From positions 1 to 56,606 of the forward strand of contig NZ_JABSST010000007.1 of assembly GCF_013213975.1 (NCBI RefSeq): DNA of 56,606 nucleotides, in the 5' to 3' direction. Position numbers and translations under genes: made by a program. Shown piece by piece: positions 1 through 56,606 of this stretch. The notes under the pieces are model-generated. The model was given only the letters and a program-made list of their open reading frames with translations. It did not search any database and was not told where the DNA came from. Each line of letters begins with the position of its first letter. Position 1 is the stretch's first letter. Source of the stretch: Winogradskyella sp. (GTDB taxonomy: Bacteria; Bacteroidota; Bacteroidia; Flavobacteriales; Flavobacteriaceae).

Positions 1-1
1 A

Positions 2-367
2 GGTAATGCTAATGTAATTGACTACATAAAAGTGAAATGGCTTAGTGGAATTGAGGATATTATTTATAACGTTTTGCCAAACCAGATGCTTACTGTTGTT
101 GAAGGAAGTGTTTTATCAACTGATGATGTAAGTCCTAATAATCAATTAAGATCTTTTCCAAATCCTGTTAGTGGTTATCTGACCATTCGTGCTCATGATA
201 ATATTAATTCTGTGACTATTTATGATTTATTTGGAAGAATAGTATTGTCTCATCATGCGTTCAATTCCTTTGTAGAAGTAAACTTGGCATCCATTAGATC
301 CGGAACATACTTTGCAAAGGTTGATTTTGCTGAAACAACTAGTAGTTTTCGATTCATAAAAAAATAA
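2..367 (+). CDS. C-terminal end of a T9SS-secreted protein (partial)
   Basis: The reading frame is open to the left edge, so only the last ~121 residues are present. The final ~75 residues form a type IX secretion (Por) sorting domain: a FPNPVSG start, a beta-rich middle with TIYDLFGRIV, an SGTYF motif and a basic end (FIKK). In Bacteroidota this domain targets a protein for export across the outer membrane and is usually cleaved, leaving the cargo on the surface or released. Nothing upstream of it is long enough to name the cargo enzyme. A GTG at 32 is not a real start, because coding sequence continues through it. Confidence 0.9.
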   Translation, partial: GNANVIDYIKVKWLSGIEDIIYNVLPNQMLTVVEGSVLSTDDVSPNNQLRSFPNPVSGYLTIRAHDNINSVTIYDLFGRIVLSHHAFNSFVEVNLASIRSGTYFAKVDFAETTSSFRFIKK

Positions 368-419
368 TCGTCTTGTTGTTTTGCTCAAATTAATATAAAG
401 AATTTGAGGTCCCTTTAGT

Positions 420-427
420 TACCTTTG
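420..427 (+). promoter_or_regulatory. Flavobacterial -7 promoter element (TAnnTTTG)
   Basis: TACCTTTG lies 15 bp before the ATG of the glycosyltransferase. It matches the Bacteroidota sigma-A -7 consensus TAnnTTTG. No convincing -33 TTG at the usual 17-20 bp spacing is seen, and AT-rich DNA gives chance matches, so support comes mainly from the position. Confidence 0.5.
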
Positions 428-442
428 CGTTTTAATTGTATT

Positions 443-1435
443 ATGCATTTTTCATTTATAGTTCCTGTTTATAATCGACCAGAAGAAATAAGAGAACTTC
501 TTGAAAGCTTCTCAAATTTAGAGGGTGATTTTAACTATGAGATTGTTATCGTTGAAGACGGATCCTCAGAGACTTCAGAGGCTGTTGTTAATTCGTTTAG
601 AGAACAGTTGCATATTTCCTATTATTTTAAATCCAATACAGGACCTGGTGATTCTAGAAATTTTGGAATGAAAAAAGCCGAAGGTGATTATTTCATAATT
701 CTTGATTCTGATGTTATTCTGCCTTCAAACTATTTAATTGAAGTTAATGCTTTCTTATCCAAAACATATTATGATTGTTTTGGAGGGCCAGATGCGGCCC
801 ATGATTCATTTACAAACCTTCAGAAGGCTATAAATTTTGCGATGACCTCATTTATAACAACAGGTGGTATACGAGGAGGAAAACAGCAAGTCGAAGATTT
901 TCAGCCAAGAAGCTTTAATATGGGTTTATCCAAAAAAGCATTCTTAGATACAGGAGGGTTCGGAACCATTCATCCTGGAGAAGATCCAGATTTATCTTTA
1001 AGATTATTAAAGAAAGGATATAAAACCACATTGATTAGAAGCGCCTTTGTTTTTCATAAACGACGAATCTCTTGGTCTAAATTTTATAAGCAAGTGAATA
1101 AATTTGGTAAAGTGAGACCTATTTTAAATCAATGGCATCCAGAATCTAAAAGTCTGGTCTATTGGTTTCCTACACTGTTTGTTTTTGGGCTACTGGCTGC
1201 GATTGTATTTGCAGGCTTAAAGATATGGTTGCCTCTTTACATATTTGGTTTTTACTTTGCTACAGCTTTTGTCTTGTCTCTTTTAGCCACAGGTAATGTA
1301 ATAGTTAGCATTCAAGCTATAATAGCCATTATTGTTCAGTTTTTTGGTTATGGTTATGGTTTCTTGAAATCTACCCTTAAATTAGTAGTACTTAAACAAG
1401 AACCAAAGAAGGCATTTCCAGATTTGTTCTTTTAA
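443..1435 (+). CDS. Family 2 glycosyltransferase
   Basis: A 330-residue GT-A enzyme that probably transfers a sugar from a nucleotide-sugar donor to a cell-envelope glycan or lipid. It starts with FSFIVPVYNRPEE (nucleotide-binding strand), then VEDGSS, a DSD metal-binding motif near residue 90 (ILDSDVIL) and a GEDPDLSLR acceptor/catalytic segment near residue 180. The last ~90 residues contain two or three hydrophobic helices that should anchor it in the inner membrane. An in-frame TTG 18 bp upstream overlaps the promoter element, so ATG 443 is chosen. It is followed after 9 bp by the ybbR-like gene. The acceptor cannot be told from the sequence. Confidence 0.9.
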   Translation: MHFSFIVPVYNRPEEIRELLESFSNLEGDFNYEIVIVEDGSSETSEAVVNSFREQLHISYYFKSNTGPGDSRNFGMKKAEGDYFIILDSDVILPSNYLIEVNAFLSKTYYDCFGGPDAAHDSFTNLQKAINFAMTSFITTGGIRGGKQQVEDFQPRSFNMGLSKKAFLDTGGFGTIHPGEDPDLSLRLLKKGYKTTLIRSAFVFHKRRISWSKFYKQVNKFGKVRPILNQWHPESKSLVYWFPTLFVFGLLAAIVFAGLKIWLPLYIFGFYFATAFVLSLLATGNVIVSIQAIIAIIVQFFGYGYGFLKSTLKLVVLKQEPKKAFPDLFF

Positions 1436-1444
1436 ATTTAACTT

Positions 1445-2401
1445 TTGAAAGGTAATAGTAACTTTAAAATATCAGAATATATACAGCGGCGCAATGTAAA
1501 ACGCTTCAGTATATTTTTGAGTATGGCCTTTTTATTTCTTGTCATTTCTAAACTCTCTAATGACTATAACCAAAGTATTAAGCTGAAAATACAGCTAACC
1601 AATGTAGACGATGAAATCATTATTGTGAATGATTCTTTAAATTATCTAGATGCCGTTGTCCAAGCAAAGGGGTTTTCTTTGGTGCCCTTTTTATTTAAAG
1701 ATTACAAATTAATTTTAATAGATGCGGATAAGGATGTTTCTACTTTTCAGAATCTTTATTTATTTGATGTTAGACGACATAAATTCTTAATAGAGCGTCA
1801 ACTAAGTAAATCCTATAAAATATTATCATTAAAACCAGATTCATTATTTGTGACTTACACAAAACGTGCTTCCAAATTTGTGCCTGTGGTTTTAAACAAG
1901 GATATTGAATTCTCACCTGGGTACGATATATTTGGTACACATCAATTAAATGTTGATTCTGTTAAAATTGTTGGTTCTGAGAATAAAATTAGGGAGGTGT
2001 CAAGAGTAGTTACTGAGGAGCTGAGGCTGAGCGATGTAAAAAATACTATAAATCAGACCTTGCGCATAGAAAAAATCCCTGACATTGATATTTTTCCAAA
2101 ACAAGTGAATGTGTCTGCTGAGGTTATGAAATTTACTGAAGGAACAATAGAATCGTCTATAGCCATTGTAAACAAGCCATCTGAGTTAGAGATTAATTAC
2201 TTTCCAAAAAATGTCACTATTTCTTATTACGTAGATTTAGATAACTTTAAATCTGTACAAGCATCTGATTTTAAGGTTGAATGCGATTTTGCTTTGCTTG
2301 AAGAAGGTCAATCGTTTTTTATTCCCAAAGTTGTTAAAAAGCCAGACTTTGTAAAACGCGTGGTTTTAAAACAAAAGCGAATAGATTTTATTAAACTATA
2401 A
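1445..2401 (+). CDS. YbbR-like domain protein
   Basis: A 318-residue membrane-anchored protein: a basic N-terminus with a QRRNVKRFS segment, one transmembrane helix at about residues 22-36, then an extracytoplasmic part with YbbR-type beta repeats. The conserved N-terminal stretch is read only if translation starts at TTG 1445, since the next ATG falls inside the membrane helix, so a non-ATG start is proposed. In Firmicutes, YbbR (CdaR) regulates the diadenylate cyclase; whether the flavobacterial relatives do so is not established. It sits 3 bp before coaE, an arrangement that is common in Flavobacteriia. Confidence 0.8.
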   Translation: MKGNSNFKISEYIQRRNVKRFSIFLSMAFLFLVISKLSNDYNQSIKLKIQLTNVDDEIIIVNDSLNYLDAVVQAKGFSLVPFLFKDYKLILIDADKDVSTFQNLYLFDVRRHKFLIERQLSKSYKILSLKPDSLFVTYTKRASKFVPVVLNKDIEFSPGYDIFGTHQLNVDSVKIVGSENKIREVSRVVTEELRLSDVKNTINQTLRIEKIPDIDIFPKQVNVSAEVMKFTEGTIESSIAIVNKPSELEINYFPKNVTISYYVDLDNFKSVQASDFKVECDFALLEEGQSFFIPKVVKKPDFVKRVVLKQKRIDFIKL

Positions 2402-2404
2402 GTA

Positions 2405-2992
2405 ATGATAATTATAGGGTTAACTGGCGGTATAGGAAGTGGAAAAACAACAATTGGTCAACGTTTTGCATCATTTGGTGTGCCTGTTTACATAGCAGAT
2501 GATGAAGCCAAAACATTAATGAATCGATCGAAAGTTATAAAACGAAAATTGATTGCGTTGTTTGGGCCGTTGGCTTACGTTGATGACAAACTTAACAGAC
2601 CATATTTAGCATCTCAAATATTTAATGATACATCACTCTTATCAAAAATGAATGCTATTGTCCATCCTAAAGTAGGTGCCCATTTTAGACGATGGTTAAA
2701 AAAGCAAGATGCACCTTACATCATTAAAGAGGTTGCAATAATTTTTGAAAATAACTTAGAACACCAATATGACTATATCATTTCAGTTGTGGCAGATAAA
2801 GAATTACGAATTGAACGTGTTATAAGGCGGGATAATTCGAGTAAAGAAAGGGTAGAGTCCATTATGAGAAACCAACTTCCTGATTCTTATAAAATTGAAA
2901 AGTCGGATTATGTGATCTATAATAATGATTTAGAGTTGGCCTATTTTCAGGTCGAAGAAATTCATAAGGAAATTCTTAAAATGGCAAAGTAA
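2405..2992 (+). CDS. coaE: Dephospho-CoA kinase
   Basis: A 195-residue cytoplasmic P-loop kinase that phosphorylates the 3'-hydroxyl of dephospho-CoA, the last step of coenzyme A synthesis. The Walker A motif GGIGSGKTT is at residues 8-16, followed by the substrate-binding IADDEAK segment and the RVIRRD lid region near residue 140. Length is normal for the family. ATG 2405 follows the stop of the ybbR-like gene by 3 bp, so the two are almost certainly co-transcribed. Confidence 0.95.
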   Translation: MIIIGLTGGIGSGKTTIGQRFASFGVPVYIADDEAKTLMNRSKVIKRKLIALFGPLAYVDDKLNRPYLASQIFNDTSLLSKMNAIVHPKVGAHFRRWLKKQDAPYIIKEVAIIFENNLEHQYDYIISVVADKELRIERVIRRDNSSKERVESIMRNQLPDSYKIEKSDYVIYNNDLELAYFQVEEIHKEILKMAK

Positions 2993-3053
2993 TCTTCGTC
3001 TATCCTTTTGTTAATGTAAGGTTAAACATAATTTATGCTAAATGTTAAAATGT

Positions 3054-3061
3054 TAAATTTG
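3054..3061 (+). promoter_or_regulatory. Candidate -7 element abutting the histidine kinase start
   Basis: TAAATTTG ends one base before the first possible ATG (3063). If it is the working -7 element, transcription would begin at about 3066-3069, making a leaderless or nearly leaderless mRNA. It may also be a chance match in an AT-rich gap. Confidence 0.35.
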
Positions 3062-3062
3062 G

Positions 3063-4634
3063 ATGATGGGTAAAAAGCTATTCATCTTATTAGTAGTATT
3101 AATGAGTCTGTCGCTCATTGGTATAATTTTTGTACAATCGTTTTTTATTAATAATACATTAAAAAATGAAGAGAAGAATTTTACTTTAAGCGTTAAACGT
3201 GCATTAAGCTTTGTGTCTAGGGATATTGAAGAAATGGAATTGAGAAATTATATTCTCAAAATCCAACCTTATCTCAACAAAAATTCAGTCGCGGATTCCA
3301 CAAGTATTCGTCAGCTTTTAATTACTACGGAAGATGATATAAACGATAAAACAATAGTTCATCGTAACACCGTTTTAGAAGAACGCTTTAAAGTCCCTTC
3401 ATTGTTCTTTGAAATCGATGCTGACAGCTTTAATATAAGTAAATTAACCAACGAGCGTGTTAAAGAGACTTATGATAATTCGCAGTTAGATAGAAATAGT
3501 CGCATAGCACCTGTAGAACGTGTAATTGAGTATTCCTCAATGCCTGCCTTAGATAGACAGATGTTTGAAGATACATTTAAGGATTTTTTAAAAGATGTGC
3601 CTATCTATAAGCGAATAACTTCTTTAGAGGTTCAAGTTCATTTAGAACGCGAACTGAAAAAAGAAGGGGTTAATCTAGGTTTTGAATTTGCCATATATGA
3701 CGATGATTTAGCGACTAATGTGTTTACTGAAAATTTCGAAAAGTCAAATGCTTATTATGGGGTTCCAATTTTTATGGATAATAATAATGAAAGCAGCTAT
3801 ACTTTATGGGTAGATTTTCCGCAAAGGAAAAAGTACTTATTATCCTCTATATTATGGATGATTGTATTGTCAATAATTTTTACGGGAATTATAGTATTAG
3901 CTTTTTCTAGTGCAATCCACCAATTGATCAAACAGCGCAAAATATCGCAGATTAAAACAGATTTTATCAATAATATGACGCATGAGTTTAAAACACCAAT
4001 TGCTACAATTAATTTGGCCTTAGACGCTATTAAAAACCCTAAAATTATAAGTGATCAAGACAAAGTTAAGCGCTATTTAGGTATGATAAAGGACGAAAAT
4101 AAACGTATGCATGCCCAAGTAGAAAATGTTTTACGAATCTCCAAGTTAGAAAAAAATGAACTAAATATCAGTAAGGAACGGCTTAAATTACACGACTTAG
4201 TTGAAGATGCTATAACCCATGTAAATTTAATTGTTGAGGATAGAAACGGTTATGTGAAAACGCATTTAAACGCTGCCAAATCATCGGTATTGGCTAACGA
4301 AACACATTTTACAAATGTGATCGTCAACATTTTGGATAATGCTATAAAGTATTCGGAAGATGAACCAAAAATTGATGTTTATACAGAAAATATTGGTAAC
4401 AATGTTATTTTAAAAATTGCAGATCAGGGTAATGGTATGTCAAAGCAAGTTGCCAAGCGTGTGTTTGAAAAATTTTATAGAGAACATACAGGTAACGTTC
4501 ATAATGTAAAAGGACACGGACTAGGTTTAGCCTATGTTAAAAGAATAGTTGATGACCATCAAGGTCACATATCAGTTGAGAGCGAAAAAGGAAAAGGTAG
4601 TACTTTTATAATAAAGCTACCTCTAATATCATAA
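3063..4634 (+). CDS. Sensor histidine kinase, RprX-like
   Basis: A 523-residue membrane sensor kinase. Two transmembrane helices (about residues 5-30 and 258-285) bracket a ~225-residue periplasmic sensing domain without a recognised fold. The cytoplasmic part has a HisKA phosphoacceptor box MTHEFKTP (His at about 306) and a complete HATPase domain: N box with ILDNAIKYS near 420, DQGNGMS near 455 and GHGLGLAYVK near 485. It is immediately followed by its response regulator, and the pair resembles Bacteroides RprX/RprY. Two adjacent ATG codons (3063, 3066) are possible starts. The signal sensed is unknown. Confidence 0.92.
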   Translation: MMGKKLFILLVVLMSLSLIGIIFVQSFFINNTLKNEEKNFTLSVKRALSFVSRDIEEMELRNYILKIQPYLNKNSVADSTSIRQLLITTEDDINDKTIVHRNTVLEERFKVPSLFFEIDADSFNISKLTNERVKETYDNSQLDRNSRIAPVERVIEYSSMPALDRQMFEDTFKDFLKDVPIYKRITSLEVQVHLERELKKEGVNLGFEFAIYDDDLATNVFTENFEKSNAYYGVPIFMDNNNESSYTLWVDFPQRKKYLLSSILWMIVLSIIFTGIIVLAFSSAIHQLIKQRKISQIKTDFINNMTHEFKTPIATINLALDAIKNPKIISDQDKVKRYLGMIKDENKRMHAQVENVLRISKLEKNELNISKERLKLHDLVEDAITHVNLIVEDRNGYVKTHLNAAKSSVLANETHFTNVIVNILDNAIKYSEDEPKIDVYTENIGNNVILKIADQGNGMSKQVAKRVFEKFYREHTGNVHNVKGHGLGLAYVKRIVDDHQGHISVESEKGKGSTFIIKLPLIS

Positions 4635-4643
4635 AAACGAACC

Positions 4644-5357
4644 ATGGAAGAACAAAACAAAAAAATTCTTTTAGTTGAAGACGATCCAAATTTTGGAACT
4701 GTTTTAAAAGATTATCTAATGATGAACGATTACGATGTTGTGCATGCCAAGAATGGTATGGAGGGATTTGAAAAGTTCAAAAAAGACGATTATGATCTTT
4801 GCATTTTAGACGTAATGATGCCTTATAAGGATGGATTTACTCTTGCCAAAGAAATACGTGAAAAAAATACGGATGTACCAATTATCTTTTTAACAGCTAA
4901 AGCTATGAAGGAGGATGTTCTTAAAGGGTATAAAGTTGGTGCTGACGATTATCTCAATAAACCATTTGATAGTGAAGTCCTGTTGATGAAAATTAAGGCT
5001 ATTATGCAACGTAAAGCCACAGATTCTGTTGTTGATAGCAAACAATTCGAATTTAAAATTGGACGTTTTGACTTAAATTCTAAATTAAGATTTTTGAAAT
5101 TTGATGGCGGTAAACCAATAAAGTTATCACCTAAAGAGAATGAATTGCTTCGTCTTTTGGCGTTGCATGAAAATGATCTAATGCCACGTGAATTGGCTTT
5201 AACTAAAATTTGGCGAGACGATAACTATTTTACCTCCCGTAGCATGGATGTATATATCGCAAAACTTCGTAAATATTTAAAACCAGATGCTAAGGTGGAA
5301 ATCTTAAATATTCATGGGGAAGGCTTTAGATTAGTAATTAATGGGGGAGAGAGCTAA
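4644..5357 (+). CDS. OmpR-family response regulator, RprY-like
   Basis: A 237-residue DNA-binding response regulator. The receiver domain (about residues 7-120) has the acidic pair in VEDD, the phosphoacceptor Asp56 in LDVMMP, a Thr in FLTAK and the conserved Lys in LNKPF. A winged-helix Trans_reg_C domain occupies about residues 130-233, with the typical SPKENELLRLL and SRSMDVYIAKLRK segments. It lies 9 bp after the kinase gene and ends in a strong terminator, so the two form a closed two-gene operon. Confidence 0.93.
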   Translation: MEEQNKKILLVEDDPNFGTVLKDYLMMNDYDVVHAKNGMEGFEKFKKDDYDLCILDVMMPYKDGFTLAKEIREKNTDVPIIFLTAKAMKEDVLKGYKVGADDYLNKPFDSEVLLMKIKAIMQRKATDSVVDSKQFEFKIGRFDLNSKLRFLKFDGGKPIKLSPKENELLRLLALHENDLMPRELALTKIWRDDNYFTSRSMDVYIAKLRKYLKPDAKVEILNIHGEGFRLVINGGES

Positions 5358-5366
5358 ATAAAATAT

Positions 5367-5391
5367 AAATCCGACGTAAAGTCGGATTTTT
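5367..5391 (+). terminator. Rho-independent terminator of the two-component operon
   Basis: A 9-bp perfect stem, AAATCCGAC / GTCGGATTT, around a 5-base GTAAA loop, followed by a T run on the + strand. It lies just after the response regulator stop and touches the end of the convergent miaA gene, so it may act on both. Confidence 0.88.
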
Positions 5392-6293
5392 CATGCGTTT
5401 TTTTCGATATAATATATAATATCCTTAATATCTACTTGGTAATCGAACCATTTGGTGTCCTTATTTTTTCTGAACCAAGTTAATTGACGCTTAGCAAATC
5501 GTCTGGTATTTTTCTTTATTTCAGAGATGGCAAATTCTAGTGTGTCTTTACCGTCAAAATATTGAAATAGTTCCTTATATCCAACGGTGTTTAAAGCGTT
5601 AAGATGTTTATAGGGTAGCAGTCGTTCAACCTCTTCAACGAGTCCATTTTCTACCATAATATCAACACGTTGGTTAATTCTTTCATAGATTAGGCTTCTC
5701 TCTGCGTCTAGTCCAATGGATAAGGTTTTAAAATCTCTATTTTTATTTGTATTGGTTAAGAATGAAGAATAAGGCTTTCCAGTTCCAAGACATATTTCTA
5801 AAGCACGCAAGAGGCGCTGCGGATTATAAATAGCAATAGTGTTATAAGATTTTGGGTCTAATGCTTCTAATTGATCTTGAAGTGGCTTTAACCCATTTTG
5901 TGCCAGTTCAGAGTTTAATTTTTCTCTTATTGATGAATCTACATCTGGGAAATCATCTAGTCCATTGGTTACAGCTTTAACGTACAGACCCGAACCGCCA
6001 ACCATAATAGCATATGGATTCTCTTGGTGAATTGTCTTAATTTGCCTAATAGAATCTCGTTCAAAATCACCAACAGAATATGGCTCTGTTATTGATTTAT
6101 GCTGAATAAAATAATGCGTTGCTGAATTTAATTCTTCTAAAGAAGGTACAGCAGTTCCAATATTCATTTCTTTAAAAAACTGACGTGAATCTGCAGATAC
6201 TATATCAGTATCAAAACATTGTGCGAGCTTTATACTTAATGCTGTTTTGCCTATGGCCGTAGGTCCAACAATGGAAATTAATGTTTTAGTCAT
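5391..6293 (-). CDS. miaA: tRNA dimethylallyltransferase
   Basis: A 300-residue enzyme that transfers the dimethylallyl group to N6 of A37 in tRNAs reading UNN codons. The P-loop GPTAIGKT is at residues 10-17, followed by DTDIVSADSRQ, the GGSGLY motif and, near the end, the RFAKRQLTWFR tRNA-binding segment. The start at 6293 gives the conserved MTKTLISIVGPT opening; an upstream in-frame ATG would add 14 unconserved residues inside the preceding gene. The start overlaps the end of the ion channel gene by 8 bp, indicating translational coupling. Confidence 0.96.
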   Translation of the reverse strand: MTKTLISIVGPTAIGKTALSIKLAQCFDTDIVSADSRQFFKEMNIGTAVPSLEELNSATHYFIQHKSITEPYSVGDFERDSIRQIKTIHQENPYAIMVGGSGLYVKAVTNGLDDFPDVDSSIREKLNSELAQNGLKPLQDQLEALDPKSYNTIAIYNPQRLLRALEICLGTGKPYSSFLTNTNKNRDFKTLSIGLDAERSLIYERINQRVDIMVENGLVEEVERLLPYKHLNALNTVGYKELFQYFDGKDTLEFAISEIKKNTRRFAKRQLTWFRKNKDTKWFDYQVDIKDIIYYIEKNA

Positions 6294-7155
6294 AATGTAA
6301 TTTACAGCCACATTTATGACAATATTCAGCACCATCTTGGTGTTTTTCGGTGAGGCAATTTACGCAGCATTGGGTATTAAGAACAACTGATTTTAATTGC
6401 TCCTTTTCTTCTTTGGTTTGTTGCTTCTCTCCACCAACAGCTTTTGTATACTCTGCAGATACAATTCCTGTAGGTACAGCAATAATCCCATAACCTAAAA
6501 TCATAATAAAGGTGGCAATAAATTGTCCTAAAGGTGTCACTGGTGCGATATCTCCAAATCCTACGGTGGTTAGTGTGACAATACACCAATATACACTTTT
6601 TGGGATATTGGTAAAGCCATTTTCTTCACCTTCAACTAAATACATGATAGTTCCAAAAATTACAGACGCAATGAGAACAGCAAAGAGAAATACAGCAATT
6701 TTTGCGCGACTTGCCTTTATAGCATTAGCCAGTTGATTGGAAGCTCCTAAGTAACGTGCTAATTTTAAAATTCTGAAAACACGTAATAATCGTAATGCTC
6801 TTAATGCAGCAAGAGCCTGGGCACCTCCTAACATTAAGGATATGTATTTAGGTACAGTCGACAAGAAATCTACAATACCATAAAAACTAAATATATATTT
6901 AAACGGTTGCTTAACAGAAACAATCCTAGCAATATATTCGATAGAAAATAGGATCGTAATTACCCATTCTGAAACATTTAAAAAATCATGGTGTTTGGCA
7001 TCAAAACTATTGATGCTTTCTAGCATAACAATAACTATACTCGCAAGTATTGTAATTAATAAGATAACATCAAAGAGCTTGCCAGCAGGTGTGTCTGCTT
7101 CGTAAATAATTTCATGAAGTTTTGAACGCCAATTGTGTTTAGTCGTTTGTTCCAT
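6286..7155 (-). CDS. Voltage-gated-type potassium channel with C-terminal zinc ribbon
   Basis: A 289-residue inner-membrane cation channel subunit with six predicted helices. The S4 helix (about 118-136) carries regularly spaced arginines (LRALRLLRVFRILKLAR), and the pore has the potassium selectivity signature TVGFGD at 197-202. The tail after residue 260 holds cysteines at 263, 264, 267, 279, 282 and 284 in a CxxC...CxxC pattern, a probable zinc ribbon. Its role may be gating, assembly or sensing, but this is inference. It sits between the exonuclease fusion gene (24-bp gap) and miaA (overlap). Confidence 0.88.
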   Translation of the reverse strand: MEQTTKHNWRSKLHEIIYEADTPAGKLFDVILLITILASIVIVMLESINSFDAKHHDFLNVSEWVITILFSIEYIARIVSVKQPFKYIFSFYGIVDFLSTVPKYISLMLGGAQALAALRALRLLRVFRILKLARYLGASNQLANAIKASRAKIAVFLFAVLIASVIFGTIMYLVEGEENGFTNIPKSVYWCIVTLTTVGFGDIAPVTPLGQFIATFIMILGYGIIAVPTGIVSAEYTKAVGGEKQQTKEEKEQLKSVVLNTQCCVNCLTEKHQDGAEYCHKCGCKLHYD

Positions 7156-7179
7156 AATTTAAAAATACAAAACTAATGT

Positions 7180-8601
7180 TTACTTGTTCAAATCAACCAC
7201 TTTTAAACGCTTGTTACTACGCATGTAGCTTTGTATGATATGTTGCGTATCGCGATTATTATCCATGTAGGTAATTAAAGATTCTAATATTTCTTGATTG
7301 TTGATCTGATGGTTTAAATCAAAAAAACCGATGCCCTGAAAAACACCATCTTTAATTAAAACGACGCTCTTTTCCTCAATATCTCTACCACGATCTATCA
7401 GAATCATGTTTTTATTTTCGTAGCTGTTTTTAGCTATTAAAGCCTCAACTCGCTTGTTGTAGTCTTCTGGATTTTCGTTACCGATACAAGCGCCAGCGCA
7501 CTCTTTTATGTCGTAATTAAAACAGCTATTTTCTGTTTTTTCATAACCACAAAGTTTATGACATAGTTCGTACATCTCAATCATTCTATTCATAAAAGAT
7601 ACACCTCCTTTTCGATTGGCGAACGTTGTGATTGGGTTTTCATTCTTTCTAATGGGGCCTATACGCAGATTAATATACCCTTGGTCATCTCTAAAACTGT
7701 AAAGACCTTGAGTAAACTTATTTCGTTTTAAAGCGCGATTAAGAATAGGTTTATTCAACTTTATCTCTTCACTTTCTTTAAGTAAGGCTATAAGTTCACT
7801 TCCTGTCTTTTCATAGGTGACTGAAGCCACAAGAGTCTGGATTTTTTTAGATTTAGAATTCTTATTAGTAAAATGTTGAGTAATACGTTTTCTAATATTG
7901 TTACTCTTTCCAATGTATATAATATTACCGCGCTCATCATGAATATAATAGACACCAGTATCACTTGGTAAATCTTCAATAATCGTTTTTAGATTAGAAG
8001 ACATTTTAGACTTCTTTTCTATTTTTACCGCGTTCTTAATGATCTTTTTGTCACTGTCTTTATTCATCAACAGCTTAAATAGTTTAACTGTTGCTAACGC
8101 GTCACCATTAGCACGATGTCTGTCACTTACAGGAATGCCCAAAGCACGAGTTAATTTACCTAAGCTGTAGGACTCCATATCTGGAATAAGCTCTTGAGAA
8201 AGCTCTACAGTGCACAAGGTTTTACGCTTATATGGGAAACCTAAACGATTAAATTCTGTCTTTAAAATTCGATAGTCAAAATCGGCATTATGAGCAACAA
8301 CGATGCAGTCTTCGGTGATTTCAATAATACGCTTAGCAACCTCATAAAATTTAGGCGCATTTTTCAGCATATTAGAATTAATACCAGTGAGATTAACAAC
8401 AAAAGGTTGTATCTCACGTTCAGGATTTACGAGAGAAATAAATTGATCTGTGACTTCATGACCATCAAAGCGGTAAATTGCAATTTCAGTTATCCCTTCT
8501 TCATTATACTTTCCGCCAGTAGTCTCTATGTCTAATATTGCGTAGATACTTAATTTTCTTTTAATTAGCGTAATTTCTTGCTCCAAAGATACTACTTCCA
8601 A
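7180..8601 (-). CDS. DEDDh exonuclease fused to a UvrC-like GIY-YIG nuclease
   Basis: A 473-residue two-nuclease fusion. The N-terminal ~170 residues match the DnaQ/Pol III epsilon 3'-5' exonuclease fold: DIETTG (Asp24, Glu26), HNADFD (Asp107) and HRANGDA (His162, Asp167) give all five DEDDh residues. From ~212 there is a GIY-YIG domain (GVYYI...IYIGKS, 216-233). Downstream, Cys351, Cys360, Cys368 and Cys372 reproduce the four-cysteine pattern of UvrC. No UvrC RNase H-like second nuclease or HhH domain follows, so it resembles Cho plus an exonuclease. A role in DNA repair incision and trimming is likely. The chosen start overlaps yggS by 41 bp and may be slightly too far upstream. Confidence 0.9.
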   Translation of the reverse strand: MEVVSLEQEITLIKRKLSIYAILDIETTGGKYNEEGITEIAIYRFDGHEVTDQFISLVNPEREIQPFVVNLTGINSNMLKNAPKFYEVAKRIIEITEDCIVVAHNADFDYRILKTEFNRLGFPYKRKTLCTVELSQELIPDMESYSLGKLTRALGIPVSDRHRANGDALATVKLFKLLMNKDSDKKIIKNAVKIEKKSKMSSNLKTIIEDLPSDTGVYYIHDERGNIIYIGKSNNIRKRITQHFTNKNSKSKKIQTLVASVTYEKTGSELIALLKESEEIKLNKPILNRALKRNKFTQGLYSFRDDQGYINLRIGPIRKNENPITTFANRKGGVSFMNRMIEMYELCHKLCGYEKTENSCFNYDIKECAGACIGNENPEDYNKRVEALIAKNSYENKNMILIDRGRDIEEKSVVLIKDGVFQGIGFFDLNHQINNQEILESLITYMDNNRDTQHIIQSYMRSNKRLKVVDLNK

Positions 8602-9232
8602 CCCTTACCATGGTACTTCCACAATTAATGGCTAATTGATAGTCTCCACTCATGCCCATTGAAATTGTTTCGAGATTGCAATTATATGAATGATAAGACT
8701 TGAGTCTGTTAAAAGTTGAGTTTAGAAAATTAAACTCACCTTTTATTTGCTGCATATTATCAGTGAATGTAGCCATACCCATTAAACCTGTGACATTAAT
8801 GTGTTTTAGTTCTGAAAATTGATCTGATTGGAGTAGCACAGAAGCCTCATTAGCCGACATGCCGAATTTACTATCTTCTTCTGCAATTTTTATTTGAAGT
8901 AAACAATTAATAATACGATTGTATTTCTTAGCATGTTTATCAATTTCCTTTAAAAGCTTAATGCCATCTACACCATGAATTAAATCGACGAATTCTGCCA
9001 TGTATTTAACCTTGTTACGTTGTACATGACCAATCATGTGCCATTTAATATCCTTTGGCATGTCTTGATACTTTTCTGCCATTTCCTGGATTTTATTTTC
9101 ACCAAATATGCGTTGTCCAGCATCATAGGCTTCCATTAAATCACTAATAGGCTTTGTTTTAGAAACAGCAACTAGTGTTACGTGTTCTGGAATCGAGGAT
9201 TGTATTTTATTTAAATTGTCTTTAATACTCAT
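8561..9232 (-). CDS. YggS-family pyridoxal phosphate homeostasis protein
   Basis: A 223-residue single-domain PLP-binding protein (PLPBP/YggS family) that buffers pyridoxal phosphate and affects amino acid balance; no catalytic activity is firmly assigned to the family. The Schiff-base lysine is Lys25 in VAVSKTKP. The IFGENKIQE, KWHMIGHVQRNK and SMGMSGDYQ signatures follow in order. Start 9232 gives the conserved N-terminus, and its first codons overlap the stop of the DUF1015 gene by 11 bp, so the two are translationally coupled. Confidence 0.94.
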   Translation of the reverse strand: MSIKDNLNKIQSSIPEHVTLVAVSKTKPISDLMEAYDAGQRIFGENKIQEMAEKYQDMPKDIKWHMIGHVQRNKVKYMAEFVDLIHGVDGIKLLKEIDKHAKKYNRIINCLLQIKIAEEDSKFGMSANEASVLLQSDQFSELKHINVTGLMGMATFTDNMQQIKGEFNFLNSTFNRLKSYHSYNCNLETISMGMSGDYQLAINCGSTMVRVGSSIFGARNYAN

Positions 9233-10460
9233 AAATGGTAATTGCACTTCTTAATTTAGGTAATATATAAGTACTCTTTGGGGGCATTTTTAAACCTTCT
9301 TCTGCGATTTGTTTTATAGCACCAACCGTTGCAGGACACATACCAAAACCAACCTTAAAATCTCCGCTATCTACACTTGATTTTATGGTAATCATTTCGT
9401 GCTGCCCATTTACATATTCAATGCGGTTGTCATTTCGTAAATCTTCTATACCTAGCAACGGCTGTAAAATGGTCTTATAGAGTAATTGTGCATCTAACTG
9501 ATCTAAAGCATTATTAAATTGGTAATTCGCTTTTCTTAAGTAGAGGGAGTAAAATTCACCATCAAGATACATACTGAAATGATGGGGTTTAGATGGTGTA
9601 TATGGTATTTTACCTCTATTGGTTATGCGGTAATTTTCGTCAAGTTTAATCAAAAATTCTTCCTTAGTAAGTCCATTTAAATCTTTAATTAGTCTGTTAA
9701 ATTCATGAATGACTAAATCCGATTCAGGAATGAGATAGGACATGAAAAAATTATAAGACTCAGTGCCGTTATGATTGGTGTTTTTTTCTTTTTCATCTTT
9801 GTATAAAAGATAGGAAGAGGAAGATCTGTGGTGGCCATCGGCAATGTAGATGGTTTCCATATTTCTGAATTCATCCTCAATACTTTTGAGAATTTTTTCA
9901 TCATCAATCTTCCATAGATAATGTGTGTCTCTGTAGGTCATTGTAAATTCAAACTCAGCATGACCTTTTTGAGCCTCTTTTATGATTTGAGCAAGTAAGG
10001 CATTATCTGGATAGGTTAGCAACACAGGTTCTGCATTAAAGCCTACGGTCTGTATATAGGTTTTAAAAGTTTGCTCTCGTTTTGCAATAGTATCTTCATG
10101 TTTTTTTATCACATCGCGCTCATAATCTTTGGCACTCGTAGTTGCAATAATCCCATTGAATTCTTGCCCATGCCTATTTACAATCTTGTAAACATAAAAA
10201 CTAGGCTTTTCATCTTGAACAAAAACTCCATCCTCCTTAAATTCCAGATATCTGTTCTTTACGAGTTTGTAACGCTCATTTCCAGTAACTTCTTGAGCAT
10301 ACTTGTATCCTGGGTTGACAATATGAAGAAAACTATACGGATTATAATCCATACGCGATTCTCGTTCATCCACTGTATAACTCTGATAAGGTCGTGCAGC
10401 CACTAAGCCAACTATGGCTCTTGTAGGGCGCACTGCTTTAAAAGGTTTAACTATTGCCAC
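9222..10460 (-). CDS. DUF1015 family protein
   Basis: A 412-residue cytoplasmic protein of the DUF1015 family (SerK-like superfamily). The opening VKPFKAVRPT, the NPYSFLHIVNPG segment and the TIYIADGHHRSSSS motif near residue 200 are characteristic. Some archaeal relatives are ADP-dependent or ATP-dependent serine kinases; whether the bacterial form acts on free serine is not settled. It is the gene upstream of yggS in an overlapping arrangement, which hints at amino acid or vitamin B6 metabolism. Confidence 0.85.
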   Translation of the reverse strand: MAIVKPFKAVRPTRAIVGLVAARPYQSYTVDERESRMDYNPYSFLHIVNPGYKYAQEVTGNERYKLVKNRYLEFKEDGVFVQDEKPSFYVYKIVNRHGQEFNGIIATTSAKDYERDVIKKHEDTIAKREQTFKTYIQTVGFNAEPVLLTYPDNALLAQIIKEAQKGHAEFEFTMTYRDTHYLWKIDDEKILKSIEDEFRNMETIYIADGHHRSSSSYLLYKDEKEKNTNHNGTESYNFFMSYLIPESDLVIHEFNRLIKDLNGLTKEEFLIKLDENYRITNRGKIPYTPSKPHHFSMYLDGEFYSLYLRKANYQFNNALDQLDAQLLYKTILQPLLGIEDLRNDNRIEYVNGQHEMITIKSSVDSGDFKVGFGMCPATVGAIKQIAEEGLKMPPKSTYILPKLRSAITIYEY

Positions 10461-10520
10461 GTATTGAATATTAGGTTACTTAAGGATGAAGAACTTAATC
10501 TTGAACGGAATAAATATTGC

Positions 10521-11411
10521 TTAACTTTTAAATTGTTTAGAGACTTTCTCTGCTTTGCGACTCTCTGAGTAATCATAGAATCCTTCGCTGGATTTAACTC
10601 CTAACTTACCAGCTCTTACCATATTAACTAAAAGCGGACATGGAGCATATTTAGGATTTTTAAATCCGTCATACATAACATTTAAAATTGATAAACAAAC
10701 ATCTAAGCCAATAAAATCTGCTAATTGTAAAGGTCCCATAGGATGCGCCATACCTAATTTCATTACCGTATCGATTACTTGAACTCCTGCTACACCGTTG
10801 TAAAGCGTTTCTATAGATTCGTTAATCATTGGCATCAATATTCTATTAGCAACAAATCCAGGATAGTCATTCACCTCAGTTGGTATTTTGCCTAAAGTGG
10901 ACGATAATTCCATTATAGTCGTTGTAACGTCATCACTGGTGCTATATCCACGAATAATTTCTACCAACTTCATTATTGGTACTGGGTTCATAAAGTGCAT
11001 TCCAATAACCTTTTCTGGTCTATTGGTTACAGCAGCAATTTGAGTAATTGATATTGAAGAGGTATTCGTTGCTAAAATTGTTGCTTCATCGCAAAGTTCA
11101 TCTAATTCTTTGAAGATTTTTAGTTTTAAATCTACATTCTCAGTGGCAGCCTCAACTACGAGTTCTACACCAGAGATGCCTTGAGCCATATCAGTAAAAG
11201 TTGAAATATTGCCCAAAGTAGCTTGCTTGTCTTCTTCAGTAATTTTTTCTTTAGCCACCATGCGATCTAAATTTTTAGAAATGGTTGCTAAACCTTTATC
11301 TAAAGATGCTTGGCTAATATCTATAAGTTGTACTTTAAATCCTGATTGCGCAAAGGTGTGGGCAATTCCATTTCCCATAGTTCCGGCTCCAATAACAGCG
11401 ACGTTTTTCAT
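10521..11411 (-). CDS. 3-hydroxybutyryl-CoA dehydrogenase
   Basis: A 296-residue NAD-dependent dehydrogenase interconverting 3-hydroxyacyl-CoA and 3-oxoacyl-CoA, used in short-chain fatty acid, butanoate or amino acid degradation. The Rossmann dinucleotide site is VIGAGTMGNGIA at the N-terminus, the catalytic His is in GMHFMNPVP near residue 138, and the NDYPGFVANRILMP and MGPLQLADFIGLD segments of the C-terminal domain are complete. It is a stand-alone dehydrogenase without the hydratase half of FadB. It lies 60 bp upstream of the DUF1015 gene on the same strand. Confidence 0.93.
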   Translation of the reverse strand: MKNVAVIGAGTMGNGIAHTFAQSGFKVQLIDISQASLDKGLATISKNLDRMVAKEKITEEDKQATLGNISTFTDMAQGISGVELVVEAATENVDLKLKIFKELDELCDEATILATNTSSISITQIAAVTNRPEKVIGMHFMNPVPIMKLVEIIRGYSTSDDVTTTIMELSSTLGKIPTEVNDYPGFVANRILMPMINESIETLYNGVAGVQVIDTVMKLGMAHPMGPLQLADFIGLDVCLSILNVMYDGFKNPKYAPCPLLVNMVRAGKLGVKSSEGFYDYSESRKAEKVSKQFKS

Positions 11412-11426
11412 TGAATTTTTATTTCA

Positions 11427-11494
11427 TTCCCACGAAAGTGGAAATCAGTTAATTTAATTTTATTTGGTATTGTAATATTCCCACTTTGCGAGAA
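11427..11494. repeat. Two degenerate inverted repeats sharing ATTCCCAC
   Basis: In the gap between the oxidoreductase and dehydrogenase genes, TTCCCACGAAAGTGGAAA (11427-11444; 7-bp stem, one mismatch) and TTCCCACTTTGCGAGAA (11478-11494; weaker stem) share the left arm ATTCCCAC. They may be remnants of a REP-like intergenic element, or the first may be a small intercistronic mRNA hairpin. Confidence 0.35.
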
Positions 11495-12454
11495 TTAAAA
11501 CTGATTAATAATCATGGTTGCTACACGTAATGCTTCTGTTCCATCATGTAAGGTTACAATCGGTTTAGTGTCTGTGTTGATAGCATCTGCGAAGGTTTCC
11601 AATTCATCAAGAATAGCATTGTTGTTTTCAATTTCTGGATTATCAAAGTAGATCTGTTTTTTTACACCTTCAGCATTTTGAAGAATCATATCGAAATCTC
11701 CTGGTTGCTCGGGTGCATCCTTCATTTTAACAACTTCACACTTCTTCTCCAGAAAATCAACTGAGATATAGGCATCTTTTTGAAAGAACCTTGTTTTTCG
11801 CATATTTTTGAGTGAGATCCTACTCGCTGTTAAATTAGCAACACATCCATTTTTGAACTCGATGCGTGCATTAGCAATGTCTGGGGTGTCGCTTACTACA
11901 GCGACTCCACTAGCAGAAATGTGTTTGACAGGAGAATTAACAACACTGAGAATGATATCGATGTCATGAATCATTAGATCCAAAACAACAGGAACATCAG
12001 TGCCACGAGGATTGAATTCTGCTAAGCGATGCGTTTCGATAAACATTGGGTTTTCAATTTTATCTCTTACCGCAATAAATGCAGGATTGAAACGCTCTAC
12101 ATGACCAACCTGACCTTTAACACTATGTTCAGCAACTAGAGTTCTGATGGTTTCTGCTTCTTCAACAGTATTAGTAATAGGCTTTTCAATAAAAATATGT
12201 TTGCCTTTATTTATGGCCTTTTTAGCGCAATCGTAATGCGAAAGGGTTGGAGTTACAATATCAACAACATCAACAGCATCAATTAAAGTATCAATAGAAT
12301 CAAAGTAAGTGTAACCAAATTCCTCTACAACACGTTTTGCGTTTTCTGGGTCGGCATCATAAAAACCGACAAGATCATATTTTGACGATTGATTAAGTAA
12401 TCTGAGATGGATTTTACCAAGGTGACCAGCACCAAGAACACCAGCTTTTAGCAT
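11495..12454 (-). CDS. Gfo/Idh/MocA family oxidoreductase
   Basis: A 319-residue NAD(P)-dependent oxidoreductase. The Rossmann site GVLGAGHLGKIH begins at residue 5, and the family EKP motif is in IFIEKPITN (Lys91), a residue that normally binds cofactor and substrate. The C-terminal alpha/beta domain contains DLMIHDIDI, with a conserved Asp-His pair. The substrate is probably a sugar or cyclitol derivative but cannot be named. It is the first gene of the probable seven-gene minus-strand run ending in miaA, with a promoter-like element just upstream. Confidence 0.88.
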   Translation of the reverse strand: MLKAGVLGAGHLGKIHLRLLNQSSKYDLVGFYDADPENAKRVVEEFGYTYFDSIDTLIDAVDVVDIVTPTLSHYDCAKKAINKGKHIFIEKPITNTVEEAETIRTLVAEHSVKGQVGHVERFNPAFIAVRDKIENPMFIETHRLAEFNPRGTDVPVVLDLMIHDIDIILSVVNSPVKHISASGVAVVSDTPDIANARIEFKNGCVANLTASRISLKNMRKTRFFQKDAYISVDFLEKKCEVVKMKDAPEQPGDFDMILQNAEGVKKQIYFDNPEIENNNAILDELETFADAINTDTKPIVTLHDGTEALRVATMIINQF

Positions 12455-12470
12455 GTTTTTCAGTTTTAAA

Positions 12471-12478
12471 CAAAAATA
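12471..12478 (-). promoter_or_regulatory. Candidate -7 element for the Gfo/Idh to miaA run
   Basis: Read on the minus strand this is TATTTTTG, a full match to TAnnTTTG, 16 bp before the ATG of the oxidoreductase. It is the only clear promoter-like site found upstream of the run of seven minus-strand genes. Confidence 0.45.
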
Positions 12479-12597
12479 GGCGTTTTGCTTTAAAAATTTA
12501 AAAAAGAAAATATAAAAAACTGAGAATTCAATAATTGAAATTAGGGATTGGAATTTGCTGTTCTTTGGGTTAATTTAGCATTAAACTAAACTAAGAT

Positions 12598-13239
12598 TTG
12601 AAAGATACATTTAAGCATAAAGGCATGCGTCAGCAACTCGTTGATGTGCTGGCGACTAAGGGTATAAAAGACAAAGCTGTCTTGAATGCCATAGGTAAGA
12701 TTCCGCGTCATCTTTTTATGGATTCTGGATTCATAGATCATGCCTATGTAGATAAGGCATTTCCGATTGCTGCAGATCAAACAATTTCACAGCCATACAC
12801 CGTCGCTTTTCAGTCTGAGTTATTACAAATTCAACCTGGACATAAGGTTTTGGAGATAGGCACTGGAAGTGGATATCAATGTGCTGTACTTATAGAATTA
12901 GGTGCTAAAGTTTACAGTATCGAACGCCAACAAGAGTTGTTTAAAAAAACGTCTAAGTTTTTACCTAAAATAGGCTATAGAGCTAAAAAGCTCATCTTTG
13001 GCGATGGCTATAAAGGACTCGAGGAAGAAGCACCTTTCGATAGTATAATTGTAACAGCAGGTGCACCATTTGTGCCTAAGCCATTATTGAGTCAAATTAA
13101 AGTTGGTGGACGTCTTGTGATTCCTGTTGGAGACGATGTTCAAACTATGACGCTATTCATCAGAAAAGGAGCTAAAGCCTTTGAAAAACACGAACTAGGT
13201 GAATTCCGATTTGTGCCTTTGCTTCAAGATAAAAATTAG
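12598..13239 (+). CDS. pcm: Protein-L-isoaspartate O-methyltransferase
   Basis: A 213-residue cytoplasmic repair enzyme that methylates L-isoaspartyl residues in damaged proteins using S-adenosylmethionine. The motif TISQPYTVAF lies before the SAM-binding loop VLEIGTGSGYQ (near residue 85), followed by YSIERQ and the FDSIIVTAGA and GGRLVIPVG segments. The conserved N-terminus (MKDTFKHKGMRQQL) is obtained only with TTG 12598 as start; the first ATG would cut nine residues. Its stop overlaps by 4 bp the stop of the convergent hydrolase gene. Confidence 0.93.
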   Translation: MKDTFKHKGMRQQLVDVLATKGIKDKAVLNAIGKIPRHLFMDSGFIDHAYVDKAFPIAADQTISQPYTVAFQSELLQIQPGHKVLEIGTGSGYQCAVLIELGAKVYSIERQQELFKKTSKFLPKIGYRAKKLIFGDGYKGLEEEAPFDSIIVTAGAPFVPKPLLSQIKVGGRLVIPVGDDVQTMTLFIRKGAKAFEKHELGEFRFVPLLQDKN

Positions 13240-15074
13240 TCTGTTAATTTCTTAAAGGCTTCTTCACCACCGACTATTGGAAGGCTAAGATATGTTTTAT
13301 CTAATTCTATGGTTAACTCAGTGCCTGGCTTTGGGTGTATAGTGTATTCCTGATCACTCGAAAAAATCATTAGGCCAATCTGTTGTCCCGCTTTTATTAC
13401 TTGGTCATCTGGTTGAAGCTCAAAAGTTAAGGTGTACGATTTGCCAGGAATTAAGTCTTCTTCGTCAGTTAGTGATTTATAATTTTTAGGGTCTGCCCAA
13501 CCTCTAGTTATGACATTATCTGTAATCTTAACATTACTGCCTTCGTTCCAAGGTAAAGACACTAACCAAACCGAAAGATTAGCAGCTGGTTTATTACTAG
13601 ATAATGTAACCGTTATTTTTGGAACACCTGAAATATGTAAGTCTCCCTTAAGTTTTCGTGTTACGTATAGTAATCTGTTTTTAGACGATTTTGACTTAGC
13701 TAAATCGCTACCAGTAAAGGACACATCATCAATTAAAGTTTCACCAATTTCTTCGCCTTCGTTTAAGATTAAGTCACCAGCAGTATTGCCACCAGAACCA
13801 AAATTTAAAGTAACCTCCTGTGCATCTGGATTAGGATAATCTAAATAGGCTGTTGGTGATTGTCTATCATCATTTTCTCTAACAATGTAGGCTTTATATT
13901 GTTCTTTATCTACACCATTATCTACACCATGTAAATATTTGGTAAACCATTTATTCATCATTGAAGTAGGTGGTGGACCTCCGTGTCCATTTTGATGATA
14001 ATAAATTTGATGTGGTAAACCTTTCTCTTTAGCAGCTTTGTAAATTCTGTAGCTGTGCTCTGGCATTACGTTCCAATCATTAAAGCCATGAGACATTAAA
14101 AGCGCAGCTTTCATGTTAGCCATCTGATTTAAATAGTCTCTAGCTGCCCACCAATCGTTGAGATCGCCGGTTTGACGATCCATGTTATCCATCATCTCGG
14201 TGTCTCTAACAACTCTATTATTTCGAACACGCTTATCTTCATCACCACTATGAACAAAGTCGTATAGCACATCAATATCCTCGCCTAAGTAACCTCCTGG
14301 TGAACGCACCAAGCCATTAGATCGGTAATAATGATAATAAGAGGTGTTTGGTGCAATTGGAATAATCACTACCAGACCTTCAACACCTGTAGTAGCCGCC
14401 GCTAAAGGTAAGGTGCCGTTATAGGAAGTTCCTGTCATACCAACTTTACCGGTAGACCATGTTGCTTCAACTTCGTCATTACCATCGCGCTCAGTATAGC
14501 CCTTTGCGCGTCCACACAACCAGTCTATCACAGCTTTAGGTGCTAATGATTCATTTTTACCGCCAATAGTCGGTGCACCGTCAGAATATCCCGTACCTGG
14601 AGAAGATGAATGCACTATTACATAACCTCTTGGTAGCCATTTTTTGATATGCGAATAGGAAATCATTGGTCTTGGTGCAGCTTTTCGTTCTACTTCTGGA
14701 TGTACGCGTTCTTCAGATTTGCCGCCAAGTTCTCGTTTTACATCCCACATAGAGCCAGGTAAATCTTGTGCTACACCGGCAAAATAAGGACTCGTAATAT
14801 AAATTATAGGTAATTTTAAATCTTCGGTTTCAGTTTGCTTGGGTCTGCTTACAGACACATGCATGCGGTCTAAATCACCATCGCCATCAGAGTCAAATTC
14901 AGTTTCTACCCAAAGATCATGATGTACCCAATCCTCAGGATTATTAAAGGCTTCAACAATCTGTGCTTCTCCATTTTCAAAAACTGGAGCTGCTTTTTCT
15001 ATAGTGTCTTGAGCCTTACTAAATAATGAAACGACTAAAGCTAAGACTAAATTTAATTTTAATTTTAGTGACAT
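13236..15074 (-). CDS. Secreted CocE/NonD (X-Pro dipeptidyl-peptidase, S15) hydrolase
   Basis: A 612-residue exported alpha/beta hydrolase of the S15 / CocE family, which includes X-Pro dipeptidyl aminopeptidases and ester hydrolases. An uncleaved-looking leader (MSLKLKLNLVLALVVSLFSKAQ) precedes the catalytic domain. The nucleophile is Ser217 in GMTGTSYNG, the acid is likely in SHGFNDWNV and the catalytic His in QNGHGGPP. The last ~200 residues form the PepX C-terminal jelly roll. An acidic DSDGDGDLD stretch at 61-69 looks like a calcium site. A peptide role is more likely than cocaine-esterase-like activity, but the substrate is unproven. Confidence 0.88.
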   Translation of the reverse strand: MSLKLKLNLVLALVVSLFSKAQDTIEKAAPVFENGEAQIVEAFNNPEDWVHHDLWVETEFDSDGDGDLDRMHVSVSRPKQTETEDLKLPIIYITSPYFAGVAQDLPGSMWDVKRELGGKSEERVHPEVERKAAPRPMISYSHIKKWLPRGYVIVHSSSPGTGYSDGAPTIGGKNESLAPKAVIDWLCGRAKGYTERDGNDEVEATWSTGKVGMTGTSYNGTLPLAAATTGVEGLVVIIPIAPNTSYYHYYRSNGLVRSPGGYLGEDIDVLYDFVHSGDEDKRVRNNRVVRDTEMMDNMDRQTGDLNDWWAARDYLNQMANMKAALLMSHGFNDWNVMPEHSYRIYKAAKEKGLPHQIYYHQNGHGGPPPTSMMNKWFTKYLHGVDNGVDKEQYKAYIVRENDDRQSPTAYLDYPNPDAQEVTLNFGSGGNTAGDLILNEGEEIGETLIDDVSFTGSDLAKSKSSKNRLLYVTRKLKGDLHISGVPKITVTLSSNKPAANLSVWLVSLPWNEGSNVKITDNVITRGWADPKNYKSLTDEEDLIPGKSYTLTFELQPDDQVIKAGQQIGLMIFSSDQEYTIHPKPGTELTIELDKTYLSLPIVGGEEAFKKLTD

Positions 15075-15174
15075 GATGGTTTTTGTTTTCTTTTGCTAAA
15101 AATAAGGCCTATAGTTAAGTCCTCAAATACTTTAAGAAAAGTTTGATAGTCTGCTCTATAAATATGACTGAATG

Positions 15175-16104
15175 CTAACCTCTAGGTAAGTAGGTTTCTG
15201 GAATTGGATGTTCTGCTGATTCTTGCATCCAATAGATGTTAATGATCCACCAACGCGCGCCATCATTCATCAGTTGAATGCTATTAATACCGCGCATAAA
15301 TGGTTCTTCGTCAGTTTTACTTCTGTAAGACTCATACGTACTAAAGACGTGGGTAATATTCCCAAAGGTTTCTACTTTTCGGTTGAGTTCAACCTCATGA
15401 AATCCGTTTTTTAACAACCATTTTCCTGAAGAGTTGATATAGTCTTGTGGTGTCATATATCGTGCTATGTGCTTTCCTTCTTTAGTTTTGCCTGTTGGTA
15501 TGAGTTTGGCATCTTTATGAAAGAGATGCTTAAATAAGTCCCAATTGCGCTCAACTCCTACATCACCTGAAATAACTGTATATAGAGTGGCGATAGTGCT
15601 ATCTAGTGTGGCGACATTCTGAGAATAATCTTTTTCCTGAGTTTGAGTTTTATTAAAATCCTCTAATCTTTTAAATTCGGTTTTAACACGATTTTTATGA
15701 CTTTTAGAATTAAGTCTTTCGTTCAGGGAAGAATTAGAATAGTCAAGATATATAAGGCCTGAACAAAGTCCTATAGAATATTTATCATTTGTTTTTTTTG
15801 AATACGCTATTAATCTCGTTCCTTCAGGAATAAAAATAGAGCAAGTTGATAGATTTTTAGTATTACCATTCACGCCATGAATAAAGATGGATTCAATAGA
15901 GTTTCCCTTATATAGTTTATTGATTTTAATATCAGCTTTATATTGCTGATGATCATTTTCAGAGTCATAATTTTTTAAAATCAATATATCTGCAATAAAA
16001 TCAGCTTGTTCTATTTTTTCATTATCAAGAAATTCTTTACAATCACATGCATTAACATGATATGAAAGAATGAAACCAAACAATAAAGTAATCGTTGATC
16101 GCAT
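15175..16104 (-). CDS. Secreted protein with Cys-rich N-terminus and NTF2-like C-terminal domain
   Basis: A 309-residue exported protein with a signal peptide ending near residue 19 (SYHVNA|CDCKE). The first ~120 mature residues contain CDC at the new N-terminus, a beta-rich ADFIADILIL...INKLYKG stretch and two more cysteines, which is reminiscent of NTR/TIMP-like folds. Residues ~165-300 form a SnoaL/NTF2-like domain of the kind often annotated as nuclear transport factor 2 family (YTVISGD...NWDLFKHLFHKDAKLIPTG...WWIINIYW). No catalytic residues can be named. The join of these two parts is unusual; no frame break is visible. Confidence 0.72.
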   Translation of the reverse strand: MRSTITLLFGFILSYHVNACDCKEFLDNEKIEQADFIADILILKNYDSENDHQQYKADIKINKLYKGNSIESIFIHGVNGNTKNLSTCSIFIPEGTRLIAYSKKTNDKYSIGLCSGLIYLDYSNSSLNERLNSKSHKNRVKTEFKRLEDFNKTQTQEKDYSQNVATLDSTIATLYTVISGDVGVERNWDLFKHLFHKDAKLIPTGKTKEGKHIARYMTPQDYINSSGKWLLKNGFHEVELNRKVETFGNITHVFSTYESYRSKTDEEPFMRGINSIQLMNDGARWWIINIYWMQESAEHPIPETYLPRG

Positions 16105-16123
16105 TTTAAATTTTTATATAAAG

Positions 16124-18589
16124 TTAAAAGAATTTTAACCCAAACAAAATGGCATCGCTTTGAAATCCTCCTTGGTAAGATCTAACATAATCAACTCTTA
16201 AGAATCGCCATTTTCTCCAGCCAATATTATCTATTCCTATGCTCAACTCCTGATAAGGCTTAAAATCTGGAGTTGAAAGTAAATGCGCTCCTACAACCAA
16301 ATTAAAATTAAGTTTATTTAATAACGGTACTTTTCCTAACAAGAATCCATTAAAGTCATGTTCCGCGTGAGCTTCAAAATAAGAATCATTAGTACTGCCT
16401 GTATAATATGGTAAGTTGTTAAAGACATTGGTGTAGTTACCTGCAGTACTTACATGAGTCTGGTTACCATTAAAATGTTGAAAATCCATAAAGGCGATGT
16501 TTTCTGCATTAAAGAACTTTCCGGCTCTTAGATTATAACTAAAGCGGCCTTTGTCGGCAATATTAAAAGACTGATACAAGCGTGCTTTAACCTGATCAAA
16601 ATTATAGTCGCTATTTGTTGCACCAAATCCTTTTTCATAACTCAGTACTAAGGTTGGATACTTATCATTTCTAATATTAAACTTACTATCTGGATAGTTT
16701 AAATATTCCTGACCAAAATTGATTCTTGCTGTTATATTAGATTTAATGATATTATGAGTTTCGAATGGTACAATGCCAAAAGCGGCTTCATTAAGCGGAT
16801 TATTACTGGTGTATGCATCTGAATCATCGTTAATAAAAACTTGATCCGTAGTATTAAAAAGCGCTTTACGGCGTTCGTAAGCTAATTGCCCGTATAGTCT
16901 AACTCCATTAAAAATCTCTTCAGAATAATTAAGTTGCAGATAACTCTTATCGTAAAGCTTCATGTAATTATCTTCAAAAAACAAGGTACTAATTGAATTT
17001 ATAAGGGGTGTAATAGGATTTGACGGATTAAACTGTTCCGTTCTTACTCCACCAGATAGACTTAAAATACGTCGGTTGGTGTTGTTGAATTTATAGCTTA
17101 ATGCACCTGTTGCCCTGAGGCGATCGTCGGAAAATCCATATTGAAAACTTGCACTCGCACTGAAATATCGTCTAAATTCGTCATAGCGCTTTGTATAAAA
17201 AAGATTGGCTTTAGCAGTATAGCCTTGAACCGTATTGAACTGTATCCCATTTAACGGTAAATTATATCCAAAACTATAATTCTTATGCGAATTTTGGTAT
17301 GTATAGCCTAGGATATCACCAGGTTTAAATTTGTTATTTGCTTGGTCTATAGAATCTAGGTAAGGCTTTGATTCTCTTATAAGCTGAATACTGTCTTTTT
17401 TAATGTAATCTGTGCGCTCTTCAACCGTTAACGGAACAGGTCTAATAGATTTCCAAAATACAGAGTCTTTATTATTGGCTTCATCTTCAAAAGCCACAAG
17501 TTCTTTATTAAAATCTTTTTTACTAAGTCCAGAATTGAAGGCGTAATTACTATAAACAGCGGTAAAGCGTCCATCTCCTTTAATCCCTAAAAATTTATAT
17601 TTAAAATCAATACTTTGAGAAATTACCGCCCAAATATCAATGGCATCAGAATAAGAAAAACTTTGCTTTAACGTAATAGCATCTACTGCTGGAATTCTAG
17701 CCTGAACACCAGTGATATCCAGTTCTAGTGCATAAATAGACCATTTTTCTTCAACGATATATATAAATCCTGAAAAGACGGGGTCGTTATCTCTTTTTGG
17801 CGTAACCTTTACCTTATTAATTAAATTTCCAAGCTCATCATAAAAGACTCCTTCTAATTGGTAACGATAATACCCAAAGGCGTTATTGGCAATTGGCGAA
17901 ATGATTTCATTACCAAATTCTACTGTATTATTGTAAAAATTGTAATCCACATCAATAGCATTGTTAAAGCTAAACCCCTTGTTGTCGCCACTGACCTTTG
18001 ATGCTGTAATTTTTTCCTTGAGTTTATCTGGTCTTAAAAACTTAATTTTAGAAATGGTCTCAGATAAATAAATAATCCCGCTTCTTGTAGAATCTAAGCC
18101 ACCTCCAAGGTCCCCAAGCTCGCGTCCCAATATTTTTTCTGGCGCATCCTTAATTCTTATGAGTCCACGTGAGTAAAAATCGGCTTTGTAAGAATTAATT
18201 TTTTCTAAATTTTCTTTGCGCTTAGCAATAGCATTACGCATTATGACATTCGCTGGATTATTTTCAGCGTCGACCACAACTTCTCCAAGAGAAACCGATT
18301 CTTCTTCTAAACTTATATTAATTTCGTATGGAAATTTGTCTATAGCTACTTTTTTCTTTACCGTCTTATACCCCAAATAAGTATAAACAATAGTATAGGT
18401 TTTAGGATCTGTAATATTAAGCTCATAGTAACCATCGTCGTTACTAGTGGTTCCTTTATAGGTGTTTTCGATTAGGATATTTACAAATGGAAGTGGCTTT
18501 CCCTTTGAATCTGTGATGGTTCCAATAATTTGAGATGAGGCAATTAGGCTAAAAGTTGCAAATAAGACACTGAGTAATGTTCTGTTCAT
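16124..18589 (-). CDS. DUF5686 outer-membrane protein with carboxypeptidase-regulatory-like domain
   Basis: An 821-residue envelope protein. The signal peptide (MNRTLLSVLFATFSLIASSQ) is followed by a CarboxypepD_reg-like beta-sandwich (about 20-105; IIGTITDSKGKPLPFVNI...GTTSNDDGYYEL) and a long DUF5686 region rich in amphipathic strands, ending in the aromatic FGLKFF typical of outer-membrane barrels. The start at 18589 is chosen because it gives the signal peptide; an in-frame ATG 72 bp upstream adds a Cys-rich leader without signal character. The layout resembles TonB-dependent-receptor plug extensions, but no TonB box or plug is seen. Function is unknown. Confidence 0.85.
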   Translation of the reverse strand: MNRTLLSVLFATFSLIASSQIIGTITDSKGKPLPFVNILIENTYKGTTSNDDGYYELNITDPKTYTIVYTYLGYKTVKKKVAIDKFPYEINISLEEESVSLGEVVVDAENNPANVIMRNAIAKRKENLEKINSYKADFYSRGLIRIKDAPEKILGRELGDLGGGLDSTRSGIIYLSETISKIKFLRPDKLKEKITASKVSGDNKGFSFNNAIDVDYNFYNNTVEFGNEIISPIANNAFGYYRYQLEGVFYDELGNLINKVKVTPKRDNDPVFSGFIYIVEEKWSIYALELDITGVQARIPAVDAITLKQSFSYSDAIDIWAVISQSIDFKYKFLGIKGDGRFTAVYSNYAFNSGLSKKDFNKELVAFEDEANNKDSVFWKSIRPVPLTVEERTDYIKKDSIQLIRESKPYLDSIDQANNKFKPGDILGYTYQNSHKNYSFGYNLPLNGIQFNTVQGYTAKANLFYTKRYDEFRRYFSASASFQYGFSDDRLRATGALSYKFNNTNRRILSLSGGVRTEQFNPSNPITPLINSISTLFFEDNYMKLYDKSYLQLNYSEEIFNGVRLYGQLAYERRKALFNTTDQVFINDDSDAYTSNNPLNEAAFGIVPFETHNIIKSNITARINFGQEYLNYPDSKFNIRNDKYPTLVLSYEKGFGATNSDYNFDQVKARLYQSFNIADKGRFSYNLRAGKFFNAENIAFMDFQHFNGNQTHVSTAGNYTNVFNNLPYYTGSTNDSYFEAHAEHDFNGFLLGKVPLLNKLNFNLVVGAHLLSTPDFKPYQELSIGIDNIGWRKWRFLRVDYVRSYQGGFQSDAILFGLKFF

Positions 18590-18739
18590 TCTGTTTGATT
18601 GATGGTTATTTATTCTATAGCATTGCGTAAAGCAACATACTACTTTCTTATATAGACGCAATTATATGACGAATAGTTGCCTGTAATGTTTCAAACATAT
18701 ATGAAAAAATAAAAGAGTGACGTTAGAGGAATCTTAAAC

Positions 18740-19198
18740 TTATCGGAAACTTTTCTTAATTCGGTCTAAGTTTCGCTTATTATCTCGGTCCTTTATGGTT
18801 TCGCGTTTGTCGTACAGTTTTTTACCCTTTCCTAAGGCTATCTCGAGCTTTGCGAGTCCTTTTTCATTAATAAATAGTCGCAGTGGAATTATAGCATTAC
18901 CCTTAACATTAACTTCCCTTTCTAGTTTTTTAAGTTCACGTTTATTGAGTAATAGTTTGCGTTCTGCTTTAGGCTTATGATTGTAATAATTACCAAAGGC
19001 ATACTCTTCTATGGTCATATTAATTACAAAGAGTTCACCACGATCATTGAATTCGCAAAAACTCTCGGCAATGGAGGCTTTACTCCCTCTAATAGATTTT
19101 ATTTCAGTGCCAGTAAGCACAATTCCAGCAGTATTTTTATCTAATATCTCATACTGAAATTTCGCTTTCTTATTAAGTATGTTGACCGTTTTTTGCAT
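18740..19198 (-). CDS. smpB: SsrA-binding protein
   Basis: A 152-residue RNA-binding partner of tmRNA in trans-translation, which rescues stalled ribosomes. The family signatures are complete: NKKAKFQYEIL, AGIVLTGTEIKSIR, ESFCEF, the NYYNHKPKAERKLLLNK block and the basic C-terminal tail KGKKLYDKRETIKDRDNKR that enters the empty mRNA channel. The start at 19198 is taken because MQKTVNI is the conserved opening; a second ATG nine bases upstream is less likely. Confidence 0.97.
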   Translation of the reverse strand: MQKTVNILNKKAKFQYEILDKNTAGIVLTGTEIKSIRGSKASIAESFCEFNDRGELFVINMTIEEYAFGNYYNHKPKAERKLLLNKRELKKLEREVNVKGNAIIPLRLFINEKGLAKLEIALGKGKKLYDKRETIKDRDNKRNLDRIKKSFR

Positions 19199-19204
19199 TA
19201 AGGG

Positions 19205-19212
19205 CAAAGATA
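19205..19212 (-). promoter_or_regulatory. Candidate -7 element for smpB
   Basis: TATCTTTG on the minus strand, six bases before the smpB ATG. With initiation about 5-8 bases downstream, the transcript would start at or near the start codon. No -33 TTG at normal spacing is apparent. Confidence 0.45.
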
Positions 19213-19297
19213 GAAAGAAAGTTAGAAGTTATGCTTAAAAAGTTGCAGTGTGTAATCAATTCTTTAGTTTTACGACTTTGGATTTAGATAATATGAA

Positions 19298-20074
19298 ATG
19301 AAATATTTTAGACTTCTTTTATGCGGATTATTGATTTTAAGTTGTAAACAGGAACAACAAGTTATAACCTTAACTGCAATGGATATCGTAAATAAGTCTA
19401 TTGCTATTTCTGGCGGTAAACAGATTAGTAATTCTGCAATTGACTTTACGTTTAGAGATAAAGCTTACATCGCAACTAGAGAGCAAGGCAAATTTAGTTT
19501 GATGAGACTTAGCGGTGATGATAGTACTGGAATTATTATTGACGAATTGAATAACGTTGGATTTACAAGACGCATAGGTGCTCATAAAAACGGTAAATTC
19601 GAAACTGTTCATGTTGCAGATTCTATGATTCCAAAGTATTCTGCCTCTGTAAATTCTGTGCATTATTTCTCTGTATTACCTTATGGTCTCAACGATGAAG
19701 CTGTTAATAAATCGTTGCTTGGTGAAGAACAGATTAAAGGCAAGACATATTATAAAGTTAAAGTAACATTTGATAAGGAAGGTGGTGGGGAGGATTTTGA
19801 AGATGTATTTATCTATTGGATTGATAACATTACTTTTAAAGTGGATTATCTTGCTTATTCCTATAATGAAGAGGATGGTAAGGGTATGCGTTTTAGAGAA
19901 GCTTTTAACGAAAGATATATTGAAGGTATTCGTTTTGTAGATTATAACAACTATAATTCTCAGGATTCACTGGTTACACTTTCTGAATTAGGGAAATCCT
20001 TTAATAATGACCAACTTCAGCAATTATCTAAAATAGAACTTGAAGCAATTACTGTCGATCTAATCAATTTTTAA
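19298..20074 (+). CDS. Lipoprotein, DUF6503-like
   Basis: A 258-residue lipoprotein: a signal sequence with lipobox LILSC (Cys16), then an all-beta body without catalytic motifs. It opens with MDIVNKSIAISGGK and contains VHYFSVLPYGLND and YYKVKVTFDKEGGGEDFEDVFIYWID, as in flavobacterial proteins annotated DUF6503; the family name is from memory and moderately certain. Charged strand-turn repeats suggest a LolA/LolB-like or ligand-binding barrel, but this is inference. Its last 15 bp overlap the end of the convergent phosphatase fusion gene. Confidence 0.75.
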   Translation: MKYFRLLLCGLLILSCKQEQQVITLTAMDIVNKSIAISGGKQISNSAIDFTFRDKAYIATREQGKFSLMRLSGDDSTGIIIDELNNVGFTRRIGAHKNGKFETVHVADSMIPKYSASVNSVHYFSVLPYGLNDEAVNKSLLGEEQIKGKTYYKVKVTFDKEGGGEDFEDVFIYWIDNITFKVDYLAYSYNEEDGKGMRFREAFNERYIEGIRFVDYNNYNSQDSLVTLSELGKSFNNDQLQQLSKIELEAITVDLINF

Positions 20075-20950
20075 AAGCGTAGAGGTTTTTTCCTTTTCAG
20101 TTACTGTTACAATGTACAAGTTGGAGTTGTTATCCTCAGAGATTTGATCGTACTTTTTTTCTCCCAATAAGGCATTAGTAAGCATTGGGGTGCTATTGCT
20201 ATGACCAACAATTAAAACAGTTTTACCTTTTGTCTGCTTTAAAAATTCTTTAGAATTCAGATTTCTGGGATTATAATATGTAATCTTAAGGTCTTTTGCT
20301 TTAGCTGTCGGAGTTGCAGTTTCCTTTGTTCTAAAATAATTAGTAGAATAGACCATATCAAAATTTACATCTTTCAGAATATTTGCCCAATTTTTGGCGC
20401 GTTTTTGACCTTTTTCAGTCAAATGTGGATCTCTATTAGTTTTGTCAGATTGGTCTTTTTCAGCATGCCGTATTAAATAATAGGTTGTGGTTTTAGACTC
20501 TGTTTTGTATTCTTTAAGAAAAGGCCCTTCCCATATCACCTGTTCTATCATCCATTTGTCATTGTCTTTAGAGAGTAATACATAATCAATGCCCCAACTC
20601 GCAATTACCTTCGCGGAAGCAACATGATTTCCAATATCAAGTACGTCAACAGTTCTAATTTTATTCTCGTCACGGGAGCGACCTTCATCTTTCATGCGTT
20701 GCACAAAATCCATTGCTTTATCATAGCTCATATGCGCATAGTATTCATAAGCTCCCGTCTCTTTGTTTTTCCAATATCCAAATTTGTTAAGCCTAGGTTT
20801 AATGGCTTCTTTTAATTTGGTAGTATCACCCTTATAGAAGGCATCTATATAAGTGTTAAGCGTAGTCTCAATTTGAGCCTGATCTGACTTGTCTTGAGAA
20901 AAGGAATAAAATGAAATTAATACGAAGAGCGAAAGTAATAGGGATTTCAT
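20060..20950 (-). CDS. Exported NTF2-like domain fused to a SixA-type histidine phosphatase
   Basis: A 296-residue secreted fusion. After a signal peptide (MKSLLLSLFVLISFYSFSQ), residues ~22-145 form a lumazine-binding/NTF2-like domain (AQIETTLNTYIDAFYKGDTTKLKEAI...DDKWMIEQVIW). From ~153 a compact histidine phosphatase domain follows, with the phosphoacceptor in YYLIRHAEKD (Arg161-His162) and the second His249 in VLIVGHSNSTP, so both catalytic histidines are present. The compact size resembles SixA. Being extracytoplasmic, its substrate is more likely a small phosphoester than a phosphohistidine protein. No frame break separates the halves. Confidence 0.85.
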   Translation of the reverse strand: MKSLLLSLFVLISFYSFSQDKSDQAQIETTLNTYIDAFYKGDTTKLKEAIKPRLNKFGYWKNKETGAYEYYAHMSYDKAMDFVQRMKDEGRSRDENKIRTVDVLDIGNHVASAKVIASWGIDYVLLSKDNDKWMIEQVIWEGPFLKEYKTESKTTTYYLIRHAEKDQSDKTNRDPHLTEKGQKRAKNWANILKDVNFDMVYSTNYFRTKETATPTAKAKDLKITYYNPRNLNSKEFLKQTKGKTVLIVGHSNSTPMLTNALLGEKKYDQISEDNNSNLYIVTVTEKEKTSTLLKID

Positions 20951-20975
20951 GATGAGTGTGATTGGTTATTACACT

Positions 20976-20983
20976 CAAAAATA
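20976..20983 (-). promoter_or_regulatory. Candidate -7 element for the phosphatase fusion gene
   Basis: TATTTTTG on the minus strand, 25 bp upstream of the start codon at 20950, a full match to TAnnTTTG with room for a short leader. Confidence 0.45.
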
Positions 20984-21025
20984 GGATAGATAAGCTGTTT
21001 TCTTTTAAAAAGTATGTTAAATAAG

Positions 21026-21718
21026 TTAAGCGAATTTTAAGGCAATTGCAATCATTTACTTGAACGTGGTTTCGCGTTCTTTGCTTGTGTTGGGGTTTCC
21101 AGTAACTAAGCAGTCTGAGATGGTGAGAATGGCCAGTGCATTGATATTGTGTCTAGTAGCCACAAGGTATAAACCAGCGGCTTCCATTTTTACACAAGGC
21201 ACACCAACTTTGGACCACTCTTTATAAGGCTCTCTACCATCTTCATAAAACGCGTCAGAGGATAAGAGGTTATCAGTTTTTAAAAGTATTTGTTTTTTTA
21301 CAATTTTAACAGCCTTAATCATTAAGCTAAAATCTTCTGTTGGTGCATAATCTAAACTTCCAAATGGCAGTACATTAACTCCTGAAGTAGAGCATACGGC
21401 CATTGCTAAAATAGCATTTCTATGTTTTATATCTTTTGGACAGGAACCAACACTTTCAGCTCGCATACAATTTTTAAAACCAAAATTTACGATTAATTCG
21501 TTCGTATAAATGGATATGTTAGGTAGACTTAGGCCTGACCATAGTTAAAATAAGTTGGCCATTATAAGTCTCTATATAGCCTGACATACCTTGGATTTCA
21601 TTGGAGCAAAATGGGTTTTCAAAAAAGTTTCCGCTATCCATTGAGAGTGCAGAGGATCTACTGGTAATAAAATAGTTTCTCCAATGTCGTCTTTTCTGGC
21701 ACTGATGTATAAACTGAT
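21026..21718 (-). pseudogene. deoD: Decayed purine nucleoside phosphorylase (deoD)
   Basis: Reading all three minus frames restores a ~231-codon DeoD-like protein. Frame one gives IGETILLPVDP and WIAETF (21716 down to ~21650). A 1-base loss in a T tract shifts to FENPFCSNEIQGMSGYIETY and QLILTM. A 2-base loss near 21535 returns to the first frame at SGLSLPNISIYTNELIVNFG and runs through the phosphorylase core (MEAAGLYLVATRH, TISDCLVTG, ERETTF). A TAA at 21056-21058 replaces one residue before the natural ending MIAIALKFA (stop 21026-21028). The start codon position reads ATC. Start loss, two deletions and a nonsense codon make it non-functional. The 136-codon open stretch 21056-21466 is its largest remnant. 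Confidence 0.88.
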
Positions 21719-21744
21719 ATTATAAAATTACATAAACCTGAATA

Positions 21745-22407
21745 CTAATAACTTGAAGCGGACGTGATATTTTGCATCATGGTAACACCTGAAGACGTAC
21801 CAATTCTATGCACTCCAACTTCAATGTATTTTAAGGCTGTTTCTGCATCTTTGATCCCACCTGAGGCTTTAATTTTAAGCTGGTCTTTAACGCTTTTCTT
21901 CATGATTTTTACTGCAGTTAACGTTGCGCCACTTTTAGAGAAGCCTGTTGAGGTTTTTACAAAATCGGCTTTGGCATCGATACAGATTTCACATGCTTTG
22001 ACGATCTCGTTTTTGGAGAGCTCGCTTATTTCAAAAATTACTTTAAGAGGTGTAAGTCCTATAGCGCGTTTTACATCACTAATATCTTTTAAAACCGCTA
22101 CGTAGTTTTTGCTTTTTAAGCGACCAATATTCATTACCATATCAATTTCGGCGGCACCTTGCTCTATAGCCTGGGTGGCTTCAAATATTTTTGCTTGTGT
22201 AGACATTGCACCTAATGGAAAACCTACAACAGTACATACCTTAACATCAGAGTTACCAAGAGCTTGTTTCGCAAAAGGTACATAACTGCTATTAACACAA
22301 ACAGAATAAAAATTGTGTTTTAATGCCTCTTCACAAAGATTAAGAATATCAGCTTCAGTCGCGGTTGGACTAAGGAGTGTATGGTCTATATATCTATTTA
22401 ACTTCAT
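21745..22407 (-). CDS. deoC: Deoxyribose-phosphate aldolase
   Basis: A 220-residue class I aldolase cleaving 2-deoxyribose 5-phosphate to glyceraldehyde 3-phosphate and acetaldehyde, in deoxynucleoside breakdown. The opening NRYIDHTLLSPTATEADI, the VCTVVGFPLG strand and the Schiff-base lysine in ADFVKTSTGFS are all present, as is IKASGGIKD. The deoD pseudogene follows it by 26 bp, which implies an ancestral deoC-deoD operon. DeoC itself is intact, so deoxyribose 1-phosphate would have to come from another phosphorylase. Confidence 0.96.
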   Translation of the reverse strand: MKLNRYIDHTLLSPTATEADILNLCEEALKHNFYSVCVNSSYVPFAKQALGNSDVKVCTVVGFPLGAMSTQAKIFEATQAIEQGAAEIDMVMNIGRLKSKNYVAVLKDISDVKRAIGLTPLKVIFEISELSKNEIVKACEICIDAKADFVKTSTGFSKSGATLTAVKIMKKSVKDQLKIKASGGIKDAETALKYIEVGVHRIGTSSGVTMMQNITSASSY

Positions 22408-22642
22408 GTATTTATAAGTAGGGTTTTGACAAAAAAATAACTATAGAATCCCCTTACATTTTTTGAGGGAAGTCTAGACAAGATTTAAATTGTCTTAAGT
22501 CGTGTTGGAATTAAATAGCTCGATAAAATTACGGATTTATCCGTTAAAGCGTATAATAAACTTCAACTATTTAATGCATTTCATCGAAAAGTTTTCTGAT
22601 GTAGACTTAAATTATTGAGTACTAGCTCTAAACACTTGAAGA

Positions 22643-23131
22643 TTATTTTGTCTTTTTAGGCTTAACTTGTACAACACGTTCTTCAAACATTTGTGCATTC
22701 ACTGGATTTACAATATTACCAAATAAGGACATTATGTCTTCTGAATGCAATTCACGTTTTTTGGTCTTAAAATTATAATATACAAAAGTACCCCATAGGA
22801 TGGCTTTTAGCTGACTTTTATCTTGATTATACATACGCATTTCTGCCTTTAGGTTAGAATTATCATAATAAATCAATTGAGACTCTATAACCACTGTTTC
22901 CATTAATAATGCTGGTCTTAGATAGGCAATTTGATTACTTCCTGTTACCCAACTTTTACCTTCAGATTGTGCCATTTTATAGATGTCTAAATCATAACTT
23001 TTAATAAGTTCATCTTCACGATGATTTATAAAGTAATCGATATACTTTCCGTTATTAAGGTGGTTAAATGGATCACAGTCTTGAAATCTAATTTTCGCTT
23101 TGCTTTCTAATGTTTTAGGTAATGTTGTCAT
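22643..23131 (-). CDS. Acyl-CoA thioesterase, hotdog fold
   Basis: A 162-residue hotdog-fold thioesterase of the 4-hydroxybenzoyl-CoA type, expected to hydrolyse acyl-CoA or acyl-ACP. The conserved start strand with catalytic Asp is in IRFQDCDPFNHLNNGKYIDYF, followed by long beta strands (MRMYNQDKSQLKAILWGTFVYYN). It lies 50 bp downstream of the TetR gene on the same strand. Between them is a perfect copy of the operator that also precedes tetR, so its own expression is most likely repressed by that regulator. An inducer of acyl-CoA or fatty acid type would fit, but is inferred. Confidence 0.85.
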   Translation of the reverse strand: MTTLPKTLESKAKIRFQDCDPFNHLNNGKYIDYFINHREDELIKSYDLDIYKMAQSEGKSWVTGSNQIAYLRPALLMETVVIESQLIYYDNSNLKAEMRMYNQDKSQLKAILWGTFVYYNFKTKKRELHSEDIMSLFGNIVNPVNAQMFEERVVQVKPKKTK

Positions 23132-23148
23132 ATTTGATTGAAATTAAA

Positions 23149-23166
23149 ATATACCAATCGGTATAT
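23149..23166. promoter_or_regulatory. TetR operator copy upstream of the thioesterase gene
   Basis: ATATACCAATCGGTATAT: a 7-bp inverted repeat (ATATACC/GGTATAT) with a 4-base spacer. The same 18 bases occur at 23800-23817. It lies 17 bp before the thioesterase start codon and after the tetR stop. Confidence 0.85.
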
Positions 23167-23181
23167 GTAGAGTGAAATTTT

Positions 23182-23778
23182 TTAAGCTTTTAGTTCGTTA
23201 GTAATCATATCTTCAATTTGATTCATGGTATCATGCATGTAAAATTCATCATCCATTGTATAGGTCATAAAAATTGCTCCTTGTATCATTGAGTCAAGAC
23301 GTTTCGCATAGTGCATGGCATTAATTTCGGTTGAGATTTCACCAACTTCAATGCCATCTTCAATAATTGTTGCTACCTGATCTTGAATACGTTCTATAAC
23401 CACTCTTACTTTTTCTAATAGTTCTGAGTTTTGGTTATTCGCATCCACACCAATATTTAAAACTGGACAGCCTCCATAAGTTTTGCTTAATGGATAATAC
23501 CCACGGTAAAAATCTGCAATTCGATGTAGTTTTTCTATTGGTGAGTCACTTTTGTTTATATGATCTGAAATGAGTCCCATTAGTTTTTTAATGGTGTGTT
23601 TGAATGCAGCAATTGCTAGGTCCTCTTTATTTTTAAAATTACCATAAATAGCTCCTTTGGTTAGGCCTGTAGCTGAAGTCAGATCACTCATACTTGTTGC
23701 TGCATAACCATGCTTGTTGAAAATGGGAGCAACCGTTTCTAAAATAAAGTGGATGGTATGTTCTGACTTTGTAAGCAT
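23182..23778 (-). CDS. TetR/AcrR family transcriptional repressor
   Basis: A 198-residue dimeric repressor. The N-terminal helix-turn-helix is clear (TVAPIFNKHGYAATSMSDLTSATGLTKGAIYGNFKNKEDL, about residues 12-50, the part after this quoting the usual YxxFxxKEDL ending). The C-terminal ligand-binding part includes a conserved CPVLNIGVDANN segment, as in the TetR_C_33-like group. Start 23778 is chosen because upstream codons overlap the promoter element. Matching operators in front of this gene and the thioesterase gene indicate autoregulation and co-regulation. The effector is unknown. Confidence 0.92.
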   Translation of the reverse strand: MLTKSEHTIHFILETVAPIFNKHGYAATSMSDLTSATGLTKGAIYGNFKNKEDLAIAAFKHTIKKLMGLISDHINKSDSPIEKLHRIADFYRGYYPLSKTYGGCPVLNIGVDANNQNSELLEKVRVVIERIQDQVATIIEDGIEVGEISTEINAMHYAKRLDSMIQGAIFMTYTMDDEFYMHDTMNQIEDMITNELKA

Positions 23779-23784
23779 TGCATA

Positions 23785-23792
23785 CAAAATTA
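23785..23792 (-). promoter_or_regulatory. -7 promoter element of the TetR gene
   Basis: TAATTTTG on the minus strand, 6 bp before the tetR start codon. The operator at 23800-23817 begins 7 bp further upstream, so it would lie between -7 and -33, where a bound repressor would block RNA polymerase. Confidence 0.55.
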
Positions 23793-23799
23793 GTAAAAA

Positions 23800-23817
23800 A
23801 TATACCAATCGGTATAT
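23800..23817. promoter_or_regulatory. TetR operator in the tetR promoter
   Basis: The 18-bp palindrome ATATACCAATCGGTATAT, identical to the copy at 23149-23166 and here flanked by A/T tracts that extend the symmetry (AAAAA...TTTTT). Position directly upstream of the tetR -7 element implies autorepression. Confidence 0.88.
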
Positions 23818-23853
23818 TTTTTACTAATTATTCAAATTAATTTTATTGCTACG

Positions 23854-24717
23854 TTATTCGGTTACTGCCGTTACACTATAACCTGCTTTGCGTAGTAATT
23901 GAATAACACCATTTTCTCCTGCTAAATGACCAGCTCCAACTCCAAAGAACGTCGGTTGTTCTTGAGCAAAAGCTTCAATTTTCGAAATCCAATTTTTATT
24001 TCTATTTTCTAGCAGCACATCTTGATGCTCCGAAACTGTTTTATTATTTTCGTCGTTCATCATATTCAACAAGGCCGTAATATCTTCACTTTCATAAACT
24101 TCTAGGAGTTTTGCAAAGCTATTTTTATCATACTCTAAATTATCTTCTGCCATTCTGATTAAATCGGCATACTGATCCTCTAGTGGAATATCTTCAAAGA
24201 CTTTCATTTGGTCTTCTATAGTTTCTAATCCTAAGATTTCTTCATTTTGTGCCTTAGCAACTTTAATAAGTTCTAATTCAAAAGACTGCATTGGACAGTC
24301 GATCATTTTAGGGTAGAACATAGAGGATAAGAAAAAAGGACGTACATTTTCTAACATCTTTAGAGACATTCCCATAGTATTCTGAAATAATGAGTCAATA
24401 GAAGCATACTCTTCTTTTGAAACAAAGTCATTTATGGTTTTACCATCATTGAGATACATATCCTTCATCATCTTAGCTTGCAAAGAAGGATCATCCATAT
24501 CCATTTCTAATACAATTTGAGACGTTACATCTAGGGCTTTAGTTACATCTGCCTCTAAAGAAGCGTCGCATGTAATATGTATAGTTCCAAATAGGTAAGA
24601 AGGTTTTTCTATACCATTACCTTCTATTTTCCATAGGGTTGAACTTTCTAGTTCTTGGGCTTGATTAAAATTAAATGATAATAGCGTAATAACAAGTAGC
24701 GATAAAATTCGTTTCAT
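23854..24717 (-). CDS. TraB/GumN family secreted protein
   Basis: A 287-residue exported TraB-domain protein, related to the Tiki/EreA-like metal-dependent fold. A signal peptide (MKRILSLLVITLLSFNFNQAQ) is followed by SYLFGTIH, the conserved glycine-His motif, and near the C-terminus by FFGVGAGHLAGENGV, the second His-containing motif; both are typical of active-looking members. Some eukaryotic members are proteases, but bacterial activity is not established. The start at 24717 is taken from the signal peptide, the longer form having 41 unsupported residues. Confidence 0.85.
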   Translation of the reverse strand: MKRILSLLVITLLSFNFNQAQELESSTLWKIEGNGIEKPSYLFGTIHITCDASLEADVTKALDVTSQIVLEMDMDDPSLQAKMMKDMYLNDGKTINDFVSKEEYASIDSLFQNTMGMSLKMLENVRPFFLSSMFYPKMIDCPMQSFELELIKVAKAQNEEILGLETIEDQMKVFEDIPLEDQYADLIRMAEDNLEYDKNSFAKLLEVYESEDITALLNMMNDENNKTVSEHQDVLLENRNKNWISKIEAFAQEQPTFFGVGAGHLAGENGVIQLLRKAGYSVTAVTE

Positions 24718-24886
24718 AAGTAATTGTCTTTTTAAATTTTGACCTATTGGTAGCTTAAAATTTAAATTTGTTACAAAAGGAAAGCAACACATCAAACTAC
24801 CGATAGCGATTCGGCTTGAAATCCGTGTTGCTTTAACCAACCAATCATTATATAGACTGATTTTAAGCGATTATGTTACACCGTGT

Positions 24887-27493
24887 TTATAATTCCTCTA
24901 CAACCAAGTCGCCTTGATTTCTAAACACCAATTTATCGTCAAATTCATCCAGTAATATAATACTGTCTGTTGTTACTTGTCCTGCTAGTATTTCTTTACT
25001 CAATTGATTAAGGACATCTTTCTGAATTACGCGTTTTACTGGTCTTGCACCATATTCTGGATTATATCCTTTTTCCGCTAAATAGGCCTTAGCCTCAGGT
25101 GTAGCGTCAAAGGTTATACCTTGCTTAGCAATCATTTTAGTTACACTTTTAAGTTGTAATCCTACAATGTCTACAATGTTTTCTTTAGAAAGTGGAGTAA
25201 ACATAATGGTATCATCTATACGATTCAAAAACTCAGGTCTAACACTTTGCTTCAATAACCCTAGAACATCAATTTTGGCACCTTCAATGGCTGTTTGAAT
25301 GTCTTTAGTGGCTTCAAATCGTTCTTGTATGATTTGACTACCCATATTCGAGGTCATAATGATAATCGTGTTTTTAAAATCCGCAACACGCCCTTTATTA
25401 TCGGTTAAACGTCCTTCATCTAAGACTTGTAATAGAATATTAAAGGTGTCTGGATGGGCTTTTTCTATTTCATCTAGTAATACAACAGAATATGGCTTTC
25501 TTCTCACAGCTTCTGTTAATTGACCGCCTTCGTCATAGCCAACGTACCCTGGGGGCGCACCAACCAATCTACTCACTGCATGACGCTCTTGATATTCACT
25601 CATATCAATTCTGGTCATGGCATTTTCATCATCGAATAAATATTCAGCCAAGGCCTTAGCGAGCTCAGTTTTACCGACGCCAGTTGTTCCGAGGAATAAG
25701 AATGTTCCAATTGGCTTTTGAGGGTTTTGGAGTCCAGCTCGTGATCGTCTTACGGCATCACTAACTGCTTCAATGGCTTCTTCTTGTCCAACCACACGTT
25801 TGTGTAGTTCATCTTCAAGATTCAGCAATTTTTCTCGCTCACTCTGAATCATTTTAGTTACAGGAATCCCTGTCCACTTGGCTACTACATCGGCAATATC
25901 TTCATAAGTGACTTCCTCTTTAATTAATGCAGTTTCTTGTTGTGCTGCCAATTGTTTTTGTAAAGTTTCTAGTTGTTCGGTCGCTTCTTTAATTTTTCCA
26001 TAACGTATTTCAGCTACCTTACCATAGTCTCCTTCACGCTCTGCGCGTTCGGCTTCTAGCTTGAAATTTTCAATATCCTGTTTTACATTCTGAACATTTT
26101 CAACTGTTTCCTTTTCACTTTTCCATTTAGCATTTAGCTCATTTCGTTCCTCTTTAAGATTGGCTAAATCTGCTTTTAAAGATTTTAATTTGGCTTCATC
26201 TTTTTCACGTTTTATGGCTTCATGCTCAATTTCTAATTGCATTATTTTTCTATCCAGAACATCTAATTCTTCAGGCTTAGAATTGATCTCCATACGCAAT
26301 TTAGAAGCCGCTTCATCCATAAGGTCAATAGCCTTATCTGGTAAGAATCTATTGGTGATGTATCTGTTAGATAATTCAACAGCTCCAATAATAGCCTCGT
26401 CTTTTATGCGTACCTTATGATGGGTTTCATACTTTTCTTTAATACCACGCAGAATAGAGATGGCACTTTCAGTATCCGGTTCATTAACCGTTACTTTTTG
26501 GAACCGACGTTCGAGCGCTTTGTCTTGTTCAAAATACTTTTGATATTCATCTAAGGTTGTTGCACCTATAGCTCTAAGTTCACCTCTGGCCAATGCCGGT
26601 TTTAAGATATTTGCAGCATCCATAGCACCTTGACCACCTCCAGCACCCACAAGGGTGTGTATTTCATCAATAAAGAGTACAATATCTCCATCGCTAGCAG
26701 TCACTTCCTTAATCACCGCTTTTAAACGCTCTTCAAATTCACCTTTAAATTTAGCGCCCGCAATTAGGGCACCCATATCAAGGGCATAAATCTGTTTGTC
26801 TTTAAGATTTTCTGGTATATCGCCATCAATAATTCGATGCGCTAGACCTTCGGCAATAGCAGTTTTTCCGGTTCCAGGTTCTCCAACTAAGATTGGGTTA
26901 TTCTTAGTACGTCTCGATAAGATTTGTAATATTCTACGAATCTCTTCATCGCGCCCAATGACTGGATCAAGCTTGCCGTCCTTTGCTAATTGATTTAAGT
27001 TTTTAGCATATTTATTTAATGAATTGTAGGTGTCCTCCTGACTTTGAGAAGTCACGCGATCTCCCTTACGCAATTCGTCAATGGCTGTATTTAGCCCTTT
27101 TTCAGTAACGCCCTGATCTTTTAAGATTTGTGCAATTTTACTTTTAGATTTAAATATGGCTACAATGAGATGTTCTATGGTAACAAAATCATCGTTTGTC
27201 TTCTGAGCGATATTAGAGGCCTCGGTTAAAGCTTTACCAGCCTCTCTTGATAACATTAAGTCAGCTCCAGAAACTTTAGAGAAACTTTCGATTTCTTTAT
27301 CTAATATTTGTTGTAACAACGAAACGTTAACATTCAACTTTTTAAGTAGAAACGGTAACACGTTTTCATCGACATCAAAAATTGCTTTGAAAATGTGTTC
27401 ATTTTCTATCTGCTGATGCCCAAAGCCTTGAGCAAGTTGTTGTGCTCGCTGAATGGCTTCTTGTGATTTTATGGTATAATTATTAAAATTCAT
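24887..27493 (-). CDS. clpB: ATP-dependent disaggregase ClpB
   Basis: An 868-residue Hsp100 hexameric chaperone that, with DnaK, pulls proteins out of aggregates. Order of parts: N domain (about 1-145), first AAA+ module with Walker A GEPGTGKT at 204-211 and Walker [11 protein letters not shown], the long coiled-coil middle domain (roughly 405-525, rich in Glu/Lys), and a second AAA+ module with [14 protein letters not shown] and [13 protein letters not shown]. Length and motifs are normal. No ClpP-binding loop is expected in ClpB. The gene stands alone, with a 144-bp gap to the divergent lipoprotein gene and no clear TAnnTTTG element in it. Confidence 0.97.
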
Positions 27494-27637
27494 CTTTTAT
27501 ATATTTTCAATTTTTTTATTCTGTTTGTTTATCTTTACTCAAGAATCTTACCAAGTGTAATTGTCTTAAATAAAACGACAAAATGTCTTGTTTAGCGCAC
27601 AATTTCATGACTTTTTGTCTTTAAAGTATTGTTTTGT

Positions 27638-28027
27638 ATGAGAAAAATATTTTGGTTACTTGCTGGTTTTACCCTATGCATGAGCTGTAGCTCTGATGGT
27701 TCAGCTGACGAAGTCGAGCCTTTAGAAGTGATTACCGATTTGATTTATTTTGAATATACATCAGATACAGGTAATAATAGCTCTAGGTTAGAGTATCAGT
27801 TTAAATTTACCAATCCTAATAATTTTCAAGTTATTGGTGGTGCACAAATTACAATAAATACGGATGGTCTAGAGACTACGACAATAGGTACAAATTCTAG
27901 TCCTTGCTATATGATAGATGCAAATAGTGAATGTATTTATACTTTTGAGGCTGAATCTAGCCATGATTTGGGTTTTGCAAATTCTGTTGAATTTGTATCT
28001 GCGTATTATAATATTGTTGATTATTAA
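27638..28027 (+). CDS. Small lipoprotein of unknown function
   Basis: A 129-residue lipoprotein with signal sequence MRKIFWLLAGFTLCMSC (lipobox Cys17) and a beta-rich body (LEYQFKFTNPNNFQVIGGAQITINTDG). Two cysteines, in SSPCYMIDANSEC, could form a disulfide. I do not recognise a family. The chosen ATG 27638 gives a standard signal peptide; an ATG nine bases upstream is possible. It is followed after 13 bp by ytxJ, so they are probably co-transcribed. Confidence 0.7.
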   Translation: MRKIFWLLAGFTLCMSCSSDGSADEVEPLEVITDLIYFEYTSDTGNNSSRLEYQFKFTNPNNFQVIGGAQITINTDGLETTTIGTNSSPCYMIDANSECIYTFEAESSHDLGFANSVEFVSAYYNIVDY

Positions 28028-28040
28028 TTATCGAAAATAA

Positions 28041-28418
28041 ATGTTTAAAAAATTGTTTGGTTCAAAAGAACCTAAAGAAGAAAAAGTATTGCCTTGGATT
28101 CCTTTAACAACACTTGGGCAGTTAAACTCAATCTCTGAAAAATCAAAATTAAAAACGCAGCTAATTTTTAAGCATTCTACCCGATGTGGCATCAGTAGAA
28201 TGGTTATGAGTCAATTTTCAGAGTTATATAATACTGATGCAAATGCCGATTTATATTATCTCGATCTATTGAACTATCGTGAGGTATCTAACGAGGTTGG
28301 TTATCAATTTCAAGTACTGCATCAATCACCTCAGTTATTAGTTATAAAGAATGAAGTAGCGGTAGCACATGCTTCTCATGGTGGTATAATTGATATGAAT
28401 TTGAATACCTTAATATAA
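28041..28418 (+). CDS. ytxJ: Bacillithiol-system redox protein YtxJ
   Basis: A 125-residue thioredoxin-fold protein of the YtxJ family, a monothiol bacilliredoxin thought to reduce mixed disulfides with bacillithiol. The single active cysteine is in STRCGISRMV near residue 50, where glutaredoxin-like proteins have CxxS, and the cis-Pro segment is QSPQLLVIKN. The body is cytoplasmic, with no signal peptide. Some Bacteroidota make bacillithiol; no synthesis genes (bshA, bshB, bshC) are in this window. A strong terminator follows at once. Confidence 0.9.
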   Translation: MFKKLFGSKEPKEEKVLPWIPLTTLGQLNSISEKSKLKTQLIFKHSTRCGISRMVMSQFSELYNTDANADLYYLDLLNYREVSNEVGYQFQVLHQSPQLLVIKNEVAVAHASHGGIIDMNLNTLI

Positions 28419-28447
28419 AAACCCTCTCAAATTTTGAGAGGGTTTTT
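28417..28447. terminator. Bidirectional terminator between ytxJ and the convergent lipoprotein gene
   Basis: A long near-perfect hairpin, AAAAACCCTCTC / GAGAGGGTTTTT, with AAATTTT in the middle, T-rich on both strands. It ends transcription of both convergent genes (28418 + and 28451 -). Confidence 0.92.
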
Positions 28448-28450
28448 ATT

Positions 28451-29632
28451 TTAACCATCTAATCGATAGTTATTTATAATTTGTTTGAGCTGTAGTTTAA
28501 GATCCTCACCAGAATCAAATACCATTTGTTCGTCTGAGGGAAATCTTACCTGCTGTTCTCTTAAGAGCGCTCTATCTTGATTGTTTAACGCGCGTCTATC
28601 ACCTCGAAAATGTCCAAACACATTTTCAAATGTAAATCCACTATCAATTGTGAAGTGATCTCTGATTTGATTTTCTTTAAGATCTTTATAGACCATTTCT
28701 GCTATAACTTGAGATGATTTGGTTTGTAAAACTTCATAAAAGCGTGCTCTAACATTAACTATACGGTCAATCTTAATATCATTACCAAGACTGTCTTTAG
28801 CCACATTGCCATTATCGTCTAGCAGATAGTCCCAGCCATCAATAATTTGACGTTCTCTTAGAATTTGTCGCTCATTAATACGTTCTGGTGATATATTTAT
28901 TTGCTTTAATTGTAATTCCATTGCAAAATTATAATTGATCTTCTCATCTACAGTAGCATGATATCTTGTCCAAAATTGGTTTAAACCATAGGTATTAAAA
29001 TCTAATAGTTCAGCTTCTAAACGTTCTGGTATGATTTGTTGTGTATGATTTTTAATAGACACATGTACATAATCTATTCCAGCTTGATGCGCTTCCTGCA
29101 TCAATGCTTTGACGTTTTCAAAATCTGGATTAATCGAATCCACATAATCAAAAAGAGTATAGGCTTCTCTCGCACTGATTTTGTCTTCAGTATCTAATAG
29201 GTCTAAACCTTTATCCGTTAAATAGTCAGAGGTTTTATATCTGTAATCAACTAATGCACTTGAATAATCATTAAATACAAACGAGATCTCTTTACCATTG
29301 ACTTGAAGTGGTAATATGCGTTTAATAGCATTTTGTCGAGCTTCTAGATCTACATAGGTTTCATAGATGGTTTTGTAATAAGATTCATTACCATCTTTCT
29401 TTAAATAATTGATATATGCCAAATCTTCTTGCAAGACTTTATCATAAGCATTCTTTAACATGATGACGTAGGCGTGCTTACGTTTTTTGTCTTTGTTATT
29501 CTCTAATTTTCTTAAAGCCTCAGAAATAGCTTGGTCATAATTGCCATGACTGATGGCTTGTTCAATTTGTTTTTTGGCACTACAAGATACCAGTACCGAA
29601 ACAAGGACTGCAAATAGTAAAAATCGTTTCAT
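28451..29632 (-). CDS. Large lipoprotein with helical repeat region
   Basis: A 393-residue lipoprotein (lipobox LVSC, Cys17). Residues ~20-190 are helical with TPR-like spacing (NYDQAISEALRKLENNKDKKRKHAYVIMLKNAYD), and the rest is mixed alpha/beta with basic patches. It is conserved-looking in Flavobacteriaceae but I cannot give it a family name or a function. A role in envelope assembly is only a guess based on location and TPR-like repeats. It is transcribed alone, facing ytxJ. Confidence 0.75.
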   Translation of the reverse strand: MKRFLLFAVLVSVLVSCSAKKQIEQAISHGNYDQAISEALRKLENNKDKKRKHAYVIMLKNAYDKVLQEDLAYINYLKKDGNESYYKTIYETYVDLEARQNAIKRILPLQVNGKEISFVFNDYSSALVDYRYKTSDYLTDKGLDLLDTEDKISAREAYTLFDYVDSINPDFENVKALMQEAHQAGIDYVHVSIKNHTQQIIPERLEAELLDFNTYGLNQFWTRYHATVDEKINYNFAMELQLKQINISPERINERQILRERQIIDGWDYLLDDNGNVAKDSLGNDIKIDRIVNVRARFYEVLQTKSSQVIAEMVYKDLKENQIRDHFTIDSGFTFENVFGHFRGDRRALNNQDRALLREQQVRFPSDEQMVFDSGEDLKLQLKQIINNYRLDG

Positions 29633-29735
29633 AATCTTGTATTTTTTGGGTTATACGTAGTATAAACCAAAGATTATGCCAAAAAAATAAAGCACTATAA
29701 ATGAGTGCTTTATGTTAATTAAAAAGTGTTGTTAT

Positions 29736-31028
29736 CTATTTCTTCTTTTTTGGATTAAATACTGGTAACAATTGAGTTTTTACCTGTCCAAACCCAATTC
29801 TTACGTCATCATTCTCACAATAGCCTCGCATGACTACGGTGTCATAATCGTTTATAAATTTACGTTCTGATCCATCCTTCAGTTTTAATGGTTTGGTACC
29901 TTTCCAAGTCAATTCGAGCATTGATCCAAAAGAATCTTCTGTAGGTCCGGAGATGGTGCCACTTCCCATCATATCTCCAGAATTTACAGGGCACCCATTT
30001 ACGGTATGATGAGCCAACTGTTGCGGCATACTCCAATACATATGCTTAAAATTGGATTTACAAACTGTAGTTTCTTTCCCACCCTGTGGAATGATACCAA
30101 CCTCGAGATTAATATCAAAGCTTTGCTTGCCTTTGGTTTGAAGATAAGGTAGTGGTTTAGGATCTTGCTTTGGACCTTCAACTCTAAATGGTTCAAGTGC
30201 ATCTAAAGTGACTATCCAAGGAGAAATGGTTGATGCAAAGTTTTTACCTAAAAAAGGACCTAATGGTACGTATTCCCATTTCTGGATATCTCTTGCTGAC
30301 CAATCGTTAAACACGACTAAACCAAAGATATATTCTTCAGCTTCTTCAATCGGTATCGGTTCGCCTAAATCATTAGCGTCTGTTGTAATAAAGGCCATTT
30401 CTAATTCAAAATCTACCAAATTACTAGGACCAAAAACAGGTTTGTCGGCACCTTCTGGCATGGTTTGACCTTGTGGTCTATGAATAGGAATGTGAGTTGT
30501 CACAATCGAAGAACTACGACCATGATAACCTACTGGTAAGTGGAGCCAATTTGGCATTAACGCATTTTCCTTACCACGAAACATGGTACCAACGTTAGTA
30601 GCATGCTCTTTACTTGCATAAAAATCAGTGTAGTCTCCAACTTGTACTGGCATTTGCATTTCAATTTCATCTAATCTGAAGCAAATGATTTCTTTATGCT
30701 TATTGTTATTCTTGAGTTCGTCGTTATTAGCATCAAAAATTTCAGCAACACGATTTCTAACCGCACGCCACGTCTTTCTTCCATCCGCAATAAAGTCGTT
30801 TAACGAATCCTGAAGGAAAATATCATCGGTTAATGGAATACCATCAAAATAACCCAATTGATGTAAGGCACCTAAGTCAATTGCAGTATCACCAATTCTA
30901 GTTCCAATCGTTATAATATCTTCTTTCGTTAAAAACACACCAAATGGAATATTTTGAATCGGAAAATCAGAATATTTATTGACGTATAACCAAGATGTTC
31001 TGTTTGGATTATTTGCTGATAATGGCAT
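29736..31028 (-). CDS. fahA: Fumarylacetoacetase
   Basis: A 430-residue hydrolase splitting 4-fumarylacetoacetate to fumarate and acetoacetate, the last step of tyrosine and phenylalanine breakdown. Family signatures include NPNRTSWLYV, the YTDFYASKEHATNVG metal and substrate region, VDFELEMAFI with metal-binding Glu residues, DWSARDIQKWEY and GTISGPTEDSFGSMLELTWKG. Length fits the class. It is divergent from glyA with only ~110 bp between start codons, and its own promoter-like element lies in that gap. Confidence 0.96.
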   Translation of the reverse strand: MPLSANNPNRTSWLYVNKYSDFPIQNIPFGVFLTKEDIITIGTRIGDTAIDLGALHQLGYFDGIPLTDDIFLQDSLNDFIADGRKTWRAVRNRVAEIFDANNDELKNNNKHKEIICFRLDEIEMQMPVQVGDYTDFYASKEHATNVGTMFRGKENALMPNWLHLPVGYHGRSSSIVTTHIPIHRPQGQTMPEGADKPVFGPSNLVDFELEMAFITTDANDLGEPIPIEEAEEYIFGLVVFNDWSARDIQKWEYVPLGPFLGKNFASTISPWIVTLDALEPFRVEGPKQDPKPLPYLQTKGKQSFDINLEVGIIPQGGKETTVCKSNFKHMYWSMPQQLAHHTVNGCPVNSGDMMGSGTISGPTEDSFGSMLELTWKGTKPLKLKDGSERKFINDYDTVVMRGYCENDDVRIGFGQVKTQLLPVFNPKKKK

Positions 31029-31065
31029 AGTGCTGTTGTTGATTAAATGTTCATTAATTTCTATT

Positions 31066-31073
31066 CAAACCTA
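31066..31073 (-). promoter_or_regulatory. Candidate -7 element for fahA
   Basis: TAGGTTTG on the minus strand, 37 bp before the fahA start, a full match to TAnnTTTG in the short divergent gap to glyA. Confidence 0.5.
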
Positions 31074-31106
31074 GTGATTTTTTAATATTAAAACTAATGT
31101 ATTGCT

Positions 31107-31114
31107 TATTTTTG
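31107..31114 (+). promoter_or_regulatory. Candidate -7 element for glyA
   Basis: TATTTTTG, 26 bp before the glyA ATG. It and the fahA element are 33 bp apart and point away from each other, so the two promoters share upstream sequence. Confidence 0.55.
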
Positions 31115-31140
31115 TTTTGGATTTAACAAAGACTTTATTT

Positions 31141-32415
31141 ATGCAACGCGACGAACAAATTTTTGAACTTATTAATGCTGAAAGAGTGCGCCAAACCGAA
31201 GGAATAGAACTTATTGCTTCTGAAAATTTTACGAGTGATCAGGTAATGGAGGCTACCGGATCTGTGCTCACAAATAAGTATGCTGAAGGCTATCCAGGGA
31301 AACGTTATTATGGTGGATGTGAAGTAGTAGATGAAGTTGAGAATATTGCCATTGAACGCGCTAAAACCTTGTTCGGTGCCGCTTATGCTAATGTACAACC
31401 ACATTCTGGAAGTCAAGCTAATACAGCTGTTTTTCATGCTTGTTTAAAACCTGGTGACACTATTTTAGGTTTTGATTTATCTCATGGTGGGCATTTAACT
31501 CATGGTTCTCCAGTTAATTTTTCGGGTAGATTATATCGACCAACATTTTATGGTGTAAAGAAAGACACAGGATATATAGATTACGATATGTTGTCTGATG
31601 TTGCTGAAAAGGAACAGCCAAAGCTAATTATAGCTGGTGCTTCAGCATATTCACGAGATATTGATTTTGCTAAATTTAGAGAAGTTGCAGATAATGTTGG
31701 TGCTGTACTATTAGCTGATATTTCGCACCCTTCTGGTTTGATAGCCAAAGGCATTCTTAGTGATCCGATGCCGCATTGTCATGTGGTGACCACCACGACG
31801 CACAAGACTTTAAGAGGACCTAGAGGTGGTATGATTATGATGGGAGAGAATATGGACAACCCATTCGGAATCACGCTAAAAAGTGGTAAACTTCGTAAAA
31901 TGTCAGGTCTGTTAGATTCTGGCGTTTTTCCGGGAAATCAAGGTGGTCCGCTAGAACACGTTATTGCTGCCAAGGCAATCGCTTTTGGAGAAGCCTTAAC
32001 TGATGATTTCTTACATTATATGCTTCAGGTAAAGAAAAATGCTGATGCTATGGCAAAAGCTTTTGTTGCTAAGAATTACCATTTAATCTCTGGTGGTACA
32101 GATAACCATATGATGTTAATTGATCTTAGAAATAAAAATATTACTGGAAAAGATGCTGAGAACGCCTTAGTAAAAGCGGATATTACGGTAAATAAAAATA
32201 TGGTGCCATTTGATACAGAGTCACCATTTGTAACCTCAGGAATTAGAGTAGGGACGCCTGCAATCACAACAAGAGGTTTAAAAGAAAACGATATGAGCTA
32301 CGTTGTTGATTTGATTGATGAAGTTATCATGAATTACGAAAATGAAGCTGTCTTAGAAGGAGTTGCTGCAAAAGTGAATGAACTCATGGAAGGTCGTCCG
32401 CTTTTTAATGGATAA
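31141..32415 (+). CDS. glyA: Serine hydroxymethyltransferase
   Basis: A 424-residue PLP enzyme interconverting serine and glycine with tetrahydrofolate, the main source of one-carbon units. Conserved blocks: [44 protein letters not shown], the PLP-lysine motif [13 protein letters not shown] near residue 222 and [13 protein letters not shown] 31141 is chosen over an upstream in-frame start because [11 protein letters not shown] is the conserved opening and the promoter element lies within the longer form. Confidence 0.98.
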
Positions 32416-32439
32416 TAATTAAAAGACAATATAGAAATT

Positions 32440-32466
32440 AAGCCTCTTAGTATAGGAGGCTTTTTT
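32440..32466 (+). terminator. Rho-independent terminator after glyA
   Basis: Stem AAGCCTC/GAGGCTT (7 bp) with a 9-base loop, followed by a T run. It overlaps the last bases of the convergent beta-helix lipoprotein gene. Confidence 0.85.
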
Positions 32467-34039
32467 AGTCCTCATTGTCAAAAACGGAACTCTCATAGGC
32501 ACCAGCATCAGGGCTGCTATTATCTCTTGGATTTTGTAATAAATCAAATCCTGCTGGCATTAATGGTAATGCTACACAATTAGCGCCAGATTCTTCTGGT
32601 ATACGCATGAGGTTTTCAAATGGATCTTGAAACTCTGGATCTGTATTAAACAGGTTTCCTTCGTAAAAGGTAGTGTCATCGGTCTGATAGTTGCCAGTAC
32701 CGAATAAATCAGAATCTAACCTTATAAGACAATTGGTAAACTTATAATTGAACACTGGACCTTGATCATCTAATAAAATTTCAGGATCGTCATTACCATA
32801 AATAATGCAATTCGTAAAGTTAGCCTCCGTTAAACTATTAGTGAATACTGTGTTATTTTCGTCAACCACAAAATCGTTAAGTAAAACTGAAGGAAATTGT
32901 CTAAAACTGCTATTCCAATAATTAGCAATGGTACAATGTACAAAGTTATATTTACCTCCTAAGGTACCAGCAAATGACGACTGTCCAGTATTATTGATAA
33001 CCACATTTTCAGCTGCTATGGACGTTGCTCTACCTAAAATACCAAAGCCACTTGAATTATAGATCTGACTGTTACTTATGGTTAGTTTATCGACAGCTGC
33101 GTCTTGGTTTCCTTCAGATAGAATACCAATGGTTGCGTTTTTTATTGTTGCATAATTAATGGTATTATTTGCACTTCCATTAAACAACCAAATCGTTCCC
33201 CATTGTCCAGGTACGTCTGTGAATAAAGGTTCTAATCGATCTCCCTCTAAAATGACTTCATTTTCCAAAGCATCTTGGTCAGTACTAAATTCACCATTAA
33301 TATTTAGAGTTCCTCCCTGAGTAACTATGAGTCCAGAATCTGCGTGAAAATGCACACGAGCTCCAGCTTCCATTGTTAAAGTCTGTCCATCACCTACACC
33401 TGCATATCCGTAAATGACATAGGGTTTTTCATTGGTGAAAGTGAGTTCATCAGTGTCGAGAAAACGCCCTTGTAGGGTGGTTTCATCTGGAGTACCATCA
33501 CCATCAACATCGAACGTTAAAGTCTCTATAATGCCTGTAGTAGCATCTCTATTTGGATAAATAAAAACTGCATCTTTGACTAAAGTTACCAGGTCTACAT
33601 CTTGTTGGTTGTTACCTGAATCGAATAAAATTCTGTCTGTATAAAGGAATTGCGTGTCCGAATTAGACAATGCTTCAATATCTATGGTTGTTTCAATAAA
33701 AATAAAGAGACTGTCATTGGCTAATAATTCAACATTTTCAAAAAACTTTCCTTCTTGTGCACCTTCTAAGCCAGTAGTTCCATCTACATTCATTCTATAG
33801 AAAGAACTTGTGCCATTTTCTAACTGAATGGTCGGAATAACAATATCATTGTCGCTTCGGTTGTAAACCTTCAGATTATAAGTACTAGAGCCAATATTTG
33901 AGAAAACGGTATCTAGATAAACCGTATCCCTTTCAAACCTTAAATCACCAGTACTTGGCGAAAAATCAAAGTCGTTACGACAAGAACTCCAGAATACTAA
34001 AACGATTAAACAGATAAGAAAAGACAGAATACGTTTCAC
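32465..34039 (-). CDS. Lipoprotein with right-handed beta-helix region
   Basis: A 524-residue lipoprotein (signal WSSC, Cys20). Residues ~25-190 form a beta-sandwich-like N-terminus (RFERDTVYLDTVFSNIGSSTYNLKVYN, as in choice-of-anchor/DUF1573-like modules), followed at ~215-400 by a parallel beta-helix with repeated short rungs (TINYATIKNATIGILSEG, KLTISNSQIYNSSGFGILG, VINNTGQSSFAG). A DVDGDGTPDE loop near residue 180 may bind calcium. The C-terminus ends in SSPDAGAYE, common in flavobacterial beta-helix surface proteins. No catalytic residues were identified, so it may be structural or glycan-binding. Confidence 0.82.
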   Translation of the reverse strand: MKRILSFLICLIVLVFWSSCRNDFDFSPSTGDLRFERDTVYLDTVFSNIGSSTYNLKVYNRSDNDIVIPTIQLENGTSSFYRMNVDGTTGLEGAQEGKFFENVELLANDSLFIFIETTIDIEALSNSDTQFLYTDRILFDSGNNQQDVDLVTLVKDAVFIYPNRDATTGIIETLTFDVDGDGTPDETTLQGRFLDTDELTFTNEKPYVIYGYAGVGDGQTLTMEAGARVHFHADSGLIVTQGGTLNINGEFSTDQDALENEVILEGDRLEPLFTDVPGQWGTIWLFNGSANNTINYATIKNATIGILSEGNQDAAVDKLTISNSQIYNSSGFGILGRATSIAAENVVINNTGQSSFAGTLGGKYNFVHCTIANYWNSSFRQFPSVLLNDFVVDENNTVFTNSLTEANFTNCIIYGNDDPEILLDDQGPVFNYKFTNCLIRLDSDLFGTGNYQTDDTTFYEGNLFNTDPEFQDPFENLMRIPEESGANCVALPLMPAGFDLLQNPRDNSSPDAGAYESSVFDNED

Positions 34040-34118
34040 AGTGTAATTTTTAATTGGCTTAAAAATATAACTTTTGAAGTTATCAGTTATTATGATCAGT
34101 ACTAATTATAATAATTAC

Positions 34119-34883
34119 TTAATCTTTCTTTACGTTTTCTTCGCCATATTCCTCAAGGATAATAAGAAATAGTTGACTGTTAACAACAAATTTTTCCAGT
34201 AACATCATACGATGTTTTTCTTTTAGTAAGTCTGAACTAATACCCTTGGCAGCACAAAATTCTAGAAAAAGAAATTTATGTTCTTCTGGAATTTTTAAGT
34301 CTTTGGTAATGAGTTGGGAATTGAAAAAACTATGATTCTCAATTAGTGCACTGAGTTGTTTGTAAGTGATAAACGTCTCTTCTTCTTTTTTTGGTTTTTT
34401 ACGTTTAAAAAGTTTTGTGATTTGCTTAAAAAGATAAATAAAGTCCAAACCATATTGTGCGTTTGGCGCACTGTAGAGGTGAGGGTTTCGTTTAATATCT
34501 TCTTTAATTAAATTGTGAAGTTCCTCATTGTATGTCTCTTCTTTAAAAACGGGCTGTTCAGGCGCTGCTTTAATATTTACTTCATCTAACTGACTCGTTA
34601 CTTTTTTGACTTCGAAAATGCTGATATCCTCAAAATGATAGGGCTTTAATACCACTTTTAGTGGGTGATAGAATATAGAATTGAAAGTTAAGGTATCGTT
34701 GACTCGTGCTACAATACTAAAATTTCCATCTTGATCCGTAACCGTTAATCTATTCTGCGTTTTGTTGAGTACTTTCATGTCTTTCACCACCGCAAAAGAA
34801 TCGAAGACTTTACCTTCAATAGTTTGCCCATGGATATTGACAGACAGAAGTAATAGTGAAATTAAAAAGACTAAATAGCGCAT
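34119..34883 (-). CDS. Secreted carboxypeptidase-regulatory-like domain protein
   Basis: A 254-residue exported protein: signal peptide (MRYLVFLISLLLLSVNIHGQ), then a CarboxypepD_reg-like fold to about residue 105 (IEGKVFDSFAVVKDMKVLNK...VTDQDGNFSIVARVND). The remaining ~150 residues are helical and charged with no recognised domain (KRKKPKKEEE near the middle). It is typical of periplasmic or surface proteins found near outer-membrane genes in Bacteroidota. No TonB plug follows, so it is not a receptor. Function unknown. Confidence 0.78.
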   Translation of the reverse strand: MRYLVFLISLLLLSVNIHGQTIEGKVFDSFAVVKDMKVLNKTQNRLTVTDQDGNFSIVARVNDTLTFNSIFYHPLKVVLKPYHFEDISIFEVKKVTSQLDEVNIKAAPEQPVFKEETYNEELHNLIKEDIKRNPHLYSAPNAQYGLDFIYLFKQITKLFKRKKPKKEEETFITYKQLSALIENHSFFNSQLITKDLKIPEEHKFLFLEFCAAKGISSDLLKEKHRMMLLEKFVVNSQLFLIILEEYGEENVKKD

Positions 34884-34964
34884 CGAGAAAAATTGGTGTA
34901 CTAAAGAAACAGTATTCCCTTGAATTGTTTCAACGGATTTATAAAACTTTAACCTAAAAATTTG

Positions 34965-35354
34965 TTAATCAAATAAAGACACAACTTCTGGTGTAATGCG
35001 CGTCGGTCGTTTTGTTCTAATATCCATAAAACACCATTTTGTCTCAGAGATAGTAGCTATTTTATTGGTGTTGAGGTTTGAAATTTCTACATGTCTTATC
35101 GATGAAACTCCTTCAGATTTTGACACAAAGGTTTTAATCTTGAGCTGGTCGCCTAAAGTTGCTTCGCTTTTGTATTCTATGTGGTGGCTAATCAGTACCC
35201 AGAAATAGTTGTCTAATATGTCCTTGGTAACATTTTGAAGCCAATGGGCTTCTGCAATGTCTTGTACCCATTGTACATAACGCACATTGTTAACATGGTT
35301 AAGTTGATCTAAATCCTCTTCTGAAACCGTTATAATTTTCTCGAAGGTTTGCAT
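34965..35354 (-). CDS. Acyl-CoA thioesterase, 4HBT type
   Basis: A 129-residue single-hotdog thioesterase. The conserved N-terminal segment EEDLDQLNHVNNVRYVQWVQDIAEAHW carries the catalytic Asp of the 4-hydroxybenzoyl-CoA thioesterase family, followed by the long strand SHHIEYKSEATLGDQLKIKTFV. It is the second hotdog thioesterase in the window but is not closely similar to the one at 22643-23131. No operator of the kind seen there lies upstream. Substrate unknown. Confidence 0.88.
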   Translation of the reverse strand: MQTFEKIITVSEEDLDQLNHVNNVRYVQWVQDIAEAHWLQNVTKDILDNYFWVLISHHIEYKSEATLGDQLKIKTFVSKSEGVSSIRHVEISNLNTNKIATISETKWCFMDIRTKRPTRITPEVVSLFD

Positions 35355-35380
35355 TTAATGTGAATTGAAACCTAAAGATA

Positions 35381-36289
35381 TTACTTCTTTGAAAAAAGGG
35401 ATTTAATTCCATAAAAGAATTTACCTAAGACTGTACGTTCTTTTTCTCCATTTCTAATTGCATTTCGATTTGCAATACGCTGTGCTTTCCATTGAGTACG
35501 ACGAGCTTTGTTTCTCTCTTTCCATTTTCTATTTTGCTCTCGTATTTGTCTTGATTTTTCTCGTTCTGTTCTAGAAGCAACGAGTTCTGGTTCATCATAT
35601 ATCATATTGCAATGATTGGTGTAAACTGGAGTATAATTAACGTAACCGCCTACAACATGAACATAGTCTAAAGCAGAATCTTGTTCCAGTATCACGTCGT
35701 ACTCATTTGAACTTCCAATTATTACCTGTGAATCTATGTGTCCAACATACAAGAACTCAAGAATCTCACCTACAGATACTTTTATAGAATATTTTCCATC
35801 AAAATCTGTTTGTGCACCTCTTGATGTACCTTTAACGATTACTGCAGCTCCATGAAGTGGTAAGCCATCCTCTGCTGTGGTAACTAATCCTGTAACTACT
35901 TTTTCTTTTAAAATGGATTGTGCGATTTTCCCTTTAACCTTAGGTGTTTTTAAAGAATCGATTTTTACTGTTTTAGGGCTTCCTTGTGCTAGAATATCTT
36001 GGGAACCCAATGTCATAAAGGCCAAAACACCACTTGCAACTAAAGACAGGTAGTTGTTTTTATCTTTTCGGGCCAATACCATTTCCCTATTTAGTTGTGA
36101 TGTTTTAAACCTTCCACAGATTTGTTCTGTATTGGTTAGTGTTTTTACAATCTGTTCGTCGGTTTGAGACGTGAAGTCCATAACTGTTTTGTTACAAGCT
36201 GAGCAATGGCGTCCTTTTTCTCTTGGAGACATTCTGTGCCAATCCTCATGACAAGGTTCAGGAATATTAACTTTAATGGATTTTCTCAT
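35381..36289 (-). CDS. Protein with N-terminal Cys cluster, one TM helix and carboxypeptidase-regulatory-like domain
   Basis: A 302-residue protein with an unusual order of parts. Residues 10-62 hold Cys13, Cys31, Cys34 and another Cys in ICGRF near 58, in a EPCHEDW...HCSACNK pattern that looks like a small zinc-binding module. A single hydrophobic helix (about 80-100, ASGVLAFMTLGS) comes next, then a CarboxypepD_reg-like domain (about 130-200, VTGLVTTAEDGLPLHGAAVIVKG). The C-terminal 60 residues are very basic (repeated RN, KERN, RRTQWK). Cytoplasmic zinc module and exported domain is the simplest topology, but is inferred. Confidence 0.75.
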   Translation of the reverse strand: MRKSIKVNIPEPCHEDWHRMSPREKGRHCSACNKTVMDFTSQTDEQIVKTLTNTEQICGRFKTSQLNREMVLARKDKNNYLSLVASGVLAFMTLGSQDILAQGSPKTVKIDSLKTPKVKGKIAQSILKEKVVTGLVTTAEDGLPLHGAAVIVKGTSRGAQTDFDGKYSIKVSVGEILEFLYVGHIDSQVIIGSSNEYDVILEQDSALDYVHVVGGYVNYTPVYTNHCNMIYDEPELVASRTEREKSRQIREQNRKWKERNKARRTQWKAQRIANRNAIRNGEKERTVLGKFFYGIKSLFSKK

Positions 36290-36382
36290 GATTCTTTGTT
36301 TTATAATTCAAAGAACCATCATTATCATTAGTTGTAGAATAGAGAATGAGTAAACACTTGGTTTGAGTAAGGGAACTGGAAT

Positions 36383-37411
36383 TTACTGTTTCTTTATTTT
36401 AACTTCAAACAGCTTATCCCAATTTTTACCAGTTACAAAAATGGTTTCGCGTTCTGGATGGTAGGCAATACCATTAAGTACATCTAATTCGTCATGTTGT
36501 GTTACTAATTTTTTAAGAGGTTCAAAATTAACAACTCCCTCAACACCTCCTGTAGATGGATCAATAATTACAACACCATTTCTTTGGTAAATGTTGGCAA
36601 AGATTTTTCCATTAATCCATTCAAGTTCATTTAGGCTTGGGATTTTACCCTTTTCAGTATAAACTTCAATATGACGTTGTTCTGATAGATTTTTAGTATT
36701 CAATAACCAGATTTTTTCAGTACCATCAGATTTATACAAGGTTTTACCGTCATTACAAATGCCCCAACCTTCTTTGCTATTTCCATAATTAAAGGTGTTC
36801 AGCCTTTCGAATGTATTAACGTCGTAAACAAAGCCGCGTTTGGCTCTCCACGTTAATTGATATAACTTGTTATTAAGAATGGTTAAGCCTTCTCCAAAAA
36901 AGTTATCATCCAGATCTATATTTTTAAGTATTTCACCTGTTTCAAAGTTGACCTTTCTAAGTTTAGATTTTTTATACTGACCAGTACTTTCATATAATTC
37001 TCCATTAAAAAACTCTAAGCCTTGGGTATATGAAGACATATCGTGTGGATAGGTATTCACAATCTCATAAGTGTATATTGCAGGAATAATGTTATTGTAA
37101 ATTTTTATTTTTTTTGACAAGGTTTCTGTTTGGTCATCATATTTCACGGTTGCCGTAAGGGTTTTTTCGCCAAGCGTTACTTCATTTAAAACCTCATTCT
37201 GAATAATTGGGTTTCCGTCAAGAGCAAAGCTAACTTCTGATATACTTAAATCTTTAGGATTAGTTATAGTAAGATTTAAAGTGTCGCCCAATAGGAGTGA
37301 TTTCGTATTAATATTGATGGCTAATCCTGTTTGCTGTTCAGTATTATTCTCGCCACAATTTATAAGAAAGAGACTTAAACAAAACAAAATGATATAGTTA
37401 TATAAACGCAT
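36383..37411 (-). CDS. Glutaminyl-peptide cyclotransferase, lipoprotein
   Basis: A 342-residue lipoprotein (signal LINC, Cys19) of the plant/bacterial-type glutaminyl cyclase family, which forms N-terminal pyroglutamate. It is a five-bladed beta propeller; the diagnostic blade motif YPHDMSSYTQGLEFFNGELYESTGQYKKSKL is present around residue 120, and GEGLTILNNKLYQLTW and NELEWINGKIFANIYQ mark later blades. The start is chosen for the signal peptide. Pyroglutamate formation would fit many Bacteroidota secreted proteins that begin with Gln after signal cleavage. Confidence 0.9.
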   Translation of the reverse strand: MRLYNYIILFCLSLFLINCGENNTEQQTGLAININTKSLLLGDTLNLTITNPKDLSISEVSFALDGNPIIQNEVLNEVTLGEKTLTATVKYDDQTETLSKKIKIYNNIIPAIYTYEIVNTYPHDMSSYTQGLEFFNGELYESTGQYKKSKLRKVNFETGEILKNIDLDDNFFGEGLTILNNKLYQLTWRAKRGFVYDVNTFERLNTFNYGNSKEGWGICNDGKTLYKSDGTEKIWLLNTKNLSEQRHIEVYTEKGKIPSLNELEWINGKIFANIYQRNGVVIIDPSTGGVEGVVNFEPLKKLVTQHDELDVLNGIAYHPERETIFVTGKNWDKLFEVKIKKQ

Positions 37412-37475
37412 AAGAAATTCGGAATTTTTAAGCAAGTTATTAAAAAAAATCAGTTTAAAATTCATTTATAAATGG

Positions 37476-37505
37476 TTGTAAAAGTTTTAAAAGGTTGTAT
37501 CTTTG
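37476..37505 (+). promoter_or_regulatory. Promoter of the SRP RNA gene
   Basis: A -33 TTG at 37476-37478 and a -7 TATCTTTG at 37498-37505 are separated by 19 bp, the classic Bacteroidota sigma-A arrangement. The RNA 5' end (about 37511) falls six bases after the -7 element. Confidence 0.82.
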
Positions 37506-37510
37506 CAGCC

Positions 37511-37604
37511 GGCAAGTCCTACACAACCAGCTCCTGCTTAATCCTCCAGGACGGGAACGTAGCAAAGGTACGCGGTCGTAGCGGTGTGATGTAGGTAGCT
37601 TGCC
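37511..37604 (+). ncRNA. ffs: Signal recognition particle RNA (small, bacterial)
   Basis: About 94 nt of the 4.5S-type SRP RNA. The ends pair (GGCAAG with CTTGCC, then CCTACA with TGTAGG), and the apical domain has CAGGACGGGAACGTAGCA, with the Bacteroidota-type GGAA-class tetraloop region and the conserved asymmetric loop read as AGCAAAGGTACGCGG. It partners with Ffh for co-translational targeting of membrane proteins. A T run directly after CTTGCC serves as the terminator. Exact ends are estimated from pairing. Confidence 0.9.
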
Positions 37605-37629
37605 TTTTTTTGTACCCTATATTCAGGTC

Positions 37630-37637
37630 TAAATTTG
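37630..37637 (+). promoter_or_regulatory. Candidate -7 element for the SDR gene
   Basis: TAAATTTG, 28 bp before the ATG at 37666 and just after the SRP RNA terminator. It would provide independent transcription of the dehydrogenase gene. Confidence 0.45.
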
Positions 37638-37665
37638 TACTTTGCATATCTAAATTATAGTCTTT

Positions 37666-38469
37666 ATGTCTAAAGTTGTTTTAATTACCGGAGGATCTTC
37701 TGGGATTGGAAAATCAATTGGTGAATATTTAACTGAGCAAGGATTTAGTGTTTATGGAACTAGCAGAAATCCTGATAATTATCCAAATAGTAAATTTCCG
37801 ATAGTTGCTTTAGACGTTACAAAGCCTGAGACAATAACCTCTTGTATAGAAACGGTACTTTCAAGTACATCAAAAATTGATGTCTTAATTAACAATGCTG
37901 GAGCTGGAATCACAGGTCCAATCGAGGAAATACCTGATGCTGAAATAAAGCGAAACTTTGAGACAAATTTCTTTGGACCTATTAATGTAATAAAGGCTGT
38001 TTTACCATCTATGCGCTTACAAAACTCTGGCCTAATTATTAATATTACATCTATTGCTGGTTATATGGGCTTGCCTTACAGAGGTGTTTACAGTGCAAGT
38101 AAAGGTGCTTTGGAATTAGTGACAGAAGCGTTTAGAATGGAATTAAAGGATTTTAATATTGAAGTGACTAATGTTGCACCAGGCGATTTTGCTACGAATA
38201 TTGCAGCTGGTCGTTACCACGCTCCTGTACTTGAGGATTCACCATATAAAGAAAAATATGGCTACTCATTAAAGATGATGGATGAGCACGTAGATGAAGG
38301 CAATGACCCGATAGACATGGCGAGAGCTATTCATGCTATTATACAAACAAAGCGCCCTAAAATCCATTATAAGGTTGGCGCGTTTATGCAGAAATTTTCA
38401 ATAGTGTTGAAGCGTATCTTACCTGATAAGGTTTATGAAAAATTATTGATGAACCATTACAAATTATAG
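37666..38469 (+). CDS. SDR family oxidoreductase
   Basis: A 267-residue short-chain dehydrogenase/reductase of the classical type. The cofactor site is ITGGSSGIGKS at the N-terminus, NNAGAG at about 85, the catalytic Ser in NITSIAG and the YxxxK catalytic pair in YSASKGALE near residue 145. The lack of an acidic residue right after the second strand (TSRNPD) suggests NADPH preference, but this is weak. The C-terminal extension has hydrophobic stretches near LKRILPDKVYEKLL. Substrate unknown. Confidence 0.92.
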   Translation: MSKVVLITGGSSGIGKSIGEYLTEQGFSVYGTSRNPDNYPNSKFPIVALDVTKPETITSCIETVLSSTSKIDVLINNAGAGITGPIEEIPDAEIKRNFETNFFGPINVIKAVLPSMRLQNSGLIINITSIAGYMGLPYRGVYSASKGALELVTEAFRMELKDFNIEVTNVAPGDFATNIAAGRYHAPVLEDSPYKEKYGYSLKMMDEHVDEGNDPIDMARAIHAIIQTKRPKIHYKVGAFMQKFSIVLKRILPDKVYEKLLMNHYKL

Positions 38470-38516
38470 CAGCTTTTGGTACGCTATTTGAGGTGTATAT
38501 TTCAAATTTAGTTGTT

Positions 38517-38918
38517 ATGAATAAATATCTACTATTGCCTCTTTTATTCCTTTTTGTTTTTAGTTGTACAGATCCAATTTGCGTTTTCCCAAAAGAGCCA
38601 GAATTGGATAATAGACAGTTTCCAATCGGAACTGTAGATAGTTATTATTTTGTTGCTCTTAACGGAGAAATTAATAATGAGCCACGAGATGACGATTATG
38701 ATTACTACTTCGACGTGATTGGTCTTCCATTGGGTATGGATTATTTTGTAAACTACAGAACTATAAGTATTGAAGGAACACCACTAGTGTCTGGAACTTT
38801 TGATATTACAATTTTCTTGGATGTCGATGGACCATTTAGAAATGATTTTGATGAGCCAGATCGCCTCTGCAATTACTCAACCTCTAAGACCTATACCTTA
38901 ATTATTGAAGAGGAATAG
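38517..38918 (+). CDS. Small lipoprotein with Ig-like domain
   Basis: A 133-residue lipoprotein (signal FVFSC, Cys17). The body resembles a putative Ig-like (He_PIG type) domain, whose hallmark of a GLPLGMDYF strand, then an ISIEGTPLVSGTFDITIF strand, is seen at about residues 73-105. It is acidic, with several DDD runs. No binding partner can be proposed. The ATG at 38517 is chosen over one 24 bp upstream that adds no signal character. Confidence 0.72.
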   Translation: MNKYLLLPLLFLFVFSCTDPICVFPKEPELDNRQFPIGTVDSYYFVALNGEINNEPRDDDYDYYFDVIGLPLGMDYFVNYRTISIEGTPLVSGTFDITIFLDVDGPFRNDFDEPDRLCNYSTSKTYTLIIEEE

Positions 38919-39015
38919 ATTATCGTAATGCTTGTTAATATATATTAAAAAAAATTAGGTACTAAGGATTCATAATGTTGTAAATTCGCAGCAACTAAAA
39001 ACACAGCAATTTTCT

Positions 39016-39669
39016 ATGAAATTTTTTATTGATACGGCTAATCTAGATCAGATTAAGGAAGCTCAAGATATGGGTATTTTAGACGGTGTTACAACGAATC
39101 CGTCATTAATGGCTAAAGAAGGTATCACAGGTGTAGATAATATCATGAAGCATTACGTTGATATCTGCAATATTGTAGATGGAGATGTTTCGGCCGAAGT
39201 GATATCTACGGATTTTGAAGGTATGGTTAAAGAAGGGGAGGCCTTAGCAGAATTACACGACCAAATTGTTATTAAATTACCAATGATTAAAGATGGTGTA
39301 AAAGCTTGTAAGTACTTTTCTGATCGTGGCATTAAAACAAATGTTACTCTAGTATTTTCTCCAGGTCAAGCCTTATTAGCTGCAAAAGCAGGTGCTACAT
39401 ATGTATCTCCATTTATTGGGCGTTTAGACGATATTTCAACAGATGGATTAAATCTTATTGCAGAAATTCGTCATATTTATGATAATTATGCTTTTGATAC
39501 ACAAATATTAGCAGCTTCTGTACGTCATACGATGCACGTTATTGATTGTGCAAAATTAGGTGCTGATGTTATGACTGGTCCACTTAAATCTATTGCTGGA
39601 TTGTTAAATCACCCACTTACAGATATTGGATTGGAGAAGTTTCTAGCAGATTATAAGAAAGGAAACTAA
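39016..39669 (+). CDS. fsa: Fructose-6-phosphate aldolase / transaldolase-like
   Basis: A 217-residue short transaldolase (FSA/TalC subfamily). The opening [34 protein letters not shown] is diagnostic; the Schiff-base lysine is in IVIKLPM near residue 90, and [26 protein letters not shown] forms the second half. Enzymes of this group are either dihydroxyacetone aldolases acting on fructose 6-phosphate or true transaldolases; sequence alone cannot separate them here. Flavobacteria commonly use this form in the pentose phosphate pathway. Confidence 0.92.
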
Positions 39670-39693
39670 ATCTAATTAATAAAATTATAAAAG

Positions 39694-39727
39694 GCATCTT
39701 ATTGTTTAGCGATGAGATGCTTTTTTT
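39694..39727 (+). terminator. Terminator after the transaldolase-like gene, overlapping the convergent CDS
   Basis: Stem GCATCTTAT / ATGAGATGC (9 bp, one G-T pair) with a 9-base loop, then seven T. The hairpin includes the stop codon and last eight codons of the minus-strand lipoprotein gene, so it is inside the coding region of that gene. Confidence 0.85.
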
Positions 39728-41153
39728 GCAGAAGTTCACTCAACAATTCTTTAAAATCAGATTTAAAGATGTTGATGTTTGGATGTAATATAGTGCCATA
39801 TTCATTGACAATAATGGCCTTGTTTAAATAGTTTACAGCAAGAGTTTTTCTTGCCTCTTGAGGATACTTAAACTTGTATTCATTTTTGGTTGGAAAGTCA
39901 TAATTATCAATTATCGCCTTCCAAGTTTTATCGTCATTACGATTTAGGTTAATCGAAAGAAAATCTACGTGACTGAAGTCTTTCTTTAACTCCTTTACTT
40001 TATAATGACTATTTCTATATTGCATTTTAGAATTTGACGACCAGAAATAAATTATTGTAGGCCTTTTAATAATGGCATTAAGGCCGTGTTCCATATCATC
40101 GTAGTTAATAATAGCCAAATCAGGAATTGGATTACCTTGTCTTAGTAACTTAAGAGAAGCAACAAGGTCCTTCATACCTTTTTTATCTTCTTCATTTGTG
40201 CTTCTTGCTAAATAATAATTCAACATTTCATTGGCTTCTGCTTCCGTGTGATTATTACTAACAAAATCTCTGGTTTTGTATTTAAACAAATGGTTTCTCA
40301 GCGTTTCGTCTGTAATTATACTATCTACCAAGTCAAGCTTTGACTTGTTATAATCAATAGCGTGTCTATCAAATTGGCTATGGTAAGGATTGTTTCTATA
40401 GTAAGATAGCGTTGCTAAATTATCAATATGGCTAAATAAGAAACGATTGTAAGAGAAGAAGTGACTTAGATGACTCGCATTATAATCGATTACAGCTCTG
40501 TGCGCATAAAATTCTTCAGGCAAATCTTTAATATGAATGAGTTTATTGTTACCGAAGTAAGCAAAAGGATAAATCTCCTTGTCTGCATAGCTGTTATAAT
40601 TAATATTTGCTTCAACGATTGATTTGAAAAATTCAGACTCATCGTTATGTTCTAAGAATTTTTGAAATTCATCTAACTGCTTGTGGCGTCTTTTCTCAAT
40701 ATACTCATTAAAATCCTCAGGATCCATGTTGGTAGCATATTTCACAAGTTTTTTTGCTTCGGCTTCGTTTTCAAGATATGTTTTAATGAGATAATTATTC
40801 TTTTTTGCTCCCAATCCAGTAAACACCAAAGACTCATCAAAGTCGTAGGTGTTTAAGCGGAACATAATACTATCATTAGGTTCTAGTAAAATCGTTTGAT
40901 ATTCCCCACCATGGGTAATTAAATAAATACCCGGTTCTAAATTTTCAATTTTATGGATAAATCGATTGTTTGTATCTAGTGTAAGTGAATCCGCAATCTT
41001 CCCCTTGGTATTGTAAAGTAAAACGTTTTTGTTCTTTGGATTGATAATCTCACCCCCAACATAGGCAAAGTCACCATCGCCAGAGCCATTAGTTTTACAT
41101 CCAAAAGTAAGGACCACTAAGATTGTTATTAAGGCTATTTGTTTCAGCGGCAT
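39699..41153 (-). CDS. Lipoprotein with thioredoxin-like domain lacking cysteines
   Basis: A 484-residue lipoprotein (signal TFGC, Cys19). N-terminal beta domain of DUF4369 type (about 25-100; GGEIINPKNKNVLLYN...GIYLITHGG), a long helical middle, and a C-terminal TlpA/AhpC-like thioredoxin fold (about 360-475; PIPDLAIINYDD, RPTIIYFWSSNSKM, AIIVNEYGTILH). At the CxxC site it reads WSSNS, so no redox-active cysteines remain and thiol exchange is not possible. It may be a scaffold or binding protein derived from a resident thioredoxin family. Promoter position (41178-41185) rules out the longest start; ATG 41153 or 41171 are both possible. Confidence 0.78.
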   Translation of the reverse strand: MPLKQIALITILVVLTFGCKTNGSGDGDFAYVGGEIINPKNKNVLLYNTKGKIADSLTLDTNNRFIHKIENLEPGIYLITHGGEYQTILLEPNDSIMFRLNTYDFDESLVFTGLGAKKNNYLIKTYLENEAEAKKLVKYATNMDPEDFNEYIEKRRHKQLDEFQKFLEHNDESEFFKSIVEANINYNSYADKEIYPFAYFGNNKLIHIKDLPEEFYAHRAVIDYNASHLSHFFSYNRFLFSHIDNLATLSYYRNNPYHSQFDRHAIDYNKSKLDLVDSIITDETLRNHLFKYKTRDFVSNNHTEAEANEMLNYYLARSTNEEDKKGMKDLVASLKLLRQGNPIPDLAIINYDDMEHGLNAIIKRPTIIYFWSSNSKMQYRNSHYKVKELKKDFSHVDFLSINLNRNDDKTWKAIIDNYDFPTKNEYKFKYPQEARKTLAVNYLNKAIIVNEYGTILHPNINIFKSDFKELLSELLQKKHLIAKQ

Positions 41154-41177
41154 AGGGATTTTCGTCGACATATCCAA

Positions 41178-41185
41178 CAAAAATA
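41178..41185 (-). promoter_or_regulatory. Candidate -7 element for the thioredoxin-like lipoprotein
   Basis: TATTTTTG on the minus strand, 24 bp upstream of the ATG at 41153 and before the alternative ATG at 41171. Its position argues against the farther in-frame start at 41180. Confidence 0.5.
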
Positions 41186-41269
41186 TGTTTTGACAGTGTT
41201 AAGTCTTGTTAACGCCTCGTTAAAACTTGATAAGCGGCACTTTTATTTCGCTCAATCGCTTTAATTTTC

Positions 41270-41277
41270 TACTTTTG
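41270..41277 (+). promoter_or_regulatory. Candidate -7 element for the ABC-F gene
   Basis: TACTTTTG, 21 bp before the ATG at 41299. Full match to TAnnTTTG. Confidence 0.5.
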
Positions 41278-41298
41278 CACACTCAAAAATAGTGTGAT

Positions 41299-42924
41299 AT
41301 GTTATCAGTTTCAAATCTTTCAGTTCAGTTTGGTAAACGTGTACTTTTTGATGAAGTAAATACAACGTTTAACAATGGTAATTGCTATGGAATAATCGGT
41401 GCTAATGGAGCAGGAAAATCTACCTTTCTAAAGATTTTAGCGGGGAAAATGGATCCAACTTCTGGTCATGTCCATCTAGAGACAGGTAAACGCATGTCCG
41501 TTTTAGAACAGAATCATAATAAGCATGATGAAGATACTGCACTAGAAACCGTGCTTAAGGGTAATCAGCCACTCTATAACTTAAAATCTCAGATAGATGC
41601 CTTATACGCAGACTATACGGATGAAAATGCTGAGAAAATTGGGGAACTTCAAGTCGAGTTTGAAGAAATGAACGGATGGAATGCCGATAGTGATGCTGCC
41701 GCTTTACTCTCTAATTTAGGAATTAAAGAAGATTTGCACTACACTTTAATGGCAGATTTAGATGGTAAGCAAAAAGTACGTGTGTTATTAGCACAAGCTT
41801 TATTTGGAAATCCAGATGTGTTAATCATGGATGAGCCTACTAATGACCTTGATTATGAAACCATTTCATGGTTAGAGACCTTTCTTGCTAATTACGATAA
41901 CTGTGTAATTGTAGTATCTCACGACAGGCATTTTTTAGATGCAGTATGTACTCATATTTCTGATATCGATTTTGGTAAGATTAACCATTATTCTGGGAAT
42001 TACACATTCTGGTATGAGTCGTCTCAGTTAGCTGCAAAACAACGAGCACAACAAAACAAAAAGGCTGAAGAAAAGAAAAAGGAATTAGAAGAGTTTATTC
42101 GTCGTTTTTCGGCCAACGTTGCGAAATCAAAACAAGCAACTAGCCGAAAGAAGATGATTGATAAATTAAATATTGCTGATATTAAACCTAGTAGCCGTCG
42201 TTATCCAGCTATTATATTTGAGCGTGAACGAGAGGCTGGAGATCAAATTTTAAATATTGAGGGCTTGTCTGCAAGTCTAGATGGTGAAACCTTATTTAAA
42301 GGAGTTGATATTAATCTAGCCAAAGGCGATAAAGTTGTTGTGTATTCAAAGGATTCAAGAGCCACAACAGCATTCTATCAAATCATTAATGGTAAAGATG
42401 CTGCAGATTCTGGTAAGTATGCATGGGGAGTTACAACTATGCAATCCTATTTACCACTAGATAACAGTGAATATTTTGATAATAAGCTTTCTTTAGTGGA
42501 TTGGTTACGTCAATGGGCAACAACAGAAGAGGAGCGTGAAGAAGTTTATATCAGAGGATTTCTTGGAAAAATGATCTTTAGTGGTGAAGAAGCCTTGAAA
42601 ACAGCAGATGTTTTATCTGGTGGAGAAAAGGTAAGATGTATGCTTAGTCGCATGATGATGGTTAGAGCCAATGTTTTAATGTTAGATGAGCCAACTAATC
42701 ACTTAGACTTAGAGAGTATTACAGCGTTTAATAATTCATTAAAAAACTTCAAAGGTACGGTTCTTCTAACCACTCACGATCATGAATTTGCCCAGACTGT
42801 TGGTAACCGTATCATTGAATTAACACCAAATGGTGTTATCGATCGTTACATGACGTTTGACGAATATATGAGTGATAAAAAGATAAAGGAACAGCGTGAG
42901 AAGATGTATGCTGTGAGTGTTTAG
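41299..42924 (+). CDS. ABC-F family ATPase
   Basis: A 541-residue cytoplasmic protein with two ATP-binding cassettes and no membrane part, like translation factors of the ABC-F class (YbiT/EttA relatives) that bind the ribosomal E site. Module one: Walker A GANGAGKST, Walker B VLIMDEPTNDLD, HDRHF. The linker (P-site tether region, about 240-300) is rich in Lys/Glu (KKAEEKKKELEEFIRRF). Module two: ADVLSGGEKVR, VLMLDEPTNHLD and TTHDHEF, but its Walker A region (VVYSKDSRATTAF) lacks the normal GxxGxGK(S/T). The first signature loop also reads LDGKQKV instead of LSGGE. Specific role unknown. Confidence 0.9.
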   Translation: MLSVSNLSVQFGKRVLFDEVNTTFNNGNCYGIIGANGAGKSTFLKILAGKMDPTSGHVHLETGKRMSVLEQNHNKHDEDTALETVLKGNQPLYNLKSQIDALYADYTDENAEKIGELQVEFEEMNGWNADSDAAALLSNLGIKEDLHYTLMADLDGKQKVRVLLAQALFGNPDVLIMDEPTNDLDYETISWLETFLANYDNCVIVVSHDRHFLDAVCTHISDIDFGKINHYSGNYTFWYESSQLAAKQRAQQNKKAEEKKKELEEFIRRFSANVAKSKQATSRKKMIDKLNIADIKPSSRRYPAIIFEREREAGDQILNIEGLSASLDGETLFKGVDINLAKGDKVVVYSKDSRATTAFYQIINGKDAADSGKYAWGVTTMQSYLPLDNSEYFDNKLSLVDWLRQWATTEEEREEVYIRGFLGKMIFSGEEALKTADVLSGGEKVRCMLSRMMMVRANVLMLDEPTNHLDLESITAFNNSLKNFKGTVLLTTHDHEFAQTVGNRIIELTPNGVIDRYMTFDEYMSDKKIKEQREKMYAVSV

Positions 42925-42972
42925 ACATTTTGATAGAATATTATATATTTATACAAAATTGAACTACTATCT

Positions 42973-44460
42973 ATGAAATATTCTTACTTAATTTTATTAG
43001 TATTTATTTTGTGCCTTAGCTGTTCATCTGATAAAGATGAACCATTGAGTGGTGACAATTTCATTACTTCTTTTAAACTATTTTTAAATAATTCATCTGT
43101 CGAGGGTAATATAAATCAGTCTACTGGGGAAATTACTTTTGATGTTACCGGTGCAGATTTAAACAATTTGACACCAATAATTGTTCATTCTGAAAAATCT
43201 AATATCTCGCCGTCTTCAATTACACCTCAAAACTTTAATGATGTCGTAGTTTACAATGTTACTGCAGAAAATGGAGATGTGAAAACATACATTGTAAATG
43301 TAGAAAATAGACCTTTTAATACTGAAAGCGAAATATTATCCTTTTCTTTTGATATTTCAGGTCAAACATATAATTGTAATATTGACAATAATACAAATGT
43401 AATATTTCTCGAAACGGTAGGTTTAGATTTAACGTCTATAGCTCCTAGTATTACAATCTCAGAAAATGCTTCTATTTCTCCCTCACCGAGTATTCCTCAA
43501 AATTTTGGTGAGGTCATAACATATGTGGTAACAGCTGAAGATGGTACTTCATCTTCATATCAAGTGCAAATTGACAATAGACCTATAGGTACTGAGAGTA
43601 AAATACTATCTTTTTCCATAGAACATTTGGGTGTTAATTATGCAGGTATAATTAATGAACAAGAAAGTACGATTTCCATAAATTTAGCAAACATAGACAT
43701 CAGTTCATTAACTCCTGATATTATTATTTCTGATTATGCAACTATTTCACCTGAGGATACAATTGCGCAAGACTTTAATAATCATATAACTTATACAGTG
43801 ACTGCCGAAAATGGGGATTTTTCTACTTATACTGTTATTGCCAATGAAATAAAGATAAATGCAGTTTCACCGAGGTTCTCATTAAATTACATATATTATA
43901 CAGGTGCAGAGCTTAATGTTTTTGGTAATTATATTAATCCTGAAATCCCAGAGTCACAACTTATTCTTAGAGACGGTTCTACAGAATATTTAATAGAAAC
44001 TGTGAACTTAATAAGTGAAAATGTAGATTCAAATAACGCTAGTGTATATCAGATTTCATTTACAATTCCAGAAAATATACCAACATCAAATAATTATAGA
44101 TTGATTTATAGATTGGGAGATAATAATGGTGAATTTAATATTGATATTGATATCATGTCTGATGGACCAGAAAATATGACTATAAATCAAACCTCATACA
44201 ATTATAATGATGTGTTAATTGTAAACGGAATAAATTTAGTTCCTGGTCTTGTGGTGCCATCTAATGGGAATAATTATATTGTTGAAAATTCGAATAATTA
44301 CGATATAGAAGTAAACCCCGAAGGTACACAACTTACATGGACGCTAGATTTTTTCCAACATTTCCCCTCGTATTATGGCCAAGCTCCTCAATTGAAGAAA
44401 GTTTATACCCTAGGTCAAAATAGAAGAGTAGGGAAAGCCATATTTATAAATTTCAATTAA
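42973..44460 (+). CDS. Lipoprotein with three tandem beta repeats
   Basis: A 495-residue lipoprotein (signal CLSC, Cys17). Residues ~29-113, 118-203 and 208-292 are three copies of one ~90-residue beta domain; each contains SFxLF/SFSFxI, a LTPxIxxSExAxISPS strand and the closing YxVTAE(N/D)G (Tyr at 94, 184 and 275). This resembles DUF5018-type modules. The C-terminal ~200 residues have a TIG/IPT-like start (INAVSPRFSLNYIYYTGAELNVFG) and further strands. Asn-rich, with low GC and no Lys-rich region. A surface adhesin or binding protein is likely but unproven. Confidence 0.78.
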   Translation: MKYSYLILLVFILCLSCSSDKDEPLSGDNFITSFKLFLNNSSVEGNINQSTGEITFDVTGADLNNLTPIIVHSEKSNISPSSITPQNFNDVVVYNVTAENGDVKTYIVNVENRPFNTESEILSFSFDISGQTYNCNIDNNTNVIFLETVGLDLTSIAPSITISENASISPSPSIPQNFGEVITYVVTAEDGTSSSYQVQIDNRPIGTESKILSFSIEHLGVNYAGIINEQESTISINLANIDISSLTPDIIISDYATISPEDTIAQDFNNHITYTVTAENGDFSTYTVIANEIKINAVSPRFSLNYIYYTGAELNVFGNYINPEIPESQLILRDGSTEYLIETVNLISENVDSNNASVYQISFTIPENIPTSNNYRLIYRLGDNNGEFNIDIDIMSDGPENMTINQTSYNYNDVLIVNGINLVPGLVVPSNGNNYIVENSNNYDIEVNPEGTQLTWTLDFFQHFPSYYGQAPQLKKVYTLGQNRRVGKAIFINFN

Positions 44461-44534
44461 CTTTCTTTTGCCGCTTATATATCAACTGATAAAAAATTAA
44501 TGGAGCATTGTCAGAAGTTGTATACTAGGACTGC

Positions 44535-44771
44535 TCAAGCTTCCATCTCAGATTTTACTCGATCTACAATAGCTTGTGCTTTATCAAGCTCATCATTGTG
44601 AACATAGACTTCTTGGAACCCTTGGTTCATACTGCCATAACCAGCCAAACGTTGGGATTCACCTTCATCCTTAATTATCGGAATGATGCCTAGATTTTCC
44701 AAGACACTTTTAATACGATTGACTAATATAAAGTTGCCATTGTAAACGCATGTGTATTCGGAAGTGCTCAT
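44535..44771 (-). CDS. DUF2007 domain protein
   Basis: A 78-residue small protein of the DUF2007 (putative signal-transducing protein) family, with the YTCVYNGNFILVNRIKSVLENLGI opening and the QEVYVHNDELDKAQAIVDR end. It has a ferredoxin-like fold that resembles nitrogen PII-like subunits. Function is not established. The ATG at 44771 is preferred over one nine bases upstream because it fits the family length. Confidence 0.85.
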   Translation of the reverse strand: MSTSEYTCVYNGNFILVNRIKSVLENLGIIPIIKDEGESQRLAGYGSMNQGFQEVYVHNDELDKAQAIVDRVKSEMEA

Positions 44772-44830
44772 AACATACAAAATTTAGTACCTTATAAGTT
44801 ACAAAATTTTTAAAAATGTTACAACTGTTT

Positions 44831-45544
44831 CTAAGTGTTGTAGTATTTACTATCCCAAATGGCGGCACTAAAATTTCTGCCAGATAAATAGCCGTAATAC
44901 ATTACCGCTGCGACAACAGATTTAAAAACAAATAGAAAAACGATTCCTGCGTTAGCTGCATTGGCTTTACTAGAAAATACTCCCTCAGGAATTGCTGCAG
45001 TTAAAAATATACTCAAAATAAACATGCAGAACACGAAATTTTCAAAATCCCTAACAGGCCACATCATAAGTCTTCTAAAGGCATTTAAATCATTTCCCCA
45101 TTTATGAATAAGATAATAATAGCCATTACCAATTGGCGCAAAAAGTAATGGATCATCGTAGTGTTCTAGTTTAAATAACTTGGCAGGAGCAATAATCTTA
45201 AATCCATGAAGTTGCGTATTGTGATTGTTTTCGAGCTGTTTAATTTTTGCAATCGCTTCATAAGGGATTTCACCTTTAAATAATTTTGTATCTAGAAAAC
45301 GCAATCTATAATTAACGCAGGTCTTTTTAATCTGACTAATGTGATAGATTCGATTTGTTTCTAACTTATCGAAAATAAGTTGATTTTCCGAGATTTCATT
45401 TTGTTGCGATAAGGTGTCTAAAATTTGTGCATCTTTATAATCATCAGCAGCTAAAATAGATTTTACTTCGTTAAGTAAATCTGCCTCCTTATCATGTGCA
45501 ATAGACTTTAATTTATCTTCTATATTTACCTTTTCAAATAGCAT
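44831..45544 (-). CDS. Conserved membrane protein of unknown function
   Basis: A 237-residue protein without signal peptide: ~165 residues of soluble N-terminus (helical, with HISQIKKTCVNYRLRFLDTKLFKGEIPYEAI) followed by two transmembrane helices near residues 170-190 and 200-222. It reads as a tail-anchored membrane protein. I know no family for it. The DUF2007 gene lies 59 bp downstream on the same strand, so they may be co-transcribed. Confidence 0.7.
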   Translation of the reverse strand: MLFEKVNIEDKLKSIAHDKEADLLNEVKSILAADDYKDAQILDTLSQQNEISENQLIFDKLETNRIYHISQIKKTCVNYRLRFLDTKLFKGEIPYEAIAKIKQLENNHNTQLHGFKIIAPAKLFKLEHYDDPLLFAPIGNGYYYLIHKWGNDLNAFRRLMMWPVRDFENFVFCMFILSIFLTAAIPEGVFSSKANAANAGIVFLFVFKSVVAAVMYYGYLSGRNFSAAIWDSKYYNT

Positions 45545-45812
45545 CTTCCTTTTTTCTTATAAATTTAACTCTACTCAGAGTTAAGTACAAAATTTTAACA
45601 ATCGTGTTTAATTTTTAATTTCAAAATTAAGACTGAACGTCTAAAAAGTTAAACAAAGTAATTGGATTGCTATTATTTATAAGAATTCTAAATAGTTATT
45701 CCATAGGCAAAAGCTATTGAAAAATAAACAGAAAAAATCTTTGTTCGGAATAATAGGCTTAGAGATTGGTTATTTTTATACATTCAAAAAAAGAATTTAA
45801 ACAAAATTATAG

Positions 45813-48023
<2,211 letters not shown>

Positions 48024-48049
48024 ACATTGGTAACTAGTAAACCAACATT

Positions 48050-48087
48050 AAAAAGGAATGTGCGTCTATTGTGCATTCCTTTTTTTA
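48050..48087 (+). terminator. Terminator between katG and the ankyrin gene
   Basis: Stem AAAAAGGAATG / CATTCCTTTTT (11 bp) with a 13-base loop, then T. It lies 27 bp after the katG stop and only 14 bp before the ankyrin start, so expression of the ankyrin gene may depend on read-through or its own promoter. Confidence 0.82.
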
Positions 48088-48100
48088 ATAGTACAACATA

Positions 48101-48571
48101 GTGAATGCACAAGAACTTTTTTTTAGGACAATACAAATTGGAAATAGTGATCATATAAAATCGCAATTGCAACATAATCCACATTTAGTAAATAGTGAAG
48201 ATGCTAGAGGATTTACACCTTTAATCTTTGCAACATATTTTGATAAAGTGGAAATTGCAATGATTTTATTAGATCATAATGCTGATGTAAATGGTAAGGA
48301 TGCTTCTGGAAATACTGCTTTAATTGGGGTGAGCTTTAAGGGGAATTTGAGCTTGGTGGAGTTATTAGTCAAACATGGAGCTGATATTAATGCACAAAAC
48401 AATAAAGGTGCAACAGCTTTGAGCTTTGCAGCACAATATAATCAAGAAGCTGTTGTGGGCTATTTATTAAATCATAATGCGGATAAATACATTGCAGATT
48501 CAGATGGTAAGACGGCACTTGACTTTGCCAAAGAAAAAGGATTCAAAAATATAGAGACTATGCTGTCTTAG
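48101..48571 (+). CDS. Ankyrin-repeat protein next to katG
   Basis: A 156-residue cytoplasmic protein made of four ankyrin repeats (about 35-65, 68-98, 101-131 and 134-156; typical units such as GFTPLIFATYFDKVEIAMILLDHNADVN and GNTALIGVSFKGNLSLVELLVKHGADIN). GTG 48101 is the likely start, since the nearby ATG is in another frame. Ankyrin proteins next to catalase genes are known: P. aeruginosa AnkB is needed for full KatB activity, and C. jejuni Cj1386 delivers haem to KatA. A similar helper role for KatG is inferred. Its end overlaps nhaC by 14 bp on the opposite strand. Confidence 0.88.
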   Translation: MNAQELFFRTIQIGNSDHIKSQLQHNPHLVNSEDARGFTPLIFATYFDKVEIAMILLDHNADVNGKDASGNTALIGVSFKGNLSLVELLVKHGADINAQNNKGATALSFAAQYNQEAVVGYLLNHNADKYIADSDGKTALDFAKEKGFKNIETMLS

Positions 48572-50036
48572 TTGCTGTACCTGTTAGCATTTTAATTTTA
48601 ATTCTTAGTGCTGCGAATAAAAGCGTTGTAAAAGGGCTTAGCCAATTAAAAATGGCATATAGGAAATATTCTCCTACTCCTACACCTAAAACACCACTTT
48701 GATAAGCGCCACAAGTATTCCAAGGAATAAGAACTGAGGTTACTGTTCCTGAATCTTCAAGTGTTCTACTCAAATTCTCTGGAGCTAATCCTTTATCGTC
48801 ATAGGCGTTTTTAAACATCTTGCCAGGTATAACAATTGCTAAATATTGGTCTGATGCAATAACATTTAAGCCTAAGCAACTTATTACTGTACTTGCAAAT
48901 AGACCAAAAACTGTTGTTGCTACTGATAGTAGAGCTTTAGTTATTCTTGCTAATGCACCAATACCATCCATTATCCCACCAAAAACCATAGCACAAATGA
49001 TTAAGAATATAGTCCATAGCATGCCTTCCATACCTCCAGAACTAAAAAGATCATTTAGTTTTTCGTTATCAGTGGTAATAGAGGTGTCTGATAAAATTGA
49101 ATTGGTTATTGCTGAAAGACTAGAATCCGATAAACCTTCAAGAATACTTGGTTGAAAAATAACGGCAAAGATTGCTGCTAAAATAACACCTGAAGCTAAA
49201 GCAACTAATGGTTTTGTTTTTAAAAGAATAAGTGCAATAACTGCTGCCGGAACTAGAAACAGCCAAGGAGTTATATTAAATGTTTTATCTATAGAAGCTA
49301 ATAAATTACTAATATCAGCATTGCCAGTTGGCTCCAAGGTAGCACTAATAATTCCGAATACTATTAGGGTCACAACAATCGTAGGTACGGTGGTAATTGC
49401 CATATACCGAATATGTGTAAATAAGTCTGTGCCAGCCATTGCTGGTGCTAAATTTGTAGTATCACTAAGTGGTGACATTTTATCTCCAAAATAAGCGCCA
49501 GAAATTACTGCACCTGCAATCATACCAGAATTAATGCCTAAGGCGGTTCCGATACCAACCAAAGCGATACCAACTGTAGCTGACGTGGTCCAAGAACTTC
49601 CAGTAGCTATAGAAATTACGGCAGCGATTATAACTGAAGCAGGTAGAAATATTTCTGGACTTAGCACTTGTAATCCGTAATACACCATCGCAGGAATAAC
49701 ACCGCTTATTAACCAAGTGCCAGCCAAGGCTCCAACAAGAAATAAAATCATAATTGGTGCAAAAACACTCTTTAGGTTTTCCCAAACCTCTTGAATCATA
49801 ACCAAAGGTGGTACTTTATTAAGCATACCGCCAATAAATGCAACGAATCCACCAATGAGTAAAATATATTGATTGGAATAATCACCCATCATGGCACCAT
49901 CAAATCTAAATATGTTTATGGCTAAAAGAATCATTAATATGACAACAGGAACCATAGACTCATAAATATTGAGCTCCTTATTGTTTATGATTTTTTGATC
50001 CGCTATTTTGATTTTAGATAGGTCGTCGTCTTGCAT
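48558..50036 (-). CDS. nhaC: Na+/H+ antiporter, NhaC family
   Basis: A 492-residue inner-membrane antiporter with about 11-12 hydrophobic helices that exports sodium in exchange for protons, fitting a marine life. Diagnostic NhaC segments: IATGSSWTTSATVGIALVGIG, ISGAYFGDKMSPLSDTTNLAPAMAGTDLFTHIRYM, and near the end NTCGAYQSGVLGV. The N-terminal ~25 residues are a charged cytoplasmic leader (DDDLSKIKIADQK). The gene is convergent with the ankyrin gene, and divergent from the decayed YdjM-like gene. Confidence 0.93.
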   Translation of the reverse strand: MQDDDLSKIKIADQKIINNKELNIYESMVPVVILMILLAINIFRFDGAMMGDYSNQYILLIGGFVAFIGGMLNKVPPLVMIQEVWENLKSVFAPIMILFLVGALAGTWLISGVIPAMVYYGLQVLSPEIFLPASVIIAAVISIATGSSWTTSATVGIALVGIGTALGINSGMIAGAVISGAYFGDKMSPLSDTTNLAPAMAGTDLFTHIRYMAITTVPTIVVTLIVFGIISATLEPTGNADISNLLASIDKTFNITPWLFLVPAAVIALILLKTKPLVALASGVILAAIFAVIFQPSILEGLSDSSLSAITNSILSDTSITTDNEKLNDLFSSGGMEGMLWTIFLIICAMVFGGIMDGIGALARITKALLSVATTVFGLFASTVISCLGLNVIASDQYLAIVIPGKMFKNAYDDKGLAPENLSRTLEDSGTVTSVLIPWNTCGAYQSGVLGVGVGEYFLYAIFNWLSPFTTLLFAALRIKIKMLTGTATKTA

Positions 50037-50103
50037 TTTCAGTTATATTTAATTGATGTAATGTTACGACTTTGTGGGGCCAATTGCAAATCGATTTATT
50101 CTG

Positions 50104-50111
50104 TAATTTTG
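50104..50111 (+). promoter_or_regulatory. Promoter remnant upstream of the YdjM-like pseudogene
   Basis: TAATTTTG with a TTG 17 bp upstream (50084-50086). The site is intact 10 bp before the pseudogene ATG, so the dead gene may still be transcribed. Confidence 0.5.
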
Positions 50112-50121
50112 CGTTTCAATT

Positions 50122-51146
50122 ATGGTTTCATTAACTCAAATCGTACTAGGTACTACATGTGATGAAGTGGTTTTAGGAAATAAAATAGATAATAAGGCTT
50201 TACTTTTCGGTACTATTGGAGGGACCATTCCAGATTTAGATGTTTTTATTGGTCCCTTGTTTTTTAAAAACGAAATTGACGCGATGCTCTTTGATAGGGG
50301 TTTTATGCACTCGATATTATTTGCTGTTCTGGGTGCGTTTCTGTTTGGTTGAGTAGTACATAAGCTTTATGATAGAAAAACATATCAATCCAACTAAGCG
50401 TAACGATTGGATATTATTGATCTTCTGAGCTTTATTTACGCATCCTATTCTAGATGCCTTTACTCCTTAAGGAACACAATTATTCGCTCCATTTTCAAAC
50501 TATCGCGTAGCGTTTAATAATATTGCTGTGGCTGATCCTTTATACACATCTCCTTTCCTCATTTGTTTAGTCATTCTTATGTTTTACACAAGAATGAAAA
50601 GTAAAAGACGTTTCTGGCTAAAACTTGGAATTGGTGTGAGTTCTATTTACATGTTATGTGCGCTATTCAATAAAGTTTATAAAGACAATGTGTTCAAAGA
50701 AACTTAGGCTAAAAAAACAAATCAATTATTTTAGATTTAGTACACAGCCAACAATATTAAACAACATTCTTCGGTATAGTATCGCAGAGACAGAGACTAA
50801 TTATCAGGTTGGGTTTTACTCTTTATTAGACAAACCCAACTGCTTTATCGATTGGAAAGTTAGTGCTAAACAGCGGTTCTTAAGGGCTAACAAACATGAA
50901 GATCTTAAATACTTAGTAGCATGGTTTAGTAATGGTTATTATAATGTAGAATCTTTAAATGCTTCGTAATTTATATATAAAGATTTACCTTATCCCTTAG
51001 TTCAAACACGAAATGGTGACAGAGCAATTTTTAATTTGAAGATATTTAAAGATCAAGAACGTTTAAATATGAAGCCCTTCACACCAAAAATGGATGACTT
51101 TGAATTTACACTGAAAGCTTTGTGGATTAGATTAAAGGGAAAATAA
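50122..51146 (+). pseudogene. Decayed YdjM-like membrane metal-dependent hydrolase
   Basis: Reading across frames restores one ~340-codon protein of the YdjM/DUF457 inner-membrane hydrolase family. Frame 1 (50122) gives VSLTQIVLG...GTIPDLDVF...MHSILFA and then TGA at 50350, in the place of a Trp (FLFG-stop-VVHKLYD). Near 50390 the frame shifts: NDWILLIF then TGA at 50426 and FTHPILDAFTP then TAA at 50468, followed by RVAFNNIAVADPLYT...FWLKLGIGVSS. Another shift near 50700 gives FSTQPTILNN...FSNGYYNVESLNAS then TAA at 50967, and the same frame runs on to IYKDLPYPL and a natural stop at 51144-51146. Four nonsense codons and two frameshifts leave no functional product. The 50658-50969 stretch is a fragment. 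Confidence 0.88.
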
Positions 51147-51147
51147 A

Positions 51148-51170
51148 AAGCCTGATCAAACATCAGGCTT
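51148..51170 (-). terminator. Terminator of the transsulfuration-enzyme gene
   Basis: Perfect 9-bp stem AAGCCTGAT / ATCAGGCTT with a 5-base loop. On the minus strand it is followed by TTTATTTT, so it fits the gene at 51183-52397; on the + strand there is no T run. Confidence 0.8.
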
Positions 51171-51182
51171 GATAAAACTTTG

Positions 51183-52397
51183 TTATATTAATTCAGGTTT
51201 CAGGATGTTTAGTTCTCGCATACAAGCATTCATCATTGTATAGGTGCGCTCGATATCTGCATCTAAGCCAATAGAAAAACGAATAAGTCCATCAGTTAAT
51301 CCCATTGTTTCTTGTTCGTCTTCTGGGATTTCAGAGGAGGTAGAGCTTCCTGGAGCACTGAATAAGGTTTTATAAAAGCCAAGACTAACAGCAAGATAGC
51401 CTAAGTTCCGTTCTTGCATTAATTCCATTAGGGCATTGGCTTTATCGAGCGATCCTACATCGATGGTTAGCATGCCACCAAAGCCATACTTTTGATTCAT
51501 CATGTTTTGAAATAAGTCGTGCGATGGATGAGAGTTTAATCCAGGATAAACAGTTTTTAAGCCATCTTTCTTAAACTTATTGGCCAAATACAAGGCATTA
51601 TTACTGTGTTGTTGTATTCTAAGATGTAGCGTTCTTAAATTTTTTAAAACAGATGCAGATCTTAAACTATCCATAGTGGATCCTAATAGCATTGCAGCAC
51701 CATCATTCACATTTCTAAGATTATCAATAAACGCTTGAGTACCACAGATAACACCTCCAACAGTATCCGAAGAACCGTTGATGAATTTTGTTAAGCTATG
51801 AATAACAACATCAGCTCCCAAGGCTTTTGGTGAAATGGACAGTGGTGAAAACGTGTTATCAACAATAAGTTTTAGATTGTGTTTTTTTGCTAAAGCTGCA
51901 AGGCCTTTGATATCTGCAACTTCTAATAGTGGGTTACTCACAGATTCACAGTATAAGACCTTAGTATGTTCGGTAATGGCGGCTTCAACAATATCTAGTT
52001 TGGTGATATCAACAAATGAGGTGTTAATATTCAGTTTTGGGGTAAAGTTTTTTAAAAAGGCATAGGTGCCACCGTAAATGGTTCTACTACTTACAATGTG
52101 ATCACCAGCATTACAGAGTTGCAATAAGACTGCTGTTATGGCTCCCATACCTGATGCTGTAATGGTTGCAGTTTCTGTGCCTTCCATAGCAGCCAAGGCT
52201 TCTCCCAAATATAAATTTGAAGGCGAGGTGTGTCTAGAATACAAATAGCAGCCATCAGCATTTCCTTCAAAGGTGTCAAACATGGTTTTTGCTGATAAAA
52301 AAGTGTATGTCGATGAATCTGAAATGGATGGATTAACCCCACCAAATTCGCCAAAATATTGTAAGTCTTGAATATTGTTTGCAGGTTTGAATTTCAT
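51183..52397 (-). CDS. Methionine gamma-lyase-like transsulfuration enzyme
   Basis: A 404-residue PLP enzyme of the Cys/Met metabolism family. The cofactor lysine is in HSLTKFINGSSD near residue 200; YLYSRHTSPSNLYLGEALAAMEGTE, ASGMGAITAVLLQL and YCESVSNPLLEVADI are family blocks. It could be a methionine gamma-lyase, a cystathionine gamma-synthase or a cystathionine gamma-lyase; the divergent Lrp gene argues mildly for methionine gamma-lyase, as in the mdeA/mdeR arrangement of Pseudomonas putida. The start at 52397 (MKFKPANN) is preferred to one 36 bp upstream. Confidence 0.85.
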   Translation of the reverse strand: MKFKPANNIQDLQYFGEFGGVNPSISDSSTYTFLSAKTMFDTFEGNADGCYLYSRHTSPSNLYLGEALAAMEGTETATITASGMGAITAVLLQLCNAGDHIVSSRTIYGGTYAFLKNFTPKLNINTSFVDITKLDIVEAAITEHTKVLYCESVSNPLLEVADIKGLAALAKKHNLKLIVDNTFSPLSISPKALGADVVIHSLTKFINGSSDTVGGVICGTQAFIDNLRNVNDGAAMLLGSTMDSLRSASVLKNLRTLHLRIQQHSNNALYLANKFKKDGLKTVYPGLNSHPSHDLFQNMMNQKYGFGGMLTIDVGSLDKANALMELMQERNLGYLAVSLGFYKTLFSAPGSSTSSEIPEDEQETMGLTDGLIRFSIGLDADIERTYTMMNACMRELNILKPELI

Positions 52398-52514
52398 AAT
52401 TAAGATATTGTATAATGATCTAGCAAAATTCAATATTTAAAGAAACATAATCAATAATATTGTTAGAATTTAGAAAATAAAACTATATTTAGAACAGAAT
52501 GCAGATATATTTTC

Positions 52515-52522
52515 TAATTTTG
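52515..52522 (+). promoter_or_regulatory. Candidate -7 element for the Lrp gene
   Basis: TAATTTTG, 37 bp before the ATG at 52560, full match to TAnnTTTG. No matching element was found on the opposite strand for the divergent enzyme gene. Confidence 0.5.
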
Positions 52523-52559
52523 TCTTACGGATTTATTTGTGATAGAAAATTTATAAACC

Positions 52560-53018
52560 ATGGTATTGGATCAAACAGATAAACAACTGCTGCATTTATT
52601 ACAAAAGGATAGTAAACAAACCAATAAAGCATTATCTAATGCTTTGGGGTTATCCGTGACAGCTGTTTATGAACGCATTAAAAAGTTGGAGAATAATGGT
52701 ATTATTAGTAGTTATGTAGCACTAATAGATAAGAAGAAAGTTGAGAAATCTTTTGTAGCCTTTTGTCACGTGAAGTTGAGTCAACATTCTCAAGATTATG
52801 TTATGAAATTTGAACGAGAAGTTCGTAAATTGGACGAAGTACTAGAGTGTTATCACATTAGTGGTGATTACGATTATCTTTTAAAAGTTTTGGTAACAGA
52901 TATGGAAGCTTTTAGAGAATTTATGGTGAAAAAATTAACCAAAATAGATCATATTGGCAGTACACATAGTATGTTTATGATAAGTGAAGTTAAACACACA
53001 ACAGCAATTGCTTTATAA
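52560..53018 (+). CDS. Lrp/AsnC family transcriptional regulator
   Basis: A 152-residue feast/famine regulator. The N-terminal winged helix-turn-helix (TDKQLLHLLQKDSKQTNKALSNALGLSVTAVYERIKKLENNGII) occupies about residues 6-50, and a RAM/Lrp ligand domain follows (VAFCHVKLSQHS, VLECYHISGDYDYLLKVLVTDM). Members bind amino acids and often act on the gene next to them. It is divergent from a transsulfuration enzyme, 162 bp away, which is the obvious target. It is followed by the CPBP protease gene after 3 bp. Confidence 0.93.
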   Translation: MVLDQTDKQLLHLLQKDSKQTNKALSNALGLSVTAVYERIKKLENNGIISSYVALIDKKKVEKSFVAFCHVKLSQHSQDYVMKFEREVRKLDEVLECYHISGDYDYLLKVLVTDMEAFREFMVKKLTKIDHIGSTHSMFMISEVKHTTAIAL

Positions 53019-53021
53019 TTC

Positions 53022-53648
53022 ATGAAAAGTATTCAATACAGACTTACTGAATTCTTCTTAATTTTTATTCTGGTACCAATAAGTTTTGCCTTTTCATTTG
53101 CAATATGGATCAAAATGGTAATTGGTATTACTGGATTCTTATATGTTATTTATGTTTTACTTCGTGTTGAGAATAATAAATTCAAACTTAGAGAACATAT
53201 AAACTGGACACAGTTTTGGCAGAGAACTTTAATTAAATTAATTGTAATAATTGCCATTACAACGCTATACATGTTTGTTGTTGATATAAATATGTTATTC
53301 ATTGTAGTTAAAACAAAGCCTTCACTTTGGTTGATGATCTTGTTTATATATTCTTTTTTTTCAGTTTATCCTCAAGAATTAATCTATCGCACTTTTTTCT
53401 TTCAGCGTTATGAATCCTTATTTAGAAGTAATTTGGTATTTATTCTTGTAAATGCTGCTGTGTTTTCTCTAGCCCATATTTTCTTCAAAAGTACATTGGT
53501 TATGTTCTTAACTTTTACAGGCGGCATATTATTTGCTTTGACTTTTAAGAAAACAAAGTCAACACTTTTAGTGTCCATTGAGCATGCTATTTATGGCTGT
53601 TGGTTATTTACTGTTGGAATGGGTGCAATACTTGGATTTCCATCTTAA
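53022..53648 (+). CDS. CPBP family intramembrane protease-like protein
   Basis: A 208-residue membrane protein with about six to seven helices, CPBP (Abi/CAAX protease) family. Motif one reads YPQELIYRTFFF near residue 120, so the first Glu of the usual EExxxR is Gln while the second Glu and the Arg remain. Motif two is FSLAHIFF with its His, and motif three SIEHAIYG has its His but Gly replaces the usual Asn. Catalytic competence is therefore uncertain. It lies 3 bp after the Lrp gene and is probably co-transcribed. Confidence 0.85.
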   Translation: MKSIQYRLTEFFLIFILVPISFAFSFAIWIKMVIGITGFLYVIYVLLRVENNKFKLREHINWTQFWQRTLIKLIVIIAITTLYMFVVDINMLFIVVKTKPSLWLMILFIYSFFSVYPQELIYRTFFFQRYESLFRSNLVFILVNAAVFSLAHIFFKSTLVMFLTFTGGILFALTFKKTKSTLLVSIEHAIYGCWLFTVGMGAILGFPS

Positions 53649-53748
53649 AAGTTTATTAAAATTAAAAGAGTATATAACCATTTTTCTTTTTTTAGCGTCT
53701 TTGTTAGTAGAAAAGAATTCTGAGAATATCATTTATTAATACCTTCTA

Positions 53749-55341
53749 ATGAATAGACAACTACATGCTTTTATCATTTTATTGCTTTTGGTTTCTTGTT
53801 CGAGCGTAGAAAAGCATAATGAACAGATTACAAAACTACATCCAGTTGAGGATTTGAATGAGGATATCGACAGGATATACGAGCAACTCAAGCGACATCA
53901 TCCAAGGCTCTATCAATTCACTTCGAAAGAGATACTAGACTATAAATTTGATAGTTTAAAGAACGCTATTACACAACCAATGAATAGCCGTATGTTTTAT
54001 AAACAATTATCTCAAGTGACTAGATTTGTTGGTCAAGGACATATGTCCATAACACCTCCAACTGAGCAGTTTGATCGAAAAGAGCGCAAAGCACTTAATA
54101 AAATGAAGTTTGATATTACTAATCTTAATTTCGAATATTTAGATGGTAAGCTTATTGTAGTAGAGGCAAAAGGAAACGATAGTCTGCTTGTTGGGAGTGA
54201 GGTAATTATGATTCAAAATGAAAAACCAACCGACCTAATCAATCAGTATAAAAAACGATTTGCATCAGATGGATATAACACCACATTTTACAATCGTATC
54301 CTTGGAACACGTTTTATGACCTATTATTCGTACGATAAAGGTCGCTCTGACAGTATTTCAATTAGGTTTAAAAACTCAGATTCTACGTTTGTAAAATTGT
54401 ACAGGCGTATGCCAAGCGATAACAAATCGTTAGTCTCAAGCCAGATGGATTCTTTAGTTCAATCAAAACCTAAATTGAAGCTCACTAAAGCAGAAAAGAA
54501 AGCAAAAAAGCTTAAGTTTAAGCAAATGCTAAAAGACCGTAAAAAATATGGTTATGATTACAAAACACAGCTCAATGATAGAGATTTATCTTTTGTGGGA
54601 AAAGATAGTACTGTAGCACTTTTAAAAATTAGAGGTTTTAATAGAGGTAAGTATGAGGAGTTTTATGACGAAACATTTAAAGTATTAGATTCATCAGGTT
54701 CAGGGACACTCATCATAGATTTAAGAAATAATCTAGGAGGCCGACTTAAGGAAATTACATATCTGTATTCATATTTAACCGATAAGGAGTTTGTGATGAT
54801 TAATCCAAGTGAAATCAATTCGCGTTCTCCGCTATTAACCAGTGTAATGAGTAATAGCAGGCCGTTTGGAGTTAAAGCTTTTGCAGCATTATTGTCTCCT
54901 TTTATTTATGGCTACGATGCTTTATTCAAAACTCAAAAATCGGAAGGAAAGTTATATTATAGATTCAAGGCTTCTAGATTGCAAGAACCTAAAGCAAATA
55001 ACTTCAAAGGTAAAATCTACGTATTAATCAATGGTAACTCGTTTTCGGCATCGTCTATTTTATGTACGAAGTTGCATGGAGATCAACGTGCTACTTTTGT
55101 AGGTGAAGAAACAGGTGGTGCATATAATGGTGCAGTCGCTGGTTTTTACAAAGTATATGAGTTACCAAATTCAAAAATTAAAGCTCGAATAGGTTTGGTA
55201 CATATTGACGCACCACATAAAGCTGAAATTGACGGATATGGTATTAAGCCAGATATAAATATATTACCTACTTATCAAGATCGATTAAAGAATATAGATA
55301 GCGAGTTAGAATGGGTTTTGAGGGCGATTGATAAGGAATAA
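53749..55341 (+). CDS. S41 family peptidase, lipoprotein
   Basis: A 530-residue lipoprotein (signal LLVSC, Cys17) with a C-terminal S41 (tail-specific protease) fold. The catalytic region has TLIIDLRNNLGGRLKEI, the nucleophile Ser in NGNSFSASSILC near residue 428, and GEETGGAYNG and HIDAPHKAEIDGYGIKPDI near the end. A Lys-rich insertion (KLKLTKAEKKAKKLKFKQ, near residue 245) splits the region where a PDZ domain is expected; no clear PDZ is seen. It is likely active in the periplasm or at the surface. It follows the CPBP gene after 100 bp. Confidence 0.87.
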   Translation: MNRQLHAFIILLLLVSCSSVEKHNEQITKLHPVEDLNEDIDRIYEQLKRHHPRLYQFTSKEILDYKFDSLKNAITQPMNSRMFYKQLSQVTRFVGQGHMSITPPTEQFDRKERKALNKMKFDITNLNFEYLDGKLIVVEAKGNDSLLVGSEVIMIQNEKPTDLINQYKKRFASDGYNTTFYNRILGTRFMTYYSYDKGRSDSISIRFKNSDSTFVKLYRRMPSDNKSLVSSQMDSLVQSKPKLKLTKAEKKAKKLKFKQMLKDRKKYGYDYKTQLNDRDLSFVGKDSTVALLKIRGFNRGKYEEFYDETFKVLDSSGSGTLIIDLRNNLGGRLKEITYLYSYLTDKEFVMINPSEINSRSPLLTSVMSNSRPFGVKAFAALLSPFIYGYDALFKTQKSEGKLYYRFKASRLQEPKANNFKGKIYVLINGNSFSASSILCTKLHGDQRATFVGEETGGAYNGAVAGFYKVYELPNSKIKARIGLVHIDAPHKAEIDGYGIKPDINILPTYQDRLKNIDSELEWVLRAIDKE

Positions 55342-55406
55342 AACTTGAAGCTTTCAATAAATGCTAAGGTTTAAAATGCTTAATTTAGTAAAAAGAAATA
55401 TTTGCT

Positions 55407-56177
55407 ATGAATTATACACAAGTCAAGGATTTATATAAAACCATATTTCAATCTTATGACAAGCCATCACTTGAAGCCCATATCAACCGAATTATAGACT
55501 TAGATACTTATCTGCCTTATAGTTCAACATTTTTCTGTGTAACCAATACACAGACTTTAGAGTTTGAATATGTAAGTAAAAATTTTAAAGCTTGTCTAGG
55601 GCTTGAAAGTCATTTGCTAGAGAAGCAAGGCATGCGCTATTTTTGGAGTAGAATTCATTCTGAAGATCTAGAGAAATGGCTCAAAGCATTAAATGAATTA
55701 ATGGAATTTACACTGGGTAATATAAAGGAGGCGGATAGAGAGAAAGCCAACTATACGTGGAATTATAGATTTAAAAACTCGGATGATGTGTATGTGAATA
55801 TTGTTCAGAATACCACTCCCTTAGCCTTTGATACTCAAGGGAAGCCAATTATTGGTCTCGCGCACTACACTGTTATTCATCCTGATATAAAGATGGATAT
55901 TTCGGCTTCTGCAAAGTTACTTAATGCAAAGAATGAATACGAAACCATCTATTTTAATAACTTTTCACAAAAGCTACTCAGTGAAGGTATAAGCAATAGA
56001 GAACGCGATGTGATAAGATTGCTATTGCTTAATAATACAAGTAAGGAAATATCCGAAAAACTAAGTATTAGTTCTCATACAGTAGATACTCATCGCAGAA
56101 ACATTCTTAAAAAGCTAAACATTTCCTCAACAGGTGAGCTTATAGGTATGCTTAAAATCAACAAGAATTTAATTTAG
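55407..56177 (+). CDS. PAS-like sensor with LuxR-type DNA-binding domain
   Basis: A 256-residue cytoplasmic regulator. Residues ~35-165 resemble a PAS domain (FFCVTNTQTLEFEYVSKNFKACLGLE, WNYRFKNSDDVYVNIVQNTTPLAFD), and the C-terminal ~65 residues are a GerE/LuxR helix-turn-helix (SNRERDVIRLLLLNNTSKEISEKLSISSHTVDTHRRNILKKL). There is no receiver domain or phosphoacceptor, so it is a single-protein sensor. The signal is unknown. It has no partner gene nearby other than the outer-membrane gene that follows. Confidence 0.9.
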   Translation: MNYTQVKDLYKTIFQSYDKPSLEAHINRIIDLDTYLPYSSTFFCVTNTQTLEFEYVSKNFKACLGLESHLLEKQGMRYFWSRIHSEDLEKWLKALNELMEFTLGNIKEADREKANYTWNYRFKNSDDVYVNIVQNTTPLAFDTQGKPIIGLAHYTVIHPDIKMDISASAKLLNAKNEYETIYFNNFSQKLLSEGISNRERDVIRLLLLNNTSKEISEKLSISSHTVDTHRRNILKKLNISSTGELIGMLKINKNLI

Positions 56178-56272
56178 GGTTTTGTCTAAATTACTCAAAT
56201 TGAGTATTGTAATTATGTCATTTTTTAATTAAATTTACGTTGCTATTAAACAAACTTAACGGTTACGATTTT

Positions 56273-56315
56273 AAGTGCTGGCTAAACCAAAAGTGGGGGT
56301 GTTTAGTTGGCACTT
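56273..56315 (+). terminator. Hairpin with T run after the PAS-LuxR gene
   Basis: A 15-bp stem (AAGTGCTGGCTAAAC pairing with GTTTAGTTGGCACTT, including three G-T pairs) with a 13-base G-rich loop, followed by five T. It lies about 95 bases after the LuxR stop, so it either ends a long 3' untranslated region or is the end of a small RNA. Confidence 0.65.
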
Positions 56316-56385
56316 TTTATTTGGAAATAATCTTTTCTTCAGTAAAAAACGTAAGTCTACATTCGTGTAATTTTAATCTAAGTCG

Positions 56386-56393
56386 TAATTTTG
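56386..56393 (+). promoter_or_regulatory. Candidate -7 element for the beta-barrel gene
   Basis: TAATTTTG, 16 bp before the ATG at 56410, full match to TAnnTTTG. Confidence 0.5.
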
Positions 56394-56409
56394 TCATTCG
56401 ATTGGAATT

Positions 56410-56606
56410 ATGGTAAAAGTATTCGCAATAGTTTTTCTATTATTTGGTCTTAATGGTTATTCGCAAGAGCATCCCATTGGTATTAAGGTAGGAGGAAATG
56501 TCGCGAGTTTATCTGGCGAGGGAACACAGGAACTGGAATCAATTCTAAACTTCCATGCAGGTTTTTTTATGGAAATTGGAATTACAAAGGGTTTTGCAGT
56601 ACAGCC
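56410..56606 (+). CDS. Outer-membrane beta-barrel (PorT-like) protein, partial
   Basis: Only the first ~65 residues are in the window. A signal peptide (MVKVFAIVFLLFGLNGYSQ) is followed by HPIGIKVGGNVASLSGEG and FHAGFFMEIGIT, the repeating glycine-led strands of the porin/PorT family beta-barrel. The frame is open at the right edge, so length and class are uncertain. Confidence 0.8.
   Translation, partial: MVKVFAIVFLLFGLNGYSQEHPIGIKVGGNVASLSGEGTQELESILNFHAGFFMEIGITKGFAVQ

Follow-up and report, generated by a model that had tools for sequence, protein, structure and literature searches.

In a Winogradskyella genome, a small gene for a protein with four ankyrin repeats directly follows katG, and the pairing of the two genes is widespread but patchy in related bacteria. 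The same ankyrin family also stands beside catalases unrelated to KatG. We consider it probable that the gene encodes a cytoplasmic, catalase-associated ankyrin protein, which would help KatG to become active, likely via haem, and which would be expressed by read-through from katG.

The katG-ankyrin locus and its conservation

The analysed stretch of DNA, here called the window, comprises positions 1-56606 (56,606 nucleotides) of one contig from a genome of 3.13 Mb with a completeness of 97%. The locus within it is composed as follows:

45819..48023, plus strand: katG, bifunctional catalase-peroxidase of 734 aa (TIGR00198 and NF011635 over cut-off; PF00141)
48050..48086, plus strand: hairpin with T-run, intrinsic-terminator-like (stem 48050-48084, T-run 48080-48086; from folding and covariation), taken as the katG terminator
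48101..48571, plus strand: ankyrin-repeat gene with four repeats and a GTG start, 156 aa (Pfam), with Tyr46 and the GNTALIGVSFKG signature
48558..50036, minus strand: gene of the Na+/H+ antiporter family (PF03553), convergent, marker of neighbourhood 1

The sequence-only reading had described a four-repeat ankyrin gene 77 bp after a bifunctional KatG with a strong hairpin between them, and this was confirmed by the open reading frames, the Pfam and NCBIfam models and RNA folding. KatG scored 1124 bits with the NCBIfam model cat_per_HPI (cut-off 770), PF00141 matched in two stretches, corresponding to two peroxidase domains, and the motif RMAMND was read in the protein sequence. The ankyrin ORF, separated from katG by 77 nt, exceeded the cut-offs of the Pfam models Ank_2, Ank_4, Ank_5 and Ank. 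Its frame is closed 5' of the GTG at 48101 by a TAG at 48089-48091, and a crude hydrophobicity test detected no signal peptide in the protein. In an AlphaFold2 model with a mean pLDDT of 96.9 the helices are arranged in ankyrin order. At its 3' end the ankyrin ORF shares 14 nt (48558-48571) with the convergent antiporter ORF, so that either transcript probably continues into the other gene as antisense RNA. The hairpin model described below also gave a weak match on the minus strand (23.3 bits, E 1). Elsewhere in the window, a YdjM-like ORF of 76 aa (50122-50352, plus strand) looks interrupted; a gene similar to it, located 3' of the antiporter gene, encodes 339 and 367 aa in loci L118 and L124. 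Upstream of katG, positions 42973-44460 (plus strand) encode a protein of 495 aa with three stretches matching DUF5018.

For the survey of the family, 249 genomes were searched with a threshold of E 1e-15 for ankyrin homologues. Such a homologue was present in 118 genomes, KatG in 192 and a monofunctional catalase (PF00199) in 49. The ankyrin gene was found at 132 places, 109 of which were examined. At 48 of these, window included, katG is located directly 5' of the ankyrin gene and in the same direction (44 pairs from a coordinate join of the 132 places and four seen in fetched loci). Four further places have a divergent katG, nine ankyrin genes lie downstream of a monofunctional catalase, and at 48 places the ankyrin gene has no catalase beside it or none was seen there. 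In one genome (G019), katG and the ankyrin gene are both situated near contig ends and are probably paired as well. A catalase is encoded in 117 of the 118 ankyrin-positive genomes versus 95 of the 131 ankyrin-negative ones (Fisher p 2e-10, a value which ignores kinship and genome size).

Within the phylum, an ankyrin match was obtained in 65 of 395 genomes. Among 29 newly fetched loci, some of them from the family, four katG-ankyrin pairs lie outside the family (L134, L135, L139, L159), and in three loci outside it the ankyrin gene adjoins a monofunctional catalase (L146, L152, L161); two loci of this set showed weaker catalase matches (L155, L160). Among named genomes, the closest relatives of the ankyrin protein belong to Winogradskyella, and katG-ankyrin pairs were noted in W. 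luteola, W. flava and W. tangerina. The expectation of the sequence-only reading that the adjacency would be kept in related genomes was borne out by the 48 co-directional and four divergent pairs in the 249 family genomes and the four pairs beyond the family. As is characteristic of catalase-associated ankyrins, a small ankyrin-repeat protein is encoded beside a catalase across species.

No ankyrin match at E 1e-15 was detected in 82 of the 192 genomes with katG. These include G157, the only further genome that was examined from this genus, in which the two genes upstream of katG resemble those of the window and different genes come after katG. KatG therefore has no strict need of the ankyrin protein.

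Catalase partners, compartments and signature residues

The ankyrin genes occur in two neighbourhoods. In neighbourhood 1, that of the window, the convergent antiporter gene comes next after katG and the ankyrin gene. Of the 30 katG-linked loci that lack a nitrilase-like gene, mostly covered with only ~1.5 kb of flank, eight showed the antiporter gene; in three loci (L118, L119, L124) it directly follows katG and the ankyrin gene is absent between them. Neighbourhood 2 is marked by a nudix and/or nitrilase-like gene (names given from the sequences, without searches) downstream of the ankyrin gene. Its slot before the ankyrin gene is occupied by a co-directional katG in 18 loci, a divergent katG in four (one of which shows only the nudix-like gene in its stretch) and a monofunctional catalase in two (L098, L103), and 28 loci have no catalase there. 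Unrelated catalases hence share one and the same place beside the ankyrin gene.

On the ankyrin tree, which comprises 109 of the 132 places, the context labels require 33 changes versus a mean of 53.1 after shuffling; the labels are clustered, yet proteins linked to katG, those linked to KatA and unlinked ones are intermingled. The KatG tree (91 rows) places four deeply divergent KatGs on a branch of their own with full support. An ankyrin gene downstream is also present in the members of this deep lineage (L018, L025, L027, L031), whose KatGs are ~54-57% identical to those of the window's group. Compared with L030, two deep-KatG loci show ankyrin identities of 76 and 79% and KatG identities of only 56 and 57%, the higher values being those of L031. 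Overall, ankyrin identity exceeds KatG identity in 31 of 1326 pairs. With the short ankyrin alignment, AU tests did not reject a single clade for the four partners of deep KatGs (p 0.28) and for the nine partners of KatA (p 0.15), and the number of partner switches is therefore uncertain.

Judged by the crude hydrophobicity test, the presence or absence of a signal peptide is the same for both partners in each of the nine KatA-ankyrin pairs, four of which have signal peptides on both proteins and five on neither. The four pairs with signal peptides form one clade on the ankyrin tree and may go back to a single event. Among the 48 katG-linked ankyrin proteins, a hydrophobic N-terminus was scored in two (L006, L090), which look like ORFs with over-long starts.

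Tyr46 is invariant in all 109 aligned ankyrin proteins of the family, and so are Asp67, Asn71, Gly76, Lys80 and Gly81; the pattern G-x-T-[AP]-L-x-G-x-x-F-K-G was found in 100 of them. An alignment of 11 sequences, including catalase neighbours from Sphingobium and Paraburkholderia, retains Tyr46 and F79-K80-G81 without exception. In the structural model, the first helices of two adjacent repeats end with Tyr46 and Lys80, respectively, and these residues may lie side by side. From 30 plasmid relatives listed (127 records), six were inspected, and in two of these, from Sphingobium and Paraburkholderia, a catalase adjoins a signature-bearing ankyrin gene. The Sphingobium plasmid combines the ankyrin gene with an HPII-like catalase (931 bits, model cut-off 1102) and a dps-family gene. 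This plasmid is conjugative, and within L237:1088-4522 it carries dps, the HPII-like catalase and the ankyrin gene, which overlaps the catalase end by 11 nt. In the inspected stretches of the other four relatives, from P. aeruginosa, Variovorax, Novosphingobium and Priestia, a catalase was not found; the signature is present in P. aeruginosa and Variovorax, nearly so in Novosphingobium and absent in Priestia. It is thus not exclusive to ankyrin proteins adjoining a catalase. A sequence search of the PDB yielded no named catalase partner among the best 60 of 429 matches, which were ankyrins, designed repeat proteins, tankyrases, latrotoxins and similar proteins.

The hairpin and the expression of the ankyrin gene

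The gap between katG and the ankyrin gene folds at -19.6 kcal/mol (z -3.7), a value equalled by none of 200 shuffles, with a stem of 15 pairs. A simple terminator scan of the window did not list this hairpin, and a search of positions 47900-48250 against Rfam gave no match at E values up to 1. Among 60 katG-ankyrin hairpins, 37 are of a type with the word GGRRT, and in an alignment of 29 of these 94.1% of the cells pair, with 76 double changes and a covariation score of 0.559 versus 0.280 for shuffled alignments. G-U pairs are frequent, which points to the sense RNA as the conserved molecule.

Hairpins of -12 kcal/mol or lower are present in 46 of the 48 katG-ankyrin gaps and in four of the nine regions after monofunctional catalases; none of the four loci with divergent katG has one, and they occur in three of 28 and three of 20 loci in the remaining contexts without a catalase beside the ankyrin gene. 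A hairpin also follows katG in 37 of the 39 cases in which the ankyrin gene is not adjacent (in 25 of these 39 genomes the ankyrin gene is encoded elsewhere, and one locus, L128, is truncated at the end of its contig). The hairpin is therefore best read as the terminator of katG, and with its stable sense-strand stem and T-run it has the form of an intrinsic terminator. For the same reason we found no support for the earlier suggestion that the hairpin sets the ankyrin protein at a fixed fraction of KatG; such a ratio is one possible consequence of the layout only.

Further interpretations of the hairpin were rejected. An element dedicated to the katG-ankyrin pair does not fit, as 50 of 60 family genomes contain matches to the covariance model, and 29 of the 37 match sites looked at lie at other genes. 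Nor is it a leader of the ankyrin gene itself, since the hairpin is rare upstream of ankyrin genes that have no catalase beside them or a divergent katG, and common after katGs alone. The word GGRRT, which was chosen post hoc, had at first favoured a dedicated element: of 60 katG-ankyrin hairpins, 37 have it in their 5' arm, compared with five of 39 other katG hairpins and one of 66 terminators of other genes. The GGRRT hairpin is a terminator type which is used elsewhere too. Hairpins of the same type were seen between rplQ-like and carA-like genes in L215, L222 and L235, and before a carA-like gene, after another gene, in L221 and L229. At the carA-like loci the distance from the hairpin to the next ORF varies.

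Measured downstream from the hairpin's outermost G-C pair, the ankyrin gene starts at a median distance of 21 nt, and within 30 nt in 42 of the 48 pairs versus three of 19 control gene pairs. The controls are pairs of genes in the same direction that are separated by a terminator, left after 11 katG-ankyrin rows had been removed by hand from 30 listed; two of the 19 consist of katG and another gene. Hairpins of the same type before other genes, e.g., carA-like ones, indicate that the layout is not unique. With an ankyrin gene starting ~21 nt behind the hairpin, read-through is the simplest source of its mRNA, and the arrangement of the sequence suggests that katG transcripts would read through the terminator into the ankyrin gene.

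A reading that we take seriously, although we lean against it, is that the two genes are transcribed separately: katG would end at its terminator, the ankyrin gene would have its own promoter in the 3' end of katG, and the genes would be neighbours and not one unit. With a median of -17.35 kcal/mol in the 48 pairs, the hairpin resembles a full terminator, and neither stem length (p 0.58) nor the number of T in 12 nt (p 0.39) distinguishes terminators before ankyrin genes from those of other katGs, which fits this reading. Against it, the ankyrin-linked terminators have fewer G-C pairs (median 4.5 vs 5, p 0.001) and poorer T-runs over 9 nt (median 7 vs 8, p 0.0002; both 48 vs 38 terminators and uncorrected for kinship). 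They are also slightly weaker in free energy (p 0.013, likewise uncorrected for kinship). Bacteroidetes promoters have a -7-like motif, TAnnTTTG. In a promoter test the motif was obtained in five of 48 versus 4.9 expected, which is chance level, and at the katG end the -7-like motif is no commoner in ankyrin-linked genes (19 of 48) than in others (14 of 39); it carries little information on this point. Unequal output of such gene pairs does occur, as in Burkholderia cenocepacia, where peroxide induced a catalase 5.7-fold and the neighbouring-numbered ankB 2.7-fold (PMC2830190).

Proposed role and relation to known catalase-ankyrin systems

Our best guess is that the ankyrin protein would bind haem, with the invariant Tyr46 and Phe79-Lys80-Gly81 as the candidate site, and would either hand it to apo-KatG or steady the haem-loaded enzyme. 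Because one family stands beside KatG and beside the unrelated KatA and HPII-like catalases, it probably recognises haem or a nascent haem enzyme and not one particular fold. The role of haem is proposed by analogy with Cj1386 of Campylobacter jejuni, and the invariance of Tyr46 is only suggestive in this respect. According to a review of that system, Cj1386 binds haem 1:1 via Tyr57, and the exchange Y57A cuts both activity and haem content of KatA (PMC11442138). Both are small ankyrin proteins tied to a catalase, in which a tyrosine matters (Tyr57 in Cj1386) or is invariant (Tyr46 here). In contrast to Cj1386 with its monofunctional KatA, the partner here is KatG, and a terminator lies between the genes.

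AnkB proteins have been assigned to KatB in Pseudomonas and to CatB in Xanthomonas, both of them monofunctional catalases, whereas the partner in the window is KatG. AnkB is described as required for or affecting catalase activity (PMC7567364, PMC10294975) and, unlike the window protein, which has no signal peptide, as periplasmic. The resemblance again consists in an ankyrin protein tied to a catalase, and the Paraburkholderia plasmid pair carries the signature of the window. In Leptospira interrogans, peroxide induces an ankyrin gene together with a catalase gene (ank-katE, PMC7567364); there, the ankyrin gene comes first, both genes form one operon and the catalase is the monofunctional KatE. 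From a comparison with family and plasmid sequences, the window protein probably represents the known catalase-associated kind, which would also serve KatG. The proposal of a helper of this kind beside KatG gains weight from the conserved adjacency and from the signature common to neighbours of monofunctional catalases. Relative to the known systems, KatG as the partner, the exchange of partners and the placing of the terminator are new, and in the open-licence literature, which omits most subscription journals, no publication describing such a partner for KatG was found. Tentatively, the view may be extended to one ankyrin family acting as a partner-independent haem-loading chaperone that would recognise haem itself with a pocket of the invariant Tyr and FKG; catalases of unrelated fold (KatG versus KatA and HPII) would be swapped freely beside it, and a leaky katG terminator just ahead of its start would set the ratio of helper to enzyme.

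Ankyrin repeats usually bind proteins. The ankyrin protein might therefore be an assembly or stability factor that is independent of haem and binds the catalase polypeptide, acting on folding, oligomer assembly or the substrate channel, and the match of compartments would fit this equally well. A role in keeping the enzyme in its proper conformation has also been proposed for ankyrin partners of catalases (PMC10294975). We nevertheless regard this explanation as rather unlikely, since KatG (PF00141) and the monofunctional catalases (PF00199) belong to different families, which makes one conserved surface less likely, and Tyr46, Lys80 and Gly81 remain constant whatever the partner. An improbable reading is that of a general adaptor in oxidative stress or redox control, which would be co-regulated with catalases and have other targets, the adjacency reflecting co-regulation only. 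It would account for the 28 neighbourhood 2 loci and most of the 20 other loci away from a catalase, for the many katG genomes without the ankyrin gene and for the signature-bearing plasmid proteins without an adjoining catalase; however, nearly all ankyrin-positive genomes still encode a catalase, different catalases occupy the same slot and the compartments match. That the genes are chance neighbours or persist by vertical inertia, without function, is hardly credible: the presence is patchy and ankyrin genes are common, but the order is kept in 48 family pairs, in two neighbourhoods and in pairs outside the family, with incongruent partners in some.

The haem-linked helper of KatG that we favour would bear on the route by which haem reaches cytoplasmic bacterial enzymes, which is largely open. 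According to a review from 2024, haem trafficking has been demonstrated for only a few proteins of the cytoplasm (PMC11442138). One helper family accompanying catalases whose folds are unrelated would allow models of enzyme recognition to be told apart from those of haem recognition, and the signature residues together with the natural partner swaps provide exact handles for testing both. KatG activates isoniazid in mycobacteria, and a maturation factor of KatG would for this reason be of wider interest.
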